Origin: a virus
Length of the DNA stretch: 64,000 nucleotides
IMG/VR virus record: IMGVR_UViG_3300015360_002415
Location: 1 to 64,000 of that record
Strand: one strand, 5' to 3'
The translations under genes and the position numbers were made by a program. The notes beneath the pieces were generated by a model, which was not told the origin of the DNA, searched no databases, and saw only the letters and a program-made list of their open reading frames with translations. Below are positions 1 through 64,000 of this stretch, piece after piece (position 1 is the stretch's first letter; each line of letters opens with the position of its first letter).

Positions 1-112
1 AAGTTGATCTTGTATCCTGTGCCATGGATTCTAGAAATGACTTTCTATCACCATATTGTGCTAGTTTTTCGAATAGTGCGACTTTGTTAAGTAGTGAGTT
101 TAGCTTTTTCAT
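1..112 (-). CDS. N-terminal part of an unknown protein (3' end outside window)
   Basis: An open frame starts with ATG at 112 and runs leftward off the window edge with no stop, giving 37 residues. The N-terminus (MKKLNSLLNKVALFEKLAQY) is predicted to form an amphipathic helix. It resembles the N-terminus of the protein at 12583 and the C-terminus of the M23 peptidase at 17645, suggesting a shared targeting or docking tag. No function can be assigned from this fragment. Its start is 53 bases beyond the stop of the next minus-strand gene upstream, so it could be co-transcribed with that gene. Confidence 0.6.
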   Translation of the reverse strand, partial: MKKLNSLLNKVALFEKLAQYGDRKSFLESMAQDTRST

Positions 113-164
113 GAAACCTTTTCTGGTGTATTACCAATGAAATTATATCCCAATATGCCATGTG

Positions 165-542
165 TTATGTAATTTTTCCATTGTAACGTAGTAATTGATG
201 AATATATAACCGATATATTGGTAAGGATAAACCAGGAGGTCCAAAATTTGTCTTTTCCACAACCGCCTGCCCTGACTTGACAAACACTACAGCATCAGCT
301 AAAGTACGGTTAGTGTAATCGCGAAAATCTGATCTTAACACTAAGATTCTAAGACCAGCATTATGAACTATATCAGCATAATAACCATCAACATATCCAT
401 CATCAGTTGAATAACCATCTACTCTGGAATCAAAAACTGCGCCAGTAATTGTTTCATGAATGAATAACTGAGTTTCAAGAATAGGTTGAACCAGTGGAGA
501 TATGTCTGAATTGATGAATATAATTCCTGATGGTAGTGACAT
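165..542 (-). CDS. Small putative virion protein rich in Asp-Gly-Tyr
   Basis: This is a 125-residue protein of unknown family. It has three DGY tripeptides within about 12 residues in its middle third, the densest occurrence of a motif that recurs in the predicted tail and fibre proteins of this window. It has no signal peptide or membrane segment. The ATG at 542 is preceded by a good AAGGAA ribosome site. The gene is divergent from the dUTPase operon. Assignment to the virion rests only on the shared DGY signature and is an inference. Confidence 0.6.
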   Translation of the reverse strand: MSLPSGIIFINSDISPLVQPILETQLFIHETITGAVFDSRVDGYSTDDGYVDGYYADIVHNAGLRILVLRSDFRDYTNRTLADAVVFVKSGQAVVEKTNFGPPGLSLPIYRLYIHQLLRYNGKIT

Positions 543-603
543 TTAGATTCCTTAAGTTACTTATTATATGACTTATTATGCAAATTAAAATAAATGCCAG
601 GGG

Positions 604-631
604 TTGACACGGAATGATTAGCAATTATTCT
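604..631 (+). promoter_or_regulatory. Sigma70-type promoter before the dUTPase operon
   Basis: TTGACA at 604-609 and TATTCT at 626-631 are separated by 16 bases. A TGCCAGG word lies just upstream of the -35 box, as it does in the promoter at 6623. The expected transcript start is close to the ATG at 638, so the message would be nearly leaderless if that start is used. The region 543-613 between the divergent genes holds nothing else that I recognise. Confidence 0.5.
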
Positions 632-1195
632 GGAGGTATGACAAACAAAACCGTTCCAAATTTTAAGTTTGCAATTCGAGAAGATGTGAAAGACAGCCCA
701 ATTTCTCCCCTTCCTGAGCGTGGTACTGACCGCTCTACTGGCTGGGATGTAAAGGCTTTCCCTAAAGACCGCCAACCTATCGTTGTAAAGCCTGGTGAAT
801 ATATAAAGATATCCCTTGGGTTTAGAACTCTTTCACCAGAAGGTTGGTGGCTTGAGCTTCGACCACGCTCATCTTCATTTGCTAAGAAATCATTACATTT
901 TCTATATGGCGTAATCGATGAAGATTATGAAGGAGATATGATATTTGCTGCACAATATCTGCCTACCAACAAAGAGAAGATGGTATCGCATCCAGGTTTA
1001 GTAGAAGATACGCTTGAACATAGTATGGCTCTAAATAGTTTAGTCATACAATTTGGTGAAGCAATAGGACAGTTAGTTCCAGTAAAACGCCAAGAGATGG
1101 CAGTAACTAGTGTAACAAATGAAGAGTTCGATATATTATGTGCAGAACGAAAAGGTAACAGAGGTAGTGGGGGTTTTGGATCAACATCAAAATGA
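614..1195 (+). CDS. dut: dUTP diphosphatase (trimeric dUTPase)
   Basis: Hydrolyses dUTP to dUMP and pyrophosphate, keeping uracil out of DNA and supplying dUMP to the thymidylate synthase at 7957. All five motifs of the trimeric dUTPase family are visible: TGWDVKA (42-48), RPRSS (83-87), GVIDEDYEGD (99-108), GQLVPV, and the C-terminal glycine-rich P-loop-like GGFGSTS. At 193 residues it is longer than the usual 140-150 because of a longer N-terminus and an insertion after motif 3. ATG at 614 gives the longest frame. ATG at 638 follows GGAGGT with almost no spacer and is a possible alternative. The stop overlaps the next start (ATGA). Confidence 0.9.
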   Translation: MISNYSGGMTNKTVPNFKFAIREDVKDSPISPLPERGTDRSTGWDVKAFPKDRQPIVVKPGEYIKISLGFRTLSPEGWWLELRPRSSSFAKKSLHFLYGVIDEDYEGDMIFAAQYLPTNKEKMVSHPGLVEDTLEHSMALNSLVIQFGEAIGQLVPVKRQEMAVTSVTNEEFDILCAERKGNRGSGGFGSTSK

Positions 1196-2016
1196 GAAAT
1201 AAAAAAGTTAAAAACGAATATTTAGACAACATGGTTTATAATAAAGCCATTGAAGAAGAAATTAAGAAGAATAGAGATACTTTCGATTCACTAATGACTG
1301 ATAATCTTCCAGCTCTTGCTACTCCAGAGCAAGAAGAAGAAATCAAGAATCTTTATAAAAATAATCCATTCCTAAAATCAGGCTCCAAAGAAGATTTAAC
1401 AAAAACGGCATTCATATATTTTGTAACTGATTTAGAGATTGGTAGAGAAGCTTTTGATCCAGATGAAGCTTGGATTCAAACCTTTACTGGTATGAGAATC
1501 AATCCAACAAAACCTAATGAAAAGTCTATTAATTTACAAGACATAGCTCATGCGCTTGCTCGCCAATGTCGGTTTAGTGGTCATGTTAAAGAGTACTATT
1601 CAGTAGCTCAACATTCAGTTCTAGTAAGCCATCTATGTGACTCAAAAGATGCCCTAGCAGGGTTATTACACGATGCTAGTGAAGCTTACCTAGTCGATAT
1701 CCCTGCGCCTTTAAAGAGGTCAGGAAAGTTCGATGCATACTTAGAATTTGAGAAGGCAATGCAGGATGCTATTTGCAGGAAATTTGGTTTATTAGAGGCT
1801 GAACCAGAATCAGTAAAAAAGGCAGATAAGATTATCCTGGCGACTGAAGCAAGAGATTTATTATCAATGATGCGTAGTGATTGGATTTATCCATTTAAAC
1901 CACTACCATTTACTATTAAGCCAATGATGCCAAAAGAAGCTGAATCTTGTTTCATTCAAAGATTTTTTGAATTGGCTGGTACCCCAGAACTATATCTTGA
2001 GTTTATTAACAAGTAA
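1192..2016 (+). CDS. HD-domain phosphohydrolase (YfbR-like nucleotidase)
   Basis: Predicted metal-dependent phosphohydrolase acting on nucleotides. The region DIAHALARQCRFSGH (about residues 110-130) followed by YSVAQHSVLVS and LLHDASEAYLVDI is the classic HD pattern, with metal ligands His (about 140), the His-Asp pair (about 160) and a later Asp. Families of this type dephosphorylate deoxynucleoside monophosphates or hydrolyse dNTPs; which applies here cannot be read from sequence. The first 60 residues are a charged extension lacking in short relatives. It is translationally coupled to the dUTPase by ATGA overlap, fitting a nucleotide-pool role. Confidence 0.8.
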   Translation: MRNKKVKNEYLDNMVYNKAIEEEIKKNRDTFDSLMTDNLPALATPEQEEEIKNLYKNNPFLKSGSKEDLTKTAFIYFVTDLEIGREAFDPDEAWIQTFTGMRINPTKPNEKSINLQDIAHALARQCRFSGHVKEYYSVAQHSVLVSHLCDSKDALAGLLHDASEAYLVDIPAPLKRSGKFDAYLEFEKAMQDAICRKFGLLEAEPESVKKADKIILATEARDLLSMMRSDWIYPFKPLPFTIKPMMPKEAESCFIQRFFELAGTPELYLEFINK

Positions 2017-2043
2017 TAGGCTTTATTGTGATATAGTTTCTAT

Positions 2044-2292
2044 ATGACAAAAGAAAAAGATACCAAAAAGCCAAAAGATAAACATTACTACGATGTAAAA
2101 GTGGAATGTATGTTACCTGCGGTACTTACATACCGTATTCTAGCAGAAGATGCTGATCAGGCTGCTTCTCTTATAAAGGGAAAGCAGCCTAATAGCGTTC
2201 ATCATAAATTGATAGGGCGCAAAGAAATTAAACTAACAGTATATAAAGCTGGTTCACTTATAATTAAGTTTATTAAAAGATTAGTATCATGA
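2044..2292 (+). CDS. Small hypothetical protein
   Basis: An 82-residue protein with a lysine-rich N-terminus followed by a compact region predicted to alternate strands and a helix (YDVKVECMLPAVLTYRILAE). The pattern resembles short conserved phage proteins of unknown role, but I recognise no named family. It lies 27 bases after the HD protein. Its stop overlaps the remnant homing endonuclease start by 4 bases (ATGA), so the endonuclease probably landed between this gene and the SET gene. Confidence 0.6.
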   Translation: MTKEKDTKKPKDKHYYDVKVECMLPAVLTYRILAEDADQAASLIKGKQPNSVHHKLIGRKEIKLTVYKAGSLIIKFIKRLVS

Positions 2293-2829
2293 ATTATTTC
2301 ATATATGAATTATTTAATTCAGCAAATGGAAAAATAAAATATAAAACACATTTTCAATATGTACATGCCGCATTAGTTAAATATAATAAATTAATTGAAT
2401 TCATTATACTTCAAAAATTTTATAATGAAAAAGATGTTTTTGCTGCTGAAAAATATTGGATTGAATATTATAAATCTAATGATAGAAATTTTGGATACAA
2501 TTTAACAAGCGGTGTAGAAGGTATGGCTGGACGTAAATTATCAGAAAGTCATATATCAAAATTGCAAATGTACAATACAAATAAAAAATTATCACTAATC
2601 ACTAAAAATAAAATTAGTGAATCAATTAAGCAAAAAAAAGTCTTTTGGACAAAAAAATTCAAACTCTTCCATTACAAATGAAGATGCTGTTAATATTAGA
2701 AATATGTATGCAACTAAAAAATATACTCAAACTAAATTGGGAAAAATATTCAATATCGATCAAACTACAGTTTCATTGATTGTAAATAATAAATCATACA
2801 AGGAAAATAAATGTTTAAATCACATTTAA
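2289..2829 (+). pseudogene. Decayed GIY-YIG homing endonuclease
   Basis: Two out-of-frame pieces form one former gene. Frame 1 (2289-2681) keeps a GIY-YIG C-terminal part (FGYNLTSGVEGMAGRKLSES, then a NUMOD-type segment). Frame 2 (2617-2829) carries the DNA-binding helix-turn-helix tail (TQTKLGKIFNIDQTTVSLIV). The shift falls at or near a run of eight A at 2632-2639. Compared with the intact relative at 39473, the segment with the YIG motif and catalytic Arg is missing: the frame goes from NGKIK straight to YKTHFQYVHAAL. Catalytic loss plus frameshift make it almost certainly inactive. Slippage on the A run could fuse the frames but would not restore the active site. Confidence 0.8.
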
Positions 2830-3299
2830 AAGTGAAACCTAGTAAAATAGGCTATGGGCTTTTCACAGATGTAAAAATTCCTGCTAATTCTCCTATACTT
2901 GAAATGACAGCAGATGTAACTACTTGGGAAAGACTTCCTAATCAAGATCATCCAGCAGTTATTCAGGTTGGCGCTAATATTTTCATGAGTCCGTCTGGTG
3001 ACATCGATGATCATATCAATCATAGCTGTAATCCAAATTGCCGTCTACAAATAGTAGGTAAAAGGGTTCATCTATATTCATTGTATGTAATACCTGCTGG
3101 AGCTGAATTAACATATGATTACTCTACAACTTCAACTGATTCATTAGAAGAATGGAAGATGGATTGTTTATGCGGACATTTTAATTGTAGAAAATTGATT
3201 AGTGGATTTCAATATTTAGATAACAAAACACAAGAGGACTATAGAAAGAAAGGCGTACTACCAATTTTTATGGTTCATCAAATATTCATGAGAAAGTAA
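2811..3299 (+). CDS. SET-domain protein (putative lysine methyltransferase)
   Basis: Predicted S-adenosylmethionine-dependent protein lysine methyltransferase of 162 residues. Visible SET motifs are an N-terminal GYGLFTDVKIPANSPI strand region, the knot-forming INHSCNPNC (about 69-77), ELTYDYS (about 101-107), and a post-SET-like CLCGHFNC cysteine cluster. SET domains occur in eukaryotes, some bacteria and large DNA viruses (PBCV-1 vSET is a minimal example) and are unusual in phages. The substrate is unknown; host ribosomal or nucleoid proteins are possible. ATG at 2811 follows AAGGAAAA and overlaps the decayed endonuclease tail by 19 bases. Confidence 0.85.
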   Translation: MFKSHLKVKPSKIGYGLFTDVKIPANSPILEMTADVTTWERLPNQDHPAVIQVGANIFMSPSGDIDDHINHSCNPNCRLQIVGKRVHLYSLYVIPAGAELTYDYSTTSTDSLEEWKMDCLCGHFNCRKLISGFQYLDNKTQEDYRKKGVLPIFMVHQIFMRK

Positions 3300-3304
3300 G
3301 ATAT

Positions 3305-3958
3305 ATGGGACTGTTTTATTACGTTATTGACACGGAAACTACTGGATTAAAAGCTGATTACCACGAGATGACCGAAATTGGTATTATTCGTTGTGCCGAT
3401 AGAGTGCAGATACATCGATTGCTTAGGTGTGATTATCCAGAAAGAGCCAGTTTTGATGCTCTTACCATTACAAAAAAGACAATGGCTGATTTAGAGGTTG
3501 GGCACGAGAAGAGTGATGTTATTGAGGAATGTGATAAATTTTTCTCTGAAGATGGCGGTACTCCAAACCATAGATGTATTATCGCACATAATGCACCATT
3601 TGATAGAAAATTTCTACATGCTCTATGGGCGAAAATGGGGAAACAATTCCCAGCCAATCTATGGCTAGATACTATGGGTATGACTAAATCATATATTAAA
3701 ATGATTGGTCTAGATGCAGAGCATAAAGCTAAAGGTCTGCCAAAACCAAAGGTTAATCTTCATGCTGCTTGTGATATTGCGCAAATAAAGAAGTTTTCAG
3801 AGGCTCACAATGCTAAGGTAGATAGTAGAAATACATACTTACTTCATAAAGCATTGATAGAGAAGAATGTAGATCATCTTCCTCTTATCAAAACAGAAGT
3901 ACATAATGTTAAAGTAGAAGAAGGTGGTTTAGACCCGGATTTACTTGATTTAGAATGA
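3305..3958 (+). CDS. DEDDh 3'-5' exonuclease (DnaQ/RNase T fold)
   Basis: Predicted metal-dependent 3'-5' exonuclease that could proofread or process DNA or RNA. Exo I is DTETTG (residues 9-14), Exo II is IIAHNAPFDRKFL (about 97-109), and Exo III is the H-x4-D element HNAKVD (about 168-173). The 217-residue length fits a single-domain exonuclease. A second DEDDh enzyme lies at 15442 and the two are only moderately alike outside the motifs. The stop overlaps the next start (ATGA). Confidence 0.85.
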   Translation: MGLFYYVIDTETTGLKADYHEMTEIGIIRCADRVQIHRLLRCDYPERASFDALTITKKTMADLEVGHEKSDVIEECDKFFSEDGGTPNHRCIIAHNAPFDRKFLHALWAKMGKQFPANLWLDTMGMTKSYIKMIGLDAEHKAKGLPKPKVNLHAACDIAQIKKFSEAHNAKVDSRNTYLLHKALIEKNVDHLPLIKTEVHNVKVEEGGLDPDLLDLE

Positions 3959-4605
3959 AAGCAATTAGTTTAGATACTTTATTCATGAAATTGAGAAGGC
4001 AGATATTGCTTGCAGAATCTTATTCTGAAATCAAAAATCTGGCTTTTATCATTAAATCTTGCAGGTTAAAACCTTATTCATATTTATTTGAAGCTAAAAG
4101 CTCTAAGCTCATTCTATATAAATGGTGGTTTGATGAGTATGGCAACTCATTGCGTATACTTAAAAAACAAAGGCTAAAAATTACCTATAATGATTTAGCC
4201 TTAAATAAAGATAAAATATCATCTACTGATCTTTACTATGGTTTACCTTTAGATAAGATATCAAGAATGAGTAAGTTAGTATTTATATGTGCCGGAAGAG
4301 ATGAAGATATGTTAGAAGATTGTTTTTTTATCTCTTATCTAGGGATTGATAACTATCTTAGAACATATCTTTATATGTTTGGTGAATTGACGCAAGTATC
4401 CAGCTTATTATTAGGTATTGCTAATTTGAAAGCTATTGCAAAGAATGTCGATATAAAATATTTTCAAGAATTGAAAAAGAAAGAAAATATAGTCCTGCCT
4501 TGCCAGGATGCTCGGGTATGGTTATCTTACAACCCTCCGAGTGAAGAGTTTCTAAAAATCATAGAGAAGCAGCATGAAGCTGTATTCCTATTAACCCAAA
4601 GGTAA
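3955..4605 (+). CDS. Hypothetical protein, helical
   Basis: A 216-residue protein with no family I recognise. It is mainly helical by composition, with many Lys, Leu and Ile, and has no membrane segment or signal peptide. It sits between the exonuclease (4-base overlap) and IF-1 (10-base gap) in one plus-strand operon, so it is presumably expressed with both. Confidence 0.6.
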   Translation: MKAISLDTLFMKLRRQILLAESYSEIKNLAFIIKSCRLKPYSYLFEAKSSKLILYKWWFDEYGNSLRILKKQRLKITYNDLALNKDKISSTDLYYGLPLDKISRMSKLVFICAGRDEDMLEDCFFISYLGIDNYLRTYLYMFGELTQVSSLLLGIANLKAIAKNVDIKYFQELKKKENIVLPCQDARVWLSYNPPSEEFLKIIEKQHEAVFLLTQR

Positions 4606-4615
4606 TCCAATATAT

Positions 4616-4828
4616 ATGTCAGACGAAAAACTAGAATTTGAAGGCGAAGTTATTGATGCGAACAAAGGTAAGTTCAAGGTAAAAATTAGTGAAAATTATA
4701 CAATTCTTGCTACATTAAGTGGAAAAATCCGCCAGAACTCTGTTAGAATTCTGGTCGGAGATAAAGTTAAAGTAATTGTATCAGAGTATGATACGACTCA
4801 AGGAAGAATTACTTACCGAAACAAATAA
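4616..4828 (+). CDS. infA: Translation initiation factor IF-1
   Basis: A 70-residue single S1/OB-fold protein matching bacterial IF-1 in length and pattern along its whole length: GEVIDANKGKFKVKI, then LSGKIRQNSVRILVGDKVKV and a C-terminal YDTTQGRITYRNK. Bacterial IF-1 reads SGKMRKNYIRILTGDKV at the middle block, as I recall it. IF-1 binds the 30S A site with IF-2 and IF-3 at initiation. The conserved basic residues are retained, so 30S binding is plausible. It is the last gene of the plus-strand operon, converging on 4830. Phage-encoded IF-1 is uncommon and suggests modulation of host translation. Confidence 0.85.
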   Translation: MSDEKLEFEGEVIDANKGKFKVKISENYTILATLSGKIRQNSVRILVGDKVKVIVSEYDTTQGRITYRNK

Positions 4829-4829
4829 C

Positions 4830-5786
4830 TTAACCTATAGAGTTTAAGAAGTTCTCAATTCTTTGTAAAAACTGTATTCTACCGCTCTGTGGTTTGGCTG
4901 GAGTATAGGTTGCAACTTCTTTAGACTCTTCTGGTTTCGTAGCTAATGGCTTATCACCCGCTGGTGAACTTAAAGGTTTGTCAGCGGGTTTTTCTTTTGG
5001 ATCTGACTTAGCTCCAGTTGGAGCTTCCGCTAACTGTGGACCCTTGCTAATATCATATTTTTTTACACCAGGAGTATGACCGATGGTTTGGTAAAGTTTA
5101 CCAAACTTAGGATCAGTCATAAGACTATCCATAGTAGTTTTCATAACTTGACCAGAGGGTAAAGTTACTTCTACTTCATTAGATACTAATCTTGCACCTG
5201 AAGCATATTCAGAGTGACTAGCAATATCATGAGAGCTAATGTTACCTTTTTGAATAGGGGTTCCATCAGCATGATACCAGCCAGTTATACCTAATCTATC
5301 AGCTTGGTCTGGTTGAATAATATCTTTCATATGACCAGCTACTAAAGCTCCAGGTTTTTTCTTATCAAGTTCTTGTTGTATTTTATCATTAAATGCAACT
5401 GAAGTATCCGAGTCGCTTATTTTTCTAGCGACGACTTCATCAGCAGTATAGTATTTACCATTAATTTTAGCGCCACCACTCATAGGAGTTGGAGGTAGTT
5501 TTGTATCAGCAGCTTGCCAAATTTGTTTAGACATCTTAGTTGTTGGAAGATTCATACCAAAATGATCAGCTACACGTTGTGCGGTTGTTCCGGTCATAGG
5601 AACTCTAATGCCATCGATGCTTACGTAGTCAGGCATTACCTTATAAGTAATTTTTACACCTTTAGGACCATCTACTGTGACTGGTACTAGATTTTTTGGT
5701 GGACCCATTGAAACTAATGTATTATAAATTAATTGTTCTCTTTTAGGACCGGCTGGTGTTTTTAAGAATTCATCTTTGAAGCTCAT
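4830..5786 (-). CDS. Conserved protein, paralogue of the 5796 gene, with proline/lysine-rich tail
   Basis: A 318-residue protein sharing blocks with its upstream neighbour: TYKVMPDYVSIDGIRVPM, TAQRVADHFG, AGHMKDII, a GWYHADGTPIQ segment, then a His and SEYASGARLVSNEVEV. These blocks resemble a family I recall from secreted bacterial proteins, where a GHKKD motif and a later H-x-x-Y-x-D-Y-S-H-G region are conserved. The pattern could be a metal or catalytic site, but no function is established to my knowledge. Residues 240-302 are Pro/Lys/Glu-rich and look disordered. The end (FLQRIENFLNSIG) could be an amphipathic helix tag. Confidence 0.65.
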   Translation of the reverse strand: MSFKDEFLKTPAGPKREQLIYNTLVSMGPPKNLVPVTVDGPKGVKITYKVMPDYVSIDGIRVPMTGTTAQRVADHFGMNLPTTKMSKQIWQAADTKLPPTPMSGGAKINGKYYTADEVVARKISDSDTSVAFNDKIQQELDKKKPGALVAGHMKDIIQPDQADRLGITGWYHADGTPIQKGNISSHDIASHSEYASGARLVSNEVEVTLPSGQVMKTTMDSLMTDPKFGKLYQTIGHTPGVKKYDISKGPQLAEAPTGAKSDPKEKPADKPLSSPAGDKPLATKPEESKEVATYTPAKPQSGRIQFLQRIENFLNSIG

Positions 5787-5795
5787 TTGTTACCT

Positions 5796-6590
5796 TTAGT
5801 ATTTTGTAAATGTTAATATACCTTCATCAGACACTAAAGAAGATAATTCTTTACTTGAGAATACATCTGTAATTCCCATTAAATTTCCATCCACTAAAAC
5901 ATCATTAGCTATCATTCTGATACCATGACTATAATCCTCATAGCTATCTTCATGATCAACAGGATTCAATCCTTGAATTGGTTGACCATTAGCTTGTATC
6001 CAGCCATAGATAGCTACTCTTTTTTTAGGATTACCTGGGCTAAGTCTATTTGTCAATACAACATCCTTTTTATGACCTGAAGTTAATTGAGCTGAATCTT
6101 TGCCAGCTAATTGGGCTTGTATTCTACGATTATGAATACCAACACGATCCATACTCATCATACTAGAATCATATGGTGGACCCCATGGTAATGGAGATAG
6201 TTTGTTAATAGAAGCTTTCCAAATATCATTAACCATTTTTCTTGTTGGCATAAAGCAATCAAAAGTATCAGCTATTTTTTGAGCAGTATATGGATTCATA
6301 GGCATTCTTACATAATCAGAGTCACTACCAATACATAAAAAATCCGGCATGACTAGATAAGTAATATTATGCTTATTAGTTGCAACTGTAATAGCTTTGA
6401 ATTTTCTAAGAAAATCAGGCATATTGCCGTTTAAAATTTCATACAGTATATTTTGTTGCCTTATTATTCTATTAACGCCCATATTTTTAGTAACAAATTG
6501 GCTACCAGAGATAGCATTACTATCTCTAATTGGTATAAGTGGCATTGAGGTTGATGGATTATCAATCAATTCAAATATATTTATTGGCAT
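5796..6590 (-). CDS. Conserved protein, paralogue of the 4830 gene
   Basis: A 264-residue protein with the conserved blocks in better state than its neighbour: TYLVMPDFLCIGSDSDYV, YTAQKIADTF, MPTRKMVNDIWKA, SGHKKDVVLT, VAIYGWIQANGQPIQ, and YEDYSHGIRM. The His/Asp arrangement (GHKKD, then DYSHG) is suggestive of an enzyme, perhaps cell-wall acting, but this is inference. It lacks the proline-rich tail. Only 9 bases separate it from the downstream paralogue, which points to tandem duplication. It is divergent from the IMP dehydrogenase-like gene. Confidence 0.65.
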   Translation of the reverse strand: MPINIFELIDNPSTSMPLIPIRDSNAISGSQFVTKNMGVNRIIRQQNILYEILNGNMPDFLRKFKAITVATNKHNITYLVMPDFLCIGSDSDYVRMPMNPYTAQKIADTFDCFMPTRKMVNDIWKASINKLSPLPWGPPYDSSMMSMDRVGIHNRRIQAQLAGKDSAQLTSGHKKDVVLTNRLSPGNPKKRVAIYGWIQANGQPIQGLNPVDHEDSYEDYSHGIRMIANDVLVDGNLMGITDVFSSKELSSLVSDEGILTFTKY

Positions 6591-6622
6591 AGTACCCCCT
6601 AATCTTTAACAATTGCCAGGTA

Positions 6623-6650
6623 TTGACAAGTATTTAACAAGATTTACTAT
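6623..6650 (+). promoter_or_regulatory. Sigma70-type promoter before the nucleotide cluster
   Basis: TTGACA at 6623-6628 and TACTAT at 6645-6650 are spaced by 16 bases, with a TGCCAGG word just upstream as in the 604 promoter. The leader to the ATG at 6700 is about 40 bases and carries an AGGAG ribosome site. This would be a host-sigma early promoter for guaB-like, thyA and folA. Confidence 0.6.
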
Positions 6651-6699
6651 TATACCACAATATGGAGATCACTTAATATGATCTTTAGGAGATAACTTT

Positions 6700-7746
6700 A
6701 TGATAGATAGAATTAAAGATGGGCTTTGTTATGATGATGTTTTATTACAGCCACAGTACTCTTCTGTAAAGAGTCGTTCTGAGATAGATATTTCTGTTAA
6801 ATGGGGCATGTTACAATTTAGTCATCCAGTTATACCTGCTAACATGAAAACTGTTACTGGTGTTGATATGGCGGCAGCTATAATGGATACAGGCGGATTA
6901 GCCATTCTACATAGGTTTATGCCAATAGAAGATCAAGTAAAAGCAGCACACTCTCTAATAAAAATAGAAAATAATGCAATGCATTTGATGATGTCTGTTG
7001 GGGTTAAAGAAGATGATAAGGATAATATTGGTTTATTATATCGGGCTGGCGTACGAATGATTTGTATTGATATTGCTCATGGTGATTCTGTTCAATGTAT
7101 CGATATGATTAAATGGATTAGACAACAGTATTCATATATATTTATTGTTGCAGGAAATGTAGCTACTGGTCAAGCTGCTGCTCGATTATGGAAAGCTGGA
7201 GCCAATGTTGTTAAAGTTGGCGTTGGTCCTGGTAGTTTATGCACCACCAGAATTGAAACTGGCAATGGTGTTCCACAGTTAAGTGCTTTAATTGATGTTG
7301 CTAAAGTAAGAGATGATCTTATTCTTGAGTATAAGAATGAAGAATCTAATGTTAGTCGCGTATTCCCATTTATTGCAGATGGTGGTATTAAGAATGCTGG
7401 TGATATAGTTAAAGCTTTATGTTTTGCTGATATGGTTATGGTTGGTAATTTGTTTTCTGGATGCGATGAAACACCCGGTGAGATTCTAAGTATAGATGGT
7501 AATAAATACAAACAATATGTAGGCAGTTCTACACATAAAACCAATCATGTAGAAGGTGTAGCAGCTATCGTTCCTACAAAAGGAAAGATGTCAGAAGTTT
7601 TAACTAAGTTACTTGAAGGATTACGTTCAGGTTGTTCTTATCAAGGTTCTAAAAATTTAACAGAACTTAAGGATAATCCAGTATTTATGAGAATAACTAG
7701 TGCAGGATTGAGAGAGTCTCATCCACACGACGTTAAAGTAATATAA
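6700..7746 (+). CDS. IMP dehydrogenase/GMP reductase family enzyme lacking CBS domains
   Basis: TIM-barrel purine enzyme. The catalytic cysteine loop GPGSLCTTR and the following GNGVPQLSA are clear, as are the ADGGIKNAGDIVKAL phosphate-binding region and a C-terminal flap-like region ending in GLRESHPHDVKVI. That C-terminus and GLRSGCSYQG match IMP dehydrogenase better than GMP reductase, so oxidation of IMP to XMP (committed step to GTP/dGTP) is favoured. At 348 residues it lacks the CBS pair of bacterial GuaB, which normally mediates nucleotide feedback. First gene after the promoter at 6623; AGGAG ribosome site. Confidence 0.85.
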   Translation: MIDRIKDGLCYDDVLLQPQYSSVKSRSEIDISVKWGMLQFSHPVIPANMKTVTGVDMAAAIMDTGGLAILHRFMPIEDQVKAAHSLIKIENNAMHLMMSVGVKEDDKDNIGLLYRAGVRMICIDIAHGDSVQCIDMIKWIRQQYSYIFIVAGNVATGQAAARLWKAGANVVKVGVGPGSLCTTRIETGNGVPQLSALIDVAKVRDDLILEYKNEESNVSRVFPFIADGGIKNAGDIVKALCFADMVMVGNLFSGCDETPGEILSIDGNKYKQYVGSSTHKTNHVEGVAAIVPTKGKMSEVLTKLLEGLRSGCSYQGSKNLTELKDNPVFMRITSAGLRESHPHDVKVI

Positions 7747-7757
7747 TCGGGGGATTT

Positions 7758-7955
7758 ATGGGAGATAGCAACAAAGTAACAACATATGTCATCGGTATTG
7801 TAACAATCATAATTATGATGTTTGTTTTTGGATTAGGTGTTTGGGCATTAACTATACCAAGCGTACCTTTAGCTATCATATCATTTATAATTGGTATCGG
7901 ATTCAGTGTGTTTGCATATCATGATTTTAAGCGAATTAGAGATAAGGAAGTCTAA
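7758..7955 (+). CDS. Small two-helix membrane protein
   Basis: A 65-residue protein with two hydrophobic segments, about residues 10-32 and 35-55, and a basic C-terminus (DFKRIRDKEV). It should span the inner membrane twice as a hairpin. It lies between the IMP dehydrogenase-like gene and thyA. Its last codons lie just before the thyA start. It could be a holin-like or accessory membrane protein, but there is no specific evidence. Confidence 0.6.
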   Translation: MGDSNKVTTYVIGIVTIIIMMFVFGLGVWALTIPSVPLAIISFIIGIGFSVFAYHDFKRIRDKEV

Positions 7956-7956
7956 A

Positions 7957-8823
7957 TTGAATAAAGAAGAAAGTCAGTATTTGAATTTACTAGAAGAGAT
8001 AGTAACGACTGGTACTAAAAAAAGTGATAGAACTGGTACAGGAACAATTAGTATTTTTGGTAGCAAGCTTAGGTTCTCTCTAGAGAATGATAAAGTGCCT
8101 ATGCTTACCACAAAAAAAATGTTTACAAAAGGTGTAATCGAAGAGCTATTGTTCTTCCTTCGTGGTCAAACAGATTCTAAAATACTAGAGGCGAAAGGAG
8201 TTAATATCTGGAAAGGCAATACCTCTAGAGAATATCTTGATAAAAAAGGATTGACTTCTTATGAAGAGGGCGAAATAGGACCAATGTACGGTGCTCAATG
8301 GAGAAATTTTAACTCACCTTTATATGATAATCTTAATAAAGGAGTCGATCAAATACAAAATGTATTTAATTTAATTAAAAATGACCCAAATAGCAGAAGG
8401 ATGATTGTTACAGCTTATAATCCATTAGTATCACATCTAACAGTACTAGAGCCTTGTCATATGTTTTTTCAATTTTATGTGGATGATGGAAAGTTAAGTG
8501 CGCAGTGGTATCAACGCTCTGTAGATAGCTTTCTAGGCTTACCATTCAATATACTAAGTTACGCCATTCTTACCAAGATAATGGCGAAGGCAGCGGGATT
8601 AGAGCCTAAGGAATTGATTTTTGTAGGTGGCGATACTCACGTATACTTAAATCATTTAGATCAAGTAACTGAACAGATATCAAGAGTACCATTTGAATTT
8701 CCAACAATGAAGATAAATAAAGAATTATCTACAATTAAAGATATTGAAGAATTAGAGTTATCTGATTTCGTAATTAAAGGATATCAATCACATACTGCTA
8801 TTAAAGCGCCAATGGCTGTATAA
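7957..8823 (+). CDS. thyA: Thymidylate synthase (ThyA type)
   Basis: Converts dUMP to dTMP using methylene-tetrahydrofolate, which is oxidised to dihydrofolate and recycled by the DHFR at 9137. The start of the fold (SDRTGTGTISIFG), the catalytic EPCHMFFQFYV with the Cys near residue 167, YQRSVDSFLGLPFNILSYA, and GDTHVYLNH are all present. The 288-residue size is normal. I place the start at TTG 7957, 6 bases after an AAGGAAG ribosome site. The in-frame extension upstream (to 7891) would overlap the membrane protein and does not look like ThyA. No intron interrupts the gene. Confidence 0.92.
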   Translation: MNKEESQYLNLLEEIVTTGTKKSDRTGTGTISIFGSKLRFSLENDKVPMLTTKKMFTKGVIEELLFFLRGQTDSKILEAKGVNIWKGNTSREYLDKKGLTSYEEGEIGPMYGAQWRNFNSPLYDNLNKGVDQIQNVFNLIKNDPNSRRMIVTAYNPLVSHLTVLEPCHMFFQFYVDDGKLSAQWYQRSVDSFLGLPFNILSYAILTKIMAKAAGLEPKELIFVGGDTHVYLNHLDQVTEQISRVPFEFPTMKINKELSTIKDIEELELSDFVIKGYQSHTAIKAPMAV

Positions 8824-8966
8824 TGGGTAATTTACCAGGAAAATATGTATATGGTAATAGTCCATATGGAACATATAATTCATTACAGCTTAAGCATAAC
8901 GGAAGTTCATTTATTGTGAAAAATAATGGTGATTTATTGGTTGAAGGTAAATTATATGGAAGATAA
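8823..8966 (+). CDS. Small hypothetical protein (47 residues)
   Basis: The ATG overlaps the thyA stop by one base (TAATG), so the frame is translationally coupled. The product is Gly/Tyr/Asn-rich (YVYGNSPYGTYNSLQLKHNG) with a C-terminal half predicted to form strands (FIVKNNGDLLVEGKLYGR). It has no recognised family. It overlaps the next small gene by 11 bases. Confidence 0.5.
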   Translation: MGNLPGKYVYGNSPYGTYNSLQLKHNGSSFIVKNNGDLLVEGKLYGR

Positions 8967-9132
8967 AAGAAAAAGTGGATCTATTGGTGTAAGTTATTAT
9001 AAAACTGTATTTATGTTTACAGGATCTACTTTTTCATTTGACTCTGTTTCAGAAAATGAAGATCAAATAGATATTTACAATAAGTTAAAAGTAGAGTTTG
9101 ATAAAATTGTAGCATTGAAAGCATTTTGGTGA
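8956..9132 (+). CDS. Small hypothetical protein (58 residues)
   Basis: I choose ATG at 8956, which has GAAGGT about 7 bases upstream. A longer in-frame start at 8926 has no ribosome site. The product is MEDKRKSGSIGVSYYKTVFM followed by an acidic segment and ends in ALKAFW. No family is recognised. It lies 4 bases before the DHFR gene. Confidence 0.5.
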   Translation: MEDKRKSGSIGVSYYKTVFMFTGSTFSFDSVSENEDQIDIYNKLKVEFDKIVALKAFW

Positions 9133-9136
9133 AAAT

Positions 9137-9727
9137 ATGATTGGAATGATAGTAGGAATATCCAGTAATGGAGTAATTGGTTTAGATGGTAAGATACCTT
9201 TTTACCATTCAGATGATTTGAAATTTTTCAAGAAAATGACACTTAACAGTACTATAATTATGGGTCGCAAGACGTTTGAAAGTATAGGCAAACCTCTTCC
9301 TGAACGAAGAAATATAGTAATAACTTCATCTAAAATAGAGGTTGAAGGAATTGAATGTTTTAAATCCTTAGAAGATGCATTAGATACAACTGCTCCAATT
9401 GCAGATGCGATTGATACATGGTTAATTGGTGTAGCTTCTATATACGAAATTGGGATGACTCATGCTAACGTAATTTATACTACAGTCACCAAAGATATAA
9501 TTTCGGGAGATAATCCAGTAAGATTATGGTTAATTGGTGGAGCTTCTATATACGAAATTGGGATGACTCATGCTGACGTAATTTATACTACAGTCACCAC
9601 AGATATAATTTCGGGAGATAATCCAGTAAGATTTCCATGGATCAATCCCCGATTATTTAAAATCGTAGAAGAGATTCAACTTAATGAAATTTTAACAGTA
9701 TTCAAATATCAACGTATAGTTAAATAA
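9137..9727 (+). CDS. folA: Dihydrofolate reductase with internal tandem duplication
   Basis: Reduces dihydrofolate to tetrahydrofolate, pairing with thyA. The N-terminal half is a normal DHFR (MIGMIVGISSNGVIGLDGKI, MGRKTFESIGKPLPERRNIV). Residues 95-130 and 131-166 are a direct duplication of the segment with the conserved I-G-G-A-x-I-Y loop that contacts the NADPH phosphate. The second copy has IGGASIY; the first has IGVASIY, breaking the Gly-Gly. Length is 196 versus about 160 for the family, a difference of exactly the repeat. Whether the enzyme folds with the first copy looped out is unknown. Its end overlaps the convergent gene at 9720 by 8 bases. Confidence 0.88.
   Translation: MIGMIVGISSNGVIGLDGKIPFYHSDDLKFFKKMTLNSTIIMGRKTFESIGKPLPERRNIVITSSKIEVEGIECFKSLEDALDTTAPIADAIDTWLIGVASIYEIGMTHANVIYTTVTKDIISGDNPVRLWLIGGASIYEIGMTHADVIYTTVTTDIISGDNPVRFPWINPRLFKIVEEIQLNEILTVFKYQRIVK
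9419..9634 (+). repeat. Perfect-length tandem duplication inside folA (2 x 108 bp)
   Basis: Copy 1 is 9419-9526 and copy 2 is 9527-9634, head to tail and in frame. By eye they differ at four of 108 positions: a T/G change that gives Val versus Gly, an A/G that gives Asn versus Asp, an A/C that gives Lys versus Thr, and the last base. The high identity implies a recent event. The differences argue against a simple assembly stutter. Confidence 0.92.
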
Positions 9728-10241
9728 CATTCCATTGCGTTCCATTATAAATAAATCTTAATGAACCGTAATCGGAGCTAATTATTCTATTTGGAGCGTA
9801 ACCATCAGTAAGCTTACCATTTGGTTGTATTGTAATATTAAAAGCATTTGCAGTTCCAGTTGCATCTTTAATAATTACTTCATGACCAAGTTGCGGCGTG
9901 CCCGGCAGGGTAATGGTTCTAGCCGCAGTTGTATCAACAGCTACAAAATTATCACTATAAAGTACAGTATAGTTGCTACTTACAAGTGTAACTGGAATAG
10001 TATAATTTTGTAAATTGGTAGGATACCAATCAGAGTTAGTCAAGCCGAAACCTAAAACGTAATATCTACTTGCATTTTTATCAAAAACAAGCATTCCTTC
10101 TTTACGGCTGGCAGTAGGTATTGCGTCTCTAGCACCTGCATTAGCAACAATTTGAAAACCACCTTTAACGTGTTTATCTTCAACTATTGGGAAATTTCCA
10201 TCACCTGCTGGCACTAATGTTGTTATTATTTGAGTTGGCAT
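9720..10241 (-). CDS. Virion fibre-like protein with C-terminal beta module
   Basis: A 173-residue protein. Its last 75 residues (ARTITLPGTPQLGHEVIIKD, then NITIQPNG and GSLRFIYNGTQWNVI) form a beta-rich module that also ends the 709-residue fibre at 18432, with the same terminal W-x-(V/I)-I. The N-terminal half includes FQIVANAGARDAIPTASRKEGMLVF, a segment type seen in phage fibre and appendage proteins. Likely an accessory fibre or head/tail decoration. It converges on folA with an 8-base overlap. Confidence 0.65.
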   Translation of the reverse strand: MPTQIITTLVPAGDGNFPIVEDKHVKGGFQIVANAGARDAIPTASRKEGMLVFDKNASRYYVLGFGLTNSDWYPTNLQNYTIPVTLVSSNYTVLYSDNFVAVDTTAARTITLPGTPQLGHEVIIKDATGTANAFNITIQPNGKLTDGYAPNRIISSDYGSLRFIYNGTQWNVI

Positions 10242-10272
10242 TATTTATCCTTTATAGCTATATACGATAGAT

Positions 10273-11349
10273 TTAGTATTTGCTTTTGCATAATTGTAGA
10301 TTGTTAAAAATTCTACGCAATTCGTTTTCAGGTGCCTTATAAATACGCAAAAGATATTTATTTAGTTCAATAGCCTCTTCAATCTCACCAAGATGAAAAG
10401 AGGCTATTGCCATTTCGTCATAAATCTTCCAGTCATAGCAAGGCTCCTCAATGAATAAACCATCACTTGGTTTCTTTACAGTACAACCAATTTTAGCATA
10501 AAAATAAGCTTTATCATAAAGTTTCATTTTACGACAGTAAGCAGCTAAATACAATAGGCTTTCTATTCTTTTAGAATTGCAATTGAAAGCTCTAATATAG
10601 GCTGATTCGATTAACGTTATATTTTCTGGACTAACAATTTCAAGAATCTTGGCTGATTCTAAAATTGCGATAAATCTTTCTTCAATCCAACCGCCTAATA
10701 GATCTCTTTTTAGATAGTAAGCAAGCGCCTCTTCATATTTACCTGCATCTCTATAGCTTTGCGCACAATAGAATGTATTTCTATGATCATTGGGCTTCTT
10801 TATAAGCTCTGATTCGAATACTAAAGCATCATTTATATATTTGAATGAGTTACTAGATCTATGTCCATCTGCTCCATAAAGTATCTTGCATCCTTGCAAT
10901 GTTATTGGGACAACGTACTCTGGAAGATTTATATATTCATGTACCAATCCTATATAATTAAATTCAATTGAATTGTGAATTAACTGTGGTCTATAATAGG
11001 TTACTGAATTGTGTTCAATTCGTATCTTATAGACTTCTTCACATAATTTCTTGAATGAAAAATTGTGCTCAAAAATAAACTTATCATCAGCATCTATGAT
11101 TAAGGTATAATCTGCCTTAGTCTTAGAAATTGCTAATGATAAGTTTCTATTTGTACTAAAATCATGCCAATCATGACGATGAAGTTCTCCAGGGATTCCA
11201 TTAAGAGTCTTATGAATTAGATCTATCGTATTATCTGTAGACCCTGTATCACAAATTACCCAATAATCTATATGATTTTTGAGTGATTCAAGACACCTTA
11301 CAATACAGTGTTCTTCATTTTTTACTATCATAGATAAGCAGACAGTCAT
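10273..11349 (-). CDS. Family 2 glycosyltransferase with C-terminal TPR-like repeats
   Basis: GT-A fold sugar transferase: N-terminal CLSMIVKNEEHCIVRCLESL, the nucleotide-sugar site CDTGSTDNT (about 34-42), and the metal-binding DADD (about 86-89). Residues 190-350 contain helical pairs resembling TPRs (YCAQSYRDAGKYEEALAYYL). This layout (GT2 plus TPR) is common in bacterial SunS-like and polysaccharide enzymes. It lies among virion genes, so virion protein or host surface glycosylation is possible. A perfect 10-bp inverted repeat flanks the gene (10257-10266 and 11354-11363). Confidence 0.85.
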   Translation of the reverse strand: MTVCLSMIVKNEEHCIVRCLESLKNHIDYWVICDTGSTDNTIDLIHKTLNGIPGELHRHDWHDFSTNRNLSLAISKTKADYTLIIDADDKFIFEHNFSFKKLCEEVYKIRIEHNSVTYYRPQLIHNSIEFNYIGLVHEYINLPEYVVPITLQGCKILYGADGHRSSNSFKYINDALVFESELIKKPNDHRNTFYCAQSYRDAGKYEEALAYYLKRDLLGGWIEERFIAILESAKILEIVSPENITLIESAYIRAFNCNSKRIESLLYLAAYCRKMKLYDKAYFYAKIGCTVKKPSDGLFIEEPCYDWKIYDEMAIASFHLGEIEEAIELNKYLLRIYKAPENELRRIFNNLQLCKSKY

Positions 11350-11369
11350 ACTACGTATATAGCGTTTAA

Positions 11370-12488
11370 TTAACTTGTAGTGACGGTAATTTCTCCAAGA
11401 CCAGTGAATTCACTCTCATATAATGAAAAGTTTTCTATGATTCCAAAATTATTCGTTAAAGTATAATCATTAATAAATGTGAAACCACCTTGTAAACCAT
11501 TAACAGTAAAAATAATATTTCCAAAATTTGCTCTGCAAGCAAAATAAATACTTTGACCTGCTGTAGCCGTTGCAGTAAAGGTATAAACTTTTGTTCTAGT
11601 TAACGCGCTATCAGATAGTGTGAGTATAAAAACAGCACCAGTTTCACCTGGACTATTAGCTCCCCAATACATTTTTTGAACCCAATATACAGTTGCGGTA
11701 GCTTCCTTTTGAATTCTACCTTGAATAGCAGATAATGTAAATGTAACAGAATCATTATGATTATTAAAAATAAATGATTCTACGCTGCTAAATGAATACT
11801 TATCAACATCTGGAATAGAGTCAGGAGTATTATTTTCATCATCTGTAATAGAAAGATTTGTAATATTAGGTAGGGTATATGATGCAAGGAATGCTGGTGT
11901 TACTAGAGTATCACCTACTTCTATTAATGTACCGGCTGTAGGGGTTAAAGTCATTATTAATGGTTTAACATTATCTTCATATAGGTAATCTGGACACCAA
12001 GTACCAAAAGCATTGACTAAAACATATCCATCTAAAGGTGCAATATCAGCAATTGAATCACCCCTAATACCGATAACTGTTTGAATAAATGGACCTCCAT
12101 CTAAATCTCCATTTCCTGAAAATGTTGAAACGTCAGCAGCAGGTTGTGGAATCCAGGCTGTGCCAGACCAAATAAGAACGTCTCCTGCTATTGGTTCAAC
12201 AGAGGAGACTGGATTACCACGAATACCAATGACTTCAGGGGAAGATAATGTATTTCCTAAATCTCCATTCAATTCAATAAAATCAATAGAATTAACAGTA
12301 GTTTCAAGAGCATCTAATCTTGCTTTAACTGTCGATGATAATCCCCTGGGTTTGATGCCAAGTTCAGCTTCGATGGCTAGGATAGTATCTCTAAGACGAT
12401 TTATGGTAACTGCACGGATTGGAGTAAAATTATCTACGACAGTTGGTAGATCAGAAGTGGTATCTATTTGAGCAGGATATTTTGGCAT
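11370..12488 (-). CDS. Modular fibre protein with GD-repeat
   Basis: A 372-residue protein. The N-terminus carries a helix module (LGIKPRGLSSTVKARLDALE) also found in the 18432 fibre (LGTTPGGVYANVRVRLDILE). Two repeats follow, of the form G-D-L ... V-I-G-I-R-G ... P ... W (about 75-115 and 122-165), as in the same fibre. The remainder is Thr/Asn-rich beta sequence. Likely a trimeric tail fibre or appendage. The downstream glycosyltransferase is 21 bases away. Confidence 0.7.
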   Translation of the reverse strand: MPKYPAQIDTTSDLPTVVDNFTPIRAVTINRLRDTILAIEAELGIKPRGLSSTVKARLDALETTVNSIDFIELNGDLGNTLSSPEVIGIRGNPVSSVEPIAGDVLIWSGTAWIPQPAADVSTFSGNGDLDGGPFIQTVIGIRGDSIADIAPLDGYVLVNAFGTWCPDYLYEDNVKPLIMTLTPTAGTLIEVGDTLVTPAFLASYTLPNITNLSITDDENNTPDSIPDVDKYSFSSVESFIFNNHNDSVTFTLSAIQGRIQKEATATVYWVQKMYWGANSPGETGAVFILTLSDSALTRTKVYTFTATATAGQSIYFACRANFGNIIFTVNGLQGGFTFINDYTLTNNFGIIENFSLYESEFTGLGEITVTTS

Positions 12489-12512
12489 TTTATGACCTCA
12501 GCAATGTAATTA

Positions 12513-12532
12513 TATACTAAAAATTTAGTATA
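12513..12532. promoter_or_regulatory. Palindrome with divergent -10-like boxes
   Basis: Nine-base arms (12513-12521 and 12524-12532) around a 2-base centre. Each strand reads TATACT, so the palindrome offers a -10 box to both the minus-strand fibre gene (12488) and the plus-strand gene (12583). No clear -35 is seen on either side. It could equally be an operator. The gap 12489-12582 holds nothing else I recognise. Confidence 0.4.
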
Positions 12533-12582
12533 AGATATATTACGAATGCACGTCTTTACACAATTACAAATAAGGGTATTTA

Positions 12583-13032
12583 ATGAAACATTTCCATAAA
12601 ATTGCAGAATTAGCAAATAGATTCGAACATAAATTAGCTCAAATTGCAGCGACACAATCTGATACTACATCATTATTTTTTGATACTGAGAAAAAGCAAA
12701 TAGCTTTTGATGCTGCAATTAAGAATGAAAAAGGCAAAGTATATCAATTAATGCTTGCATATTTCAACAAAAAAGATGCCAAAGGTATTCCTGGGCAAAA
12801 TCCATGTTCCGTAAAAATATCAGCTTTTGCTCAAGATAAAAAGGCTTGGTGGTCAATTACAACTAATCCTGCAAATCTAACTAATGTTTTAAAACCATAT
12901 GTAGATACTGAATATAAAAATGTAATTGGCGAAAATATGGCTACAAGATTAGCTAAAATCCAAGCCGCAGTTGTGAAGGGTGACATTGGATCAGGCTCAA
13001 TCTTAGTTGCTGATTTAGAATTTACGGTTTAA
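12583..13032 (+). CDS. Putative virion-associated protein with N-terminal helix tag
   Basis: A 149-residue protein of unknown family. The first 22 residues (MKHFHKIAELANRFEHKLAQ) form a clear amphipathic helix resembling tags in the genes at 1 and 17645. The rest is a mixed fold (QKKSYL-type helices and strands; YQLMLAYFNKKDAKG, SITTNPANLTNVLKPYVD). AAGGGT ribosome site 5 bases before the ATG. The next gene starts 2 bases after its stop. Confidence 0.55.
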   Translation: MKHFHKIAELANRFEHKLAQIAATQSDTTSLFFDTEKKQIAFDAAIKNEKGKVYQLMLAYFNKKDAKGIPGQNPCSVKISAFAQDKKAWWSITTNPANLTNVLKPYVDTEYKNVIGENMATRLAKIQAAVVKGDIGSGSILVADLEFTV

Positions 13033-13033
13033 T

Positions 13034-13687
13034 ATGAGCATAGAAACATTAACACAAGAGGCTAAAAAGCATTTCCCAGATCTAGAAATTAGATACAAAG
13101 ATCAATCTATTTTTATGAAAGTCTTAGGAACATTAATGTTCTTCAATAAAGACTTCATGACTAAATATATTACAACTATTGGTTCTAAAGTCTATTTTCC
13201 AAGTGAAGAGCATGTAGCCACGCGACCATTAAGTAGCTCAATAACTTTATTACATGAATTAGTTCATATTTATGATTCTAAAAAGTTCACTAGTCTTCTA
13301 TTTAGTTTTCTTTATCTAGTACCACAAATACTAATACTAGTTGCCTTACCATTAATGTTCATTAGCTGGAAAGTAGCACTAGTATTAATGGTACTATTTG
13401 CATTACCATTACCAGCATACTTTAGAATGTACTTCGAAAGAAGAGCATATATTTCTACATTATATGTTTATAAAACTATAGCTGATAGAACTAGTAAAGT
13501 TTTTGATTATAATAAACACAAAGAATCAGCTATAGCACAATTCAAAACATCAGCATATTATTATATGTGGATGTTTAAAGGTATTAAGAATGATTTTGAT
13601 AAGGCAATTGTCGATGTAAAAGAAGGTAAGAAGCCTTATGATGACAAAATTTTAGATATCGTGGCAGATTTATCAAGATTTATCTAA
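13034..13687 (+). CDS. Membrane-anchored HExxH metallopeptidase-like protein
   Basis: A 217-residue protein with a zinc-peptidase motif LLHELVHIYD at about residues 74-83 (H-E-x-x-H), followed by two hydrophobic segments (about 92-113 and 115-133) and then FERRAY, whose Glu could be the third zinc ligand (gluzincin type). This layout, active site just before a membrane hairpin, resembles small membrane-linked metallopeptidases. Substrate unknown; it might cleave a membrane or periplasmic protein. It follows the 12583 gene by 1 base. Confidence 0.6.
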   Translation: MSIETLTQEAKKHFPDLEIRYKDQSIFMKVLGTLMFFNKDFMTKYITTIGSKVYFPSEEHVATRPLSSSITLLHELVHIYDSKKFTSLLFSFLYLVPQILILVALPLMFISWKVALVLMVLFALPLPAYFRMYFERRAYISTLYVYKTIADRTSKVFDYNKHKESAIAQFKTSAYYYMWMFKGIKNDFDKAIVDVKEGKKPYDDKILDIVADLSRFI

Positions 13688-13694
13688 AGCTTTT

Positions 13695-13727
13695 CAGTTA
13701 CTGATATAATAAGCGATACAGTAACTG
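13695..13727 (+). promoter_or_regulatory. Inverted repeat enclosing a TATAAT box
   Basis: CAGTTACTG (13695-13703) and CAGTAACTG (13719-13727) are perfect 9-base complementary arms. The 15-base centre contains TATAAT (13705-13710), which would start transcription near 13717, 25 bases before the flavoprotein ATG. No good -35 is visible. An operator over a promoter is the simplest reading. A related arm sequence occurs at 20577. Confidence 0.45.
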
Positions 13728-13741
13728 TTCAAAGGAAAAGC

Positions 13742-14950
13742 ATGAACAATTTTGATGTTGGTATTATTGGTGCGGGTGTTGCTGGTGCTTTTGCTACTAT
13801 GAAGATTGCAAAAGACCATAAAAATGTAAAAACTGTTGTTTTTGATTTGGGGCGCCCACCTATGAAACGTAGAAGGCAGTTGGAGGGATGGCTTGGCTGT
13901 CTCCCCAACAGCGACGGCAAATTATACCTAAATGATCTAACAAAAGTAGAAGAACTCGTTGGCGCTCGCAAAATCAAGAGCGCTCATAATACGTTCAATA
14001 ATATTTTATCAGCAATTGATACATTCAAAATCATTAAAGATAAGTCACCTAGCATTTCTACTGAAAAAAGAATTAGAAAAGCTGGATTCGATATAGCTTT
14101 AAATGACTACACTCAAATTTATCCAAAAGACATTCACGCCTTATCTAAAATGATGGCAGACCAAATAGAACTTTCTAAGAATATTACATTCAGTTTCGAT
14201 AATGAAGTAACTAAGGTTTATAAGCAAAAAGGTATGTTCATAATTTCTACACAAGAAAAAGAATATAAGTGTAAGAAAATTATAATTGCTGTTGGTCGTA
14301 GTGGTTGGCGCTGGGCAAAAGACGTATATTCAAATTTTGGAATCATTGACAATAATGATATAGCTAAATTTGGTATTAGGGTCGAAATGAATGCGCCAAA
14401 TCTAAAAGACTTCAATAAATCAAATTGCACTCTAACTAAAGGTGATTTAGAACTAGGTCCATTTTCATGGTTCGGAACAGTAATTCCAGAAGATCATATT
14501 GAATTAGCTATTTCGGCTTTTAGATCTAATGAGAATAGGTGGAAAACAGATAAAGTATCTTTCAATCTTATTGGTAGCAAGCCATTTCCAAACAAAGGAT
14601 TTGAACAAACAGATAGGATAGGAAACTTAACATTTGTATTAGCTAACGATAGAATTCTTAAAGAAAGAGTTTCAACGATTATGACGGATAAAAGTAAAAT
14701 ATCAGTCATACCTGAGTATAGCTGGTTAGCAGAATCACTTACAGAAGTATCAGCTTTCATACCAGATTTGTTAACTAAAGCTTATTTTCATGTTCCAACG
14801 ATATTACCTATTGGTCCAAAGATCAATATTGGTTCTAATCTTGAGACAGAAGTTGATGGAATGTTTGTAGTAGGAGAGAGTACTGGTGTACCAGGAATAC
14901 TTTCCGCTGCTACAATGGGTATAATTGCAAGCGATTCCGTTTGCAAATAA
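13742..14950 (+). CDS. FAD-dependent oxidoreductase
   Basis: A 402-residue flavoprotein. The N-terminal Rossmann motif GIIGAGVAGAFATMKI (about 7-22) binds the ADP part of FAD. The middle segment KCKKIIIAVGRSGWRWAKD is the usual second strand. The C-terminus VDGMFVVGESTGVPGILSAA is the FAD-pyrophosphate/flavin region typical of the two-dinucleotide-binding flavoprotein group. I cannot name the substrate; distant relatives include uncharacterised dehydrogenases of the COG2509 kind. AAAGGAAAA ribosome site. Flavoproteins of this size are rare in phages. Confidence 0.75.
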   Translation: MNNFDVGIIGAGVAGAFATMKIAKDHKNVKTVVFDLGRPPMKRRRQLEGWLGCLPNSDGKLYLNDLTKVEELVGARKIKSAHNTFNNILSAIDTFKIIKDKSPSISTEKRIRKAGFDIALNDYTQIYPKDIHALSKMMADQIELSKNITFSFDNEVTKVYKQKGMFIISTQEKEYKCKKIIIAVGRSGWRWAKDVYSNFGIIDNNDIAKFGIRVEMNAPNLKDFNKSNCTLTKGDLELGPFSWFGTVIPEDHIELAISAFRSNENRWKTDKVSFNLIGSKPFPNKGFEQTDRIGNLTFVLANDRILKERVSTIMTDKSKISVIPEYSWLAESLTEVSAFIPDLLTKAYFHVPTILPIGPKINIGSNLETEVDGMFVVGESTGVPGILSAATMGIIASDSVCK

Positions 14951-14951
14951 T

Positions 14952-14991
14952 GTAATTGCAGATATATCAAAGTGATAGATATAGCAATTAC
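14952..14991. promoter_or_regulatory. Intergenic inverted repeat
   Basis: GTAATTGC (14952-14959) and GCAATTAC (14984-14991) are perfect complementary arms, with further partial pairing inside (GATATATC against GATAGATATA). There is no T-run after it, so a factor-independent terminator is unlikely. It could be an operator or a structured leader for the gene at 15025. Confidence 0.35.
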
Positions 14992-15024
14992 TTAAGCCTG
15001 TATCTATAAATTATAGAGAACATA

Positions 15025-15387
15025 ATGTCAAATAAAACAAATTCAGATACTAGTAGTACTCAATCAGCCAGCGAAGATTTTAAAGATCAGAATCTCAAAC
15101 ACAATCTAAGTAAGTTTGATTATGATTTGTATCATGAAGAAGATAATGTATCTGAAAAAGTAATTCGTATTAAACGATTTTCAATGCCAAACAAAGGTGA
15201 GCGTTGGAAGATCTTTGAAGATAATAAGGTAGAATTTATTGTAGAAGGTGCCAAACTAACAATCAAGGAGCGTGAGTTTTTACGAACTGTTGATGGTATT
15301 AACTTTCTTCTCAGTCAATTCAAAGCTGGTATCCGCTCGTTCAATTCATTGAAAATTGAGCTTAAGAAAAAATTAACGACGCCTTGA
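15025..15387 (+). CDS. Hypothetical acidic/basic small protein
   Basis: A 120-residue protein. The first 25 residues are Ser/Thr/Asn-rich and probably disordered. The body is charged, with a segment RFSMPNKGERWKIFEDNKVE and a C-terminal helix ending in KIELKKKL. No family recognised. The promoter of the next gene overlaps its stop codon. Confidence 0.5.
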   Translation: MSNKTNSDTSSTQSASEDFKDQNLKHNLSKFDYDLYHEEDNVSEKVIRIKRFSMPNKGERWKIFEDNKVEFIVEGAKLTIKEREFLRTVDGINFLLSQFKAGIRSFNSLKIELKKKLTTP

Positions 15388-15411
15388 CAAACGTATTCTC
15401 ATAATTATACT
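15384..15411 (+). promoter_or_regulatory. Sigma70-type promoter before the second exonuclease
   Basis: TTGACA at 15384-15389 overlaps the stop of the preceding gene. TATACT at 15406-15411 follows after 16 bases, the same spacing as the promoters at 604 and 6623. The leader to ATG 15442 is about 25 bases and carries AAGGTGG. Confidence 0.6.
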
Positions 15412-15441
15412 ATACTAGTACAATCACCAAAGGTGGAAATT

Positions 15442-16032
15442 ATGGAATACGTTATTTATGTTTGCGACACTGAAACGACTGGTCTTGATAGCCGTTTACA
15501 CGATGTAATTGAATTATCAATGCATCGCATAACCGATGATGTCCAGAAAACTTGGAGCCTAAAACCTTTTAATGTTGATAGCATTGATCCAGGTGCTTTA
15601 CGTGTTAATGGTCATAAACTTGAAGATTTAAAACTTCAAACAAAACATGGCAGAGACACATATCAAGATCCAATGAAGGTAATCGTTGAGATTGAAAACT
15701 GGATGATGGAAGATAACGTTAGCACTGAAAACAGAGTCATCTGTGGTCATAACGTCGCTTTTGATCGTGACATGATTACTCAGTTATGGAACAAGTGTAA
15801 TTCTAAGGATACATTCCCATTTGGTCGTAGAATGATGGATACAATGATGGTTGAATTCATGATCGATTATGCAAAAGGTTCTATGGCTGAAGGATACAGC
15901 CTAAATAATCTTATCAAAAAGCATGGTGTAAAGAATGATAAAGCACATACTGCTGCTGGTGACGTTAAAGCCACTAAAGAAGTATTCGAAAAACAAATGT
16001 CTTTTCTAAAGAGTTTAGTACAAGGCAAGTAA
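15442..16032 (+). CDS. DEDDh 3'-5' exonuclease (second copy of family)
   Basis: Predicted exonuclease of 196 residues. Exo I DTETTG (9-14), Exo II VICGHNVAFDRDMI (about 97-110) and Exo III AHTAAGD (about 173-179, H-x4-D) are complete, and the last block is more canonical than in the protein at 3305. A GTG at 15433 gives a three-codon longer frame, but the AAGGTGG ribosome site fits ATG 15442. The stop overlaps the next start by one base (TAATG). Confidence 0.88.
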   Translation: MEYVIYVCDTETTGLDSRLHDVIELSMHRITDDVQKTWSLKPFNVDSIDPGALRVNGHKLEDLKLQTKHGRDTYQDPMKVIVEIENWMMEDNVSTENRVICGHNVAFDRDMITQLWNKCNSKDTFPFGRRMMDTMMVEFMIDYAKGSMAEGYSLNNLIKKHGVKNDKAHTAAGDVKATKEVFEKQMSFLKSLVQGK

Positions 16033-17015
16033 TGTATAAGATATTGTATGCAGCAGGAGCTAGTGAAAGCTCTAAGATTCAATTATCTAGATTTGCAACA
16101 GCAGTTCAAGATAGTTCAAACATAATCAAATATGCTGCATACAATAAATCTTCAGGCGGATTACCTATAGACTGGTCACTTGATTCTCTGTTAAATATAT
16201 TCAAACCAGATCATATTTCTACTGATAATGATAATTTTCATATATATTTCGAGCAGATAAAATCATTTGCACCTGATCTAATAATTAGTGATTTAGAATA
16301 TTTCAGTTCTCATATTGCTAATGTATTGGACATACCTTTATGGCAATGTAGTTCATCAATTATTAATCTAGCCATATCTCATTATGAAAAATACAATCTT
16401 GGATTGTTTAAAACATATTCGTATCTTTTACATAATAAACCATTACATAATCAACGAATAGCTAATATAATTGATAACTCTAATAGTAATTTTGTCTATT
16501 CTCATCTAGGTGACTTAGATAATGCGCCAAAGCTAAAGAATAATTTTGAATGGATTAGACCATATTTCACTACTGGTAAAATTTCCATACCTTGTAAACA
16601 TAATATTGTGGCAGGTATGTCTAAGAACAATAAGAAGATATTCGCTTTGCTACAAAAATATCAAGATTGTGTTGCTTTTTCTGATTTTTGCGATGAAAGA
16701 TATGCTAATTTACAATTAAAGGATATAAGGAATCAAGAAGAATATTTCTGTAATCTAAGAAACTCTAACCTATTTGTATGTGAAGGTCAGACTAGTTTTT
16801 TGGCAGATGCCTATTACAATAATAAGTACTCTGTAGTAATGACAGATTTTAAAGATCTAGAGTGTATTATCAATAGTATGTACTCAGAACATATGAAAAT
16901 TAGCTCTTCGATATATGGTTCGCAAGAAGATTTGACTAGATTCGTAGATAATCAAATTGTAAGCAATCAGAAAGATAACATAAAATTTCTACATGAAAAA
17001 TTGGAAGAGCTATGA
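16032..17015 (+). CDS. Putative GT-B glycosyltransferase-like protein
   Basis: A 327-residue protein. The N-terminus (MYKILYAAGASESSKIQLSR) and FAPDLIISDLEYFSSHIANV followed by DIPLWQCSS resemble the acceptor-domain strands of GT-B enzymes of the MurG/MJ1255 kind. The C-terminal NSNLFVCEGQTSFLADAYYN could match the donor-domain loop where such enzymes bind the nucleotide sugar. Similarity is weak and the assignment tentative. Coupled by TAATG to the exonuclease. Confidence 0.4.
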   Translation: MYKILYAAGASESSKIQLSRFATAVQDSSNIIKYAAYNKSSGGLPIDWSLDSLLNIFKPDHISTDNDNFHIYFEQIKSFAPDLIISDLEYFSSHIANVLDIPLWQCSSSIINLAISHYEKYNLGLFKTYSYLLHNKPLHNQRIANIIDNSNSNFVYSHLGDLDNAPKLKNNFEWIRPYFTTGKISIPCKHNIVAGMSKNNKKIFALLQKYQDCVAFSDFCDERYANLQLKDIRNQEEYFCNLRNSNLFVCEGQTSFLADAYYNNKYSVVMTDFKDLECIINSMYSEHMKISSSIYGSQEDLTRFVDNQIVSNQKDNIKFLHEKLEEL

Positions 17016-17052
17016 TATATCTAATAAGTATAGGGAATTTAAAGGAAATTAA

Positions 17053-17544
17053 ATGAAGACTAATGAAAATCAAGATGGTGTAAAGAGGTTTCAGACTCCA
17101 GGTAGAACCAAAATCATTAAGGGTAGCATTTTAGCACCAGAGAATGCTGGTCTTAGATTCGTACTATCTGTAACCAATACGCTTGGTAAAGCTGAAAGCC
17201 CACTTTATCCATTATTTGAGAAGAAGTGGAAGAAGGTCCGTGAAGAGGCTAGGGGCTGGTACGCAACTAAAACCGGAACTTATAAACTTGGTGCTGTAAA
17301 CACAACAGCCGTTCAAAGTGATACCTGGGTTATTCATTTACTTTGCCAAGATGATAAATTAGTAACTTCAGAATCAGCCATCGTTGATTGTTTGAAAAAG
17401 GTTTGTACCATGGCAAAATATGAAAGAGCATCAGTGCATGTTTCTACTATTTTAACTGAAGCTGTTCCAGAATTAACTCCTCTATTGAAAGAGCACTTAC
17501 TAGACAATGGTGTAAGCGTTTATTTCTATGAAGAGCCTGTATAA
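17053..17544 (+). CDS. Macro-domain-like protein
   Basis: A 163-residue protein. The order of elements fits a macro domain: a first strand-loop (GLRFVLSVTNTLGKAESPLY), YKLGAVNTTA and a buried strand DTWVIHLLCQDD, then SAIVDCLKKVCTMAKYERAS and a C-terminal LLKEHLLDNGVSVYFY. Macro domains bind or hydrolyse ADP-ribose derivatives, and phages use them against NAD-based defences or for ADP-ribose recycling. The canonical Gly-rich loops are not clear, so binding is unproven. AAAGGAA ribosome site. Confidence 0.45.
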   Translation: MKTNENQDGVKRFQTPGRTKIIKGSILAPENAGLRFVLSVTNTLGKAESPLYPLFEKKWKKVREEARGWYATKTGTYKLGAVNTTAVQSDTWVIHLLCQDDKLVTSESAIVDCLKKVCTMAKYERASVHVSTILTEAVPELTPLLKEHLLDNGVSVYFYEEPV

Positions 17545-17566
17545 AATTTAATATTCGAATATTTTA

Positions 17567-17609
17567 GGGCGGTGAGATATCAATCGATATTTTGCCGCCC
17601 TTTTCTTTT
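17567..17609 (+). terminator. Factor-independent terminator
   Basis: GGGCGG (17567-17572) pairs with CCGCCC (17595-17600), with an inner ATATC/GATAT pairing in the loop, followed by TTTTCTTTT. It ends the transcript after the macro-like gene. It is one of few GC-rich stems in the window. Confidence 0.85.
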
Positions 17610-17644
17610 GTCCAAAATTCATATCGTTAGTCAGACATATTACT

Positions 17645-18355
17645 ATGCCAATACAAAATGATGCAAATATAGATCAATTGATAACTGAAGTGTCATCTTT
17701 GTTTAAAAATAAAGAACAATTCAACCAACCTCAACCTACTACAAATCCAGGTTTCAACTATTCAGATTTAGATGAAGTTGCAACAGTTGCAACATCTGCA
17801 CCACAAGCGCCAATAAGAGGCACTTTTGCTTGTTCAGGTGTTTTCGGTTCAGGTGATGCAAGACATGCCGGAGTTCACAATGGTGTAGACCTTAGAACCC
17901 CTGGTGGTAGTTCAGTGTATCCTATGCTTCCAGGTATTGTATCTTCTGTAGGTAGCTCTTCAAAAAGTGGTAATTACATTTCAATTTCACATAATGATGG
18001 TATTTCTACTTATTACGCTCATCTTGGATCTGTTACTGTTCATAAAGGTGATAAGGTAACAAAAGATACTGTTATTGGAACTGTTGGTGATTCTGGAAAT
18101 GCAGCAGGTACCATGCCTCATGTTCATTTTGAAGTATCAGAGAATAAAAAGAAAATTAATCCAGCTCAATATTTTACAGTTCCTCCATACACAAATCCAT
18201 CTAAAAATGAGAAATCATGGATTTCTGATGAACATAAAACACAAGCACGTTCTTTTAAGATCAATGATCATCTAAGGGCTCGCAGAGCAGAGTTTACTAA
18301 AAATGTAGATAATTTGCTTAAGATAGCTCACACATTCAATAAATTAACTCGTTAA
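17645..18355 (+). CDS. M23-family peptidase (LytM fold)
   Basis: Predicted zinc endopeptidase that cuts peptidoglycan cross-bridges, either for entry or lysis. Zinc ligands are in HAGVHNGVDL (H-x3-D, about 75-84) and HVHFEV (about 158-163). An N-terminal stretch of about 55 residues looks disordered. After the domain a C-terminal basic tail ends in NVDNLLKIAHTFNKLTR, a predicted amphipathic helix like those at 1 and 12583. There is no signal peptide, so it is probably virion-carried or reaches the wall through holins. A terminator precedes it and another follows. Confidence 0.88.
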   Translation: MPIQNDANIDQLITEVSSLFKNKEQFNQPQPTTNPGFNYSDLDEVATVATSAPQAPIRGTFACSGVFGSGDARHAGVHNGVDLRTPGGSSVYPMLPGIVSSVGSSSKSGNYISISHNDGISTYYAHLGSVTVHKGDKVTKDTVIGTVGDSGNAAGTMPHVHFEVSENKKKINPAQYFTVPPYTNPSKNEKSWISDEHKTQARSFKINDHLRARRAEFTKNVDNLLKIAHTFNKLTR

Positions 18356-18384
18356 GACAGTCACTGAAGCACAGATACGACTAG

Positions 18385-18413
18385 AGGCGGCATCCAATTT
18401 TAAGGAGCCGCCT
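18385..18413. terminator. GC-rich hairpin between convergent genes
   Basis: AGGCGGC (18385-18391) pairs with GCCGCCT (18407-18413). The following ATAATGTTTT is only a weak T-run. It lies between the M23 gene and the convergent 709-residue fibre gene and is probably the terminator for the plus strand, possibly for both. Confidence 0.6.
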
Positions 18414-18431
18414 ATAATGTTTTAAATTATG

Positions 18432-20561
18432 TTAGATGATGCTCCACTGAGAGCCTGTATAAGCTAATGTAACGCTTTGATAGTTTGAAGTCAGTACATA
18501 TTCAATATTTCCATCAATATTATTTGTATTTCCATTAATTGTAATATTGTTAGTTCCAGCTGAACCAAGTATATCTTTAATATAAAGGGTTCTGCCTGAA
18601 ACAGGTGATGTTGGAAGTATTACAAGTGCTGCACCACCAGTACAATCAACCTTAATTAAAGTATCAGTATCTACGACGTTATGGGATGATAACCATGATG
18701 TTGCTGCACCAATAACTGTCCAGCCACCCATATTGGCTGGAGTCCATGATGTGTTATCATATCTAAGCGTTTGACCAAGAGTTGGAGTAGTCGCACTAAC
18801 AGGAACATCACGTAAAGATACGATAGCTGAAAAACTAACTGTTCCAGCCGCATCAAAAGTACTACTTAACACAATTCCAGGATTACTTACATCATATAAA
18901 TATAGCTTACATATTAACGGTCCTGTTACAGCTACAGCTTCGAATTGCAGTAAATAAGCTACTCTAAATGACGGATCAGATGCTATTGTTGTTGGAAAGG
19001 ATATTGAGCTTGCACCAAGCACAACTGACGGACCCAAAGTTGTAAGTTCCTTCAATCCAGTTAAACTTGCAAGAATTATTCTTTCATTTGTTGAATCATA
19101 AGTTGTTGATTTGATATTATCAGCAACACCTACCGTTACAATCGTACCTGCTACTACGTTTAATTGACCGACACTATTGGAAGTAGTATTAGAATAATAA
19201 ATGTATCCAGTACCACCATATTCAATAAAAGTTAAACCAATAGGAACTGTTAATTCTCCAGTTGTAATGGCAATACCTGTAACAGTTGCAGTCATTACAT
19301 CAATTTTAGTAAAATCACCGAAACCAGAAATCCATATTAAATCCTGTACACTATCAAATATCATTTCTCCACATGTGGATAATCCAGGCAATAATGTAGC
19401 TGTAATAGCATTAGTTGTAGGATCTAATTGAGTAAGTGTTACTACACCAGCATTTGATGACAATGCCCAGATATGATTACTAGCTGCCTCATAAATAACA
19501 TTATAACATTTATTAACCTGAGTAGCAATAACTGAATGATCAGACAAGTCGATTCTAAGCACATATCCAATAGTAGAATCTGACACTAATTGCACTGCAA
19601 CCCATAATGTATACCCATCAGTACAAACACCATTACCACCAGTAGTTGTTAAACCAGATGTAATTGCCGTATATTGAGAAGGTATTCTATATATTGCATT
19701 ATCATTAGGACCACCAATAGTCAATTTGTATATATCGTTTGCTCTTAAAATAAATAATGCACTGGATGTAACTGACATAGAGCATGGTTTTGATAGTGCA
19801 TCGACAGTCAAGTAATTACCAACTTTTAGTGATCCTGCATTTATATTTCCTGCAAAAGCACCATTAAGCCTTTCAACTTCTTGATAAATTGATGTTCCAA
19901 CCAAATCTCCACCGACTTGAAATGTATCCGCTGGAACGCTAGGAATCCATTCAGATCCAGATTGATCCCAAGTTAAAACATAGCCATCACCTGGAACATC
20001 ACTTGATACATCTCTGCCTTGTAACCCTACAACTGTTTGAGTAGAATCATTTCCAGAAAGGTCGCCTCCTGCGGTAAAACTTCCACCACCAGATGATTCA
20101 GCAGGAACCCATTGCAACTCAGATTGATCCCAAGTTAAAACATAACCATCACCTGGAGCATTGTTAGATACATCTCTGCCTTGTAACCCTACAACTGTTT
20201 GAGTAGTAGAATCTCCAGAAATATCACCACCTCCTATAAAGATATTGGCTAAAACCCAATAACCATCTCTACGAGTATAAAGACCTTCGTGCTCATAACC
20301 ATCTTGTCTAAGGAATAATGAACCATCAACACGGTTTTCAGACGGCTCGCCATCACCTGTACTAATAGTTACTCCATCATTGCCAATAATAAAAGGATTA
20401 TCAACAGTAGGAGAAGCCGCTAAAGGGTTACTTATGCGATTTTCAAGAATATCTAATCTTACACGAACATTGGCGTAAACACCGCCAGGTGTAGTTCCAA
20501 GATCTTCTTTTATTTCTTCGACCTCTGTTACAAGATCGTTTACGGTATCTGTTATAGACAT
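18432..20561 (-). CDS. Long tail fibre protein
   Basis: A 709-residue modular protein. N-terminal coiled region with LGTTPGGVYANVRVRLDILE; repeats of G-D-(I/L)-S-G ... TQTVVGLQGRDVS ... GDGYVLTWDQS (about 112-225); a central region of about 350 residues with beta-propeller-like repeats (VLRIDLSDHSVIAT, LTQLDPTTNAITATL, KIDVMTATVTGIAI); and a C-terminal module ending YTGSQWSII shared with the 9720 protein. Five DGY tripeptides. Likely a receptor-binding fibre. The propeller reading is an inference. Confidence 0.75.
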   Translation of the reverse strand: MSITDTVNDLVTEVEEIKEDLGTTPGGVYANVRVRLDILENRISNPLAASPTVDNPFIIGNDGVTISTGDGEPSENRVDGSLFLRQDGYEHEGLYTRRDGYWVLANIFIGGGDISGDSTTQTVVGLQGRDVSNNAPGDGYVLTWDQSELQWVPAESSGGGSFTAGGDLSGNDSTQTVVGLQGRDVSSDVPGDGYVLTWDQSGSEWIPSVPADTFQVGGDLVGTSIYQEVERLNGAFAGNINAGSLKVGNYLTVDALSKPCSMSVTSSALFILRANDIYKLTIGGPNDNAIYRIPSQYTAITSGLTTTGGNGVCTDGYTLWVAVQLVSDSTIGYVLRIDLSDHSVIATQVNKCYNVIYEAASNHIWALSSNAGVVTLTQLDPTTNAITATLLPGLSTCGEMIFDSVQDLIWISGFGDFTKIDVMTATVTGIAITTGELTVPIGLTFIEYGGTGYIYYSNTTSNSVGQLNVVAGTIVTVGVADNIKSTTYDSTNERIILASLTGLKELTTLGPSVVLGASSISFPTTIASDPSFRVAYLLQFEAVAVTGPLICKLYLYDVSNPGIVLSSTFDAAGTVSFSAIVSLRDVPVSATTPTLGQTLRYDNTSWTPANMGGWTVIGAATSWLSSHNVVDTDTLIKVDCTGGAALVILPTSPVSGRTLYIKDILGSAGTNNITINGNTNNIDGNIEYVLTSNYQSVTLAYTGSQWSII
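19959..20213 (-). repeat. Direct repeats inside the fibre gene
   Basis: Copies at about 19959-20048 and 20121-20213, offset by 162 bases (54 codons), encode the TQTVVGLQGRDVS...GDGYVLTWDQS unit. They are nearly identical at DNA level. Such repeats are prone to unequal recombination and would change fibre length. Confidence 0.8.
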
Positions 20562-20576
20562 AGGTGAACCTTATAG

Positions 20577-20595
20577 TTACTGGATTACTCAGTAA
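20577..20595. promoter_or_regulatory. Short inverted repeat upstream of the fibre gene
   Basis: TTACTG (20577-20582) and CAGTAA (20590-20595) are complementary 6-base arms, the same core as the 13695-13727 repeat. It sits in the 5' leader region of the minus-strand fibre gene. Its role is unknown. Confidence 0.35.
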
Positions 20596-20635
20596 TATGT
20601 TGGATTTTTAGTATGTATATAACTAAATGATACTA

Positions 20636-21019
20636 TTACCTAACATTGACAACAATGCCCATTGCCTCAGCCGATGCTCTGAATGCTGCTCGACGAGTAT
20701 ATTTAGTAGTATTAATACTTCCCTGTGTATGATCATCTTGTGCATCATTTTCATTATCTTCACCAACTACTGATCCAAGAAATACACGTACATCAGTAAC
20801 ACCAGATAAAGCATTTTCTATGGCTTGCATTTCCGCAAGATTACCTTGCCCTCCTGCGTAATAGAATTTAGGTGTAGGCGGGGCTCCAAATAATTCTGTT
20901 CCTTGAGGAAAAGCTACAACCATTGTTGTAGCTAAAGAAGGATGAATAGCTGCAAGAGCAGTATTAACTGCTGTTTGAGCGTTAGGGCTACATACAATCC
21001 AAATACGTACTTGTGTCAT
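20636..21019 (-). CDS. Hypothetical virion-region protein
   Basis: A 127-residue protein with no recognised family. It is rich in Ala with a VCSPNAQTAVNTALAAIHPS start region and an acidic DNENDAQDDH stretch. I choose ATG at 21019: it has GGAG six bases upstream and its start overlaps the previous stop as ATGA. The position between fibre genes suggests a fibre chaperone or virion part, without direct evidence. Confidence 0.5.
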   Translation of the reverse strand: MTQVRIWIVCSPNAQTAVNTALAAIHPSLATTMVVAFPQGTELFGAPPTPKFYYAGGQGNLAEMQAIENALSGVTDVRVFLGSVVGEDNENDAQDDHTQGSINTTKYTRRAAFRASAEAMGIVVNVR

Positions 21020-21807
21020 GCTATACTCCATTTAGTCTTAAGATAAGCTAATAATTCTGTAGCTTCTCCTGCTGATAGTAAGCGACGAATAATAATAAAT
21101 TCTGCTACTGTTCCAGTAATTGGATATTGTGTCGTAAAACGCCCACCTAAATACATTGCATTAGCATCCATAGTGCTACTAAGAAGATTAGCATCCATAG
21201 TTTGAGTACCTGTTTCTGTTCCATCTTCAGTTAAAACACAACAGGCACTAGATACCACTGTATTAGTTACATGACGATAAACATGTAGTGTAGATGATGA
21301 GCCTTCAGTAGATAAAGCACTAGTACTAATCTGCCCACCGCTACCAATAGACGAAGCTATAGATGTATTATCTGGCTGGCGACTAAAAGATACGCAAGAA
21401 ACAACTGCACCAACATACGTTTCATATAGAATTTGATAGCTGTTTAGAGTATCGCTGGTTTTTCCTACACACCAAATCTCAAACTGCGAGAGCCCTGTTA
21501 TAGGCGCGGCTGTAGACATAAAATCCCCACCATCATACATAGGTGCGCAATGCCCATTTACTCCAGTGTCATTCCTAGTTGGTCGAGCGAGCGCAGATGT
21601 TTGTACAGCATCCAATCCATAAGAGCTTTTATCATCAATAACAGCGATCTGAACAGCATTATCTGCTAATGTTGTTTTAGCATCATCGGCATATAATGTA
21701 TTAGTATCTTGTCCATCAAGCCATTGACCTAAATCTGAACCATAATTTGCTGGTGAAAATGCTATTGCAGTTCTTCTTCTAATTGATTGTGAATTTACCC
21801 ATGCCAT
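21016..21807 (-). CDS. Concanavalin/LamG-like virion protein
   Basis: A 263-residue protein. The start (FSPANYGSDLGQWLDGQDTN) and MYDGGDFMSTAAPITG, then TGTVAEFIIIRRLLSAGEAT, follow the pattern of LamG/concanavalin A-like jelly-roll domains that bind carbohydrate in phage appendages and bacterial surface proteins. The N-terminal tail MAWVNSQSIRRR is a likely attachment segment. It is coupled to the downstream gene by a 4-base overlap and lies 2 bases after the upstream fibre gene. Confidence 0.65.
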   Translation of the reverse strand: MAWVNSQSIRRRTAIAFSPANYGSDLGQWLDGQDTNTLYADDAKTTLADNAVQIAVIDDKSSYGLDAVQTSALARPTRNDTGVNGHCAPMYDGGDFMSTAAPITGLSQFEIWCVGKTSDTLNSYQILYETYVGAVVSCVSFSRQPDNTSIASSIGSGGQISTSALSTEGSSSTLHVYRHVTNTVVSSACCVLTEDGTETGTQTMDANLLSSTMDANAMYLGGRFTTQYPITGTVAEFIIIRRLLSAGEATELLAYLKTKWSIA

Positions 21808-21809
21808 AG

Positions 21810-23246
21810 TTATACCATATATCCGGCAAGATAAAGATTTACTGCACCTGATGAAACATTTCCAGTAATTACTTTTTTAACCCAAATTGTTTGTGCAGTT
21901 GTGTAAAATGCTTCATAACCTCTTGTCGAAAGCATATCTGAACCCAATTGAGATGTGAGATCTCCAATTAATGTACCAGCTACACCAACAGATTGATCAG
22001 TCAGTATTGTTATACCACCTGAAGCAGTACCAATGCCTAATGTGGCAGATCCACCTCCACCTATTGTGGTTTTAGTTCTAAATTCAGCGCGAACTAACTT
22101 AAAATTAGTAGGTAATTTTATATAATCAGTGTTATTCGTTGTTCCTGCAAGTTCAATTGGAATTAACCACGTAATACCCCCACCTTGACTACCTCCACTA
22201 TAAATTATATTAGCAAATGTTTGGTCAGTTTCAACACAGGTTATTGAGCCACGAGGCAAATAGACACCTGTACCCGTTGCTCCAATGGCGGTTACAGCAA
22301 ATGCTCCAGTAGTAGCGTTATATAGTTCCCATTTTTTATTTTCCATCAAAGGCATAACAATGCTCTTATCAGCAGTTAATATTCCTCTGAATTCAATTCT
22401 ATTATTGATTGCAATATTCTCAGAAACTACCGTAGTGGCGCCAGAACTTATATCTGAATACAATGTTTTTCCAGATATTAAATATCCAATATTAGGTATT
22501 ACATTAGATATGTCAGTTGTATTTATGTACGGTTCATCTAATGTTCCATCATATGGTAATAAAACAATGCTATTTTGATTTTCAGTTGTTGTTAAACCAT
22601 CAAGATTGTCTTGAGAGGTTGAAAGAAAACCAGTAACACCTATTTGTCTTAGTATAAGTAAATTATTGCTAGTAGCTACAGCAGTTTTAATAGATATGTC
22701 TTCAAGAAAACCATAACCATCATTAACAAGAGTTAATGTTGTGTTACCCATAAGGGTAATTGCCTCTACCGTACCAGCTACTATTTTCGATGAATCTAAA
22801 TGTATTGTTACATCACCAGTAACATCTAATGCTGAAACGCTTCCAGTTGATTTTAAAATAACATTATTTTCCAAAATAAGAATTGAATCATCAGATAAAC
22901 TCATAGGTATTACCGATGTAGCTTTACAATCAATGGTTAAAGCATTTGATATTTTGCAAAGATTATTTATGTTAGAACCTTCTGCAAGCTCTAATACGTT
23001 TTGACGAGCAAGATTTCCACTTAAATAAACCCTATGTTCAAAATTATATGTTCCGCTTGGTATAGAGGCAGTTCCAAGACTACTATCAATTAATATAGTT
23101 ACAGCGCTCGTTGTAAGCCCAACAGCGGTCCAAAGAGTACTCCAAGTATTATATTGGTTACCATTGTTTGAACTGCCTGGTTTAAATATGAATGAGCTAT
23201 TAGCTGCATAACCATCTCCACCACTAGATTCGCCAGCATATGTCAT
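21810..23246 (-). CDS. Tail fibre or appendage protein
   Basis: A 478-residue protein. Residues 60-260 show short alternating strand repeats (ITIDCKATSVIPMSLSDDS, VTIHLDSSKIVAGTVEAITL) that suggest a right-handed beta helix. The end (TWLIPIELAGTTNNTDYIKL, then a Gly-rich segment) is a beta domain. Two DGY tripeptides, one at the N-terminus (GGDGYAANSS). Likely homotrimeric. An inverted repeat (23258-23282) lies just upstream. Confidence 0.65.
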   Translation of the reverse strand: MTYAGESSGGDGYAANSSFIFKPGSSNNGNQYNTWSTLWTAVGLTTSAVTILIDSSLGTASIPSGTYNFEHRVYLSGNLARQNVLELAEGSNINNLCKISNALTIDCKATSVIPMSLSDDSILILENNVILKSTGSVSALDVTGDVTIHLDSSKIVAGTVEAITLMGNTTLTLVNDGYGFLEDISIKTAVATSNNLLILRQIGVTGFLSTSQDNLDGLTTTENQNSIVLLPYDGTLDEPYINTTDISNVIPNIGYLISGKTLYSDISSGATTVVSENIAINNRIEFRGILTADKSIVMPLMENKKWELYNATTGAFAVTAIGATGTGVYLPRGSITCVETDQTFANIIYSGGSQGGGITWLIPIELAGTTNNTDYIKLPTNFKLVRAEFRTKTTIGGGGSATLGIGTASGGITILTDQSVGVAGTLIGDLTSQLGSDMLSTRGYEAFYTTAQTIWVKKVITGNVSSGAVNLYLAGYMV

Positions 23247-23257
23247 ATTGTGCCCTT

Positions 23258-23282
23258 ATAACTGTTGTACTAATACAGTTAT
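23258..23282. promoter_or_regulatory. Inverted repeat upstream of fibre gene
   Basis: ATAACTG (23258-23264) and CAGTTAT (23276-23282) are perfect 7-base arms around 11 bases, located 12 bases before the minus-strand ATG at 23246. The right half read on the minus strand contains the ribosome site region. It may act as an operator or RNA hairpin. Confidence 0.4.
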
Positions 23283-23300
23283 ATGAAGAAATATGCCATA

Positions 23301-23858
23301 TCAAATATTACTATGATGAAGAGATAATACTGAATCTACAGCTTTTACCCTCTCCTGCATATTATCTATTGGTAGCTGAAAATATCGTAACCCCCACATT
23401 TCTAGCATAAATTTTATCATAGAATCAATAGCGACGATTCCATCCCAATTTATACTTTCTCTAACACCGTCATCCTTGAGGGTTGCCTTCGATGGTCTGA
23501 CGAAAAATATAAATGACTCAGGCGTTCTCAGAATTTCAAGGTAAGTCATCAACTCCTGTGAGTGAAGAACGCTAGGTAAAATTCTCGAATGCTGTGCGGC
23601 ATAAGCTAAACAATCGAAACTTCTATCAGAAACAAAAGATGTTTGCTTGCTTTCTTCAGTTACCTGTCTATTAAATATCTGCTTCTGATATTCATCGACC
23701 ACATCTAGATTAGTACGTAATGAATCTAAATGAAGTTCTTTCTCAGATAGAATCATACGAGCTACCTCTGTAATCATTGGTACCTTGTACTTTTCTGATA
23801 CATATCTAGCTAGCGTTGTTTTCCCTGTGCTATGTGCCCCTATAAAATATATTCTCAT
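23301..23858 (-). CDS. P-loop kinase/NTPase (AAA_28, NadR-like)
   Basis: A 185-residue P-loop protein. Walker A is GAHSTGKTTL (about 7-16). The lid and substrate parts resemble the NadR/AAA_28 group (EVARMIL, DRSFDCLAYA). Related proteins phosphorylate nicotinamide riboside or nucleosides, so an NAD or nucleotide salvage role is plausible. It is the last gene of a tightly overlapped small-gene operon, its start overlapping the 56-residue protein stop. Confidence 0.75.
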   Translation of the reverse strand: MRIYFIGAHSTGKTTLARYVSEKYKVPMITEVARMILSEKELHLDSLRTNLDVVDEYQKQIFNRQVTEESKQTSFVSDRSFDCLAYAAQHSRILPSVLHSQELMTYLEILRTPESFIFFVRPSKATLKDDGVRESINWDGIVAIDSMIKFMLEMWGLRYFQLPIDNMQERVKAVDSVLSLHHSNI

Positions 23859-24025
23859 GATAAATCACTAATGAGCCTTTTAAACTCTTCAATTGTTAAT
23901 TCAACTGCATTAGTAATCTTCTTCAACGGATTATTTCCATCTTTAGCTTGAATCATAATCATAACTTTACCATTATTTGATTTACGAGCTTCAATGAAAC
24001 TCTTATCTTTAAACTCTATTTTCAT
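23855..24025 (-). CDS. Small hypothetical protein (56 residues)
   Basis: A frame from ATG 24025 to TGA 23855. Both ends overlap neighbours by 4 bases as ATGA, strong evidence that it is translated. The product (MKIEFKDKSFIEARKSNNGK ... AVELTIEEFKRLISDLS) looks like a small two-strand plus helix domain. No family recognised. Confidence 0.65.
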   Translation of the reverse strand: MKIEFKDKSFIEARKSNNGKVMIMIQAKDGNNPLKKITNAVELTIEEFKRLISDLS

Positions 24026-24288
24026 GTAAATGCCTTTATCTTTTTGAATCTATTCCATCTTTTAAGTAAATTCTCTATACTAGAAACGAGTACTAATTTA
24101 TGATATTTTATTCTCCAATAGCCACGTTGTTCAACTATACCGCTGGCACTATAAGGTAGCCATAAAGTCAGATTATCAATTGGATTTTCACATGGAAACG
24201 TCTTTTCAAAAATAGTAATAGTGTCAGAGTAATACTTTTGTAACTCTTTTTTTATTATCTTTAAAGCTAATTTAGTTTTATGTTTCAT
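24022..24288 (-). CDS. Small protein, paralogue of the 24285 gene
   Basis: An 88-residue protein sharing with its neighbour an initial M-(K/R)-H-K-x-x-L-A-L segment, FEKTFPCENP against FEENFPCEHP, and a C-terminal SSIENLLKRWNRFKKIKAFT against SSVENFWKRWDRFTNLAAFT. The pair arose by tandem duplication. Function unknown. Overlaps both neighbours by 4 bases. Confidence 0.6.
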   Translation of the reverse strand: MKHKTKLALKIIKKELQKYYSDTITIFEKTFPCENPIDNLTLWLPYSASGIVEQRGYWRIKYHKLVLVSSIENLLKRWNRFKKIKAFT

Positions 24289-24536
24289 GTAAAAGCTGCT
24301 AAGTTAGTGAATCGATCCCAGCGTTTCCAGAAGTTTTCTACACTAGAAATTTGAACATGATAAATATATTGCCATTCTTCACCGTTTTTAGAGTAAGTAA
24401 GGAATGCTTGACCTACCATAAATGGATTAGGATGTTCGCATGGGAAATTTTCTTCAAAACTCTCTAATGTTGCCCTACTATACTGCGATAAGGTTTTATC
24501 AATTTCATCTAATGCTAAATATATTTTATGTCTCAT
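24285..24536 (-). CDS. Small protein, paralogue of the 24022 gene
   Basis: An 83-residue protein with the same layout as its downstream paralogue (see the shared FPCEHP and KRWDRF blocks). Likely a compact alpha/beta domain with a C-terminal Trp/Arg-rich helix. It directly follows methionine aminopeptidase with ATGA overlap. Confidence 0.6.
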   Translation of the reverse strand: MRHKIYLALDEIDKTLSQYSRATLESFEENFPCEHPNPFMVGQAFLTYSKNGEEWQYIYHVQISSVENFWKRWDRFTNLAAFT

Positions 24537-25333
24537 AAATTTCTATCCGTTAAAATCTCTACTCTGTCTTCATGAACAAAAACGCTATGCTCGAAATGAG
24601 CACCAATATCTTTCACAACAACTGTCCATCCATCAGATAACGTTTTAGTCTCAGCCGTATTACCAACGACTAACATAGGCTCTATAGCAATCGCTAGACC
24701 AGACTGTATTCTAATACCTTCATCTGGGGTAGATTTATTTTCTACAAATGGCGGGGCATGAGGAGTATCCCAATCTAAACCATGTCCACCATAATTATTG
24801 ACAGAAGCAAATCCATCACCTTTCGCTGATTTGTGGATGGCAAATCCTATTACTCCGAGTTTTTTACCAACCGCAATTGCGCGAATACCCTTCATTAAAG
24901 CGTCTTCTGTAGCTTTAACTAATTTTATATGTTCTGGAGTTATTGGTTCTCCATAAATACACGTCAAGGCAGCATCTGCAATAGCTCCTTGATAAGTAGC
25001 TCCTAAATCAAAACTGATTACATCACCAGATTTGAATTGGATATCTTTTGGAATACCGTGAACGAGTTCTTTGTTCACAGAAATACATACGGCTGCTGGA
25101 AAGCCCTTATAACCTTTGAATGTGGCGGTGCATCCAGAGTCTAACATAATCTTCTCAGCTTCTTGGCTGAGTTGTGATGCTGTTAGACTGGTACCATCGA
25201 GCACGGCTTTTTGTAAATAGTTTAGGCAACTAGCAACACATTTGCCAGCTACTCTTTGCTTTTCAAGCCAATTCTGATCTTTTAATTTAAAAAAGCCATT
25301 CGTACTGAATGACCCTTTGGAATCTATTCTCAT
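24533..25333 (-). CDS. map: Methionine aminopeptidase, type I
   Basis: Removes initiator methionine from nascent proteins. The five metal ligands are visible: Asp109 and Asp120 (ISFDLGATYQGAIADAALT), His184 (YGGHG), Glu218 (LAIAIEPM) and Glu248 (AHFEHSVFV). The substrate His92 is in SVNKELVHGIP. The 266-residue length matches bacterial type I enzymes, with a slightly longer N-terminus and no zinc-finger extension. First gene of the operon running to 23301. Phage-encoded versions are uncommon and may favour processing of abundant virion proteins. Confidence 0.9.
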   Translation of the reverse strand: MRIDSKGSFSTNGFFKLKDQNWLEKQRVAGKCVASCLNYLQKAVLDGTSLTASQLSQEAEKIMLDSGCTATFKGYKGFPAAVCISVNKELVHGIPKDIQFKSGDVISFDLGATYQGAIADAALTCIYGEPITPEHIKLVKATEDALMKGIRAIAVGKKLGVIGFAIHKSAKGDGFASVNNYGGHGLDWDTPHAPPFVENKSTPDEGIRIQSGLAIAIEPMLVVGNTAETKTLSDGWTVVVKDIGAHFEHSVFVHEDRVEILTDRNL

Positions 25334-25360
25334 TACTTACCTATATGGAATAATGTTTAA

Positions 25361-25639
25361 TTATGGAATCTTAACGATAACTTCTACTTCTACTTCAGAA
25401 TGTTGAAAGGAATGTAATTTGAATTTACTACCTGCATTCAACAAATGTTCCGCAGCAGGCATAAGAAAATCAATCTCAGCCTGTGCAGTAAAATCATCAC
25501 GCATCTCTTCAAGAAAAATCACTCTTATGGTCCAATCGTTAGGGACAAGATCCTTAGTACAAGTAATCCATTCTTTTCTAATACCAACTTTTGATTGTGG
25601 AAAATTCTTAAATGTAAACTTACAAATCGCACTTGCCAT
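25361..25639 (-). CDS. Hypothetical protein
   Basis: A 92-residue protein with mostly strand-forming sequence (TIRVIFLEEMRDDFTAQAEI, then SEVEVEVIVKIP). No family recognised. Its start overlaps the previous stop by one base, so the two are coupled. Confidence 0.5.
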   Translation of the reverse strand: MASAICKFTFKNFPQSKVGIRKEWITCTKDLVPNDWTIRVIFLEEMRDDFTAQAEIDFLMPAAEHLLNAGSKFKLHSFQHSEVEVEVIVKIP

Positions 25640-25887
25640 TATGACTTTTTTAGTCCCGATTTGATATTGGTTAATCTTGCAGCAGTTTCTATGACAGAAC
25701 GAACGTCGGAATAACCAATATACTCTTTGAACTCAACGTCTTTAAGTATATCGATTATCTTTTTATCCAACAATAATAAGATACCGTTAAGCTCTTTAAC
25801 GGTACCTCTATCTACAGTTGGATTACTAGAAGAATTTACGACATATGCTCTGATTGTAATTAGGTCAACAAGTTCTTTTAGTTCCAT
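25639..25887 (-). CDS. Hypothetical helical protein
   Basis: An 82-residue helical protein (MELKELVDLITIRAYVV ... IGYSDVRSVIETAARLTNIK). No family recognised. It lies 3 bases after the 82-residue gene upstream and overlaps the next gene by one base. Confidence 0.5.
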   Translation of the reverse strand: MELKELVDLITIRAYVVNSSSNPTVDRGTVKELNGILLLLDKKIIDILKDVEFKEYIGYSDVRSVIETAARLTNIKSGLKKS

Positions 25888-25890
25888 TGA

Positions 25891-26139
25891 TTAACCATTA
25901 CTCTTATCTTTAGCGCCACCACGAATAATGTTGCCAGATTCGTCAATTGCATCCTGAGCTGTTAAACCATATTTCATATACAATTGAAGTATCATGTATT
26001 TATAGCTAACATCAGCAGTTTCATTCTGCGCCAAAGCTTTCTCCGCTTGAGCTAATGCTAATCTTTTATTAGCCTTAGCTACTTCTACTATCATACGATC
26101 ACTATCAGATAATTTCTCAACTACTTCTTTCTCGGTCAT
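25891..26139 (-). CDS. Hypothetical helical protein
   Basis: An 82-residue protein. ATG 26139 is chosen because it follows a near-ideal AAGGAG site by 6 bases. A longer frame reaching into the PhoH gene has no ribosome site. Long helix rich in Ala, Lys and Glu (VEVAKANKRLALAQAEKALA), possibly coiled coil. It lies 10 bases after PhoH. Confidence 0.5.
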   Translation of the reverse strand: MTEKEVVEKLSDSDRMIVEVAKANKRLALAQAEKALAQNETADVSYKYMILQLYMKYGLTAQDAIDESGNIIRGGAKDKSNG

Positions 26140-26149
26140 AGAAAACTCC

Positions 26150-28666
26150 TTACAATATTTCAGCGGCGGTCGTAGCAAGCCTGCTTCTCTCACCCTTGGT
26201 GAAAGTGATATGCCCTGCCAAACCGGAGTGTTTAAACTTTTCAATTACATGCGTCAATCCGTTGCTTAAAGCATCGAGTGACGTGTTATCGATTTGTTCT
26301 ATATCACCTGTAAGTATAATTTTTGTACCTTCTCCTGCACGAGTTAGGATGGTTTTTACATCTTCTTTCGTTAAGTTCTGGCACTCATCTACCAAGATAA
26401 TTGCTTTTGGAATACTTCTACCACGGATATATGTGATGGCTTCCATTTCAATCTTACCCTTCTTTTGGTACATTTCTAATTCACGTTTCCAATTATCGCC
26501 ATTCTTACTAGTGAATAAATGTTCAAAATTATCTAGAATAGCTTGGAACCATGGACCTAACTTTTCTTCCATTGTATTATGAGTTACTATAAAATTATCA
26601 GTCAAATAAAGATGTTCTGGATTTTCCACTAAAATGCATTGAACCTCTTTTTCACCAACAAAATCAATTGATTTAATAGATATTTTAGATGGATTCTTAT
26701 TTTTATTATGTCTATTAGCTTTTCTTTTTAAGAAAAATGGGTTTATTTCTCCAGGCAAAGAAATTGTAAACTCGTAAGATACTCTTTTTGCAATTATTTT
26801 AACGCCATTTATAATATTACTTTTTCCTATTCTATTTCTTTCATGTATAGTAGCTCTTCCACCTAATGATTGCACAAGCTCTACCATATCGTTTGCTAAT
26901 TTTAATGATGTGGTACAAAAAGACATCTCGCCATTATTTTTTATAGTTCCATCTGTATCCATTAAACCACGAAGTAAATCTATACGATCCTCTATAGAAG
27001 ATTGCAAATAAATTTTAGGAATAAATTTATCATATGATTTTTTATTAAACAAATTAAGACTTAATAACTCTCTAATTATAGGATGAGAGCTTACCATTTT
27101 TTTATTTATGTATGTATAAGTAAAACCAGAAATTTGTTTATTTTTATTACAATTTCTACTAATAGATCCTGCTCTCATATTCATAGTTTTGGCTGCTTTT
27201 GATATACAATCATAAGTAGTTGAATCACCATTAGTAACATTTGTAATTTTTACAGATTTTGCACCCCTTTTCCCATATTGAATTTTTGGATAAAATCTAT
27301 AAGATAATTTATTTATATTAGAATTAACCACATTACAATCAAATTTTGACAACTCTGATACTACACGTTCAATTACCTCATTATCTTTAGTATAATAAGT
27401 TACATGATTATCAGTAACAGAGCCATCGCCTAGCAATGCGCCTAAAGAATATGGTGGTATTAAAAGTTGTTTTTTAGAAAAATGAACTGGTAAGTTTCTT
27501 GGTAAATAATATTTATTCTTATCTAAGGAATCAATAATTATTTTAGTTGAAACAATTTTATTTTCATTATTATGAGTTACTGACCATAAATGATCTTCGC
27601 AGCATTCTGTGCTTGTGCCATCAGAAGTAGTTAATTTATAGACTTTTTTATTACCTTTGGGAAAAATATTTAAAACTTTTGTTGCTAAACCATCTCTACC
27701 AATTACTTTCATTCCTGGAATGATTTCTCCCATTGTTTTCCAGCCATCTGGAGTTACGATTTTAGCATCAAGTGGTTGTGGGCCAGGCAAATAGCCAATA
27801 TCATTCCCGACAGCTTGAATTGGTCTATAAATAATAAACTTATCATATGCTTTTTGATTAATTACTAATTCTAATGCAGCAGCAAGAACCATTAAGCTCT
27901 TACCTGTACCAGCCTTACCAATCAATGTGACCAAATCAACATTTTTATCCATCATAAGATCAACAGCGAAAGTTTGTTCTTTGTTTCTGCATGATATACC
28001 CCATGGATAGTACTTCTTGACAAGTTTAACTTTATCATCAGATACTTTACGTCCCATGGCAATACCATCACCATTTTCATTTTCAAACATAACACATTCA
28101 TTGTGATGAAGATTTAGGTCGAAAAATTGTGGATTGATATGTCCAAATTTTTGAAGTTCTAATCCAGCTTCTTCATGAATAAAAGTCTGGTTTCCAGCGA
28201 ATAGATCAGTAAATGAATAGTTATGTTCTTCATATGACTGAGCGCCCATGCCTCTTGCTTTTGCTTTAATCCTTAAATTGATGTCATTGCTTACCAATGT
28301 AACATCATTGGTGGGGTGAGATAGAAAGTTTAGATATGCACAGGCTAAAATCTGTGTATCGCCGTATGCTGGATCACCGAATCCAGAATATTGTGACGTT
28401 GTAGTATCAATATGTTCAGCATCAACTCTAATGAAAATATCATTATCTATCAAAATACCAACAGAAATATCTCCTAAACTGCTTAATTCATCTATCAATC
28501 TAATACTGACTCTGGCATTCTTACCTGCGCCATCAGACTGTTTCTTTAGCTTATCTAATTCGTTTAGCACAACAATAGGGATGATGACATCACAATGTGC
28601 AAAGCTCTTGTAAGAGGATGGATCAGTAACTAAAACCGAGGTATCTAAAACGATTGTTTTTCTCAT
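26150..28666 (-). CDS. phoH: PhoH2-type protein (PIN plus PhoH ATPase) with an intein
   Basis: The precursor has 838 residues. The exteins (1-295 and 698-838) join to a 436-residue PIN-PhoH protein. The PIN domain holds acidic residues at Asp8, Glu36, Asp103 and Asp128, typical of an RNase. The PhoH domain has Walker A GKAGTGKS (250-257) in the N-extein and Walker B ILVDECQ in the C-extein. The known bacterial relatives (PhoH2/YlaK) are RNA-unwinding and -cutting enzymes. The intein sits within GNDIGYLPG|TMEEKLG, between the Walker motifs, so the ATPase is inactive until it splices. The upstream gene overlaps its start as ATGA. Confidence 0.88.
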   Translation of the reverse strand: MRKTIVLDTSVLVTDPSSYKSFAHCDVIIPIVVLNELDKLKKQSDGAGKNARVSIRLIDELSSLGDISVGILIDNDIFIRVDAEHIDTTTSQYSGFGDPAYGDTQILACAYLNFLSHPTNDVTLVSNDINLRIKAKARGMGAQSYEEHNYSFTDLFAGNQTFIHEEAGLELQKFGHINPQFFDLNLHHNECVMFENENGDGIAMGRKVSDDKVKLVKKYYPWGISCRNKEQTFAVDLMMDKNVDLVTLIGKAGTGKSLMVLAAALELVINQKAYDKFIIYRPIQAVGNDIGYLPGPQPLDAKIVTPDGWKTMGEIIPGMKVIGRDGLATKVLNIFPKGNKKVYKLTTSDGTSTECCEDHLWSVTHNNENKIVSTKIIIDSLDKNKYYLPRNLPVHFSKKQLLIPPYSLGALLGDGSVTDNHVTYYTKDNEVIERVVSELSKFDCNVVNSNINKLSYRFYPKIQYGKRGAKSVKITNVTNGDSTTYDCISKAAKTMNMRAGSISRNCNKNKQISGFTYTYINKKMVSSHPIIRELLSLNLFNKKSYDKFIPKIYLQSSIEDRIDLLRGLMDTDGTIKNNGEMSFCTTSLKLANDMVELVQSLGGRATIHERNRIGKSNIINGVKIIAKRVSYEFTISLPGEINPFFLKRKANRHNKNKNPSKISIKSIDFVGEKEVQCILVENPEHLYLTDNFIVTHNTMEEKLGPWFQAILDNFEHLFTSKNGDNWKRELEMYQKKGKIEMEAITYIRGRSIPKAIILVDECQNLTKEDVKTILTRAGEGTKIILTGDIEQIDNTSLDALSNGLTHVIEKFKHSGLAGHITFTKGERSRLATTAAEIL
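26576..27781 (-). mobile_element. Class 3 intein with LAGLIDADG endonuclease in PhoH
   Basis: 402 residues (precursor 296-697). The first residue is Pro where class 1 inteins have Cys or Ser (start PQPLDAKIVTPDGWKT). The class 3 signature WCT is complete: Trp361 in CEDHLWSV (block B, two after the His), Cys677 in EVQCILVEN (block F position 4), and Thr695 before the terminal His-Asn. The +1 residue is Thr698. The homing endonuclease has two motifs, LGALLGDGS (about 408-416) and LLRGLMDTDG (about 564-573), with a NUMOD1-like segment between (about 470-520). Class 3 inteins splice via the block F Cys, and this one appears intact. Confidence 0.87.
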
Positions 28667-29031
28667 GTGCTCTCTTGTTCAAAAAGTGACCAATAACTAA
28701 TTTCCATTTCCAAATACAGTTGTTTTCTAGGATCAATTTGGCTGAGATCCCGTTTTAACTTATATGTGCATTTATTCCATTCTCCAGCTAAATCCCCCTC
28801 GGCAAACACCTGCATGTGTCCATCAAGGTCATCTATAACTTGGATGTTAAACGTTGACAATATACTTCTCAACTTAATTTTTTGTTCAATGGATAAAGGA
28901 TCATCACTGGTCCAAAATTCCTCAATAGGAACGCCCATTTGTTCCAGCAGGTTGCGAAGAAACTTATATTTTTCTTCATCTTCAACCTTACTGGTACTTT
29001 CATTATAGTTGAGAAGTATTGTGCCTTTCAT
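28663..29031 (-). CDS. Hypothetical protein
   Basis: A 122-residue mixed protein with an acidic middle (EQMGVPIEEFWTSDDPLS) and FAEGDLAGEWNKCTYKLK. No family recognised. Its stop overlaps the PhoH start (ATGA), so it may be translated with it. Confidence 0.55.
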   Translation of the reverse strand: MKGTILLNYNESTSKVEDEEKYKFLRNLLEQMGVPIEEFWTSDDPLSIEQKIKLRSILSTFNIQVIDDLDGHMQVFAEGDLAGEWNKCTYKLKRDLSQIDPRKQLYLEMEISYWSLFEQEST

Positions 29032-29074
29032 TCTTAAATCAAATGCTAGTTAATTGGTATATGCTGAGATTTTA

Positions 29075-30772
29075 TTAAGCTTCGCACGCCTTGCAGTCAT
29101 TTTCGCTGCGAGAAGCTAAATCACTTTTAATAACACCATCGCTTCTAAGATAATATAAAGTCTTAAGACCATTTTTCCATGCAGCAATATGAGCATCATG
29201 AATATATTTAGCTGATGAATTAGAAGCAAAAAATAAATTAACAGATTGTGCTTGATCTACCCATTTTTGCCTTTGAACTGCTAATTTAACTATAGTATGT
29301 TGATTAATCTCTCTAGCAGTTAAGAAAACTTCTTTTTCATTATCACTAAGAAAACTCAAATGTTGTATACTTCCACTCTGTTCATTTATAGATTTCCAAA
29401 TTTCTGGAGTATTCTTTTCTTTTTCAATTAGAAGTCGTTCCAAAATCAAGTTTTTTCTAATAAATGTTCCTTTTGCCGATTTTTGAGTATAAACATTTGC
29501 GGACAATGGTTCAATTCCAGCACTATGACCACCTGAAATAGTAGAATTAGAAACTGTTGGAGCAATAGCTATTAAATGCGTATTACGTCTATCAAAACCT
29601 TTGCACCATTCTGGCTCACCTAATTCTTTAGCTAATATGGCAGTTTCGAATTCAGCCTTCTCTCTTATTGTTCTAAAGATTTCCGCATTCAATTGCATTG
29701 TTTCAAAACAATCAAAAGGTAAACCTTTTTCCTGTAACATTGAATGCCAACCTAAAACTCCAATACCAATAGCCCTTCCCTTAATGGCTGAATTTCTAGA
29801 GGCTTCCATCCCTTTAATATGTTCGGTCTTTTTAATATATTCAGATAAAACAGCGTCTAGAAATCTAACTGCAATATTTACAGTATCAGTATCTTTCCAT
29901 TCATCCCAACGAACAAGGTTCAATGATGATAGACAACATACAAAACTATGTTCTGGATCTGTGTACAATGTAATCTCACTACAGATATTTGATGTCTTAA
30001 CAACTAGTCCATTATCTGTATAACATTTTGGATTGTTATTATTTACATTATCTGAAAAGAATAGATATGGCTCTCCTGTTTCTACTCTAGCTTTAAGAAT
30101 TTCAGCCCATAATGCACGTTTATTTCTATCACCGTCAATCATAGAATTCATCCAAGCATCTGAAATACAGATGCCATGATTAATGTTTAAACAACGACGA
30201 TTAACATCACCTGTTGGTCTTCTTAGATTAATGAATTCTTCTATATCTAAATGCTCAATTGGTAGATAAATAGCTGAAGCACCTCTACGAGTTGATCCTT
30301 GTGATACGCTTACTGTTGTAGTATCGAATACTTTTGCCCAAGGGATAACTCCTTCAGATATTCCATTACCTTTAATCTTAGCACCTCTACCACGAATATC
30401 ACCAAAATAAATACCAACACCAGCACCATTCTTAGATAAAATTGCAAGCTCATAATTCTTCATGAAGATAGAATCCAAATTGTCAGCAACATGAATTGAG
30501 TTGCAAGATATTGGTAATCCTCTATCAGTACCTAAATTAGAACATACTGGAGATGCTGGGCACAACCAGTTTTTCCACATAACATCAAAGAATTTCTCTT
30601 CCCACACTTTAGAATCTTCATAATAACTTGCGGCTGCTTTAGCAAGTCTCGCATACATTTTACGAGGAGTCTCATCTTTCAATAAATATCCAGATGATAA
30701 TGTTTTGTAACCAAACTCTTCCATCCATTCTGGTGCTTCGCCTGCCGCTTTTAATTCATCTAATTCGTTCAT
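29075..30772 (-). CDS. nrdA: Ribonucleoside-diphosphate reductase, large subunit
   Basis: Class I RNR alpha: reduces NDPs to dNDPs with NrdB. Visible catalytic residues are the first redox Cys in PISCNSIHV, the N-x-C-x-E loop SNICSEI, the second redox Cys in CCLSSLNL, the paired Tyr in LKTLYYLR, and the C-terminal CKAC pair that receives electrons. The 565-residue length is shorter than host NrdA (about 750), because the N-terminal ATP cone is missing, so overall activity regulation by ATP/dATP is probably lost. NrdB follows upstream by 34 bases. Confidence 0.95.
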   Translation of the reverse strand: MNELDELKAAGEAPEWMEEFGYKTLSSGYLLKDETPRKMYARLAKAAASYYEDSKVWEEKFFDVMWKNWLCPASPVCSNLGTDRGLPISCNSIHVADNLDSIFMKNYELAILSKNGAGVGIYFGDIRGRGAKIKGNGISEGVIPWAKVFDTTTVSVSQGSTRRGASAIYLPIEHLDIEEFINLRRPTGDVNRRCLNINHGICISDAWMNSMIDGDRNKRALWAEILKARVETGEPYLFFSDNVNNNNPKCYTDNGLVVKTSNICSEITLYTDPEHSFVCCLSSLNLVRWDEWKDTDTVNIAVRFLDAVLSEYIKKTEHIKGMEASRNSAIKGRAIGIGVLGWHSMLQEKGLPFDCFETMQLNAEIFRTIREKAEFETAILAKELGEPEWCKGFDRRNTHLIAIAPTVSNSTISGGHSAGIEPLSANVYTQKSAKGTFIRKNLILERLLIEKEKNTPEIWKSINEQSGSIQHLSFLSDNEKEVFLTAREINQHTIVKLAVQRQKWVDQAQSVNLFFASNSSAKYIHDAHIAAWKNGLKTLYYLRSDGVIKSDLASRSENDCKACEA

Positions 30773-30806
30773 ATTTTACTACTCTTATAGGTTATGTATT
30801 ATTATC

Positions 30807-31763
30807 TTACCAAACATTACTGAAATCTACTGTACCTTTTGCGTAGGAGTCTACGCGAGATGCAAAGAAGTCGGAGTGTGATACTCCGGCAGACATAATA
30901 TCAAACCATGCCATTCTTTCCAAGGAGTTCTTATCTAAATTCTTCCATATTTTTTTCAGACCCAAATCACCAAGTTTAGTATTAGTTCTAAACCTAATGA
31001 AAGTTTTCAAATCGTTATGATCAATACCTTCGATTGGTCCATGTTCGAATGCTTTTGCAATGAATGCATCTTCAAGTTCAACAGTCAACCTCGCAGCGTC
31101 GTAAAGCTCTTTCTTTAGAGTGTCGGTCATTATTTCTGGAAACTCATCAACTAGTGTCCTAAATAACCAACAACCTGCATCAGAGTGTAGTGACTCATCT
31201 TTGATTGAGAATGCGATAATCTGCCCTACACCTTTTAGTTTATTGAAACGAGAAAAGTTTAGTAGAATAGCAAATGAAGAAAATAAATTGACTCCCTCAT
31301 TAAACGCAGAAAAGATTGCTAAGCTGCGTGCAATCTCTTCTTTTGTTTTACCTTTAGTGCCTATTAATCTATCGATTTTAGCTTTAGCAGTTGGCTCATG
31401 AAGGAACGCGGCAAAATCTTCTAAACCCAATGATTGATTTAGGTATGCATATGATACTGCATGAATAGATTCAAATGAAGAAAAAGCTGCTGCCATCATT
31501 TGAATCTCTGGTTTCTTAAACCACTTGCCAACCATCTGACCCCAATATTCTTGAATGAATACTTCAGATTGAGTAAATCCTTTTAGGATATGACCAATGA
31601 CATGTTTTTCAGATTCATTAAGATTCATTTTCCAGTCATTGATATCAGAAGCCATTGAAATCTCGCTATGTAGCCAATGAGATTGTTGTTGTAATTCCCA
31701 ATACTTATATGCTTGTTCGTATTCGAAAGGAGCATATGTTGGGCGCGGTGTAAGTAAACTCAT
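30807..31763 (-). CDS. nrdB: Ribonucleoside-diphosphate reductase, small subunit
   Basis: Diferric tyrosyl-radical subunit of 318 residues. Ligands and radical site are conserved: Asp in SDINDW, Glu/His in FESIHAVSY with the radical Tyr seven after the Glu, Glu in NEGVNLFSS, and Glu/His in KDESLHSDAG. The C-terminus (TVDFSNVW) is the tail that docks on NrdA. The leader contains a 13-base inverted repeat (31786-31834). The order is NrdB then NrdA, in one operon. Confidence 0.95.
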   Translation of the reverse strand: MSLLTPRPTYAPFEYEQAYKYWELQQQSHWLHSEISMASDINDWKMNLNESEKHVIGHILKGFTQSEVFIQEYWGQMVGKWFKKPEIQMMAAAFSSFESIHAVSYAYLNQSLGLEDFAAFLHEPTAKAKIDRLIGTKGKTKEEIARSLAIFSAFNEGVNLFSSFAILLNFSRFNKLKGVGQIIAFSIKDESLHSDAGCWLFRTLVDEFPEIMTDTLKKELYDAARLTVELEDAFIAKAFEHGPIEGIDHNDLKTFIRFRTNTKLGDLGLKKIWKNLDKNSLERMAWFDIMSAGVSHSDFFASRVDSYAKGTVDFSNVW

Positions 31764-31785
31764 TAAAAATTCCTAAAAAAGAGAA

Positions 31786-31834
31786 TAGTATAACGTAACC
31801 TAATAATTTGGGTAATTAAGTTTACGTTATACTA
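31786..31834 (-). terminator. Long AT-rich inverted repeat between sigma factor and nrdB
   Basis: TAGTATAACGTAA (31786-31798) and its complement (31822-31834), with a 23-base loop. On the minus strand the stem is followed by TTCTCTTTTTT. It could end the sigma-factor transcript or form a leader structure of nrdB. The stem is AT-rich, unlike typical terminators, so an operator is also possible. Confidence 0.5.
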
Positions 31835-31848
31835 GTGTTAAGGGTTGA

Positions 31849-32481
31849 TTATACTTTGATATTTTCTTTCATAATAGAAAGAGCATTATTAATTGTCTTT
31901 ATACAACTTACTCTAGAAATACCAAGTTCTTTGCATATTTTGTTGATAGACATTTTCTTGTCTTCATCAGTGAATCCATATGCTAAATTAATGACTTGTC
32001 TTTGCTCATCGCTAAGCATAGATAGTGCATTTTGAATTGCAGAATTAGTTTGGCACTCCTCTAATTCTTTATCTGGACAGTATCTCTCCTCTATTAAAGT
32101 AGGTAGTACAGCTTCTTTATGTGGCGCGTGTAATTTTGCTACTTTTAATGGTACCCTAATTGTTGTGTGTAAGTTTGCACTTCTTGAAATTCTTGTATCA
32201 ATATACTTATGCGCCCACCAAAAAAATGAACCCTTCTTTGGGTTATAGTTATTCATCGCTTTGATTAGAGCTTCGAAACCTTCTTGATTCAAGTCATCAT
32301 AGTTGTTGAAGGATTTATAACGACCAGTCTTCATCTTTACAAGATATTGAAAACTTGACATACAAATACGTTCATGCTTATTCAATTCTGATTTGATTTT
32401 TGTGTCACCTGATTCTTTAAACTTATTTCTAAGATCGATCAGGGTGCTCATTAGGTCTTGTGCTTCTTGTTCTGTTAACAT
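31849..32481 (-). CDS. Sigma-70 family RNA polymerase sigma factor
   Basis: A 210-residue sigma factor that probably directs host RNA polymerase to phage middle or late promoters. Region 2 is NYDDLNQEGFEALIKAMNNY and AHKYIDTRISRSANLHTTIR. Region 4 is LSDEQRQVINLAYGFTDEDK followed by a helix-turn-helix NKICKELGISRVSCIKTINN. No region 1.1. ATG 32481 is preferred over an upstream TTG because it has an AGAGAAG site. Its cognate promoters were not identified. Confidence 0.85.
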   Translation of the reverse strand: MLTEQEAQDLMSTLIDLRNKFKESGDTKIKSELNKHERICMSSFQYLVKMKTGRYKSFNNYDDLNQEGFEALIKAMNNYNPKKGSFFWWAHKYIDTRISRSANLHTTIRVPLKVAKLHAPHKEAVLPTLIEERYCPDKELEECQTNSAIQNALSMLSDEQRQVINLAYGFTDEDKKMSINKICKELGISRVSCIKTINNALSIMKENIKV

Positions 32482-32568
32482 TAGGTCTTCTCTCTTAATA
32501 AAAAGTAATGATATACGCAATTATTGATACGTAGTGAAATATAAGATATTGAATGATTTATCGACAAA

Positions 32569-32715
32569 TTACTTAATAATTTCTTCTAATTGTTCTATGA
32601 TTGATTCAACGGATGATCTTAATATTTCTTCATCACCCATTGTCATTGTGAACTTAAGTAGATCAATTATTTGTTTAATTTTTTGATCTTTTGTACTCTT
32701 ACTAGATTTGGTCAT
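32569..32715 (-). CDS. Small hypothetical helical protein (48 residues)
   Basis: ATG 32715 overlaps the preceding stop as ATGA. The product (MTKSSKSTKDQKIKQIIDLL ... ILRSSVESIIEQLEEIIK) is a short two-helix protein. No family recognised. It lies between an FmdB-like protein and the sigma factor. Confidence 0.55.
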   Translation of the reverse strand: MTKSSKSTKDQKIKQIIDLLKFTMTMGDEEILRSSVESIIEQLEEIIK

Positions 32716-32903
32716 GAGTAGCCTGAGCTAGCCCACCCGCCTCCAGTCAAAATGAATCCCCCACCTTTGGAGATTAATCTAGTAACTTTCTTTAGCTCCA
32801 GTCCCGCCTCCTGGCACTTCGAGCATTCTTCTAACTTCTCGTTTATAGAGTGTGACTCTTCAAACTCTCCATGCAATTCACAGCAATATGTATAGGTTGG
32901 CAT
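32712..32903 (-). CDS. FmdB-like zinc-ribbon protein
   Basis: A 63-residue protein with the FmdB pattern: MPTYTYCCELHGEFEE at the start, CSKCQEAG (C-x-x-C), and a glycine-rich FILTGGGWASSGY tail that recurs in phage FmdB proteins. The zinc ligands are probably Cys, His and the Cys pair. Paralogue of 33138. Role unknown, perhaps nucleic-acid or transcription related. Confidence 0.75.
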   Translation of the reverse strand: MPTYTYCCELHGEFEESHSINEKLEECSKCQEAGLELKKVTRLISKGGGFILTGGGWASSGYS

Positions 32904-32909
32904 TTATCC

Positions 32910-33137
32910 TCAGTTTGTATTTCGGCTACTCAACATCATAATCTCTTTTTTTATGCTGTCAATTTCCATGCCAACTTTAGTAATTTGCTCGCGTATTATT
33001 TTTATTTTCACTAGACTATCGTTTTCATTGGCATATTTATCTTTTTCTATTTCTTTTACTTGACCAAGCAAATGTTTCAACTCCCATTTACAGGAAGTGA
33101 ATTTATTCGTAAGTGCAAGAGAAGTGACTGTTCGCAA
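32910..33137 (-). CDS. Hypothetical coiled-coil protein (TTG start)
   Basis: A 75-residue protein, mainly one long charged helix (LGQVKEIEKDKYANENDSLVK, MEIDSIKKEIMMLSSR). It starts at TTG 33137; GGAGG lies 4 bases upstream and overlaps the end of the previous gene. The two paralogous zinc ribbons flank it. Confidence 0.55.
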   Translation of the reverse strand: MRTVTSLALTNKFTSCKWELKHLLGQVKEIEKDKYANENDSLVKIKIIREQITKVGMEIDSIKKEIMMLSSRNTN

Positions 33138-33443
33138 TTAACCTCCGCGTTTTCTGCGATCTATTTTAGTTTGTAATTCTTGGTATTTAGTTTCACCAAG
33201 CATGTTCGCATAAACCTTTTCTGATTTATGCATATCTTGCTTCAAAACTTTTGCATCACTCTTTACTTTATCAACCAAATCTTGACCAGTCAATTCTACT
33301 ACGCCCCTTACATTTAAAGAAATCAAGCGCTTAGCGGTTGGCTCATTGCAAGCTGGACAAATTGTTGGTGGATCAACTTTAATAGAATATGTAGCTTCCC
33401 ACTCATGTTTACAAGTCTCACACATATGTTCATAATCTGGCAT
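33138..33443 (-). CDS. FmdB-like zinc-ribbon protein with helical tail
   Basis: A 101-residue protein. MPDYEHMCETCKHEWE and PTICPACNEPTAKRLIS give two C-x-x-C pairs as in FmdB zinc ribbons. After residue 55 a charged helical tail follows (LVDKVKSDAKVLKQDM) ending in RRKRGG. Paralogue of 32712 in the same operon. Confidence 0.75.
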   Translation of the reverse strand: MPDYEHMCETCKHEWEATYSIKVDPPTICPACNEPTAKRLISLNVRGVVELTGQDLVDKVKSDAKVLKQDMHKSEKVYANMLGETKYQELQTKIDRRKRGG

Positions 33444-33461
33444 TTTATTCCTTAAATCAAT

Positions 33462-33644
33462 TTAGGTATCATCTATTATTAAAGATTTACCTATTAACCT
33501 GTACTCTATATCCTTAAACCAATTCTTTTTGATGTCCTGTTTGAATTTTTCATTCTTAACTTCAAAAACTATAAATAGTCTTCCTGTTTTTTCATCAAAC
33601 TCTATCCTAGATGCATCAGCAACCACCTCTTCATAATTTTTCAT
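33462..33644 (-). CDS. Small hypothetical protein
   Basis: A 60-residue protein with strand-rich sequence (IEFDEKTGRLFIVFEVKNEK). No family recognised. It lies 4 bases after the helicase gene and 18 before the zinc ribbon. Confidence 0.5.
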   Translation of the reverse strand: MKNYEEVVADASRIEFDEKTGRLFIVFEVKNEKFKQDIKKNWFKDIEYRLIGKSLIIDDT

Positions 33645-33648
33645 TTTA

Positions 33649-35061
33649 TCACATACCTAATAATTCAGCTTTCGATGAAATATCGTCGGGGTCTCTCATC
33701 TCAAATTGAGTATCATCCTCTTCAGCAGGATTATCTAATAAAGTACCACAAGCTAAATTCTTTATCAAATTACCTTTACCAAGCTCACCATCACGATTCT
33801 TAATCAAATGGTAATTCATATCTGGATACTGTTTTTCATTATTTCTGGTCTCAATCTGTACTGCAATATTAGCATTCTGCATGATTAATGCTGAACGACC
33901 AATACGATGCAATCCAATTTTATCCTCAATCTCTTTGCCGCCCTTCGCTCTGTTCAACTGCACAGCACTTAAAACAATGCAATTATGAACTCTAGCAAAC
34001 TCATGAATCTTTTCTGCAATTTTACCAAGCTTCAACCAGTCATCTAAATCTGAACCACCTTCATAATCCATTAGACCAAGATAATCAATTACTATAATCT
34101 TAGGATCATAACTAGCCCTTGCTTCTTCATAAATCTGCTCAAGACTTTCCATCGTGGCACCACGAGGAATATCTACAATTTCAAATTGAAATGGATAACG
34201 TTGAATAAACCTTAAAGCCTTCTTGAGCTTATTTGCCTCTTCAGTGTCTAAGGTTGCCTTTCTAATCTTCTTTGAAGGACAACCCGATAGTCTGGATAGA
34301 ACACGGTTCAAACATGGTTTAAAGGGCATTTCAAGCGAGAAATATAAAATGCCAGTTCCAGCTCCCCAATTCTCCTCCATATCCATCGTATTTTGTTGCA
34401 TCCAAATCTGAATTGCCATATTCATAAGTAACATGGATTTACCACCACCAGATTCAGCTCCAATTAATACTAGCTCACCAGGACGTAATCCATCTGTCAC
34501 ATTATCAAAATACGTATAACCAGTAGGAATACCTCTATCAAAAGTAGGATCATTCATCTTTGCGTTATACTCTTCCCTAAAAATAGGGACGGCATCTCTT
34601 AATGTTTTACGCTCATAAGCTTTTACCTTATCTAAAGATTTGATCGTTTGACAAGCCTTTTGCATTTCAGAGGTAAGCTTTTCAACATCCATAGTACCAA
34701 GATCAGCCGAAGCTAGTGTCTCTTTAACCGCAATGATTTGCCTTTCAGCATAACGCCTTTTTAACTTACTAAGGTCATGCTTATACTCTTTATCATTGTA
34801 TTCAATAGACTCTAGTTTAGCCCATAAAGTTTTTACGTTTTCAATTTGCTTATCATTCTTACCATTAGCCAGTTTTTCAGTAATGACTCTTAAAGTAGGA
34901 ATATCCTTGTACATTTTAATGTGAGGGATGATTAAGTTTGCAAAATTCCAAACCTCAGGCGCAAATATCTTAGGATCACATTCAGTACTAAAATCTAAAG
35001 CCTGTTTCTTATTCGTGATAAGTGTTTTTAGAATAACCAAATCTAGATCTTGAAAACTCAT
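33649..35061 (-). CDS. Replicative DNA helicase (DnaB-like)
   Basis: A 470-residue RecA-fold hexameric helicase. Walker A GAESGGGKSML (about 200), Walker B IIVIDYLGLM (about 310), and the H4-type region LSAVQLNRAKGG followed by RIGRSALIMQNAN are conserved. The N-terminal 130 residues resemble a DnaB N-terminal domain. Unwinds the lagging-strand template at the fork. The 86-residue gene upstream overlaps its start (ATGA) and the loader lies just beyond. Confidence 0.92.
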   Translation of the reverse strand: MSFQDLDLVILKTLITNKKQALDFSTECDPKIFAPEVWNFANLIIPHIKMYKDIPTLRVITEKLANGKNDKQIENVKTLWAKLESIEYNDKEYKHDLSKLKRRYAERQIIAVKETLASADLGTMDVEKLTSEMQKACQTIKSLDKVKAYERKTLRDAVPIFREEYNAKMNDPTFDRGIPTGYTYFDNVTDGLRPGELVLIGAESGGGKSMLLMNMAIQIWMQQNTMDMEENWGAGTGILYFSLEMPFKPCLNRVLSRLSGCPSKKIRKATLDTEEANKLKKALRFIQRYPFQFEIVDIPRGATMESLEQIYEEARASYDPKIIVIDYLGLMDYEGGSDLDDWLKLGKIAEKIHEFARVHNCIVLSAVQLNRAKGGKEIEDKIGLHRIGRSALIMQNANIAVQIETRNNEKQYPDMNYHLIKNRDGELGKGNLIKNLACGTLLDNPAEEDDTQFEMRDPDDISSKAELLGM

Positions 35062-35318
35062 ACTTCCTCCGCTTCAACTATCAAACCAGCCCTTTTAGCA
35101 ATTCTTCTAAATTCTACTGGTGTCATTGCATTAACAATAGCAATAACCTCCATTACCTCAGGACAACCAGATGCGCTTTCACTACCCCTACAAATACTAG
35201 AATCATTATCTGATTCTTTAATGTATTTGCAGTCGCATGTCTTACCTCTATAAGCACACAATGCTTTTTTAATTCTGCCTAAAGATACCACTAATTTTGA
35301 TTTGGCTACTCCGAACAT
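35058..35318 (-). CDS. Hypothetical cysteine-rich replication-operon protein
   Basis: An 86-residue protein. Five cysteines (CAYRGKTCDCKY, SICRGSESASGC) could bind metal. The C-terminal half is a helix pair (TPVEFRRIAKRAGL). No family recognised. Located between loader and helicase, overlapping the helicase start by 4 bases. Confidence 0.55.
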   Translation of the reverse strand: MFGVAKSKLVVSLGRIKKALCAYRGKTCDCKYIKESDNDSSICRGSESASGCPEVMEVIAIVNAMTPVEFRRIAKRAGLIVEAEEV

Positions 35319-35320
35319 AC

Positions 35321-36022
35321 TTACCTCTTTTTTCTAAAGTCTTCACCCATAACTACGAACTCTTTCATATATCCCTTCATCAAACTATCTATACTAGCTT
35401 TCAATGGTCCATTAAAAGCATCAACTATCTTTGGTGAATTCGTACACATCAATGTAGGCATCTTGTTTTGACTACGTGTACGAAATACACCTTCCAAAGT
35501 CCTAGCATATAAATCTGCGGCATTTTCTGATTGCATGAATCTAGAATCAAACTCATCTATTGCTAGAAAATCCGCCATTACCAATTCACGTCTAGCTAAA
35601 AACTTCTCTTCACCAGATGCTTGCGTCAATACATTTACAATATCACTCAATGTAGTATAAAGACTCACGTATCCTTTTTGACAGGCTTTCTTTAAAATAC
35701 AAGTCAGTGTCATTGTCTTACCAACACCATGTGATCCAGCAAAACATATAGATGATCCAGTAATATATGAAGCCTTCAAATCTGAAATATATTCATTGTA
35801 CTTATCTAGAAGGCGTTTATCTCCTTGATAATCCTTTTCCATTTTAAGATTCCAATATTCATATGGAATATTACTTTCAGCGTACCTATTGATAGCAGTT
35901 AGTTTGATATGTTTCGTTTGAAGATCATCAGTACTATTTTCTATACTTGAAATAGTTTCCTGTAATTTGCGTTTTGGCACATTATTTAGTGCTCGGCTTC
36001 GAATGAAATCCAGGGTATCCAT
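35321..36022 (-). CDS. DnaC-like helicase loader ATPase
   Basis: A 233-residue AAA+ protein. Walker A is GSHGVGKTMT (about 94-103), Walker B is FLAIDEFD (about 149-156), and there is a sensor-like TLMCTNSPK. It would load the DnaB-like helicase. The adjacent position fits. ATG 36022 has AAAGGAAG seven bases upstream, inside the preceding gene, which it overlaps by 41 bases. Confidence 0.85.
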   Translation of the reverse strand: MDTLDFIRSRALNNVPKRKLQETISSIENSTDDLQTKHIKLTAINRYAESNIPYEYWNLKMEKDYQGDKRLLDKYNEYISDLKASYITGSSICFAGSHGVGKTMTLTCILKKACQKGYVSLYTTLSDIVNVLTQASGEEKFLARRELVMADFLAIDEFDSRFMQSENAADLYARTLEGVFRTRSQNKMPTLMCTNSPKIVDAFNGPLKASIDSLMKGYMKEFVVMGEDFRKKR

Positions 36023-36410
36023 ATGATGCTTCCTTTGGTGCTGGTAAGTGGTGGTCTTTCAATTTCTCTGTGATAATCTTCTTTTCCTGTTCTGCTAAAA
36101 GTACACGTAACTCAGCTAGTTTCTTGACACGTAAATCGTTATCGCTAGGTTTGTTCAACGTTTCTTCAAACTTTTCTTCCAGAACAGTCTTCTCTTCTAC
36201 CTTTGCTGCAATTTTATGTTTTATAGCAGCACGGTCTGGCAGGATGAGCATGGCAACTATATCATCTGAAGGGTGTGGTATTATTATACGACATTCCCCG
36301 TCAGAAGATATTAGTATCGCCTCCGTTGCTGACCAACTTTCCACTTTACCAGTAAGTTGTAATCCACTTTTGAAATGAATTTTTACTATGTTATTTGGTT
36401 GAGGTATCAT
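35982..36410 (-). CDS. Hypothetical protein, Lsm/SH3-like N-terminus
   Basis: A 142-residue protein. The first 55 residues (VKIHFKSGLQLTGKVESWSA, ILISSDGECRIIIPHPSDD) alternate strands as in Sm/SH3-like small barrels. A coiled-coil segment of about 75 residues follows (LAELRVLLAEQEKKIITEKL). The barrel reading is an inference. Overlaps its neighbours on both sides within the replication operon. Confidence 0.5.
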   Translation of the reverse strand: MIPQPNNIVKIHFKSGLQLTGKVESWSATEAILISSDGECRIIIPHPSDDIVAMLILPDRAAIKHKIAAKVEEKTVLEEKFEETLNKPSDNDLRVKKLAELRVLLAEQEKKIITEKLKDHHLPAPKEASYGYPGFHSKPSTK

Positions 36411-37015
36411 ACTATCCTTGTTAGAATATCTTTATCAAACCCAGCTTCTTCAAGTTGAGTAAATGCTAATAGGATCTCTGGTGATGGATCTGACATCTGT
36501 GATACGAAAGCTAAGTCACCATATGTCTTCACAGGCAGACCGGCGGTCTTGAAGATACTAGCATAGTTTGCTGGCAAATCGGTAGTACGATCCACGCTCA
36601 GGTTTTTCTTACCGGCTAGTAACACATTAAACTTATATTCATTTACAATACCTTCTACTGTCATAAATGAAATAGATGTAAGTCTACGTTTAGCCTGTAT
36701 CACTTTAGTCTTATATACCCAATCAATATACTCCTTCAGTAATGATGGATTAGAAGTCAACATTGAAGATAATTTTTTTACTTGAAAAATTTCAAAAGAT
36801 TTCATTGGAAATGGACTATTGAACTTGAATGAATATTTCACATTGTAGGTTTCATAATACTTTTTACAAAAATAGCCCAACAAATGCTGGGCTTTCCATT
36901 GTGTGACATCTAATGTATCTATATCTTTGAATTTATCAAAAAGTTTTTGCCACTGTTCATTTGGTGCAGTTGTTAGTTCTCCACCAGTAGTATCTTTTAC
37001 TTTTTTTGTCGCCAT
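36407..37015 (-). CDS. Conserved replication-operon protein of unknown function
   Basis: A 202-residue protein with aromatic-rich WKAQHLLGYFCKKYYETYNV and IDWVYKTKVIQAKRRLTSIS. I cannot name a family. It lies at the head of the loader/helicase operon with ATGA overlap to the next gene, so a role in primosome assembly or single-strand handling is possible. Confidence 0.55.
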   Translation of the reverse strand: MATKKVKDTTGGELTTAPNEQWQKLFDKFKDIDTLDVTQWKAQHLLGYFCKKYYETYNVKYSFKFNSPFPMKSFEIFQVKKLSSMLTSNPSLLKEYIDWVYKTKVIQAKRRLTSISFMTVEGIVNEYKFNVLLAGKKNLSVDRTTDLPANYASIFKTAGLPVKTYGDLAFVSQMSDPSPEILLAFTQLEEAGFDKDILTRIV

Positions 37016-37067
37016 ATTATTTTACCAAAATGCTTTCATATTCAAAACTTTATCTATATGTTTCCTA

Positions 37068-37307
37068 TCACATACAATACATGAAACAGTCACCGTCTCG
37101 CCTCACACCAAGTAAAACAAAAATTGTTCCAATAATTTTAGGATCTGTACGCTTTATTATTAGATCTACCGTTTCATCAATTTCATCAATAGAAGCTGAA
37201 ATACTATTTATCTGATAGCCGCATTTTTCAGCTAAATCATAAATGTTACTATGATTGAACTTTAAATCCAATAAAAGTTTCTGTAAATCTGAGTGATATT
37301 CAATCAT
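37068..37307 (-). CDS. Hypothetical protein
   Basis: A 79-residue protein (MIEYHSDLQKLLLDLKFNHS ... IIGTIFVLLGVRRDGDCFMY). No family recognised. It starts immediately after the helicase stop codon. Confidence 0.5.
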   Translation of the reverse strand: MIEYHSDLQKLLLDLKFNHSNIYDLAEKCGYQINSISASIDEIDETVDLIIKRTDPKIIGTIFVLLGVRRDGDCFMYCM

Positions 37308-38987
37308 TTATAACTCATTTCTAAGGTTAGGTGGTATGATAATTTTGAAGCCTTCTTCAGAGCAGTATATCTCGTGTCTTCTTTTTGAATGAGTTTTTAA
37401 GAACTTAACATCATCAAAGAAGTCTATGATTGCAGCATATTTTTTGCCTGGGAATTTTCTAATAACCCTACCAATACGCTGCAATGCTCTAATACTACTC
37501 TTGCCACCACCTGCTAGAACAAGTGCAGACAGTGAGCTAATATCTACTCCAATATCAAATATTGAGCTAGCTAACACTAAATTAGATTGTTTAGATAGTA
37601 GTCTATTTTTAACTTCTATTCTTTTATCTAGCGGATCTGAACCAGAAAGATACTCGTATTTAATATCTTGATTTTCAAATAATTCGCACAGATTTTTCCC
37701 ATGCTGTAGGTGCTTGAATAATACTAATACCTGATAATTTTTTGTCAATAGCTCCTTGGTATTATTGACAATTGCGTTATTTCTTATTATATTATCAGTG
37801 ATGTATTCTTTATACACTGTCTGATAACTTGATGTTCCAGATCCAATATATGTCTTAGGTACTCTTACAAATTTTACAATTGGTTGAGCAAGGTAACCAT
37901 CACCTATTAACTCAGATGCGGTTACGTTTACAATCTGTTCACCAAGAATTCCTTTAATAAGCAAGTCGGAACCATCATCTCTAAATGGTGTTCCAGAGAA
38001 ACCATATATATTCTCAGGGTTTATTTTACTAAAAATGTTCTTAATTGTATCAGTTGTAACGACATGGCTCTCATCAAAAATATGTAGCTTAGTTGCTTGT
38101 AACATATTATTGATTTTCTCACTTTGACTTAGAGTTGGAGTGATTTCTTTATCATCCAATTCATCATCAATCAATACTGCCCCTTTACTTTTTAAGGCAC
38201 TACTTATTGTCCAGATACTTGCGATATTGATTCTTTGTATGTCGCACACACCATTACCAATGAAGCCTATTGGTTCATCGAATACAGATGAGAATAGATC
38301 ATGGAATTGTTTTAATAGGTCAAGACCAATAACATATATGATGGTTGGCTTGTTAAATTTTGCTGCAATCAATGCAGTACATAAGGTTTTGCCGGAACCA
38401 GTGCAGGCTCTTATTATTCCCTTGTTAGTACCAATGGCTGCACTAACAATACGCTTTTGATACTCTCTGGGTACCATAGAAAGTGATTGCAGCTTATCAG
38501 TTAGATCTAAGCTAGCTCCGTTGACAACAGATTTGTTATTGTCAATAATAGAATATTGTTGGTTGTTCTTATCTAAGAATGCTTTTACATTTTGTAAAAG
38601 ACCAGATAAGAAATAACCATTATTGTCTAGCATATAAGCAATACCATTCCAACCATTTTTAAACGCAGCGGTATATTCAACACCGGCTTGTTTATATGAT
38701 AGATGGCTCTTTAGCTTATTGAAAAGCTTAATATCCGTAGTGATAAATTGCGAATGCTTATTATCAACAATGATTTTAGGATACTCTGGTTTAGTCTCAA
38801 CGCATTTAGAACAACCACCAGATGATAACTTAATATGATCTGTTGGTAATACTGTAAATGAACCATGAACCTTACACATTACGATTACTTCGACTTTACT
38901 ATTCTTATAGTCTACTTCTAAATACTCAAATTTATCGTTATGATATTTCTTTGATTTTTCGATGAACTCTTCAGTTTTTTTTGTCAT
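37308..38987 (-). CDS. SF2 helicase (UvsW-like) with N-terminal zinc-type domain
   Basis: A 559-residue helicase. The N-terminal 60 residues (YHNDKFEYLEVDYKN, VMCKVHGSFTVLPTDHIKLS, GCSKC) match a DNA-associated domain of the DUF723 type otherwise found in phage endonucleases. The motor follows: REYQK (Q-like), Walker A CTGSGKT (about 190), DESH (about 287), SGTPFRDD (III), and RALQRIGRVIRKF (VI). UvsW-like enzymes remodel branched DNA and R-loops. A hairpin in the leader (38994-39033) covers the ribosome site. Confidence 0.85.
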   Translation of the reverse strand: MTKKTEEFIEKSKKYHNDKFEYLEVDYKNSKVEVIVMCKVHGSFTVLPTDHIKLSSGGCSKCVETKPEYPKIIVDNKHSQFITTDIKLFNKLKSHLSYKQAGVEYTAAFKNGWNGIAYMLDNNGYFLSGLLQNVKAFLDKNNQQYSIIDNNKSVVNGASLDLTDKLQSLSMVPREYQKRIVSAAIGTNKGIIRACTGSGKTLCTALIAAKFNKPTIIYVIGLDLLKQFHDLFSSVFDEPIGFIGNGVCDIQRINIASIWTISSALKSKGAVLIDDELDDKEITPTLSQSEKINNMLQATKLHIFDESHVVTTDTIKNIFSKINPENIYGFSGTPFRDDGSDLLIKGILGEQIVNVTASELIGDGYLAQPIVKFVRVPKTYIGSGTSSYQTVYKEYITDNIIRNNAIVNNTKELLTKNYQVLVLFKHLQHGKNLCELFENQDIKYEYLSGSDPLDKRIEVKNRLLSKQSNLVLASSIFDIGVDISSLSALVLAGGGKSSIRALQRIGRVIRKFPGKKYAAIIDFFDDVKFLKTHSKRRHEIYCSEEGFKIIIPPNLRNEL

Positions 38988-38993
38988 GAGATT

Positions 38994-39033
38994 ACCTTGT
39001 AGTTATACATGTTTATCTATATAACTACAAGGT
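38994..39033 (-). promoter_or_regulatory. Perfect 14-bp hairpin covering the helicase ribosome site
   Basis: Arms at 38994-39007 and 39020-39033, loop 12 bases. In the minus-strand RNA the downstream arm ends in AAGGT, the ribosome site of the UvsW-like gene, six bases before ATG 38987. This would hide the site until melted. On the plus strand it is followed by T5, so terminator function is possible there, but no plus-strand gene reaches it. Confidence 0.6.
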
Positions 39034-39058
39034 TTTTCTCGACAATTTATGTGATTAC

Positions 39059-39258
39059 TTACTCACCTTTAATGTGTTTAATCATCTTATTTACAGCCTC
39101 ACCAGCATTTTCTTTTCGCTAGTATCTACATACCTTAATGATTCAAATAAATATGTAATAGGACCATACTTGCTAAGATACTTGGCACGCAAACTCGCAA
39201 GTTCAGAATCGTATTGAGATTGAACTTCACTAATCTCTTCTAGTATATCAGGTTTCAT
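39059..39258 (-). pseudogene. Small gene split by a frameshift
   Basis: The frame from ATG 39258 stops at 39091 (55 residues, MKPDILEEISEVQSQYDSEL...). One extra A in the GAAAAGAAAA run near 39110-39120 would continue it to TAA 39059, adding ENAGEAVNKMIKHIKGE and giving 66 residues. The start overlaps the previous stop by ATGA. Either a natural frameshift or a homopolymer error in the assembly. Family unknown. Confidence 0.5.
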
Positions 39259-39476
39259 ATGATTATGACCATATAATCATTTGGTAATTCAATAGATTGA
39301 ATCATACTTAATTTACAACAAAACCTTGTTTTCAAATGCATTGGATTACTGGTTGTCAAAATAACATAATCACTACCAACACTTTCCACTGTATAAAAAG
39401 CACTATTTTTATCTATTAGTTTTAGTGGGAGATTTTTGCCAACAAAACTCTCTAATATTTTATTGAAACTGCTCAT
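39255..39476 (-). CDS. Small hypothetical protein
   Basis: A 73-residue strand-rich protein (MSSFNKILESFVGKNLPLKL, FYTVESVGSDYVILTT). No family recognised. It overlaps genes on both sides by 4 bases, so it should be translated with its neighbours. Confidence 0.55.
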   Translation of the reverse strand: MSSFNKILESFVGKNLPLKLIDKNSAFYTVESVGSDYVILTTSNPMHLKTRFCCKLSMIQSIELPNDYMVIII

Positions 39477-40120
39477 TTATTACCTCTATTCATTTTATTA
39501 ATCTTTTTCACTTCAGCTATTTTCATAAAATTTTTATATACATGCTTCCATTTAACATCTCTAAGTATATCATTAACTGTCCCTCTAGAAACATTGAATA
39601 AATTACCTAAATCATTTTCAGTATATTTACCAGTATAATAATGATTCAAAATATCAATAACTTGTGATTCGAGCAATTTAGATTGCTTATTAGATTCACC
39701 TCTAGATCTTAACTTAACATCATCTGAATGTGACTTTCCATAAAATGGATTTATATTTCCAGTTTTAAGTTTAGCTAATTCAGATAATTTAATCTTTGTT
39801 TCTTTTGAATGCTTAAATCCTTTAGCGCCCTCACCACCATTTGTCAAATTATATCCAAATTTTGAATCATTTGTATGGCGCAAAGAAATTTGAGATATTT
39901 CAAAAGCTTCTTGTTCAGAAAAACAATACCATAAAGCCTTGAACCAAAAATTGGTTGCACCATATTGATTCAAAGCTTTATGGATGTATTGACTTTTACT
40001 AGAAGTATTTCTGGATTTATTGATATGAACTTTGAATCTCAGTTTAAGATTATTAGTTTTACCTATATACATTTTACCATTAATTTTATTTTCAATGGAA
40101 TAAACCCAAAATATATCCAT
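39473..40120 (-). CDS. GIY-YIG homing endonuclease
   Basis: A 215-residue freestanding endonuclease. The catalytic domain is intact: VYSIENKINGKMYIGKTNNL with the YIG tripeptide, Arg in LKLRFKVHI, and the Asn/Glu-containing YNLTNGGEGAKG. NUMOD-type DNA-binding segments follow (GFKHSKETKIKL, GKSHSDDVKL) and a helix-turn-helix tail (NDLGNLFNVSRGTVNDIL). It overlaps the flanking genes by 1 and 4 bases, so its insertion was neat. It is the intact relative of the remnant at 2289. Confidence 0.88.
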   Translation of the reverse strand: MDIFWVYSIENKINGKMYIGKTNNLKLRFKVHINKSRNTSSKSQYIHKALNQYGATNFWFKALWYCFSEQEAFEISQISLRHTNDSKFGYNLTNGGEGAKGFKHSKETKIKLSELAKLKTGNINPFYGKSHSDDVKLRSRGESNKQSKLLESQVIDILNHYYTGKYTENDLGNLFNVSRGTVNDILRDVKWKHVYKNFMKIAEVKKINKMNRGNK

Positions 40121-41484
40121 TATTTTCTTCTGTCTTTTACAGAACTACCTAAGAATTTTCCAAAAGTAGAATTCTTTGCAGCAATTTGATTTTTAATCTT
40201 TTGTGCAGCAGATATTTCAGCATTAATACCAGTATCTAATTGTAATGTAAGATTTCTTTGCTCGTCCTTAGCCTTTACATTATTTTGTAATTTCTGAGTT
40301 TCCTTCTTCAACTGATCTACCCTATTACTTGGAAGACCTAATCCGCTAAACAAAGAATAAACTTTTACAACATCTTCAGTTGAATCGCTTACATAAATAC
40401 CTTTGAAAACTCCCTTTGGTGAGCCACATAAATCATTAATCATAGCTGCTGCATAATTGATACTTGCCGCAGGAATTTTTGACCAAACTGTTTTATTAGC
40501 TATAACCATGAATCCAACATACCTGGATTGCGTCAGGTCAAATCCAGAAGCTAATAGATTTCCATTAAGATTACTAACTACCGCCTCTGCAATAGAAGTT
40601 TCTTCAGTATAATTGTCTATAGTTAATTCACCATAAACACTTAGACCTTCACCATCAATTAGTACTTTTAAGAATTCCATACTATCTAACGCTTTAGTCG
40701 ATGATGGCATAGCTGAATAAGTATTAAAAATATCTAATGGCTCTACAATTGCTTTATTTGCTATTGAATAGAAATCCATTTGACTAACATCATGATAAAT
40801 AGATTCTAGTTTGGCATTATCAATAACTATAAGATTAGAGATCTTTTTAGATTTCGCATAATTAGTTAGTTTAGATAGAGTTTCTAAGGTATTAGATTTT
40901 GCTAGAGAATCTTCTGTATCCATTGGCAAAACAGTCATTACAACAATTGGCTTTCCAATTTGTGATAATACTTCTATCATCGTATCGCATGAGCCTGCAC
41001 CAGATCCACCGCCTAATGATAAGCAAAGTACATTTATTTTGGATGTACTTAATTTACCATTAATTAACTCAGCAATGGCATCTTTATGCGCCTCTGCTGC
41101 TGCCGCTCCAATTGATAATTCTTTGCTTGCTCCACCAACGCCATACTCTAATAGAAGTTTATTTGAATCTGGAATATCAATAAACTTAAGATCTTGCATA
41201 GCAGTGTTCATGACTACAGTATCATAACCAAGCTTATAAAAAGCCTCAGCAATTCTAGAACCGGCTTGACCGGAACCAACGACACCTAAAGAGAGACTTC
41301 TTTCTTTTTTAGCTACAATCTTAGATGCCATTTTCGTTTCCTGTTGTTTTGCTTGGCTTTTTGCCTTTAATGCTGCTAACTTGCTTAAATCGACTTGATC
41401 TTCTGATGCTTTTACTTCTTCGTTTGTAACATCATCCATGATCTCTTCCTTTTGCATTTCTTCACTCGTTGTTTTTGCTGACAT
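40120..41484 (-). CDS. FtsZ/tubulin-superfamily GTPase
   Basis: A 454-residue protein. The Rossmann start GVVGSGQAGSRIAEAF (about 67-82), the tubulin signature GGGSGAGS (158-165) for GTP phosphate, and the T7-like loop ALDSMEFLKVL with acidic residues near 300 indicate an assembling GTPase. The N-terminal 60 residues are acidic/basic and probably disordered. The C-terminus is a basic helix tail (VKAKDEQRNLTLQL to KDRRK). Phage relatives (PhuZ, TubZ) position DNA or capsids. Whether this one polymerises is untested. The homing endonuclease downstream overlaps by one base. Confidence 0.8.
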   Translation of the reverse strand: MSAKTTSEEMQKEEIMDDVTNEEVKASEDQVDLSKLAALKAKSQAKQQETKMASKIVAKKERSLSLGVVGSGQAGSRIAEAFYKLGYDTVVMNTAMQDLKFIDIPDSNKLLLEYGVGGASKELSIGAAAAEAHKDAIAELINGKLSTSKINVLCLSLGGGSGAGSCDTMIEVLSQIGKPIVVMTVLPMDTEDSLAKSNTLETLSKLTNYAKSKKISNLIVIDNAKLESIYHDVSQMDFYSIANKAIVEPLDIFNTYSAMPSSTKALDSMEFLKVLIDGEGLSVYGELTIDNYTEETSIAEAVVSNLNGNLLASGFDLTQSRYVGFMVIANKTVWSKIPAASINYAAAMINDLCGSPKGVFKGIYVSDSTEDVVKVYSLFSGLGLPSNRVDQLKKETQKLQNNVKAKDEQRNLTLQLDTGINAEISAAQKIKNQIAAKNSTFGKFLGSSVKDRRK

Positions 41485-41498
41485 ACTATTCTCCTAAT

Positions 41499-41768
41499 TT
41501 ACCATGATACATCGAAACAAATACCTGCTCCACCTATCGATAAGAATGGTGATACAGTAAATCCATTTTGTCTCAACTTTAAAAATAACCTACCACATTT
41601 TTCCATTGTTTTATTACTGAGCATTGCATCTAAATAATGATCATAAAGTCTAATTGCTTTACCGCCATTTTTAGCAGATGCTGCGCAGCTATCAACTATT
41701 CTTTCGTATACACTATCGATATCTACATTATATTCGTCTGTTATTTTTCTAATTTCTTCAATTTTCAA
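41499..41768 (-). CDS. Hypothetical protein
   Basis: An 89-residue protein with helical start (MKIEEIRKITDEYNVDIDSV) and a Cys/Gly-rich end (FLSIGGAGICFDVSW). No family recognised. It lies 14 bases before the tubulin-like gene. Confidence 0.5.
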   Translation of the reverse strand: MKIEEIRKITDEYNVDIDSVYERIVDSCAASAKNGGKAIRLYDHYLDAMLSNKTMEKCGRLFLKLRQNGFTVSPFLSIGGAGICFDVSW

Positions 41769-41784
41769 TTTTCATTTGTCATCC

Positions 41785-42705
41785 TTACTTTAAAAACCAT
41801 TGATTATTTGTATACCATTCAGTCGTACCAACTATACCATCTTTCAATTTATAATGTGGTTTCCATCCAATGCTTTTTGTCTTATCAGTATTTAATAGCT
41901 TGGCTGATTCTGAAGCTGCCTCACTATCATCTGCGAATAGTGATAATGCATCTGGTTTATTCATTGATGTACAAATCTTTTGCAGTACTTCAATGTTTGA
42001 AAATTCTTGATTCGCTGCTACGTTATACGTTTCATTTGAAACGCCATTCTCTAAAATTGTAAGTATCGCTGAGCAATAATCAAATACGTGAGTCCAGTCC
42101 GATGTAGCTTTAGTATCTATAGCCATGTTTTGGCTATTCAAAATGGATTTAATAGCACTCGGAATTAAATGATTACTCATCTGTCGAGGTCCATAGTTAG
42201 TTGCCGCTCTGGTAATGTTATACTTTAATCCATAAGTCTGACTAGCTGCCTTGATAAGTAGCTCTCCTGCTGCCTTGGTTGCAGCATACAGCGTTTTGGG
42301 GTTAATGGGCGATGACTCATCAATCGGATTCGTCGAAGCCTGATATACCGCATCTGTAGAAGTATAAATTAGACGTTCAACATTATGTTTTACACAAGCA
42401 TCAATAATATTTTGAGTTCCAACAAAATTTGAAGTCGTGAAGTTATTAATATCCATAGTTTCAGATGCGCCATGTATAACAATATCAGGTTTTTCAAACT
42501 GAAAAATAATATCTAATACATGACGATCTCTAATGTCAGCAACATGAAAGATATGATTCTTATTCCAATACATAGAATTAATCACATTTGAATTGACTCT
42601 ATCTATACTTACAAAGTTGTATGCCGCTCGTTCGTAAATAGCCTTACGAAGAAAGTTCCCCATAACAAACCCACAAGAACCAGTTATTAATACTTTTTTC
42701 TTCAT
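41785..42705 (-). CDS. NAD-dependent sugar epimerase/dehydratase
   Basis: An extended short-chain dehydrogenase of 306 residues. The NAD site (LITGSCGFVMGNFLRK), YTSTDAVYQ and the catalytic YAATKAAGE (Y-x3-K) are typical of sugar-nucleotide epimerases and dTDP-glucose dehydratases. Sugar specificity cannot be read. ATG 42705 is chosen because its stop/start overlap with the previous gene is ATGA; a TTG start upstream is weaker. First of a carbohydrate cluster that continues to 46914. Confidence 0.82.
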   Translation of the reverse strand: MKKKVLITGSCGFVMGNFLRKAIYERAAYNFVSIDRVNSNVINSMYWNKNHIFHVADIRDRHVLDIIFQFEKPDIVIHGASETMDINNFTTSNFVGTQNIIDACVKHNVERLIYTSTDAVYQASTNPIDESSPINPKTLYAATKAAGELLIKAASQTYGLKYNITRAATNYGPRQMSNHLIPSAIKSILNSQNMAIDTKATSDWTHVFDYCSAILTILENGVSNETYNVAANQEFSNIEVLQKICTSMNKPDALSLFADDSEAASESAKLLNTDKTKSIGWKPHYKLKDGIVGTTEWYTNNQWFLK

Positions 42706-43001
42706 TTCTTTTTTCTTTTTGTCCAAGATTTATACGCTTGATTAGCTAAGTTTACGAAATGTTGCGATTCTTCCATCAGACTAAGATGCTCAAACATTGG
42801 TACTTTTTTACCTTCAATTTCAACTGTTTCTAAAAACATAGCTGCTGGTCTAACCAATATAGCCCTATTGCCAAATTTAGTACTATCGTATTGAGCTTGA
42901 TATACCACCATATTTTCTAAAGTTTCTGAATGAATGACATTCATTAACACATGATATAGTTTTCCCCTATAGTGTCTATACAATCCTAAATCAACTTTCA
43001 T
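42702..43001 (-). CDS. DUF1653-like protein
   Basis: A 99-residue protein matching the DUF1653 pattern: LGLYRHYRGKLYHVLMNVIH, TLENMVVYQAQYDS, ILVRPAAMFLETVEIEGKKV. Unknown molecular function; common in bacteria. Coupled by overlaps to the glycosyltransferase and the epimerase. Confidence 0.75.
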   Translation of the reverse strand: MKVDLGLYRHYRGKLYHVLMNVIHSETLENMVVYQAQYDSTKFGNRAILVRPAAMFLETVEIEGKKVPMFEHLSLMEESQHFVNLANQAYKSWTKRKKK

Positions 43002-43825
43002 TTTGCCTCGTACAGTTTATATTTTGTAGCATTCGTATACAAACTTAGATCAGCTATGCACCTTTTAGACCAATTAGTTTTTAAATAATTCAAATTGTGA
43101 TTCATGAATAGTTTATTTACAGGATTCTTCTTCAAAGAAGCGCTCTCTTCATGTTCAATTTTGGTCTTGCCACAATAAACAATCTTCTTCTCCATATTGT
43201 AACCAATGGATAAAGTCAAGTCAACATCATCGAATCCCCAATGATAATTTTCATCCATACCTTTCACGCCAGAGGCATTTTTAGTGCAGGCATTTCTAAA
43301 ATATTCTGCCTTTGTCAATAAAACAGCACCAGTTACAACTTGAAATAGTCTATCTTTCTCAGCGTTACTATCCGAAGATTCATTAGCTCTGAAGTGCAAA
43401 GGTGATTTGGAATTATTAAATACAACTCCAGCATGTTGAAGTCTTAGGCTATTAGGATAAACTAACCGCGCTCCAACAGCTCCAACACTAATATCTTTTG
43501 ATAGAAGATTGATCATTGAAGCAATGGACTTAGAATCCTTTACAACAACATCATTATTCAATAAAAGAATATGATCATCGTCTTTAGGAGATGCTTCATG
43601 GAATAAATAATTCATGCCTTGAGAGAAATTTTGTTTATTATCTTTATATGGAATAACTTTTACTTTATCTCCCCATGTTGACGCAACAGCTACAGTATTA
43701 TCAATAGATGCATTATCCTTAATCAACCAAGTATAATCAATATCTTTTAAAGCTGGAATTAATGATTCTTTTAGCTTAGTTAGTTTATCGCAGGCGTTCC
43801 ATGTTAATGTGAGAATGTAAAGCAT
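42998..43825 (-). CDS. Family 2 glycosyltransferase
   Basis: A 275-residue GT-A transferase. LTLTWNACDKLTKL, KDNASIDNTVAV (donor site), LLLNNDVVVKD (metal site) and WGFDDVDLTLSIGYN (acceptor region, about 215-230) are the standard GT2 landmarks. It lacks membrane segments, so it probably acts on soluble or virion acceptors. Cluster member with 43825 and 44829. Confidence 0.85.
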   Translation of the reverse strand: MLYILTLTWNACDKLTKLKESLIPALKDIDYTWLIKDNASIDNTVAVASTWGDKVKVIPYKDNKQNFSQGMNYLFHEASPKDDDHILLLNNDVVVKDSKSIASMINLLSKDISVGAVGARLVYPNSLRLQHAGVVFNNSKSPLHFRANESSDSNAEKDRLFQVVTGAVLLTKAEYFRNACTKNASGVKGMDENYHWGFDDVDLTLSIGYNMEKKIVYCGKTKIEHEESASLKKNPVNKLFMNHNLNYLKTNWSKRCIADLSLYTNATKYKLYEAK

Positions 43826-44826
43826 TATAATCCTATCCTAAATCCAAACATGATTGCAAAATCTCCAGATAAACCTAAATGAAATGATGGTCCAATGTGC
43901 ATATTAGTCATAAGAGGAATATGTTTACCAATATTATATGTTATTGGTGTTAAAAGTAATTGAGGTGTGTCACTCACTATATCATAGCCGACACCAAGTT
44001 GTAGTATTGAAAAATCTGGCTGATTCTTAAATTGACCATAAGACATTATACCTACACCAACATTAGGTGTGATTTGAGGTCCGATATTCGTAATATTTAC
44101 ACCACTATCCATACCCACAAATATCCTTGGATTCCACCAACTGAATTTAGCTTCTGGATATTCTTGTTTTGTGACAGATGATTCAATAGGAATTTCAAAA
44201 TCTACTCCATCAACTTTCATTGTGAACTTATTATAGACATATGTTCTTTGATTTTCATCTGTTCCAGTAACGGTAGCAATGTGATATTTCCTTGGTTTGA
44301 TGTCCAAACTCCAAGGCTCTGCTTGCCAAGCACTAAACCCTATCGTACCAAACGGCACTTGTACTTTCGCAAAATTCTCATTCAATACAAAATTTTGCTG
44401 ATTCTTCAAGTAACCATGAGGGTCAGCATTAATACATGGCGAACCATCTTTACAAATAGGTTTTGCATCAGGTGTTGGATTAGCTGGACCTATATGTGTT
44501 GTAGGTAGTTTTCCACCAACTTGACCATAACTTGATACCGTTACTACGTTGACCGCAGTAATCTCAGCATGTAACTTATTAAGATCGGCTTGAATAGCTT
44601 TTAAGTTAACTCCATTGTCTTTTACAAATTGCTCAATATCTTTTCTTGTAGCATATTCATTTTGACTTCTCATAATACCATCAACAAGCTGCTTCTGAGA
44701 CACGACTTGCGTTTCAATAGCTAATTGTCTATTAGAAATTTCATTCTGTCTATAAATAGCAAATACTAACAAACTTAATGTTAGCATTGCGCCTGCGATT
44801 ATTAAAATTTTACCATACAACGGCAT
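43825..44826 (-). CDS. Membrane-anchored protein with coiled coil and beta domain
   Basis: A 333-residue protein. One transmembrane segment (about residues 6-25, ILIIAGAMLTLSLLVFAIYR) then a coiled-coil stretch to about 95, a linker with two Cys (CKDGSPC), and a C-terminal beta-rich domain (VGVGIMSYGQF, LLLTPITYNIG, FHLGLSGDFAIMFGFRIGL) that resembles outer-membrane barrel strands. It might span the envelope, in the manner of a spanin or superinfection factor, but this is inference. Lies inside the glycosyltransferase cluster. Confidence 0.5.
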   Translation of the reverse strand: MPLYGKILIIAGAMLTLSLLVFAIYRQNEISNRQLAIETQVVSQKQLVDGIMRSQNEYATRKDIEQFVKDNGVNLKAIQADLNKLHAEITAVNVVTVSSYGQVGGKLPTTHIGPANPTPDAKPICKDGSPCINADPHGYLKNQQNFVLNENFAKVQVPFGTIGFSAWQAEPWSLDIKPRKYHIATVTGTDENQRTYVYNKFTMKVDGVDFEIPIESSVTKQEYPEAKFSWWNPRIFVGMDSGVNITNIGPQITPNVGVGIMSYGQFKNQPDFSILQLGVGYDIVSDTPQLLLTPITYNIGKHIPLMTNMHIGPSFHLGLSGDFAIMFGFRIGL

Positions 44827-44828
44827 GA

Positions 44829-45542
44829 TTACCCCTTAATCCACTTCTTTACGAAAATTTTTCTAGCAGATGTATATAACTCACGAGTATTTAATTGTTT
44901 ACTTGTTTGTTTTCCGAAATGGACAACAGGTACATCTACAACTTCCATGTTTATTCCTTGCTTACGTGCCCTAAATCCAAGATCAGTATCTTCAAAATAT
45001 GCCAACCCAAATTCTTCTGAGAATATTTGCGGCATATGAGCATCAGTAATGATCATACTTTTATTTCTTGGAAGATCTAGTTTATTCCAAATCTGTTTAG
45101 AAGATGCAACACACCACCCAGACATATAAGATTTTCCTGGCAAAGTCTTATTAGCTTCTTGTACGAAATTCAATTCAGTATCTAACTGACCCATGGTAGG
45201 ACCAACTAAGGCATTAGCGCATCTCTTTAATAAATATTGAGTCCATGTTGCATACTCTGATTTTACTCGAATATCATTATTAAGAAAAAGAACAGAAGAG
45301 GCAGTAGAATGATAATAACCGATATTACTAGCTTTAGCGAAACCAAGATTAACCTCATTCCTAATATACTTGATCTCTTTAGATCCTTCTAATTGAGCTT
45401 TAGTTTCGTCGGTACTACCATTATCAACTACAATAATTTCATGATCAGATGGTAATTGAACTAAATCTTTTAAACATGACTTGGTAAAATTAAACTTATT
45501 ATAAACCGGTATAACTATACTTAATACTTTAGAATTTGTCAT
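44829..45542 (-). CDS. Family 2 glycosyltransferase
   Basis: A 237-residue GT-A transferase with VLSIVIPVYNKFNFTKSCLK, IIVVDNGSTDET (donor), FLNNDIRVK (metal) and YFEDTDLGFRARKQG (acceptor). Overlaps the next gene by one base. Part of the carbohydrate cluster. Confidence 0.87.
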   Translation of the reverse strand: MTNSKVLSIVIPVYNKFNFTKSCLKDLVQLPSDHEIIVVDNGSTDETKAQLEGSKEIKYIRNEVNLGFAKASNIGYYHSTASSVLFLNNDIRVKSEYATWTQYLLKRCANALVGPTMGQLDTELNFVQEANKTLPGKSYMSGWCVASSKQIWNKLDLPRNKSMIITDAHMPQIFSEEFGLAYFEDTDLGFRARKQGINMEVVDVPVVHFGKQTSKQLNTRELYTSARKIFVKKWIKG

Positions 45543-45781
45543 TATTTTACCTCACAAATTACATCAATACCAACACAGGTATTTTTTATCGCAGAGGATA
45601 TAGCTCTTGGATTGATTATAGCTATACCAATAACTTCTTTACAGGTAAAACCAATTCTTCCTCGTTTAGTTTTACCAATCTTACCATTAGAAAATACGAC
45701 AATTTTTTCATTAACTGTTGGTTCTGGTTTATCAGCAGGTAATACAGTTATACCAGCTATTATTGGGAAAGGTAAATTCAT
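45542..45781 (-). CDS. Small hypothetical protein
   Basis: A 79-residue protein, strand-rich and basic (KIVVFSNGKIGKTKRGRIGF). I choose ATG 45781, overlapping the previous stop as ATGA; longer in-frame starts exist. No family recognised. Confidence 0.5.
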   Translation of the reverse strand: MNLPFPIIAGITVLPADKPEPTVNEKIVVFSNGKIGKTKRGRIGFTCKEVIGIAIINPRAISSAIKNTCVGIDVICEVK

Positions 45782-46914
45782 TGACATAAAGATACGATCC
45801 TTTTTGCCACACTTTCCCAAGTATATTGAGGTATTAACTTTTGCATCTTAGGCGAAAACTTTGCATGATAATCACCATAATTGGCAATCAAATCTTTTAA
45901 AAGTTTGGCAGCATGATCAGAATCGGCATCAAATGCCTTAGCATAAGGTGATGGCTCCCAATACTGCATTCTATTGTCTGCTCGAATTTCCTTGCCGTCA
46001 ATGAGCAATGAGTTATCATCATTCATATACTCAAGCTGTCCACCATAACGAGGAGCAACTACTACTTTATTTGCAGCAAAAGCTTCAAGTCCAGGCATCC
46101 AGAAGCACTCTGCGTGAGACATTGTAATAACCACGTCACACGCGTTGTAAAGGCTTTCGATATCTGTAATAAATGTGTCAATTATTTCAATTTCGCCGGC
46201 ATTCTTGAAAATTTTACGAAAATTATTTAAAGAATCCGCAATCGAAACATCAATTATACTAGTTTTTTGTGGGCTTTTCTTTGCCACCTTCATTACCAAA
46301 CACACATCATCTTCTTTTGTAAATGCTTTGCCAAAAGCCTTAAGTAAACCAGGAATGTTCTTTCTTAAATGCGGTTGAGCAATGTTAGCTAATATCTTAT
46401 ACCTCTTATTTGTTTTTAATGGATATTTATCAGAACTAGAAAACTTCTCTAAATTGATACCATGAGGCACAACTACTTGACTATCTGCTGGCATTCCATT
46501 ATCTGTAAATATCTTCTTAGAAAAAGTTGATGATGGTAATACTTTATCCACATCTTTATAATGTTTGATAAAAGCTTTTGGAATAACAGTTGTTTCATAA
46601 TTCCATATTCCAAATCTATTTTTATCTCCCCTAATAAAATAACTAGAGAAATTCTTTAATGCAGTATAAGATAGTTGCATATCATATGATTTATCTAATT
46701 TAACTAAAGAGTTATAATTAGATTGATTAATAGAAACATTATCTTCAACAGAACCTTTTAGATTAGATTTAAGATCATCTGGGAAATGCTCTGTGCCATT
46801 CGTAGAAAATAAATCTACATGATGACCTAAACCTATTAAAGCTCTTGATATGTTCTGTGCAACTATCGACCAACTGTGATTTTTTGCTAAATAACCAAAC
46901 CAACATATTTTCAT
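45778..46914 (-). CDS. Glycosyltransferase, GT4-like (GT-B fold)
   Basis: A 378-residue GT-B enzyme. N-domain MKICWFGYLAKNHSWSIVAQ; linker VVVPHGINLEKFSS; donor-domain HLRKNIPGLLKAFGKAF; and the E-x7-E-type donor site AECFWMPGLEAFAANKVVVA (about 275-295). Probably transfers a sugar from a nucleotide sugar to a virion, lipid or polysaccharide acceptor. Confidence 0.85.
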   Translation of the reverse strand: MKICWFGYLAKNHSWSIVAQNISRALIGLGHHVDLFSTNGTEHFPDDLKSNLKGSVEDNVSINQSNYNSLVKLDKSYDMQLSYTALKNFSSYFIRGDKNRFGIWNYETTVIPKAFIKHYKDVDKVLPSSTFSKKIFTDNGMPADSQVVVPHGINLEKFSSSDKYPLKTNKRYKILANIAQPHLRKNIPGLLKAFGKAFTKEDDVCLVMKVAKKSPQKTSIIDVSIADSLNNFRKIFKNAGEIEIIDTFITDIESLYNACDVVITMSHAECFWMPGLEAFAANKVVVAPRYGGQLEYMNDDNSLLIDGKEIRADNRMQYWEPSPYAKAFDADSDHAAKLLKDLIANYGDYHAKFSPKMQKLIPQYTWESVAKRIVSLCQ

Positions 46915-46927
46915 ATTGACTTATATA

Positions 46928-47722
46928 TCAGAGACCTTTACAACATCTAAATCCAATAGAAACTTGATGAAACCCCTCATCATGATCTTTAGTTATAGGA
47001 CGACATCTATTTCTTACAGGCAGCCAATGCCCACCTTTCAAAGCTGACCTCATCCAGAGACTATGTATTTTACTATGCTGATAGTTAGGTACAGCCACCC
47101 ATTCATCAACGTTACCCGCCATATTAATAATACCAAATGGAGATTTGCACTCTGGATTAGCATCAATATCTTTTCTAAGATCACATAGATTATGACCACA
47201 AACAACATCATGTTCTACATCCATATGACAAGTATGTGTGGGACGTTTAGTTCCAGTTGTATAAGGTACGCTATCTTCACCTTCACAAGCGAAAATCCAT
47301 TCCTCTTCAGAACATAAGCGCTTGTCATTGTCTTTACATATAGATTGTGCTTTGGTCCATGAAACATCTGTTACTGGTAGACCTTCAAAATTAGTTGCAA
47401 ACTCTTTAGTATCAATACAATAATTCATTTTCTCTTTAGAACCAACACATACACTTTTTGAAAACTCAGCGCATCGAGCGAACTTTTTCACTGGATCAGG
47501 CAGCCACTTAATGCACTTCTGCTCAACTTTCGTACAGTATAAACCAGACACCATCGTCATCTCGGCGGGGCAGGGCGGCTCCTCTACTGTGGAGGTTGAA
47601 GAGGTTGAAGGTGTAGCGCTATAAATTGGAAGAGGCACAGACAAAGGTTGCGTCTCTTTTTCTTCGGTCTTACTCTCAGAGCAAGCCGAAACTAGTAATA
47701 ATAAAACAATAAATTTTTGCAT
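46928..47722 (-). CDS. Lipoprotein with FGE/sulfatase-modifying-factor fold
   Basis: A 264-residue secreted lipoprotein: signal peptide with lipobox LLLLVSAC (Cys14), a Ser/Thr/Pro linker, then the FGE-fold domain (VTDVSWTKAQSICKDNDKRL, CSEEEWIFACEGED, GIINMAGNVDEW, GFRCC). Many paired cysteines imply an exported disulfide-rich domain. The pattern matches lipoproteins common in myxobacteria. In phages such lipoproteins can block superinfection, but this is inference. Catalytic Cys residues typical of true FGE could not be verified. Confidence 0.75.
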   Translation of the reverse strand: MQKFIVLLLLVSACSESKTEEKETQPLSVPLPIYSATPSTSSTSTVEEPPCPAEMTMVSGLYCTKVEQKCIKWLPDPVKKFARCAEFSKSVCVGSKEKMNYCIDTKEFATNFEGLPVTDVSWTKAQSICKDNDKRLCSEEEWIFACEGEDSVPYTTGTKRPTHTCHMDVEHDVVCGHNLCDLRKDIDANPECKSPFGIINMAGNVDEWVAVPNYQHSKIHSLWMRSALKGGHWLPVRNRCRPITKDHDEGFHQVSIGFRCCKGL

Positions 47723-47742
47723 GGTCAGGTAATTATAAAAAA

Positions 47743-50700
47743 TTATGTAACTAAATAAGGTACGAAATTAGTACTATAAGAAGTTGGTGGTAATACTTCT
47801 GGATTATCATAAGTTAAAACAAGTCTAGCCATGGTACAAGTTGCTGTTTTTCCCAAATCCGTTGGACTTAATGTTAAGCCTATTTGATAAACGAAATCAG
47901 TCGCTCCCTCAGCTAACAACTCTTTAATATCATCAGATCTTACTAATGTATATGATGTACCATTTGTTGCTAAATAAAGAGTTCCAGATGAAATCAATAA
48001 ATCTTCAGAAGTAGTAACATTAGTTAATTGAACTCTTGCAGCGTTTGATGCATCTGAAGTTTTAATTATTGTTTCAAGCTTGATTGACGATAACCCTTGT
48101 TGTATAAATGAATCGAATCTAAACGTAAATGAACCAATAACAACCACCGTTGTGCTGTTATTTGTAAATGAACCAGCAACTGCTGTAATAAAGACCGGAT
48201 TCTTATACATGAAACTAGGATCTATAAATCCATAACCATCAGTTTTTGGAAGAACATCAACATCAAAAGAATTATAACCAGCAACACCATCCATATCATA
48301 CAAGAATTGGTAACTTAAAGAGCCACTACCGCTTGTAAGTACTGTTCCAAGAGCACCAACACTGTCAAGACCCGTACCACCATTAATGATTGGTAAAATA
48401 CCGCTTACATCACTCTCAACATCAACTAGAGAGCTTGGTCCACCATCAACACCGTTGCTAAATACACTAATCAAACTAAGCATATTTTGAACTTTTGTGG
48501 AGTCAACAAAAAGTGGCGCATTATTAAATCCACCCTTTTTCAAGAATACATTGATTTGAATTTTTGTATTCATTGTGCTTAGAACTTCATCTTGATATAA
48601 GTTAGTGAAATTTAAACTTAATAAACCGGTTGTATAATCAATAGCTACACCGATTTTACCATCTACAATTATCCCCTCATAACCATCTGCATCCACTCCA
48701 TTTGTATTTGGAGAAAAAGATTGAACTGATACCGATAGTCTAATTTTATCATCCGCTAAATCATTAGATGATACATAAGAACAATCAGCATATTTCATTG
48801 CTGGAAATCCAAGTCTAGTTATACCATTACTAGTATAATCAGCAATGAAATCATCCATGATGTTTATGGTTTTTTCTGCGCCAAAAATACCATCTGGTAT
48901 TTCAAGTACAATTGTTCCAACTTCAAAATCTACTTTATGGTAGTTGCCGTCAATACCTTTTATGCCGCCGCCTTCTCCAATGATAATATTGTTTGGAACA
49001 AAAACGTCAACACGACCTGGATCGAAAGATGGCTTTGCACCATATACAGTTACTTGTACGCCTTCAACAGTACATTCATTTACTTCGTATCCAGTAGTTG
49101 TGCCTAGTACACTAGGAACTTGTCTTGGAATACTAGTACAAACAATTAATGACTCATCCCATGTTAATTTCTTTTCAATAGAAACAATTTTTGGTGATGT
49201 ATAAAAATTATGTGAGTAAAAGTATCCATCTTCAATAATATCTGGAGCTATATGTATTGCTTCAGCCCTACCTGAAACAACTGAAGAATAATCATCAGCT
49301 CTATCAAAAAATTTCTCAAGCTTAAGTCTAATTACATTAAATCTAGTTCCGATTCTTGTATATGAATTTCCAGTTGGACCAAAATAAGTTGGAGCTGGCA
49401 CAGTCTCAAGAACAAGTCTATCTACATAACTTTGTAATAAGTAACCATCATTATCTGTAATGAATAAATCATTATCGATATCAGCACGTAATAATTGTAA
49501 ATAAGTTTCTGTTGTTAATACTATTTTTGAAATAGTCAATACATCAGTATTTGTATCTATTTGATCTATTTCAAATCCGCCATGATTAGTTTCAGTGGCA
49601 GCATAGATTACTAACTTATAATCACTAATACCATCAATATCGCTGAATAAAACAGTTGAGCTTGTAAATTGAGCCAATCTAGCATCATTTGGATTAGCAA
49701 CTAATACTCCATCAGTACCGCCAATTAATATAGTATCATCTGCTTTAGAAACTAATTCGAAAGTTAGTCCGAAGTCATTTGAAAAAGCTTCTTTATAAGC
49801 AGCATAACCATTAACAAATGTAGTTCTCGTTCCATATATTGTAATAACGGTTAGTTCTGGCAAGCCAACATTAAGATTATAATTCATGAATTTATTTAGT
49901 AGTTCATAATCTTCTAAGTCAACTACACCATCACCATTAACATCTCCAACAATCATTGAGCAAAGTTTTGCATCTGCAATACGATAGTATATTGTTGGAT
50001 AAGCTGTGTCTGGAGTAATTTTGGCTCCAACCAAATCACCATTCAACAAATTACTAACAAGGCTAGTTACAGAAGTATCATATCTACCCGTATCAGTTGC
50101 ATCCTCAATGATCTTAATTATTAACTCATCTCCAGAAATTGTATTACTAAATAGTTTAGTTAAAATTTCTGAAGATATTGAATCATAAAACTTACGGTTT
50201 TTATCCGAAATTGCTCCAAGCAACAATGGCTCTGTAATTGATTCAAGGTTTACAATATCAATACTATTAAGAAGCTCTATATTAGGCGTATATTGTTTTC
50301 TAGAAAGAACAGGGTTTGCTGTTCTTTGATCTTGCACTTCATCTGTCTCTGTTGTTGTTGCAGATAGTACTGCTCTATATACATCATTTCCAGAGAACTG
50401 TAATTTATCTAATGAATAGTCAACTGTAGCTAAGCTTGCTGCGTCTACAATTACTTTTTCAACTGCAATACCATTACCAGTATCATAAGCTTGACCATCA
50501 GATACTTTGGCAGCATCTGTCCAAATTCTAAACCATAAATCTTGTTCTGGAATATCAACCCAAAGCGTTCCTGTAAATGTGGTGACTCTTGAATTTTCAA
50601 TAAGGTCACTTCCTACTGCAATGAGTATATCACATTTATTAGCACTTCCAGATCTTTTGATCGTTACGGCATAGTACTTATCAAGACTTAATATATTAAG

Positions 50701-51717
50701 TCCTGCTACTGAGCTATTACTAAAAACAAAATCGACAGGTTGTGGAACTGAGTCTAGCACTACGCCTGAATCGAAAAGTGAACTATAATTTACACTTATC
50801 TGTGCGATTGGAATATTAGATGGGGCAAAATCCAATTCCAAATTAGGCGCGACATCAGAAGGACAATCTATATTAGATTGCAATGGATAAATGCTAATTA
50901 ATAAATCACCATTCCATACTAAATCAGTCTCACTACCAACTTCCTCATTCCTTACTGAAAGTAGAAGTGTAATCTTTTGAATATTGCTTGTAAGGGCTTG
51001 AAACTTTTGTCCTATTTGAGTAGTAACATCACCGATTAGTAATACTTTATTATCTAGCTCTGAAGTTGAAATATCTAACGTATCAACATTATAAAGAGGT
51101 AAGGCTGTAGAAAGTAAAGAGCTTAATGATGCTGCGCCATCCAAAAAGAAATCTCTAAAGAATAAATTAGGCTCTAAGTCTTGAGCAACCATTATTGGGC
51201 TTCTAGACATTGTTAGAGGCTTAGCTTCTTTGATTGTTATTCTTCCACCTAGATTTAATGATAAGTCTGGATTACCAATAAAATCATTAAATAATAAAAC
51301 AAGAACGTTCGTAAAGTGTTTAGATGTTACTTGGGTTTCATTTGTTTTAAAATAAAATGTTTCAAATTGTAATGAGCTATTAAAATCTAGCCCTATGATT
51401 GCAACTTTTATTGCTTTTTTACTTGCAGCTAATGATCCGGTTAATGTTATTTCTAGTTGATTTCCTAAAGTAGTATCCGTTGGCTGATTTTGTACAGATA
51501 CGGCGACACCATCTAAGAATGATGATTCCAAACTAGAATCAAATATATAGGTCTGAGATAAGGTTTCGGTTAGAACGCCCGTTCCTATATGGTTATTGAT
51601 AATACCTGATTGAATAGTATTATTATATTGTTGTTCTAAGCTTAAGTCGGTATCATCAACTTGTTGAGCATCGAACCAGATGTTTTGCTTACCAGAGATA
51701 GGGTTTAGTTTCGTCAT
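47743..51717 (-). CDS. Large tail/baseplate protein with dockerin-like repeats
   Basis: A 1324-residue beta-rich virion protein. Two calcium-loop segments resemble dockerin type I: VGDVNGDGVVDLEDYELLNK (about residue 585-605) and ADIDNDLFITDNDGYLLQSY (about 743-762), about 150 residues apart. The remainder has Thr/Ser/Asn-rich strands and four DGY tripeptides. It lies directly after the giant 51742 gene, so it is probably a distal tail or fibre-hub component. Dockerin function (cohesin binding) in a phage is speculative. Confidence 0.65.
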   Translation of the reverse strand: MTKLNPISGKQNIWFDAQQVDDTDLSLEQQYNNTIQSGIINNHIGTGVLTETLSQTYIFDSSLESSFLDGVAVSVQNQPTDTTLGNQLEITLTGSLAASKKAIKVAIIGLDFNSSLQFETFYFKTNETQVTSKHFTNVLVLLFNDFIGNPDLSLNLGGRITIKEAKPLTMSRSPIMVAQDLEPNLFFRDFFLDGAASLSSLLSTALPLYNVDTLDISTSELDNKVLLIGDVTTQIGQKFQALTSNIQKITLLLSVRNEEVGSETDLVWNGDLLISIYPLQSNIDCPSDVAPNLELDFAPSNIPIAQISVNYSSLFDSGVVLDSVPQPVDFVFSNSSVAGLNILSLDKYYAVTIKRSGSANKCDILIAVGSDLIENSRVTTFTGTLWVDIPEQDLWFRIWTDAAKVSDGQAYDTGNGIAVEKVIVDAASLATVDYSLDKLQFSGNDVYRAVLSATTTETDEVQDQRTANPVLSRKQYTPNIELLNSIDIVNLESITEPLLLGAISDKNRKFYDSISSEILTKLFSNTISGDELIIKIIEDATDTGRYDTSVTSLVSNLLNGDLVGAKITPDTAYPTIYYRIADAKLCSMIVGDVNGDGVVDLEDYELLNKFMNYNLNVGLPELTVITIYGTRTTFVNGYAAYKEAFSNDFGLTFELVSKADDTILIGGTDGVLVANPNDARLAQFTSSTVLFSDIDGISDYKLVIYAATETNHGGFEIDQIDTNTDVLTISKIVLTTETYLQLLRADIDNDLFITDNDGYLLQSYVDRLVLETVPAPTYFGPTGNSYTRIGTRFNVIRLKLEKFFDRADDYSSVVSGRAEAIHIAPDIIEDGYFYSHNFYTSPKIVSIEKKLTWDESLIVCTSIPRQVPSVLGTTTGYEVNECTVEGVQVTVYGAKPSFDPGRVDVFVPNNIIIGEGGGIKGIDGNYHKVDFEVGTIVLEIPDGIFGAEKTINIMDDFIADYTSNGITRLGFPAMKYADCSYVSSNDLADDKIRLSVSVQSFSPNTNGVDADGYEGIIVDGKIGVAIDYTTGLLSLNFTNLYQDEVLSTMNTKIQINVFLKKGGFNNAPLFVDSTKVQNMLSLISVFSNGVDGGPSSLVDVESDVSGILPIINGGTGLDSVGALGTVLTSGSGSLSYQFLYDMDGVAGYNSFDVDVLPKTDGYGFIDPSFMYKNPVFITAVAGSFTNNSTTVVVIGSFTFRFDSFIQQGLSSIKLETIIKTSDASNAARVQLTNVTTSEDLLISSGTLYLATNGTSYTLVRSDDIKELLAEGATDFVYQIGLTLSPTDLGKTATCTMARLVLTYDNPEVLPPTSYSTNFVPYLVT

Positions 51718-51741
51718 TTTTGTCTCATATTATATGCTTCT

Positions 51742-54700
51742 TTATAGATATTGAATAAATACTTTGCTATTAGCAGGCTTCAGTATCCTTATCAACTTCT
51801 CTAAAATTTCTTTAACCTTAGCGCTGCTACTAACTATACCAAATGAATCAATAATATTCATCGAAAAATCAAATAAGCCGGTAGCCCTGTTTCTTATACT
51901 CGTAAAATCTGTATTCAACTTAACTTCAGCATCATAATTCATAAGATATGTGGTGAAAATATCTTCTGTTACTGGAAAAACAATATCTAGATTAGAACCA
52001 TAGTTAACATCTATTGGTTCACCATAAGGTGCGTATATAGGTCTAAATATATTACTTATTCTAAGATTATCTATCAAACCAAATAAAGGCTTATCATTTG
52101 AATACTGATTTCCTATTATTAATTGATTTATTGGATCTTTGAATTTGATTATTGGCGTTTCGCTATAGCCATCGCCTGGAAATGATGTACCAAGCATCGA
52201 TGAATAATTACCGAAAAGTAAAGAATCACCAAATAATACGTTTCCATACTGATATCCATCAATGAACAGCCTCATTTCATCCTGATTATTTGAACTATTC
52301 ATACGGTAACTTGCTTTGATTCTATGCCAACTACCATTTGTCCATAATGATGGTCCGCGAACAATATACTCTTCTCCAGAAGCAATAATCCTAAAGTTTA
52401 TTAAACCAAAACTATCCTTGAAAATAGAGATTCTATCACCTTGTAATCCATTAGGAATATAATGAACTAATACTTTGGATTTATGAACAGGTAATCTTTT
52501 ATTTAAACGAATAATTTGAGTGTTGACTTTAATTGCATCTTGATTCAATGGTTGATAGGTAATGATTATAGGTAATCCAGTGGTAGGCAATACTGTGCCT
52601 AAATAGATTTTCTTATTGTCAGATCCTAAGCTTCCACCTTGGAAATAGTCTTTACTTGATAAATCTCCACTAACTTTGACACTTACAACTTGAAAAATTG
52701 ATTTGGTTGACAAAATCATATTGTCATTTGTATTAGTAAGTTCTAGTGACACTGTATTTTGAGTATCTACTTCAACTCTACCACCAGCAAAGTAATCAAC
52801 ATTAGGGTCGCCATTTTTCAACTTAACACTTAGAACAGTTCCAATTGCTGAGCTTAACTTAACTGAATTATTATTGGTACTAACGACCTCTTCTATTACT
52901 GCACCATAAGCATCAAAGTAATATCTTTCGTGAGGATCGTTTCCAGTATCATAAATTGGGCTGGTCCAAAACTCAATCGTACCTTCCTTGTGAGCATCTA
53001 ATATTCCAAGGTTATCCAATATAATTGGCTCACTTTGTATTACAATACTATTATCAAAATTTTCATTAACTACAATTGATGATTGAAAATGTCTTTTAGA
53101 ATTAAAGTTGATATAAAAATCAGCTGAATTTGTAAAAGGAAAGGTATCAAATGTGGTTAACAATAGTGTGGTCGAATCTTTCTTCAATGGTTTCAAAGAA
53201 TTATAAGTTTTAGTTATTGAGTTTTGATTTGAAGGAATGGCTTCACCTACTCTGGTATCAGCCAACATAGTAGAATACATTTTAACTTGGTCTATAATCA
53301 TATCTGCTTGGTTGTTACCATTAAGATCGCTACCAAGAAACATGTATCCATTTAATGGGTCCATGCTGATACGTGCATAAGTATAATAGTTAAATTCATA
53401 AAATCCACTATTCAAGAAATATTCTTGTGATGGTAATAGATCAGCTTCGAATCTAAAATAACCATTTTGTAATCCGCTTCTATTAGTATTTACATTTACT
53501 ATTTGGTATGACCCACCTGTAAATGCATCTAGTGGTACTGGGAAGCCTACAGATGTTGATTCAATTGTTAATGATTTTCTATCTTCAGATACTCCAGTTA
53601 TAATGTAATAGCCGGCAACTCCTGATGGAGATTGAATGATAATATAATTATTTACAAATAGACTGCTAAATAATTGACTATCATCTGTAACCGTTCCATA
53701 GCCGTCACTGTATAGGGCTATTCCTGAACCCATTTGATAACTGTATCTAATTACTGGTACCAATCCGCTCATTTCACTATGTGTAATCGAATATTTTTCT
53801 TTGATTTCGATATTTGCGGCTGGTCTTGCAGTATTAACAGGCTTAGCTGATACTTGTACATAATTTACACTAATGTAAAGGTTAGTGAAATCCACTGTTC
53901 CGTAATCAGTTAACTCTAATGTCTCAGTGACCGTAGATAATCCAACAACACCTTCAATAGTTACTACAACTGGTTGAGTAAAGTTAACATTTGTTCCACC
54001 CAATGTGACACTTAATGTTCTTCCATTTTGTGAATTACTTGGTTGAGATGTTGTTAAATTATTCGATTCAAACACCCCAGCAACTAAAGTTGAGTTGGTA
54101 GATCCAATTGAAACAAGTGGTAATATAATTTTTGTAATATCAACTTCGTCTAATGATATAGGTGGAGGCAATTTGGTAATTAGAATATTCTCTACATTAT
54201 CACTCCACACATAATACTTTCTTTTCATTCTACGATTGTTAACTCCAAGCGTTCTAATCAATACTAAATCATTTGCGCTTACTGCATTTGATATTGTTAA
54301 TACGTTGTCATTGTAGCCATCTTTTGATATTGAGTATGCTGGTCTTACAGCTCTAATTCCAGGTATTTCTGTTTCTTCATTACCATATATATAAAAATCA
54401 TCATTTGATATGCTGACAGGAAGGTCATCATCAATGATAAGATTGTAACCATCTATCTCTAAGATAGTGTAAAAAATTGGTAGCGCGTCATTATCAACTC
54501 TTATAAGATTTCCAACTTCAATATCTTGTAATGAAAAATCTATTGTTGCAGAGGATAGAGTTGGCGTGTCGATAGTTCCAGAAATATCTGTACCATTCAA
54601 TGCATATGATATTGTTGATACGGCAATGTTAGGACAAATATCTATTTCTGAAATAACGGTATATTTTGTTCTATTAACAGAATACCTGCCATTTGTTAAT

Positions 54701-57700
54701 GTTGCTGGCATTACTGTATCTAAAGTTAGGCTTTGACCATCTACTAATGTAATCTCATAGCCCTCTTCATTAAAGCCTAATTCATCTATGAATATTCTAT
54801 CGCCTGCAAAAACATTATATGATCCAAATGGAACGCTTGATGTAACAATTAATGATCCAACCGTAGTTGCAAGATCTGTAGAAGAGATTATGTCGCTTGT
54901 AGCTAAGCCTACAACTTCTTCTGGATCAACTGTTCTGAATTTTTCATGTAGGTATGGAATTAGCTTCTGATTGTACTTAATGATATTTGGTACTTCTGTA
55001 CCATCAATGAATAGATGTATTTCATCTCTATGATTTTTGGTATTTAGTTTCCAAGAAGCAGCAATGAAGTGTGGATCATTAGGGCGCCATGATGATACAT
55101 CGGCACTGACTACATAAGCCAATCCATCCTTATCAATGACTTTAAAGTTTAAATATCCACTTGAGTCTTTGAAAATTGAAATTCTACTATGATTTAGATC
55201 TTTACCAGCATCTAGTAAATAATGATTTGTATCAGAAACGAAAGTCACGCCTTCATCAAATGCAGAGCCGCCCGTTAAAGTCAAATTAACAGTGTTTGTT
55301 CCAGTAAATAGTATTGTCGTACTTGTTACAATACCACTAATTGTTTTCGTATCATAAAAGTTTCCAGTAGAACTAATTTTGATTTTGTATGTTGAACTTG
55401 GGCTGGTGACATATCCATCAATGGCTTGAACGTACCATCTATAAAAATTACCTGTAACATCAAGATCGTAATAAATAAAGACACCATCCTTATTCATGTT
55501 TGGGGTTCCAATAACATCAGATGATTTATCTAATGTAAATAAACCATTGGAAATAGTTGGGTGATATTCGCCAGCACCGATGAATATATATTCATCTTCA
55601 ATTGCAATGCCATCTTTTAGTATTGTGAAAGTTAAACTGGCATCATTATCTAAACCGCTCCATTGTGGAACTACCCAACTTTCAAATGTACCTTCTTCAA
55701 GTCTCAAATTTGAATTTACTGGTATTTTAATTGTTTGGTCTGATTCAGTTACTAGTACACCATTATCAAATTTACCTGGAAGAAGCTCAAATGAACCTGT
55801 TGTAATAAATGTTCGTGGGTTCAATAAACTATTTCCCAAAGACCACCCTTCAAATACCGATTCAGAAATCTCTGGTTCTACATGTGAGATTATGGTTGCT
55901 ATGTTTTTAATAGCAGATACTGTTGGTCCCTTTATGAAAGATGCTAGAGCGGCTGTTAATGCATCACGATATCTTTCTCTCTCAAAATCTATATCAAAAT
56001 TCAATAACTCTGGTACATTAACCAAATTACCAAAATTAGATAACAAAGCATCTCTTAATGCGCCCGCTTTATAGGTAACATAGTATGTAGAATTACTTGG
56101 CAAATTTGTATTACTGCGAAAATCAATAACATTATCTCCATACTCATAACTAACAATAATCTCATCAGCTAGATAAGTATAATCTACATACAAATCACCT
56201 TTATTGTAATCTATTACGACTCTAGATAAATCATTAATTTCTAACGTATAAGTAATTGCAGCTAAATCTCCATCATTTGGTGATCCTGTCCCTGACAAAA
56301 TCAACTGTAATGACGTTCCAGCAACAACAGTACCACTTCCATCCCATAACTCAACTGAATCTGAAGCCCTAACAACACTAAATGTAAATGTTATGTTAGG
56401 TGAGAAATATGGAATGTTCTCATCCAATGAAATAGTATATCCATCATCTGTAGCTATTATATTCGCAAATACTTCTTTAGTAATTGAACCTACATCAATC
56501 AATGATCCGCTAGTACTTGCATTAATTGCAAAATTGATAGGATTAGTATTGTTAGTTAAATCTTCGTACTCAAATATAGATCTAACATTTTTGATTTGAT
56601 GTGTTACGCCTGGTACGAATTCTAGATCAGAAAAAATACCAATGGAGCCTGCACTTACTTGATAAGGTCCAGCATTATTATCATTCAAGAATAATTGATC
56701 AGATGGAATAAGTCCATCTGGTAAAATATCATCATCTTCATAAGAGATATAAGCAAACTGTTCATTCTTAGATGAAAGCAAATTGATTCTAGAGTATAAA
56801 TCATCTACGCTAATTATATGCGGAAATTCTGGATCAATGTGATTATTTTTATAAGATACTGTTCCTAATTCACCAACTTGTTCTGACGATACTGCGCAAT
56901 AGACAATACCATTTGCATAATCTACACAATACTGCCCTACTGAATCTAGCGAATCAATATTAGCACTTGCACTTAAGCTTTTATTATACCATTTTTCACT
57001 TACAAATACATTACCATTTGAAAATACAAGGCTTGTATTAAATGAACTTGCAATACAGTCTTCACTTGAAGATACTACATTTTCATTCTTTAGAAGAATT
57101 TTGAAAATTGATAGCGAAGAAGCATTCGTCGAAGTAGTATCGATAAATAGTAACTCGTTGTTTTCTTGCTTGAATGAAACTCTCTCACCAGTTTTAGTTA
57201 AAATTCTTGGTGGGTTAATGTATTTAAAATAAATTTTATCTTCGTACCACCTATTAAGCGAATATATTTCGCCAGAAGTTTCATTGAAAATTCTAAATAC
57301 ATTTGTAATAGGACCATTAGAAACCCTTAATACATTAAGTGCTAATAATTTATTATCAACTCTCTCACCAAGAACTTCTTTATGCGGATTACAAACATAA
57401 TCAATGTTAGGTATAAGCACTTGTTCATAATCAAATTTTATTGTACCACTAAAATTGATTAAACTTCCATGAGGTAATGCAGCTATATCTCTTAAGTCTT
57501 TATCATAAACATAGTCTAAGTCTTGCTTATATGTTAGTTTGTATGAGTAAGTAAATAATGGAGGGTAGGCTCCAGTTCCATCATTTCTTCTATCTTCACC
57601 ATAAACATAAACTGTACCAGTTTCATAATCTATACTATATTGACCTATAGATGATGGCAATGCATTTAATCTGAATGGAATTTCATACAAAAATGCAGGA

Positions 57701-58878
57701 TGTTTAGCATTACTGATATTTGAATTTGGATCGGTAATAACAATACCATCACTAGTCGCTACATCACCATTAGTATCTACGATTGGAGCGTGTTTCAATT
57801 GAAAAATATTAACTACTGGAGGTAATACTTCTCTTATAACTTCTTCAGAAGTAAATACAGATACTGTACCATCACCAATTATTCTTCCAAAATCCTTACT
57901 TTCATACTCTATCTCTACACTCAATAGCAATGGCAGATTGAAATTAGGATCTTCCAATACTTTTTCATTTATTTTAATTTGATTGTCTTCAAGTAATGAA
58001 TATGTAAATCCATACTCTTGGTCATATCTAGAATCTTTTATTTGATAACCAAATGTTTCGATATTGTAAGTGTATACTGGATTAGCTGTCATGAAAGTGA
58101 AAACTAAACTTGTGATTTTTGTCACAGGCGTATTATTCAAACTAATAACTAAACTATTGATATTGAACATACCAATTTCATCTGTAGAAGATGCTGTTAA
58201 CGTTTCTACGTTTACTTGTCTTTGTAATGTAATAGGGTAAGATGAAAATTTTTCAAATGTATAAGACTCAGTAGTATTGGCTTGAGTTGGCGTTCTACCA
58301 ACTCTAACAATTTCATAAGCGCCTTCTTCATTCAAACGATCAGATGGACCTGCACGGCGAGTCTTTTCTTCATCAGTAACCGTAAATGAAAGATAGTTCT
58401 CATTCTTTAACTGTCTAATATCATATAGTGCTCTTGAAATATTCAAGGCTAAACCATTGATATATTTAGTTACTAAAGATTTTTCATCTTCAACATTATA
58501 GATGCTTTCTATTAAATAATTTGTTAGATAGTTCTTCACCGGATTATCTGCATCTAGCGGTCCAGTGATTAAAAATCTATTAGCAACGCCATCTTCAATT
58601 AGTCTATGCTCATCATGAGGAGATGAAAATCTATGTTGTGATGTTGAAATAAAGGTTAGAAAATAATTAGCGTATACCGTTAATGGTTGGCAGACTATAC
58701 TTAAAGTATCACCTAGAACCTTAATCGATAATACACTAGAATTTGGAATACCAACTGTATCAGCAATAATAGAAACATTTGCTACAGTTAACTGTTTTGT
58801 TAGTCTATTGGAAAACTTAACAACTACATTTGAACTGTTAAGTACTTCTACGCTGATAATTCTAAGGTTTTGCATCAT
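51742..58878 (-). CDS. Giant tail protein with two LamG-like domains
   Basis: A 2378-residue virion protein. N-terminal 400 residues contain beta segments (VLNSSNVVVKFSNRLTKQLT) typical of baseplate-associated adhesins. Two LamG-like domains are visible at about 1055-1330 and 1955-2230, each with G-T-(F/I)-E-(S/F)-W at the start and a (I/L)-x-(L/I)-F-I-D-G strand at the end (EIHLFIDGTEV, EMRLFIDGYQY), suggesting an internal duplication. The segments between them carry repeated (V)ISIFKDS-type motifs. Seven DGY tripeptides. Probably a receptor-binding or wedge-to-fibre protein. Overlaps the baseplate J-like gene by 4 bases. Confidence 0.75.
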   Translation of the reverse strand: MMQNLRIISVEVLNSSNVVVKFSNRLTKQLTVANVSIIADTVGIPNSSVLSIKVLGDTLSIVCQPLTVYANYFLTFISTSQHRFSSPHDEHRLIEDGVANRFLITGPLDADNPVKNYLTNYLIESIYNVEDEKSLVTKYINGLALNISRALYDIRQLKNENYLSFTVTDEEKTRRAGPSDRLNEEGAYEIVRVGRTPTQANTTESYTFEKFSSYPITLQRQVNVETLTASSTDEIGMFNINSLVISLNNTPVTKITSLVFTFMTANPVYTYNIETFGYQIKDSRYDQEYGFTYSLLEDNQIKINEKVLEDPNFNLPLLLSVEIEYESKDFGRIIGDGTVSVFTSEEVIREVLPPVVNIFQLKHAPIVDTNGDVATSDGIVITDPNSNISNAKHPAFLYEIPFRLNALPSSIGQYSIDYETGTVYVYGEDRRNDGTGAYPPLFTYSYKLTYKQDLDYVYDKDLRDIAALPHGSLINFSGTIKFDYEQVLIPNIDYVCNPHKEVLGERVDNKLLALNVLRVSNGPITNVFRIFNETSGEIYSLNRWYEDKIYFKYINPPRILTKTGERVSFKQENNELLFIDTTSTNASSLSIFKILLKNENVVSSSEDCIASSFNTSLVFSNGNVFVSEKWYNKSLSASANIDSLDSVGQYCVDYANGIVYCAVSSEQVGELGTVSYKNNHIDPEFPHIISVDDLYSRINLLSSKNEQFAYISYEDDDILPDGLIPSDQLFLNDNNAGPYQVSAGSIGIFSDLEFVPGVTHQIKNVRSIFEYEDLTNNTNPINFAINASTSGSLIDVGSITKEVFANIIATDDGYTISLDENIPYFSPNITFTFSVVRASDSVELWDGSGTVVAGTSLQLILSGTGSPNDGDLAAITYTLEINDLSRVVIDYNKGDLYVDYTYLADEIIVSYEYGDNVIDFRSNTNLPSNSTYYVTYKAGALRDALLSNFGNLVNVPELLNFDIDFERERYRDALTAALASFIKGPTVSAIKNIATIISHVEPEISESVFEGWSLGNSLLNPRTFITTGSFELLPGKFDNGVLVTESDQTIKIPVNSNLRLEEGTFESWVVPQWSGLDNDASLTFTILKDGIAIEDEYIFIGAGEYHPTISNGLFTLDKSSDVIGTPNMNKDGVFIYYDLDVTGNFYRWYVQAIDGYVTSPSSTYKIKISSTGNFYDTKTISGIVTSTTILFTGTNTVNLTLTGGSAFDEGVTFVSDTNHYLLDAGKDLNHSRISIFKDSSGYLNFKVIDKDGLAYVVSADVSSWRPNDPHFIAASWKLNTKNHRDEIHLFIDGTEVPNIIKYNQKLIPYLHEKFRTVDPEEVVGLATSDIISSTDLATTVGSLIVTSSVPFGSYNVFAGDRIFIDELGFNEEGYEITLVDGQSLTLDTVMPATLTNGRYSVNRTKYTVISEIDICPNIAVSTISYALNGTDISGTIDTPTLSSATIDFSLQDIEVGNLIRVDNDALPIFYTILEIDGYNLIIDDDLPVSISNDDFYIYGNEETEIPGIRAVRPAYSISKDGYNDNVLTISNAVSANDLVLIRTLGVNNRRMKRKYYVWSDNVENILITKLPPPISLDEVDITKIILPLVSIGSTNSTLVAGVFESNNLTTSQPSNSQNGRTLSVTLGGTNVNFTQPVVVTIEGVVGLSTVTETLELTDYGTVDFTNLYISVNYVQVSAKPVNTARPAANIEIKEKYSITHSEMSGLVPVIRYSYQMGSGIALYSDGYGTVTDDSQLFSSLFVNNYIIIQSPSGVAGYYIITGVSEDRKSLTIESTSVGFPVPLDAFTGGSYQIVNVNTNRSGLQNGYFRFEADLLPSQEYFLNSGFYEFNYYTYARISMDPLNGYMFLGSDLNGNNQADMIIDQVKMYSTMLADTRVGEAIPSNQNSITKTYNSLKPLKKDSTTLLLTTFDTFPFTNSADFYINFNSKRHFQSSIVVNENFDNSIVIQSEPIILDNLGILDAHKEGTIEFWTSPIYDTGNDPHERYYFDAYGAVIEEVVSTNNNSVKLSSAIGTVLSVKLKNGDPNVDYFAGGRVEVDTQNTVSLELTNTNDNMILSTKSIFQVVSVKVSGDLSSKDYFQGGSLGSDNKKIYLGTVLPTTGLPIIITYQPLNQDAIKVNTQIIRLNKRLPVHKSKVLVHYIPNGLQGDRISIFKDSFGLINFRIIASGEEYIVRGPSLWTNGSWHRIKASYRMNSSNNQDEMRLFIDGYQYGNVLFGDSLLFGNYSSMLGTSFPGDGYSETPIIKFKDPINQLIIGNQYSNDKPLFGLIDNLRISNIFRPIYAPYGEPIDVNYGSNLDIVFPVTEDIFTTYLMNYDAEVKLNTDFTSIRNRATGLFDFSMNIIDSFGIVSSSAKVKEILEKLIRILKPANSKVFIQYL

Positions 58879-61800
58879 CTAGTCTCTGTGTTGATTATTA
58901 CATTGTTTGCAGCAAAATATTCATCTTTTTGAGATTGAATAATTAAAACTGAACCAAGTTGCCCTGTTTTATTAAAATAAATTACTCTAGCTCTTGCAAT
59001 TCCTTTAACAGACTGCGCAACATTTATAATTGTAGGTACATCAACTATTGTATTCAATTGGCTACTAGTTAATGCTGCTATAATTTTATCTCTTAAGTTT
59101 TGTAGAACTGTATTAGAAGAACTCTTATAATCATCAGATATAACAACATTGACAGTTGCATCCAAAAATAATGTTTTCGCCCCTCTTACTAAAACATCTG
59201 CATTAATTGGTCTTGTATTTTCTACGTTTAATGTTACATCAGATATTAGCTTGTTGTAGTTATAGTTAACCACAATTCTTTCATTCTGTTTTGGTGCTAG
59301 ATAATCATAAAACACTTTATATCTAGAACCTAAAGTTGGTTGAGTGAATGAGCTAAGAGTCAATCTTGTAGATTGCGAGCTTTTAAATCCACTAGAGACG
59401 AAGATTTTGTTTATTAAAACAAATTTCTTATTAGTATATAACGTGCCGTTTCTGGTATATGATAAATTTTCTGAATCATTATCGGTTGTATAATAAAAGG
59501 TAACTCTTAATTTATCGCCTATTTTTGGCAAATTCTTTGCTGATATCGTATTCGTATTTGCATTGGTCGCAGGCAATGTCACTTCCAAATTTTGGAATGT
59601 AGCATCACCGATTGTTTCATCTGAATAATATAAATTATTAGCTATTACACTATATTTTGTATCATATTCATTTATTACGCTAAGTATTTCATCACTACCA
59701 ATGCTAGCAGTAATAACTCTTTCAAGCTTTAAAACTCTTGCAATTTTAACTGTGGTTGGTATTGCTGCAATAGAGCTTAAACCTAATGCCTTTCTAATAG
59801 CCTCATTAAGATTCAATTTCAAATTAGTATTAGTGCATGTAAATACTATATTCTTTGCTTTTGAAAGCGTAGTACCAGATACTGTAACTATTCCACTATT
59901 AATAGTTTGGTCATTTGTCGTTCCTACTAAACGAGTTGGCGCCTTACGTAAATTTTTGTATTGATAAATCATTACAAATACTTTATCTCCAACACTTGCT
60001 GTAGTAGTAGTTCCAATTATTAACTTGTTATTATCTAGGTCAATGGTTCCATTATAGTTCCAAACTTCTTGCGCATCCGTTATTTTAATAAAAGATATTT
60101 GATCTTTATCAATATTATTTAGTACATTATAAATTGTTAACGTATTTGTATTGATATCATAACTAGAAATATCATAAACGCCATTGTTGTTTACATTGGT
60201 AGCTGAAGTTATTCTAATTTTCTTTGATGAAATATCTGCAACATCAGAAAGATCTGTCAGAACACTTACTAATTCAGCGTTAGTATTATCAGAATTTGCA
60301 GTCAAGTAGCCATCTGTGGCTGAGAACAATATAATATCTGTATTAGGCTCAATGACATCAAAAGATAGTGGAGCTGATTGAGTTGATAGATTAGATAGCT
60401 GAATTGCTAATTTATTAGACTCAATATCTAAAGCTAACTCTTGTATTGATGTTTTAATAATTCTATTGCTATAACTGAATGGTTGAAACCTTCTTACATC
60501 ATTAGCAGAATATATTACCATAACTCTATCTCCAGTAACTGGAGTATTGTATCCTGTAAATACTAACTGGTAATTTCCTGCGCTTGCAGTGGTAATAGTG
60601 CCGGCATTGTTTACATTCCAAATTTCCAAGCCATCTGTTAGTCTAATAACAGAAAGGACATTGGCTGCTAATAATCCATATTCTGTAGTACTACAATTCA
60701 AATCAACATAAATTTGATTACTTAGATCAGTTTTAACTATTTGATTTTCTCTTTTATAGTTATTCGTTTGACTAAAGTTGGTCGAACCAATATTCGTATT
60801 TAAAGCGAAGCCGTTTCCAAGTCTGCTTGCAGATAAACTGGTTATTGCTGATGAAAATAGTTCTTGAATATTAGAAATGTATGTTACCCTCAATACAATT
60901 GAAGTAGCGTCTGTATCAACTTGGCTGCTTGGTATTGTAATTTGAGCGGAACTACTTGTTCCAGTTGCAGTGTCAGTACTAAATACATCTGTAGCATTTA
61001 AAATAACTGCTACATTATCGCCTTCATTAGCATATGTGTCTGTAGGTAAAATTATAGTAGTATTATATAGTACATCTATTCCAAATACCACAGCAGAACT
61101 GCTGAAAGATCCATTGGCTTGAGATGTATTGTACAGCTCAGCATTAGAGTTTTTCAAAGTGACTGAATCAACACTAGTAGATGCAATCTCTAAATATGGA
61201 ACTACTACAGCTAATCTATTTACGAAGGTGCCAGATCTTACTATTATTACGACTTCATCAACTTCCAAAAACTTACTAGCACTTAATACCGAGCTTATTG
61301 GATGGCTAGCTGTACCTGTAAAAAAATTGTTACCAGTAACTAAATTAAACGTTACATTCTCATTCTTAATTATAGATGAATAGCCCCAATCAATACTATC
61401 AGTTACGCTTCTATCATTTGATGTATTAACTAATCCATCAAAATCAGAATATGAATCATAATTTACAATCCAACTATAATCTACTTGCAATACATCGCTT
61501 GGTGAAGGCAGTGTATTACCTGAAATTTTGATACGACCGGATGTATTGAATCCAGTTGCCGAATCAACATTTTGGTTAGTTACTATGTATCTTTCCCCTG
61601 TATTTACATTGAATACTCTTGTTACGTTAGCAGCAGGTGTATGTAATAGTTGAATAATAGACCTATCAGATGTTACTGTACTATTTTCATTAGTTAAAGA
61701 TATGTTTTGTTGAATATCTGGGATTTCAGTTACATCCGTAAATGTTACAGCATCTTGTCCATTGTATTGACCCTTGATCTTATCTTCGCTAAATAATGAA

Positions 61801-62978
61801 ATACGATCTTTTATCCATTTAATAGTATCAAATCCAAATGGGCTACCACCAAATACGCCAGTATCTTTTACTAACTCATAATTTCCAGAAACTCTACCTA
61901 ATGAATCTACTGATTTAGGTTTAAAGTTAGATCCACTGATTGATCCTACAACCCCTGATATGGAATCTACTGGTTGTGATGGTAACTCTCCGGCAGCAAG
62001 ATTATCTATTCTTCTGCGATTGATTGTTTTACTTTCATCACCTAATATTTGACCTAGCACCACATTGTTTTTAACACTAGTAGGGTCATTACTATTACTT
62101 TTATCACGATAGATAAAGCTATCTGATGTAGTAACTAAGTTTGATCCAAGTACAACTATGTCTACTTTGCCGCCTGACCCCTCAGATATTACTGTTCTTG
62201 TACCATCTGAATTCGCTCTAACTTTCGAACCATCTCTAGTCATTAGAGAATCAGCTGGTTCAACTATGATTGCATCAGTAACACCAGTTGTGCCTAAAGC
62301 AACATTTTGGTATCCTAAAGCAGTTCCAACACTTGAGCCGCTGAATGATGCCAATATACGGCTTCTGAAAGCTGTATCAGACTCTTGGTCTGTTCCGCCA
62401 TTAAAAGGAATCATATTGGTAATGTTACTTACACCTGGGATCGTTGTTCTACTAAGAGAATATTTTGCAATATTACCCGCTGATCCTGGCGAGCTAGCTA
62501 TAACAGTTGCTTCAACTGCATATTGATCAGTTATTCCTATAATGTCTAATTGATCTCTAAACTTAGATGCAATAGAGCGATAGAAATTAATAGAAGATGG
62601 TGCTACTGAAATTCCACTTGAAACCAAATAAGAAAATCCATTAGATGCAATAACAATATCACCTTTGTTTATATTGATAGGAGCATTTATTGAAGAAAAT
62701 GTAAGTAAAGCCGTACCGCCAGCAGGGGTTGATTGCCTTCTGGGGACAGCAAAATTCTTAGCTAGCTTATCCAAATCGGAGCCTACAACTAATCTTAATG
62801 ATTGTTTTGCAGAGACATCAGATAATTCATCGTATAATATCGCTAACTGGCTGGCAGGGGCATCTATGAATAAATCTCTTGCTACAGAGCCTGGTTTAGT
62901 ATCTAAATCTGGTTGTGTTAGTTTGTAGAAATCTCTTAAGCTTTGAATGATTTCATTTATTGAGCGAATTGTGACCAT
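58875..62978 (-). CDS. Baseplate J-like wedge protein
   Basis: A 1367-residue protein. The N-terminal 250 residues are baseplate J-like: DTKPGSVARDLFIDAPASQL, LDKLAKNFAVPRRQSTPAGG, GSAGNIAKYSLS, GTDQESDTAFRSRI. The rest is a long repetitive beta extension (many Thr/Ser/Asn strands), much larger than usual gpJ (about 300-500). Forms part of the contractile baseplate wedge with the gp25-like protein. ATG 62978 is preferred; it follows AAGGC, while the upstream TTG frame is less likely. Confidence 0.85.
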   Translation of the reverse strand: MVTIRSINEIIQSLRDFYKLTQPDLDTKPGSVARDLFIDAPASQLAILYDELSDVSAKQSLRLVVGSDLDKLAKNFAVPRRQSTPAGGTALLTFSSINAPININKGDIVIASNGFSYLVSSGISVAPSSINFYRSIASKFRDQLDIIGITDQYAVEATVIASSPGSAGNIAKYSLSRTTIPGVSNITNMIPFNGGTDQESDTAFRSRILASFSGSSVGTALGYQNVALGTTGVTDAIIVEPADSLMTRDGSKVRANSDGTRTVISEGSGGKVDIVVLGSNLVTTSDSFIYRDKSNSNDPTSVKNNVVLGQILGDESKTINRRRIDNLAAGELPSQPVDSISGVVGSISGSNFKPKSVDSLGRVSGNYELVKDTGVFGGSPFGFDTIKWIKDRISLFSEDKIKGQYNGQDAVTFTDVTEIPDIQQNISLTNENSTVTSDRSIIQLLHTPAANVTRVFNVNTGERYIVTNQNVDSATGFNTSGRIKISGNTLPSPSDVLQVDYSWIVNYDSYSDFDGLVNTSNDRSVTDSIDWGYSSIIKNENVTFNLVTGNNFFTGTASHPISSVLSASKFLEVDEVVIIVRSGTFVNRLAVVVPYLEIASTSVDSVTLKNSNAELYNTSQANGSFSSSAVVFGIDVLYNTTIILPTDTYANEGDNVAVILNATDVFSTDTATGTSSSAQITIPSSQVDTDATSIVLRVTYISNIQELFSSAITSLSASRLGNGFALNTNIGSTNFSQTNNYKRENQIVKTDLSNQIYVDLNCSTTEYGLLAANVLSVIRLTDGLEIWNVNNAGTITTASAGNYQLVFTGYNTPVTGDRVMVIYSANDVRRFQPFSYSNRIIKTSIQELALDIESNKLAIQLSNLSTQSAPLSFDVIEPNTDIILFSATDGYLTANSDNTNAELVSVLTDLSDVADISSKKIRITSATNVNNNGVYDISSYDINTNTLTIYNVLNNIDKDQISFIKITDAQEVWNYNGTIDLDNNKLIIGTTTTASVGDKVFVMIYQYKNLRKAPTRLVGTTNDQTINSGIVTVSGTTLSKAKNIVFTCTNTNLKLNLNEAIRKALGLSSIAAIPTTVKIARVLKLERVITASIGSDEILSVINEYDTKYSVIANNLYYSDETIGDATFQNLEVTLPATNANTNTISAKNLPKIGDKLRVTFYYTTDNDSENLSYTRNGTLYTNKKFVLINKIFVSSGFKSSQSTRLTLSSFTQPTLGSRYKVFYDYLAPKQNERIVVNYNYNKLISDVTLNVENTRPINADVLVRGAKTLFLDATVNVVISDDYKSSSNTVLQNLRDKIIAALTSSQLNTIVDVPTIINVAQSVKGIARARVIYFNKTGQLGSVLIIQSQKDEYFAANNVIINTETR

Positions 62979-62994
62979 ATTATTTGCCTTAAGC

Positions 62995-63426
62995 TTATAT
63001 TGTAGATATTCCAAACGCTGTAGTAATAGGTTTGAAACCTTTACTTAAAGCCTTAACTGTTACATTGAATAATGTAGGAGTTATTTGATTCCTAATAACA
63101 GATATATCTAAAATAGTACTAATTTGTTCGTCAGCACTAACTCTTTGTAGAGATTTAACCTGTATTTCTTGAAGGCTTTTTAGATTATCTAATGCTGTAC
63201 TTAGTTGGTTCTTAGCAATCTGTACTAAAATAGAACTATAAAGAGGGTTACCAATAATAGTTCTAGATACAAGCGAACCATACCACGGATGTAATGGATT
63301 AGAACCTGCTGCCGTCAAACATATTTTTAGAATGTCTTGAATTAACTTTTCACTATCTACAATGGTTTTAATTTGACCATTTATTAATACTAGGTCTCTA
63401 TTGACTATTTTTAAATCAAACGACAT
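62995..63426 (-). CDS. Baseplate wedge protein, T4 gp25-like
   Basis: A 143-residue protein. The segment LVLINGQIKTIVDSEKLIQD, ILKICLTAAGSNPLHPWYGS and then a helix pair fit gp25, which joins the tube-sheath to the baseplate. It lies 16 bases before the J-like gene, the usual order in myovirus baseplate operons. No catalytic lysozyme function is expected. Confidence 0.82.
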   Translation of the reverse strand: MSFDLKIVNRDLVLINGQIKTIVDSEKLIQDILKICLTAAGSNPLHPWYGSLVSRTIIGNPLYSSILVQIAKNQLSTALDNLKSLQEIQVKSLQRVSADEQISTILDISVIRNQITPTLFNVTVKALSKGFKPITTAFGISTI

Positions 63427-63487
63427 ATCTGGCTCTCCTGTCTTTCTAATGCTGGAATATTAGATAAAAACAGTTGCAAGCCCGGTT

Positions 63488-64000
63488 TTAACGAATATTG
63501 TTATTCTTACGCAAATCTTCATAAATCTTATCCATTAAAATATAATAATCTTTAACAGATGCAGTTAGTGAGTTAAGTGATTTTCTTATACTAGATCTTT
63601 CAATTAGATCTAATGTCCATCCTAATGATTTTTTCATTCTCTCATAAGCATCATCATCAAGAAACCCCAATAAATCCTCTTCAGGTATAATATACAAGGC
63701 TCCCATAATCGCAATTATATCACAAAGACCTAATCCGCTGAATTCTCCCATAATAATTTCTATTGTACGCAAAGCATCGCCAGCATCTTTAAGGAAAGTG
63801 GCTCGTTCAGCTAATAGTTGTTTTAAAGTTTCAGCACTAACATCCCCTAAGGCGCTTGAAGTATCCTCACTAAATGTACTCTTAAATGAATCAAAAGCAA
63901 ATCCGCCAATATCAGCACTTTTTGCTGTTTTTGCTACTGATGACATTAGTTGATTAACTACACTAATCACTTGTGCTTTAACAATAGCAGTATCCTTAGG
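63488..64000 (-). CDS. Baseplate-region protein, 5' end outside window
   Basis: The frame is open from 63488 to the right edge (64000) with no stop, so the N-terminus lies outside the window; the internal GTG at 63970 is not convincing. Visible are 170 residues, helical, with SADIGGFAFDSFKSTF and IAIMGALYIIPEEDLLGFLD. No family recognised, but upstream of gp25-like it is a likely tail or baseplate component. Confidence 0.6.
   Translation of the reverse strand, partial: PKDTAIVKAQVISVVNQLMSSVAKTAKSADIGGFAFDSFKSTFSEDTSSALGDVSAETLKQLLAERATFLKDAGDALRTIEIIMGEFSGLGLCDIIAIMGALYIIPEEDLLGFLDDDAYERMKKSLGWTLDLIERSSIRKSLNSLTASVKDYYILMDKIYEDLRKNNNIR

Follow-up and report, generated by a model that had tools for sequence, protein, structure and literature searches.

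The window analysed here is a stretch of 64,000 nucleotides (positions 1 to 64,000) from the virus record IMGVR_UViG_3300015360_002415, which is 66,280 bases long. Genes on that record include those for a myovirus-type baseplate wedge, a ribonucleotide reductase, DnaB, and a UvsW-like protein. The open reading frame considered in this work encodes a PIN-PhoH (PhoH2-like) precursor. Both PhoH (PF02562, E=7e-42) and PIN_4 (E=3e-27) are matched above the Pfam cut-off, NF053827 is matched in part (E=2e-74), and the protein has the composition expected of PhoH2, namely an N-terminal PIN domain followed by a PhoH ATPase with Walker A and Walker B motifs. The ATPase is present in two halves separated by a LAGLIDADG region. 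This insert is the sole intein detected, no second one having been found in the window. The large subunit gene of ribonucleotide reductase, which adjoins phoH, appears to carry an intein of its own in relatives (L007/L080 and L029/L091), with a block F/G-like sequence ...ITHN/CSEITL in L029 (here and below, a slash marks an intein–extein junction or an insertion point); the window gene (29075-30772) is intact at the equivalent place (SNICSEITLY). Two small open reading frames beside the M24 peptidase gene, 24022-24288 and 24285-24536, form a tandem pair of paralogues (43% identity, E=1e-20).

The limits of the insert are given by intein-free alleles of the same gene. Four of these run straight through the junction as GYLPG/TMEEKL, with the junction sequence GNDIGYLPGTMEEKL, and their identity to the joined exteins is 72% (L026, L034), 70% (L027), and 67% (L028). 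Since the intein-free relatives read through the junction, both intein ends are fixed, and wrongly placed ends are rejected. An earlier note on this DNA, made from the letters alone, had placed the intein at 26576-27781 and numbered Pro296, Trp361, Cys677, and Thr695 in the precursor; these values proved exact when the sequence was read again. The features are collected in Table 1.

Table 1. Features of the PIN-PhoH precursor gene in the window and, in the last three rows, genes with two inteins at other loci (positions there are those of the locus)
Feature	Position	Strand	Basis or remark
PIN-PhoH (PhoH2-like) precursor gene, 838 aa + stop	26150..28666	-	Pfam/HMM matches
PIN domain, residues 5-146	28229..28654	-	Pfam PF13638
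N-extein, residues 1-295, ending GNDIGYLPG; Gly295 = residue -1	27782..28666	-	Intein-free alleles
Walker A GKAGTGKS, residues 250-257	27896..27919	-
Predicted class 3 intein, 402 aa, residues 296-697	26576..27781	-
Intein residue 1, Pro296, non-nucleophilic	27779..27781	-
Intein Lys42, residue 337	27656..27658	-	Covaries with residue 1 and extein residue -1
Trp361 = TrpB:12, in ECCEDHLW	27584..27586	-	Aligned to Trp67 of 6bs8
LAGLIDADG motif 1, residues 406-417, around SLGALLGDGS	27416..27451	-
NUMOD1-like segment, residues 470-503, between the LAGLIDADG motifs	27158..27259	-	PF07453
LAGLIDADG motif 2, residues 564-575, around LLRGLMDTDGT	26942..26977	-	PF14528
Cys677 = CysF:4, predicted to attack first and to form the branch	26636..26638	-	Aligned to Cys118 of 6bs8
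Thr695 = ThrG:5, THN motif	26582..26584	-	Aligned to Thr137 of 6bs8
Asn697 = G:7, last intein residue, preceded by His696	26576..26578	-
Extein residue +1, Thr698	26573..26575	-
C-extein, residues 698-838	26153..26575	-
Walker B ILVDECQN, residues 757-764, in C-extein	26375-26398
Two-intein PhoH gene, L012 (= L085)	3501-7247		Inteins at Walker A and LPG
Two-intein PhoH gene, L222			Inteins at Walker A and LKG
Two-intein SNF2-like helicase gene, L373			Inteins at Walker A and GASG/TP

The partners of the insert in HMMER alignments are the M. smegmatis DnaB class 3 intein 6bs8, the M. chimaera DnaB1 intein (6rix, 6riy), and gp41-1. In the alignment to 6bs8, Trp66, Cys382, and Thr400 of the intein fall on Trp67, Cys118, and Thr137, the residues whose roles as B:12, F:4, and G:5 have been defined previously (PMC6195587, PMC5222942). 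As is typical of class 3, residue 1 is not a Cys, Ser, or Thr nucleophile and the +1 residue is Ser or Thr (here Thr); HisB:10 and the C-terminal His-Asn are also present. Across 263 non-redundant relatives, no variation is seen at HisB:10, CysF:4, ThrG:5, or the final His-Asn, and 262 of them have TrpB:12. A WCT set arising by chance is rejected, given this invariance and the register with solved class 3 inteins. The claim of the earlier note that a class 3 intein with a complete WCT set lies here is therefore confirmed by alignment and family alike, the Cys and Trp occupying F:4 and B:12. The AF2 model of the intein (pLDDT 88, pTM 0.81) retrieves, over its whole length in Foldseek, the HINT + LAGLIDADG inteins TliVMA (7qsu) and PI-SceI (1ef0), and its splicing half retrieves the class 3 inteins 6bs8, 6rix, and 6riy, with a probability of 1.00 for both 6bs8 and 6rix across some 80 columns. 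The model of the precursor (pTM 0.50) is too weak for placing the intein on PhoH.

The nuclease, described in the earlier note as intact, appears so: the acidic residue is kept in both LAGLIDADG motifs, and PF14528 (LAGLIDADG_3) is matched with E=8e-13. The NUMOD1-like segment named in the same note is probably present as well. The window copy scores 19.3 bits, below the Pfam gathering cut-off of 22.8, and the domain is matched at E<=0.01 in 4 of 18 members, the best sibling having E=2e-6. Of 169 relatives, 24 have such a segment, PhoH and non-PhoH alike (L233, L244). Outside the PhoH GYLPG site it is seen at PhoH-like Walker A sites and in other ATPases (L223, L225, L233, L244, L280). In block B (CCEDH), CxxH replaces TxxH or DxxH at intein residues 60-61 (27599-27604); CysB:7 is present in 165 of the 263 relatives, a sample biased towards it, since ECCEDHLW served as a search pattern. 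One intein of the PhoH GYLPG site (L033:4434-5330, 299 aa) has decayed LAGLIDADG motifs and intact splicing residues.

Judged by these features, the insert is very probably a class 3 intein, intact and mobile, in the PIN-PhoH ATPase of a phage. In the expected reaction, CysF:4 (Cys677) would attack the carbonyl of Gly295 with assistance from HisB:10 and ThrG:5, forming a thioester branch, and the leaving group at the N-junction would be the ring nitrogen of Pro296. The acyl group would then move to Thr698 (+1), Asn697 would cyclise, and the exteins would be joined as GYLPG-TMEEKL. Proline can be allowed at residue 1 because the class 3 route needs no nucleophile there. By means of its LAGLIDADG nuclease, the intein would spread by homing to phoH alleles that lack it, an activity that the intact motifs and the patchy distribution suggest.

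Other readings of the insert have to be weighed against this one. The intein could be degenerate, with splicing abolished and PhoH function lost or supplied by the host, and a non-splicing class 3 intein is indeed known in Arsp-FB24 (PMC3196547). That intein, however, is without CysF:4 and HisB:10, both of which the window intein has; with its catalytic positions all intact, the exteins conserved, and the frame open, degeneration is very unlikely. A class 2 route, in which the +1 residue attacks the N-junction directly, is hardly credible. A nucleophile at residue 1 is absent there too, but class 2 consists of KlbA orthologues that have Cys at +1 (PMC4031507), and this mechanism is rejected because the +1 residue of the window intein, which carries the WCT triplet, is Thr. 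As for function, the earlier note correctly located the intein between Walker A and Walker B and proposed that splicing would gate the activity. Because the intein parts these motifs, the precursor is probably inactive before splicing. Regulated splicing, for example redox control through CysB:7 or CysB:6 beside CysF:4, would find a precedent in the inhibitory disulfide of the related DnaBi1, which involves its catalytic Cys (PMC6195587), together with the CxxH block B of the window intein's clade. However, a protein with an intein in one of its essential motifs can be active only after splicing; this need is true of most inteins, and position alone is no sign of control. No evidence of regulated splicing turned up, and gating of PhoH by this means is quite unlikely.

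The census of residue 1 drew its loci from viral contigs, bacterial genomes, and phage records. Inteins were excised with N- and C-terminal block profiles, and 263 were kept at <85% identity. The search patterns were independent of residue -1; one of them required Ala or Pro as residue 1, and those for block B were biased towards ECCEDHLW. Because relatives were found by similarity to the window intein, distant members of class 3 are covered less well than near ones. Seeding a scan with the terminase intein of Klebsiella N1M2 brought in a single locus. The host names GroEL, SNF2-like, and terminase were read from flanking sequence alone.

Residue 1 was found to track the last residue of the N-extein. 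Where residue -1 is Gly, Pro1 is present in 39 of 41 inteins; where it is Lys, Pro1 is present in 0 of 193 and Ala1 in 174. Arg, Glu, Trp, Tyr, Leu, Asn, or Thr at -1 is never followed by Pro1, and the remaining four Pro1 cases comprise three after Ala (NGA/T, an apparent terminase) and one after Gln (Beatrix). The association between Gly-1 and Pro1 is strong (Fisher p=1.6e-39, kinship ignored). The Gly-1 sites are GYLPG/T or S in PhoH, AGDG/TTT in GroEL, and GASG/TP in an SNF2-like protein. The earlier note regarded Pro1 in PhoH as unusual, a view that the census does not sustain: of the 263 class 3 inteins, 43 have Pro1, which with few exceptions comes after Gly, and all inteins detected at the PhoH GYLPG site start with Pro. 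Mutual information with Pro1 is second highest at position 42, directly behind position 1. Lys42 accompanies 35 of the 39 Gly-1/Pro1 rows, and Gln42 accompanies 146 of the 174 Lys-1/Ala1 rows. Exceptions at residue 1 are Gln-1/Pro1 in the TerL of mycobacteriophage Beatrix, Gly-1/Asp1 in the TerL of Redno2 and Optimus, and Gly-1/Cys1 in L448; at position 42, L328, L221, L222, and L408 lack Lys42.

The match is one of amino acids. The Gly-Pro junction is written with 12 different GGN-CCN codon pairs, from which it follows that no fixed DNA motif is involved; a cause at the DNA level, for instance a palindromic codon pair that never varies, is rejected on the same count. In genes with two class 3 inteins (L012 and L222 in PhoH, L373 in the SNF2-like protein), residue 1 varies by site within the gene, and Pro is present only at the Gly-1 site. 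After GK, the intein starts with Ala (L012), Ala (L222), or Gly (L373), and Pro follows LPG, LKG, and GASG, respectively. Phage GroEL class 3 inteins (L038, L043, L057, and others) lie in the nucleotide-binding motif AGDG/TTT and have Pro1 except in L448 (Cys1). In L068 and L069 (= L123, L130), the N- and C-terminal parts of the GroEL intein are in different frames, owing to a frameshift, an assembly error, or a split intein; the near copies L043 and L044 are intact.

Since such a pattern may also reflect common descent, kinship has to be considered. Trees of 263 and 67 rows were built leaving out positions 1, 2, and 42; the rows are class 3 relatives, all with CysF:4 and ThrG:5 and all but one with TrpB:12. 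The best 263-row tree contains seven Gly-1 changes. In our reading, Pro1 moves along in six of these; the seventh, in Redno2 TerL, carries no information. A sign test on the six of six informative changes gives a two-sided p=0.03, with some of the branches unsupported. On the strongly supported branches of this tree there are three pairs, about two concordant, one showing no difference, and none against. The careful 67-row tree yields three supported independent pairs, all concordant, a number too few for significance in a sign test.

The same trees bear on the possibility that the Gly-1/Pro1 link is simply inherited, a Pro1 lineage having chanced on two Gly-1 sites while residue 1 is neutral. 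Two clades, at the GroEL GDG site and the PhoH GYLPG site, do hold most Pro1 inteins, and strongly supported branches carry few changes. However, the AU test rejects Pro1 as one inherited lineage (all Pro1 rows as one clade, p=2e-90), and likewise the PhoH GYLPG-site rows as one clade (p=0.001), with groups in both cases defined after tree inspection. Moreover, L010/L013, L328, and the SNF2-like L373 have Pro1 amid Lys-1/Ala1 inteins. At the PhoH GYLPG site, L010/L013 combine Pro1 with Lys42 and L328 combines Pro1 with Gln42, and they look like separate invasions. At least two different lineages, both with Pro1 + Lys42, have probably entered this site. L011, a copy in Walker A of PhoH, groups as sister to the majority of GYLPG-site inteins; its residues are Ala1 and Gln42. 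Inheritance alone is consequently an unlikely explanation of the link.

Co-adaptation of the intein N-terminus to its extein neighbour remains the preferred reading, with a probability of roughly 0.55. According to this reading, Pro1 and Lys42 would be adaptations to Gly-1. A flexible Gly-1 could relax the junction, and the imide bond of Gly-Pro may restore the strain that Ala1 gives after Lys; a place for Lys42 near residue -1 is a guess. Strain at the N-junction has been proposed for the AceL NrdHF class 3 intein, in which A1G abolished splicing (PMC7891396). Covariation is what the alignments display; the splicing chemistry, the homing activity, and the role of strain are inferred. In its full form, and with the balance leaning slightly in its favour, the proposal is that class 3 inteins entering a new host must re-match residues 1 and 42 to residue -1 (Pro1/Lys42 for Gly, Ala1/Gln42 for Lys), that this has arisen repeatedly, at least twice at one PhoH site, and that Gly-Pro imide strain enables the attack by CysF:4.

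Going by sequence, the window intein is typical of the class 3 inteins of phages, and Pro1 is ordinary for a Gly-1 site; the main interest is the site-matched Pro1/Lys42 pattern. Residue 1 of class 3 inteins has no nucleophilic role; some of these inteins have Ala at this position, others Pro. If the proposal is true, a two-residue code tracking residue -1 would offer a simple example of how a selfish element adapts to one new site after another. Such a code would help in selecting class 3 inteins where a Gly junction is to be engineered and could be tested by swapping the two residues.

Proline at residue 1 may already have been recorded for a mycobacteriophage class 3 intein. Literature searches, whose incomplete coverage makes them weak evidence, returned nothing on class 3 inteins in the PhoH of phages and no published rule relating residue 1 to residue -1; a search for NUMOD1 within LAGLIDADG inteins returned nothing relevant. 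Class 3 inteins numbered 1701 in a 2020 count, 82.5% of them with LAGLIDADG motifs (PMC7891396). For class 3 inteins in PhoH there are published mycobacterial examples, from M. fortuitum and from M. xenopi (Fig. 6 of PMC6195587).

The known systems can be compared with the window intein at several levels. PI-SceI and TliVMA share the overall fold, a HINT splicing domain with an inserted LAGLIDADG nuclease, but differ in their class 1 chemistry (Cys1); we know of no NUMOD1-like insert in either. The M. fortuitum and M. xenopi inteins are likewise class 3 inteins in PhoH, the level at which they were compared. The bacterial PhoH class 3 inteins found here occupy the MRGR/TL site and have Ala1, in contrast to the GYLPG site of the window intein. 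M. smegmatis DnaBi1 (6bs8) and M. chimaera DnaB1 (6rix/6riy) share with it the WCT set, HisB:10, the His-Asn end, Ser/Thr at +1, and the HINT fold. They have Ala1 after the Lys of Walker A, whereas the window intein has Pro1 after Gly-1, CxxH rather than DxxH in block B, and a full LAGLIDADG nuclease. The phage GroEL class 3 inteins (L038, L043) differ from the window intein in host protein, in having no NUMOD1 segment, and in forming a separate clade, and yet they share with it Gly-1, Pro1, Lys42, and Thr+1.
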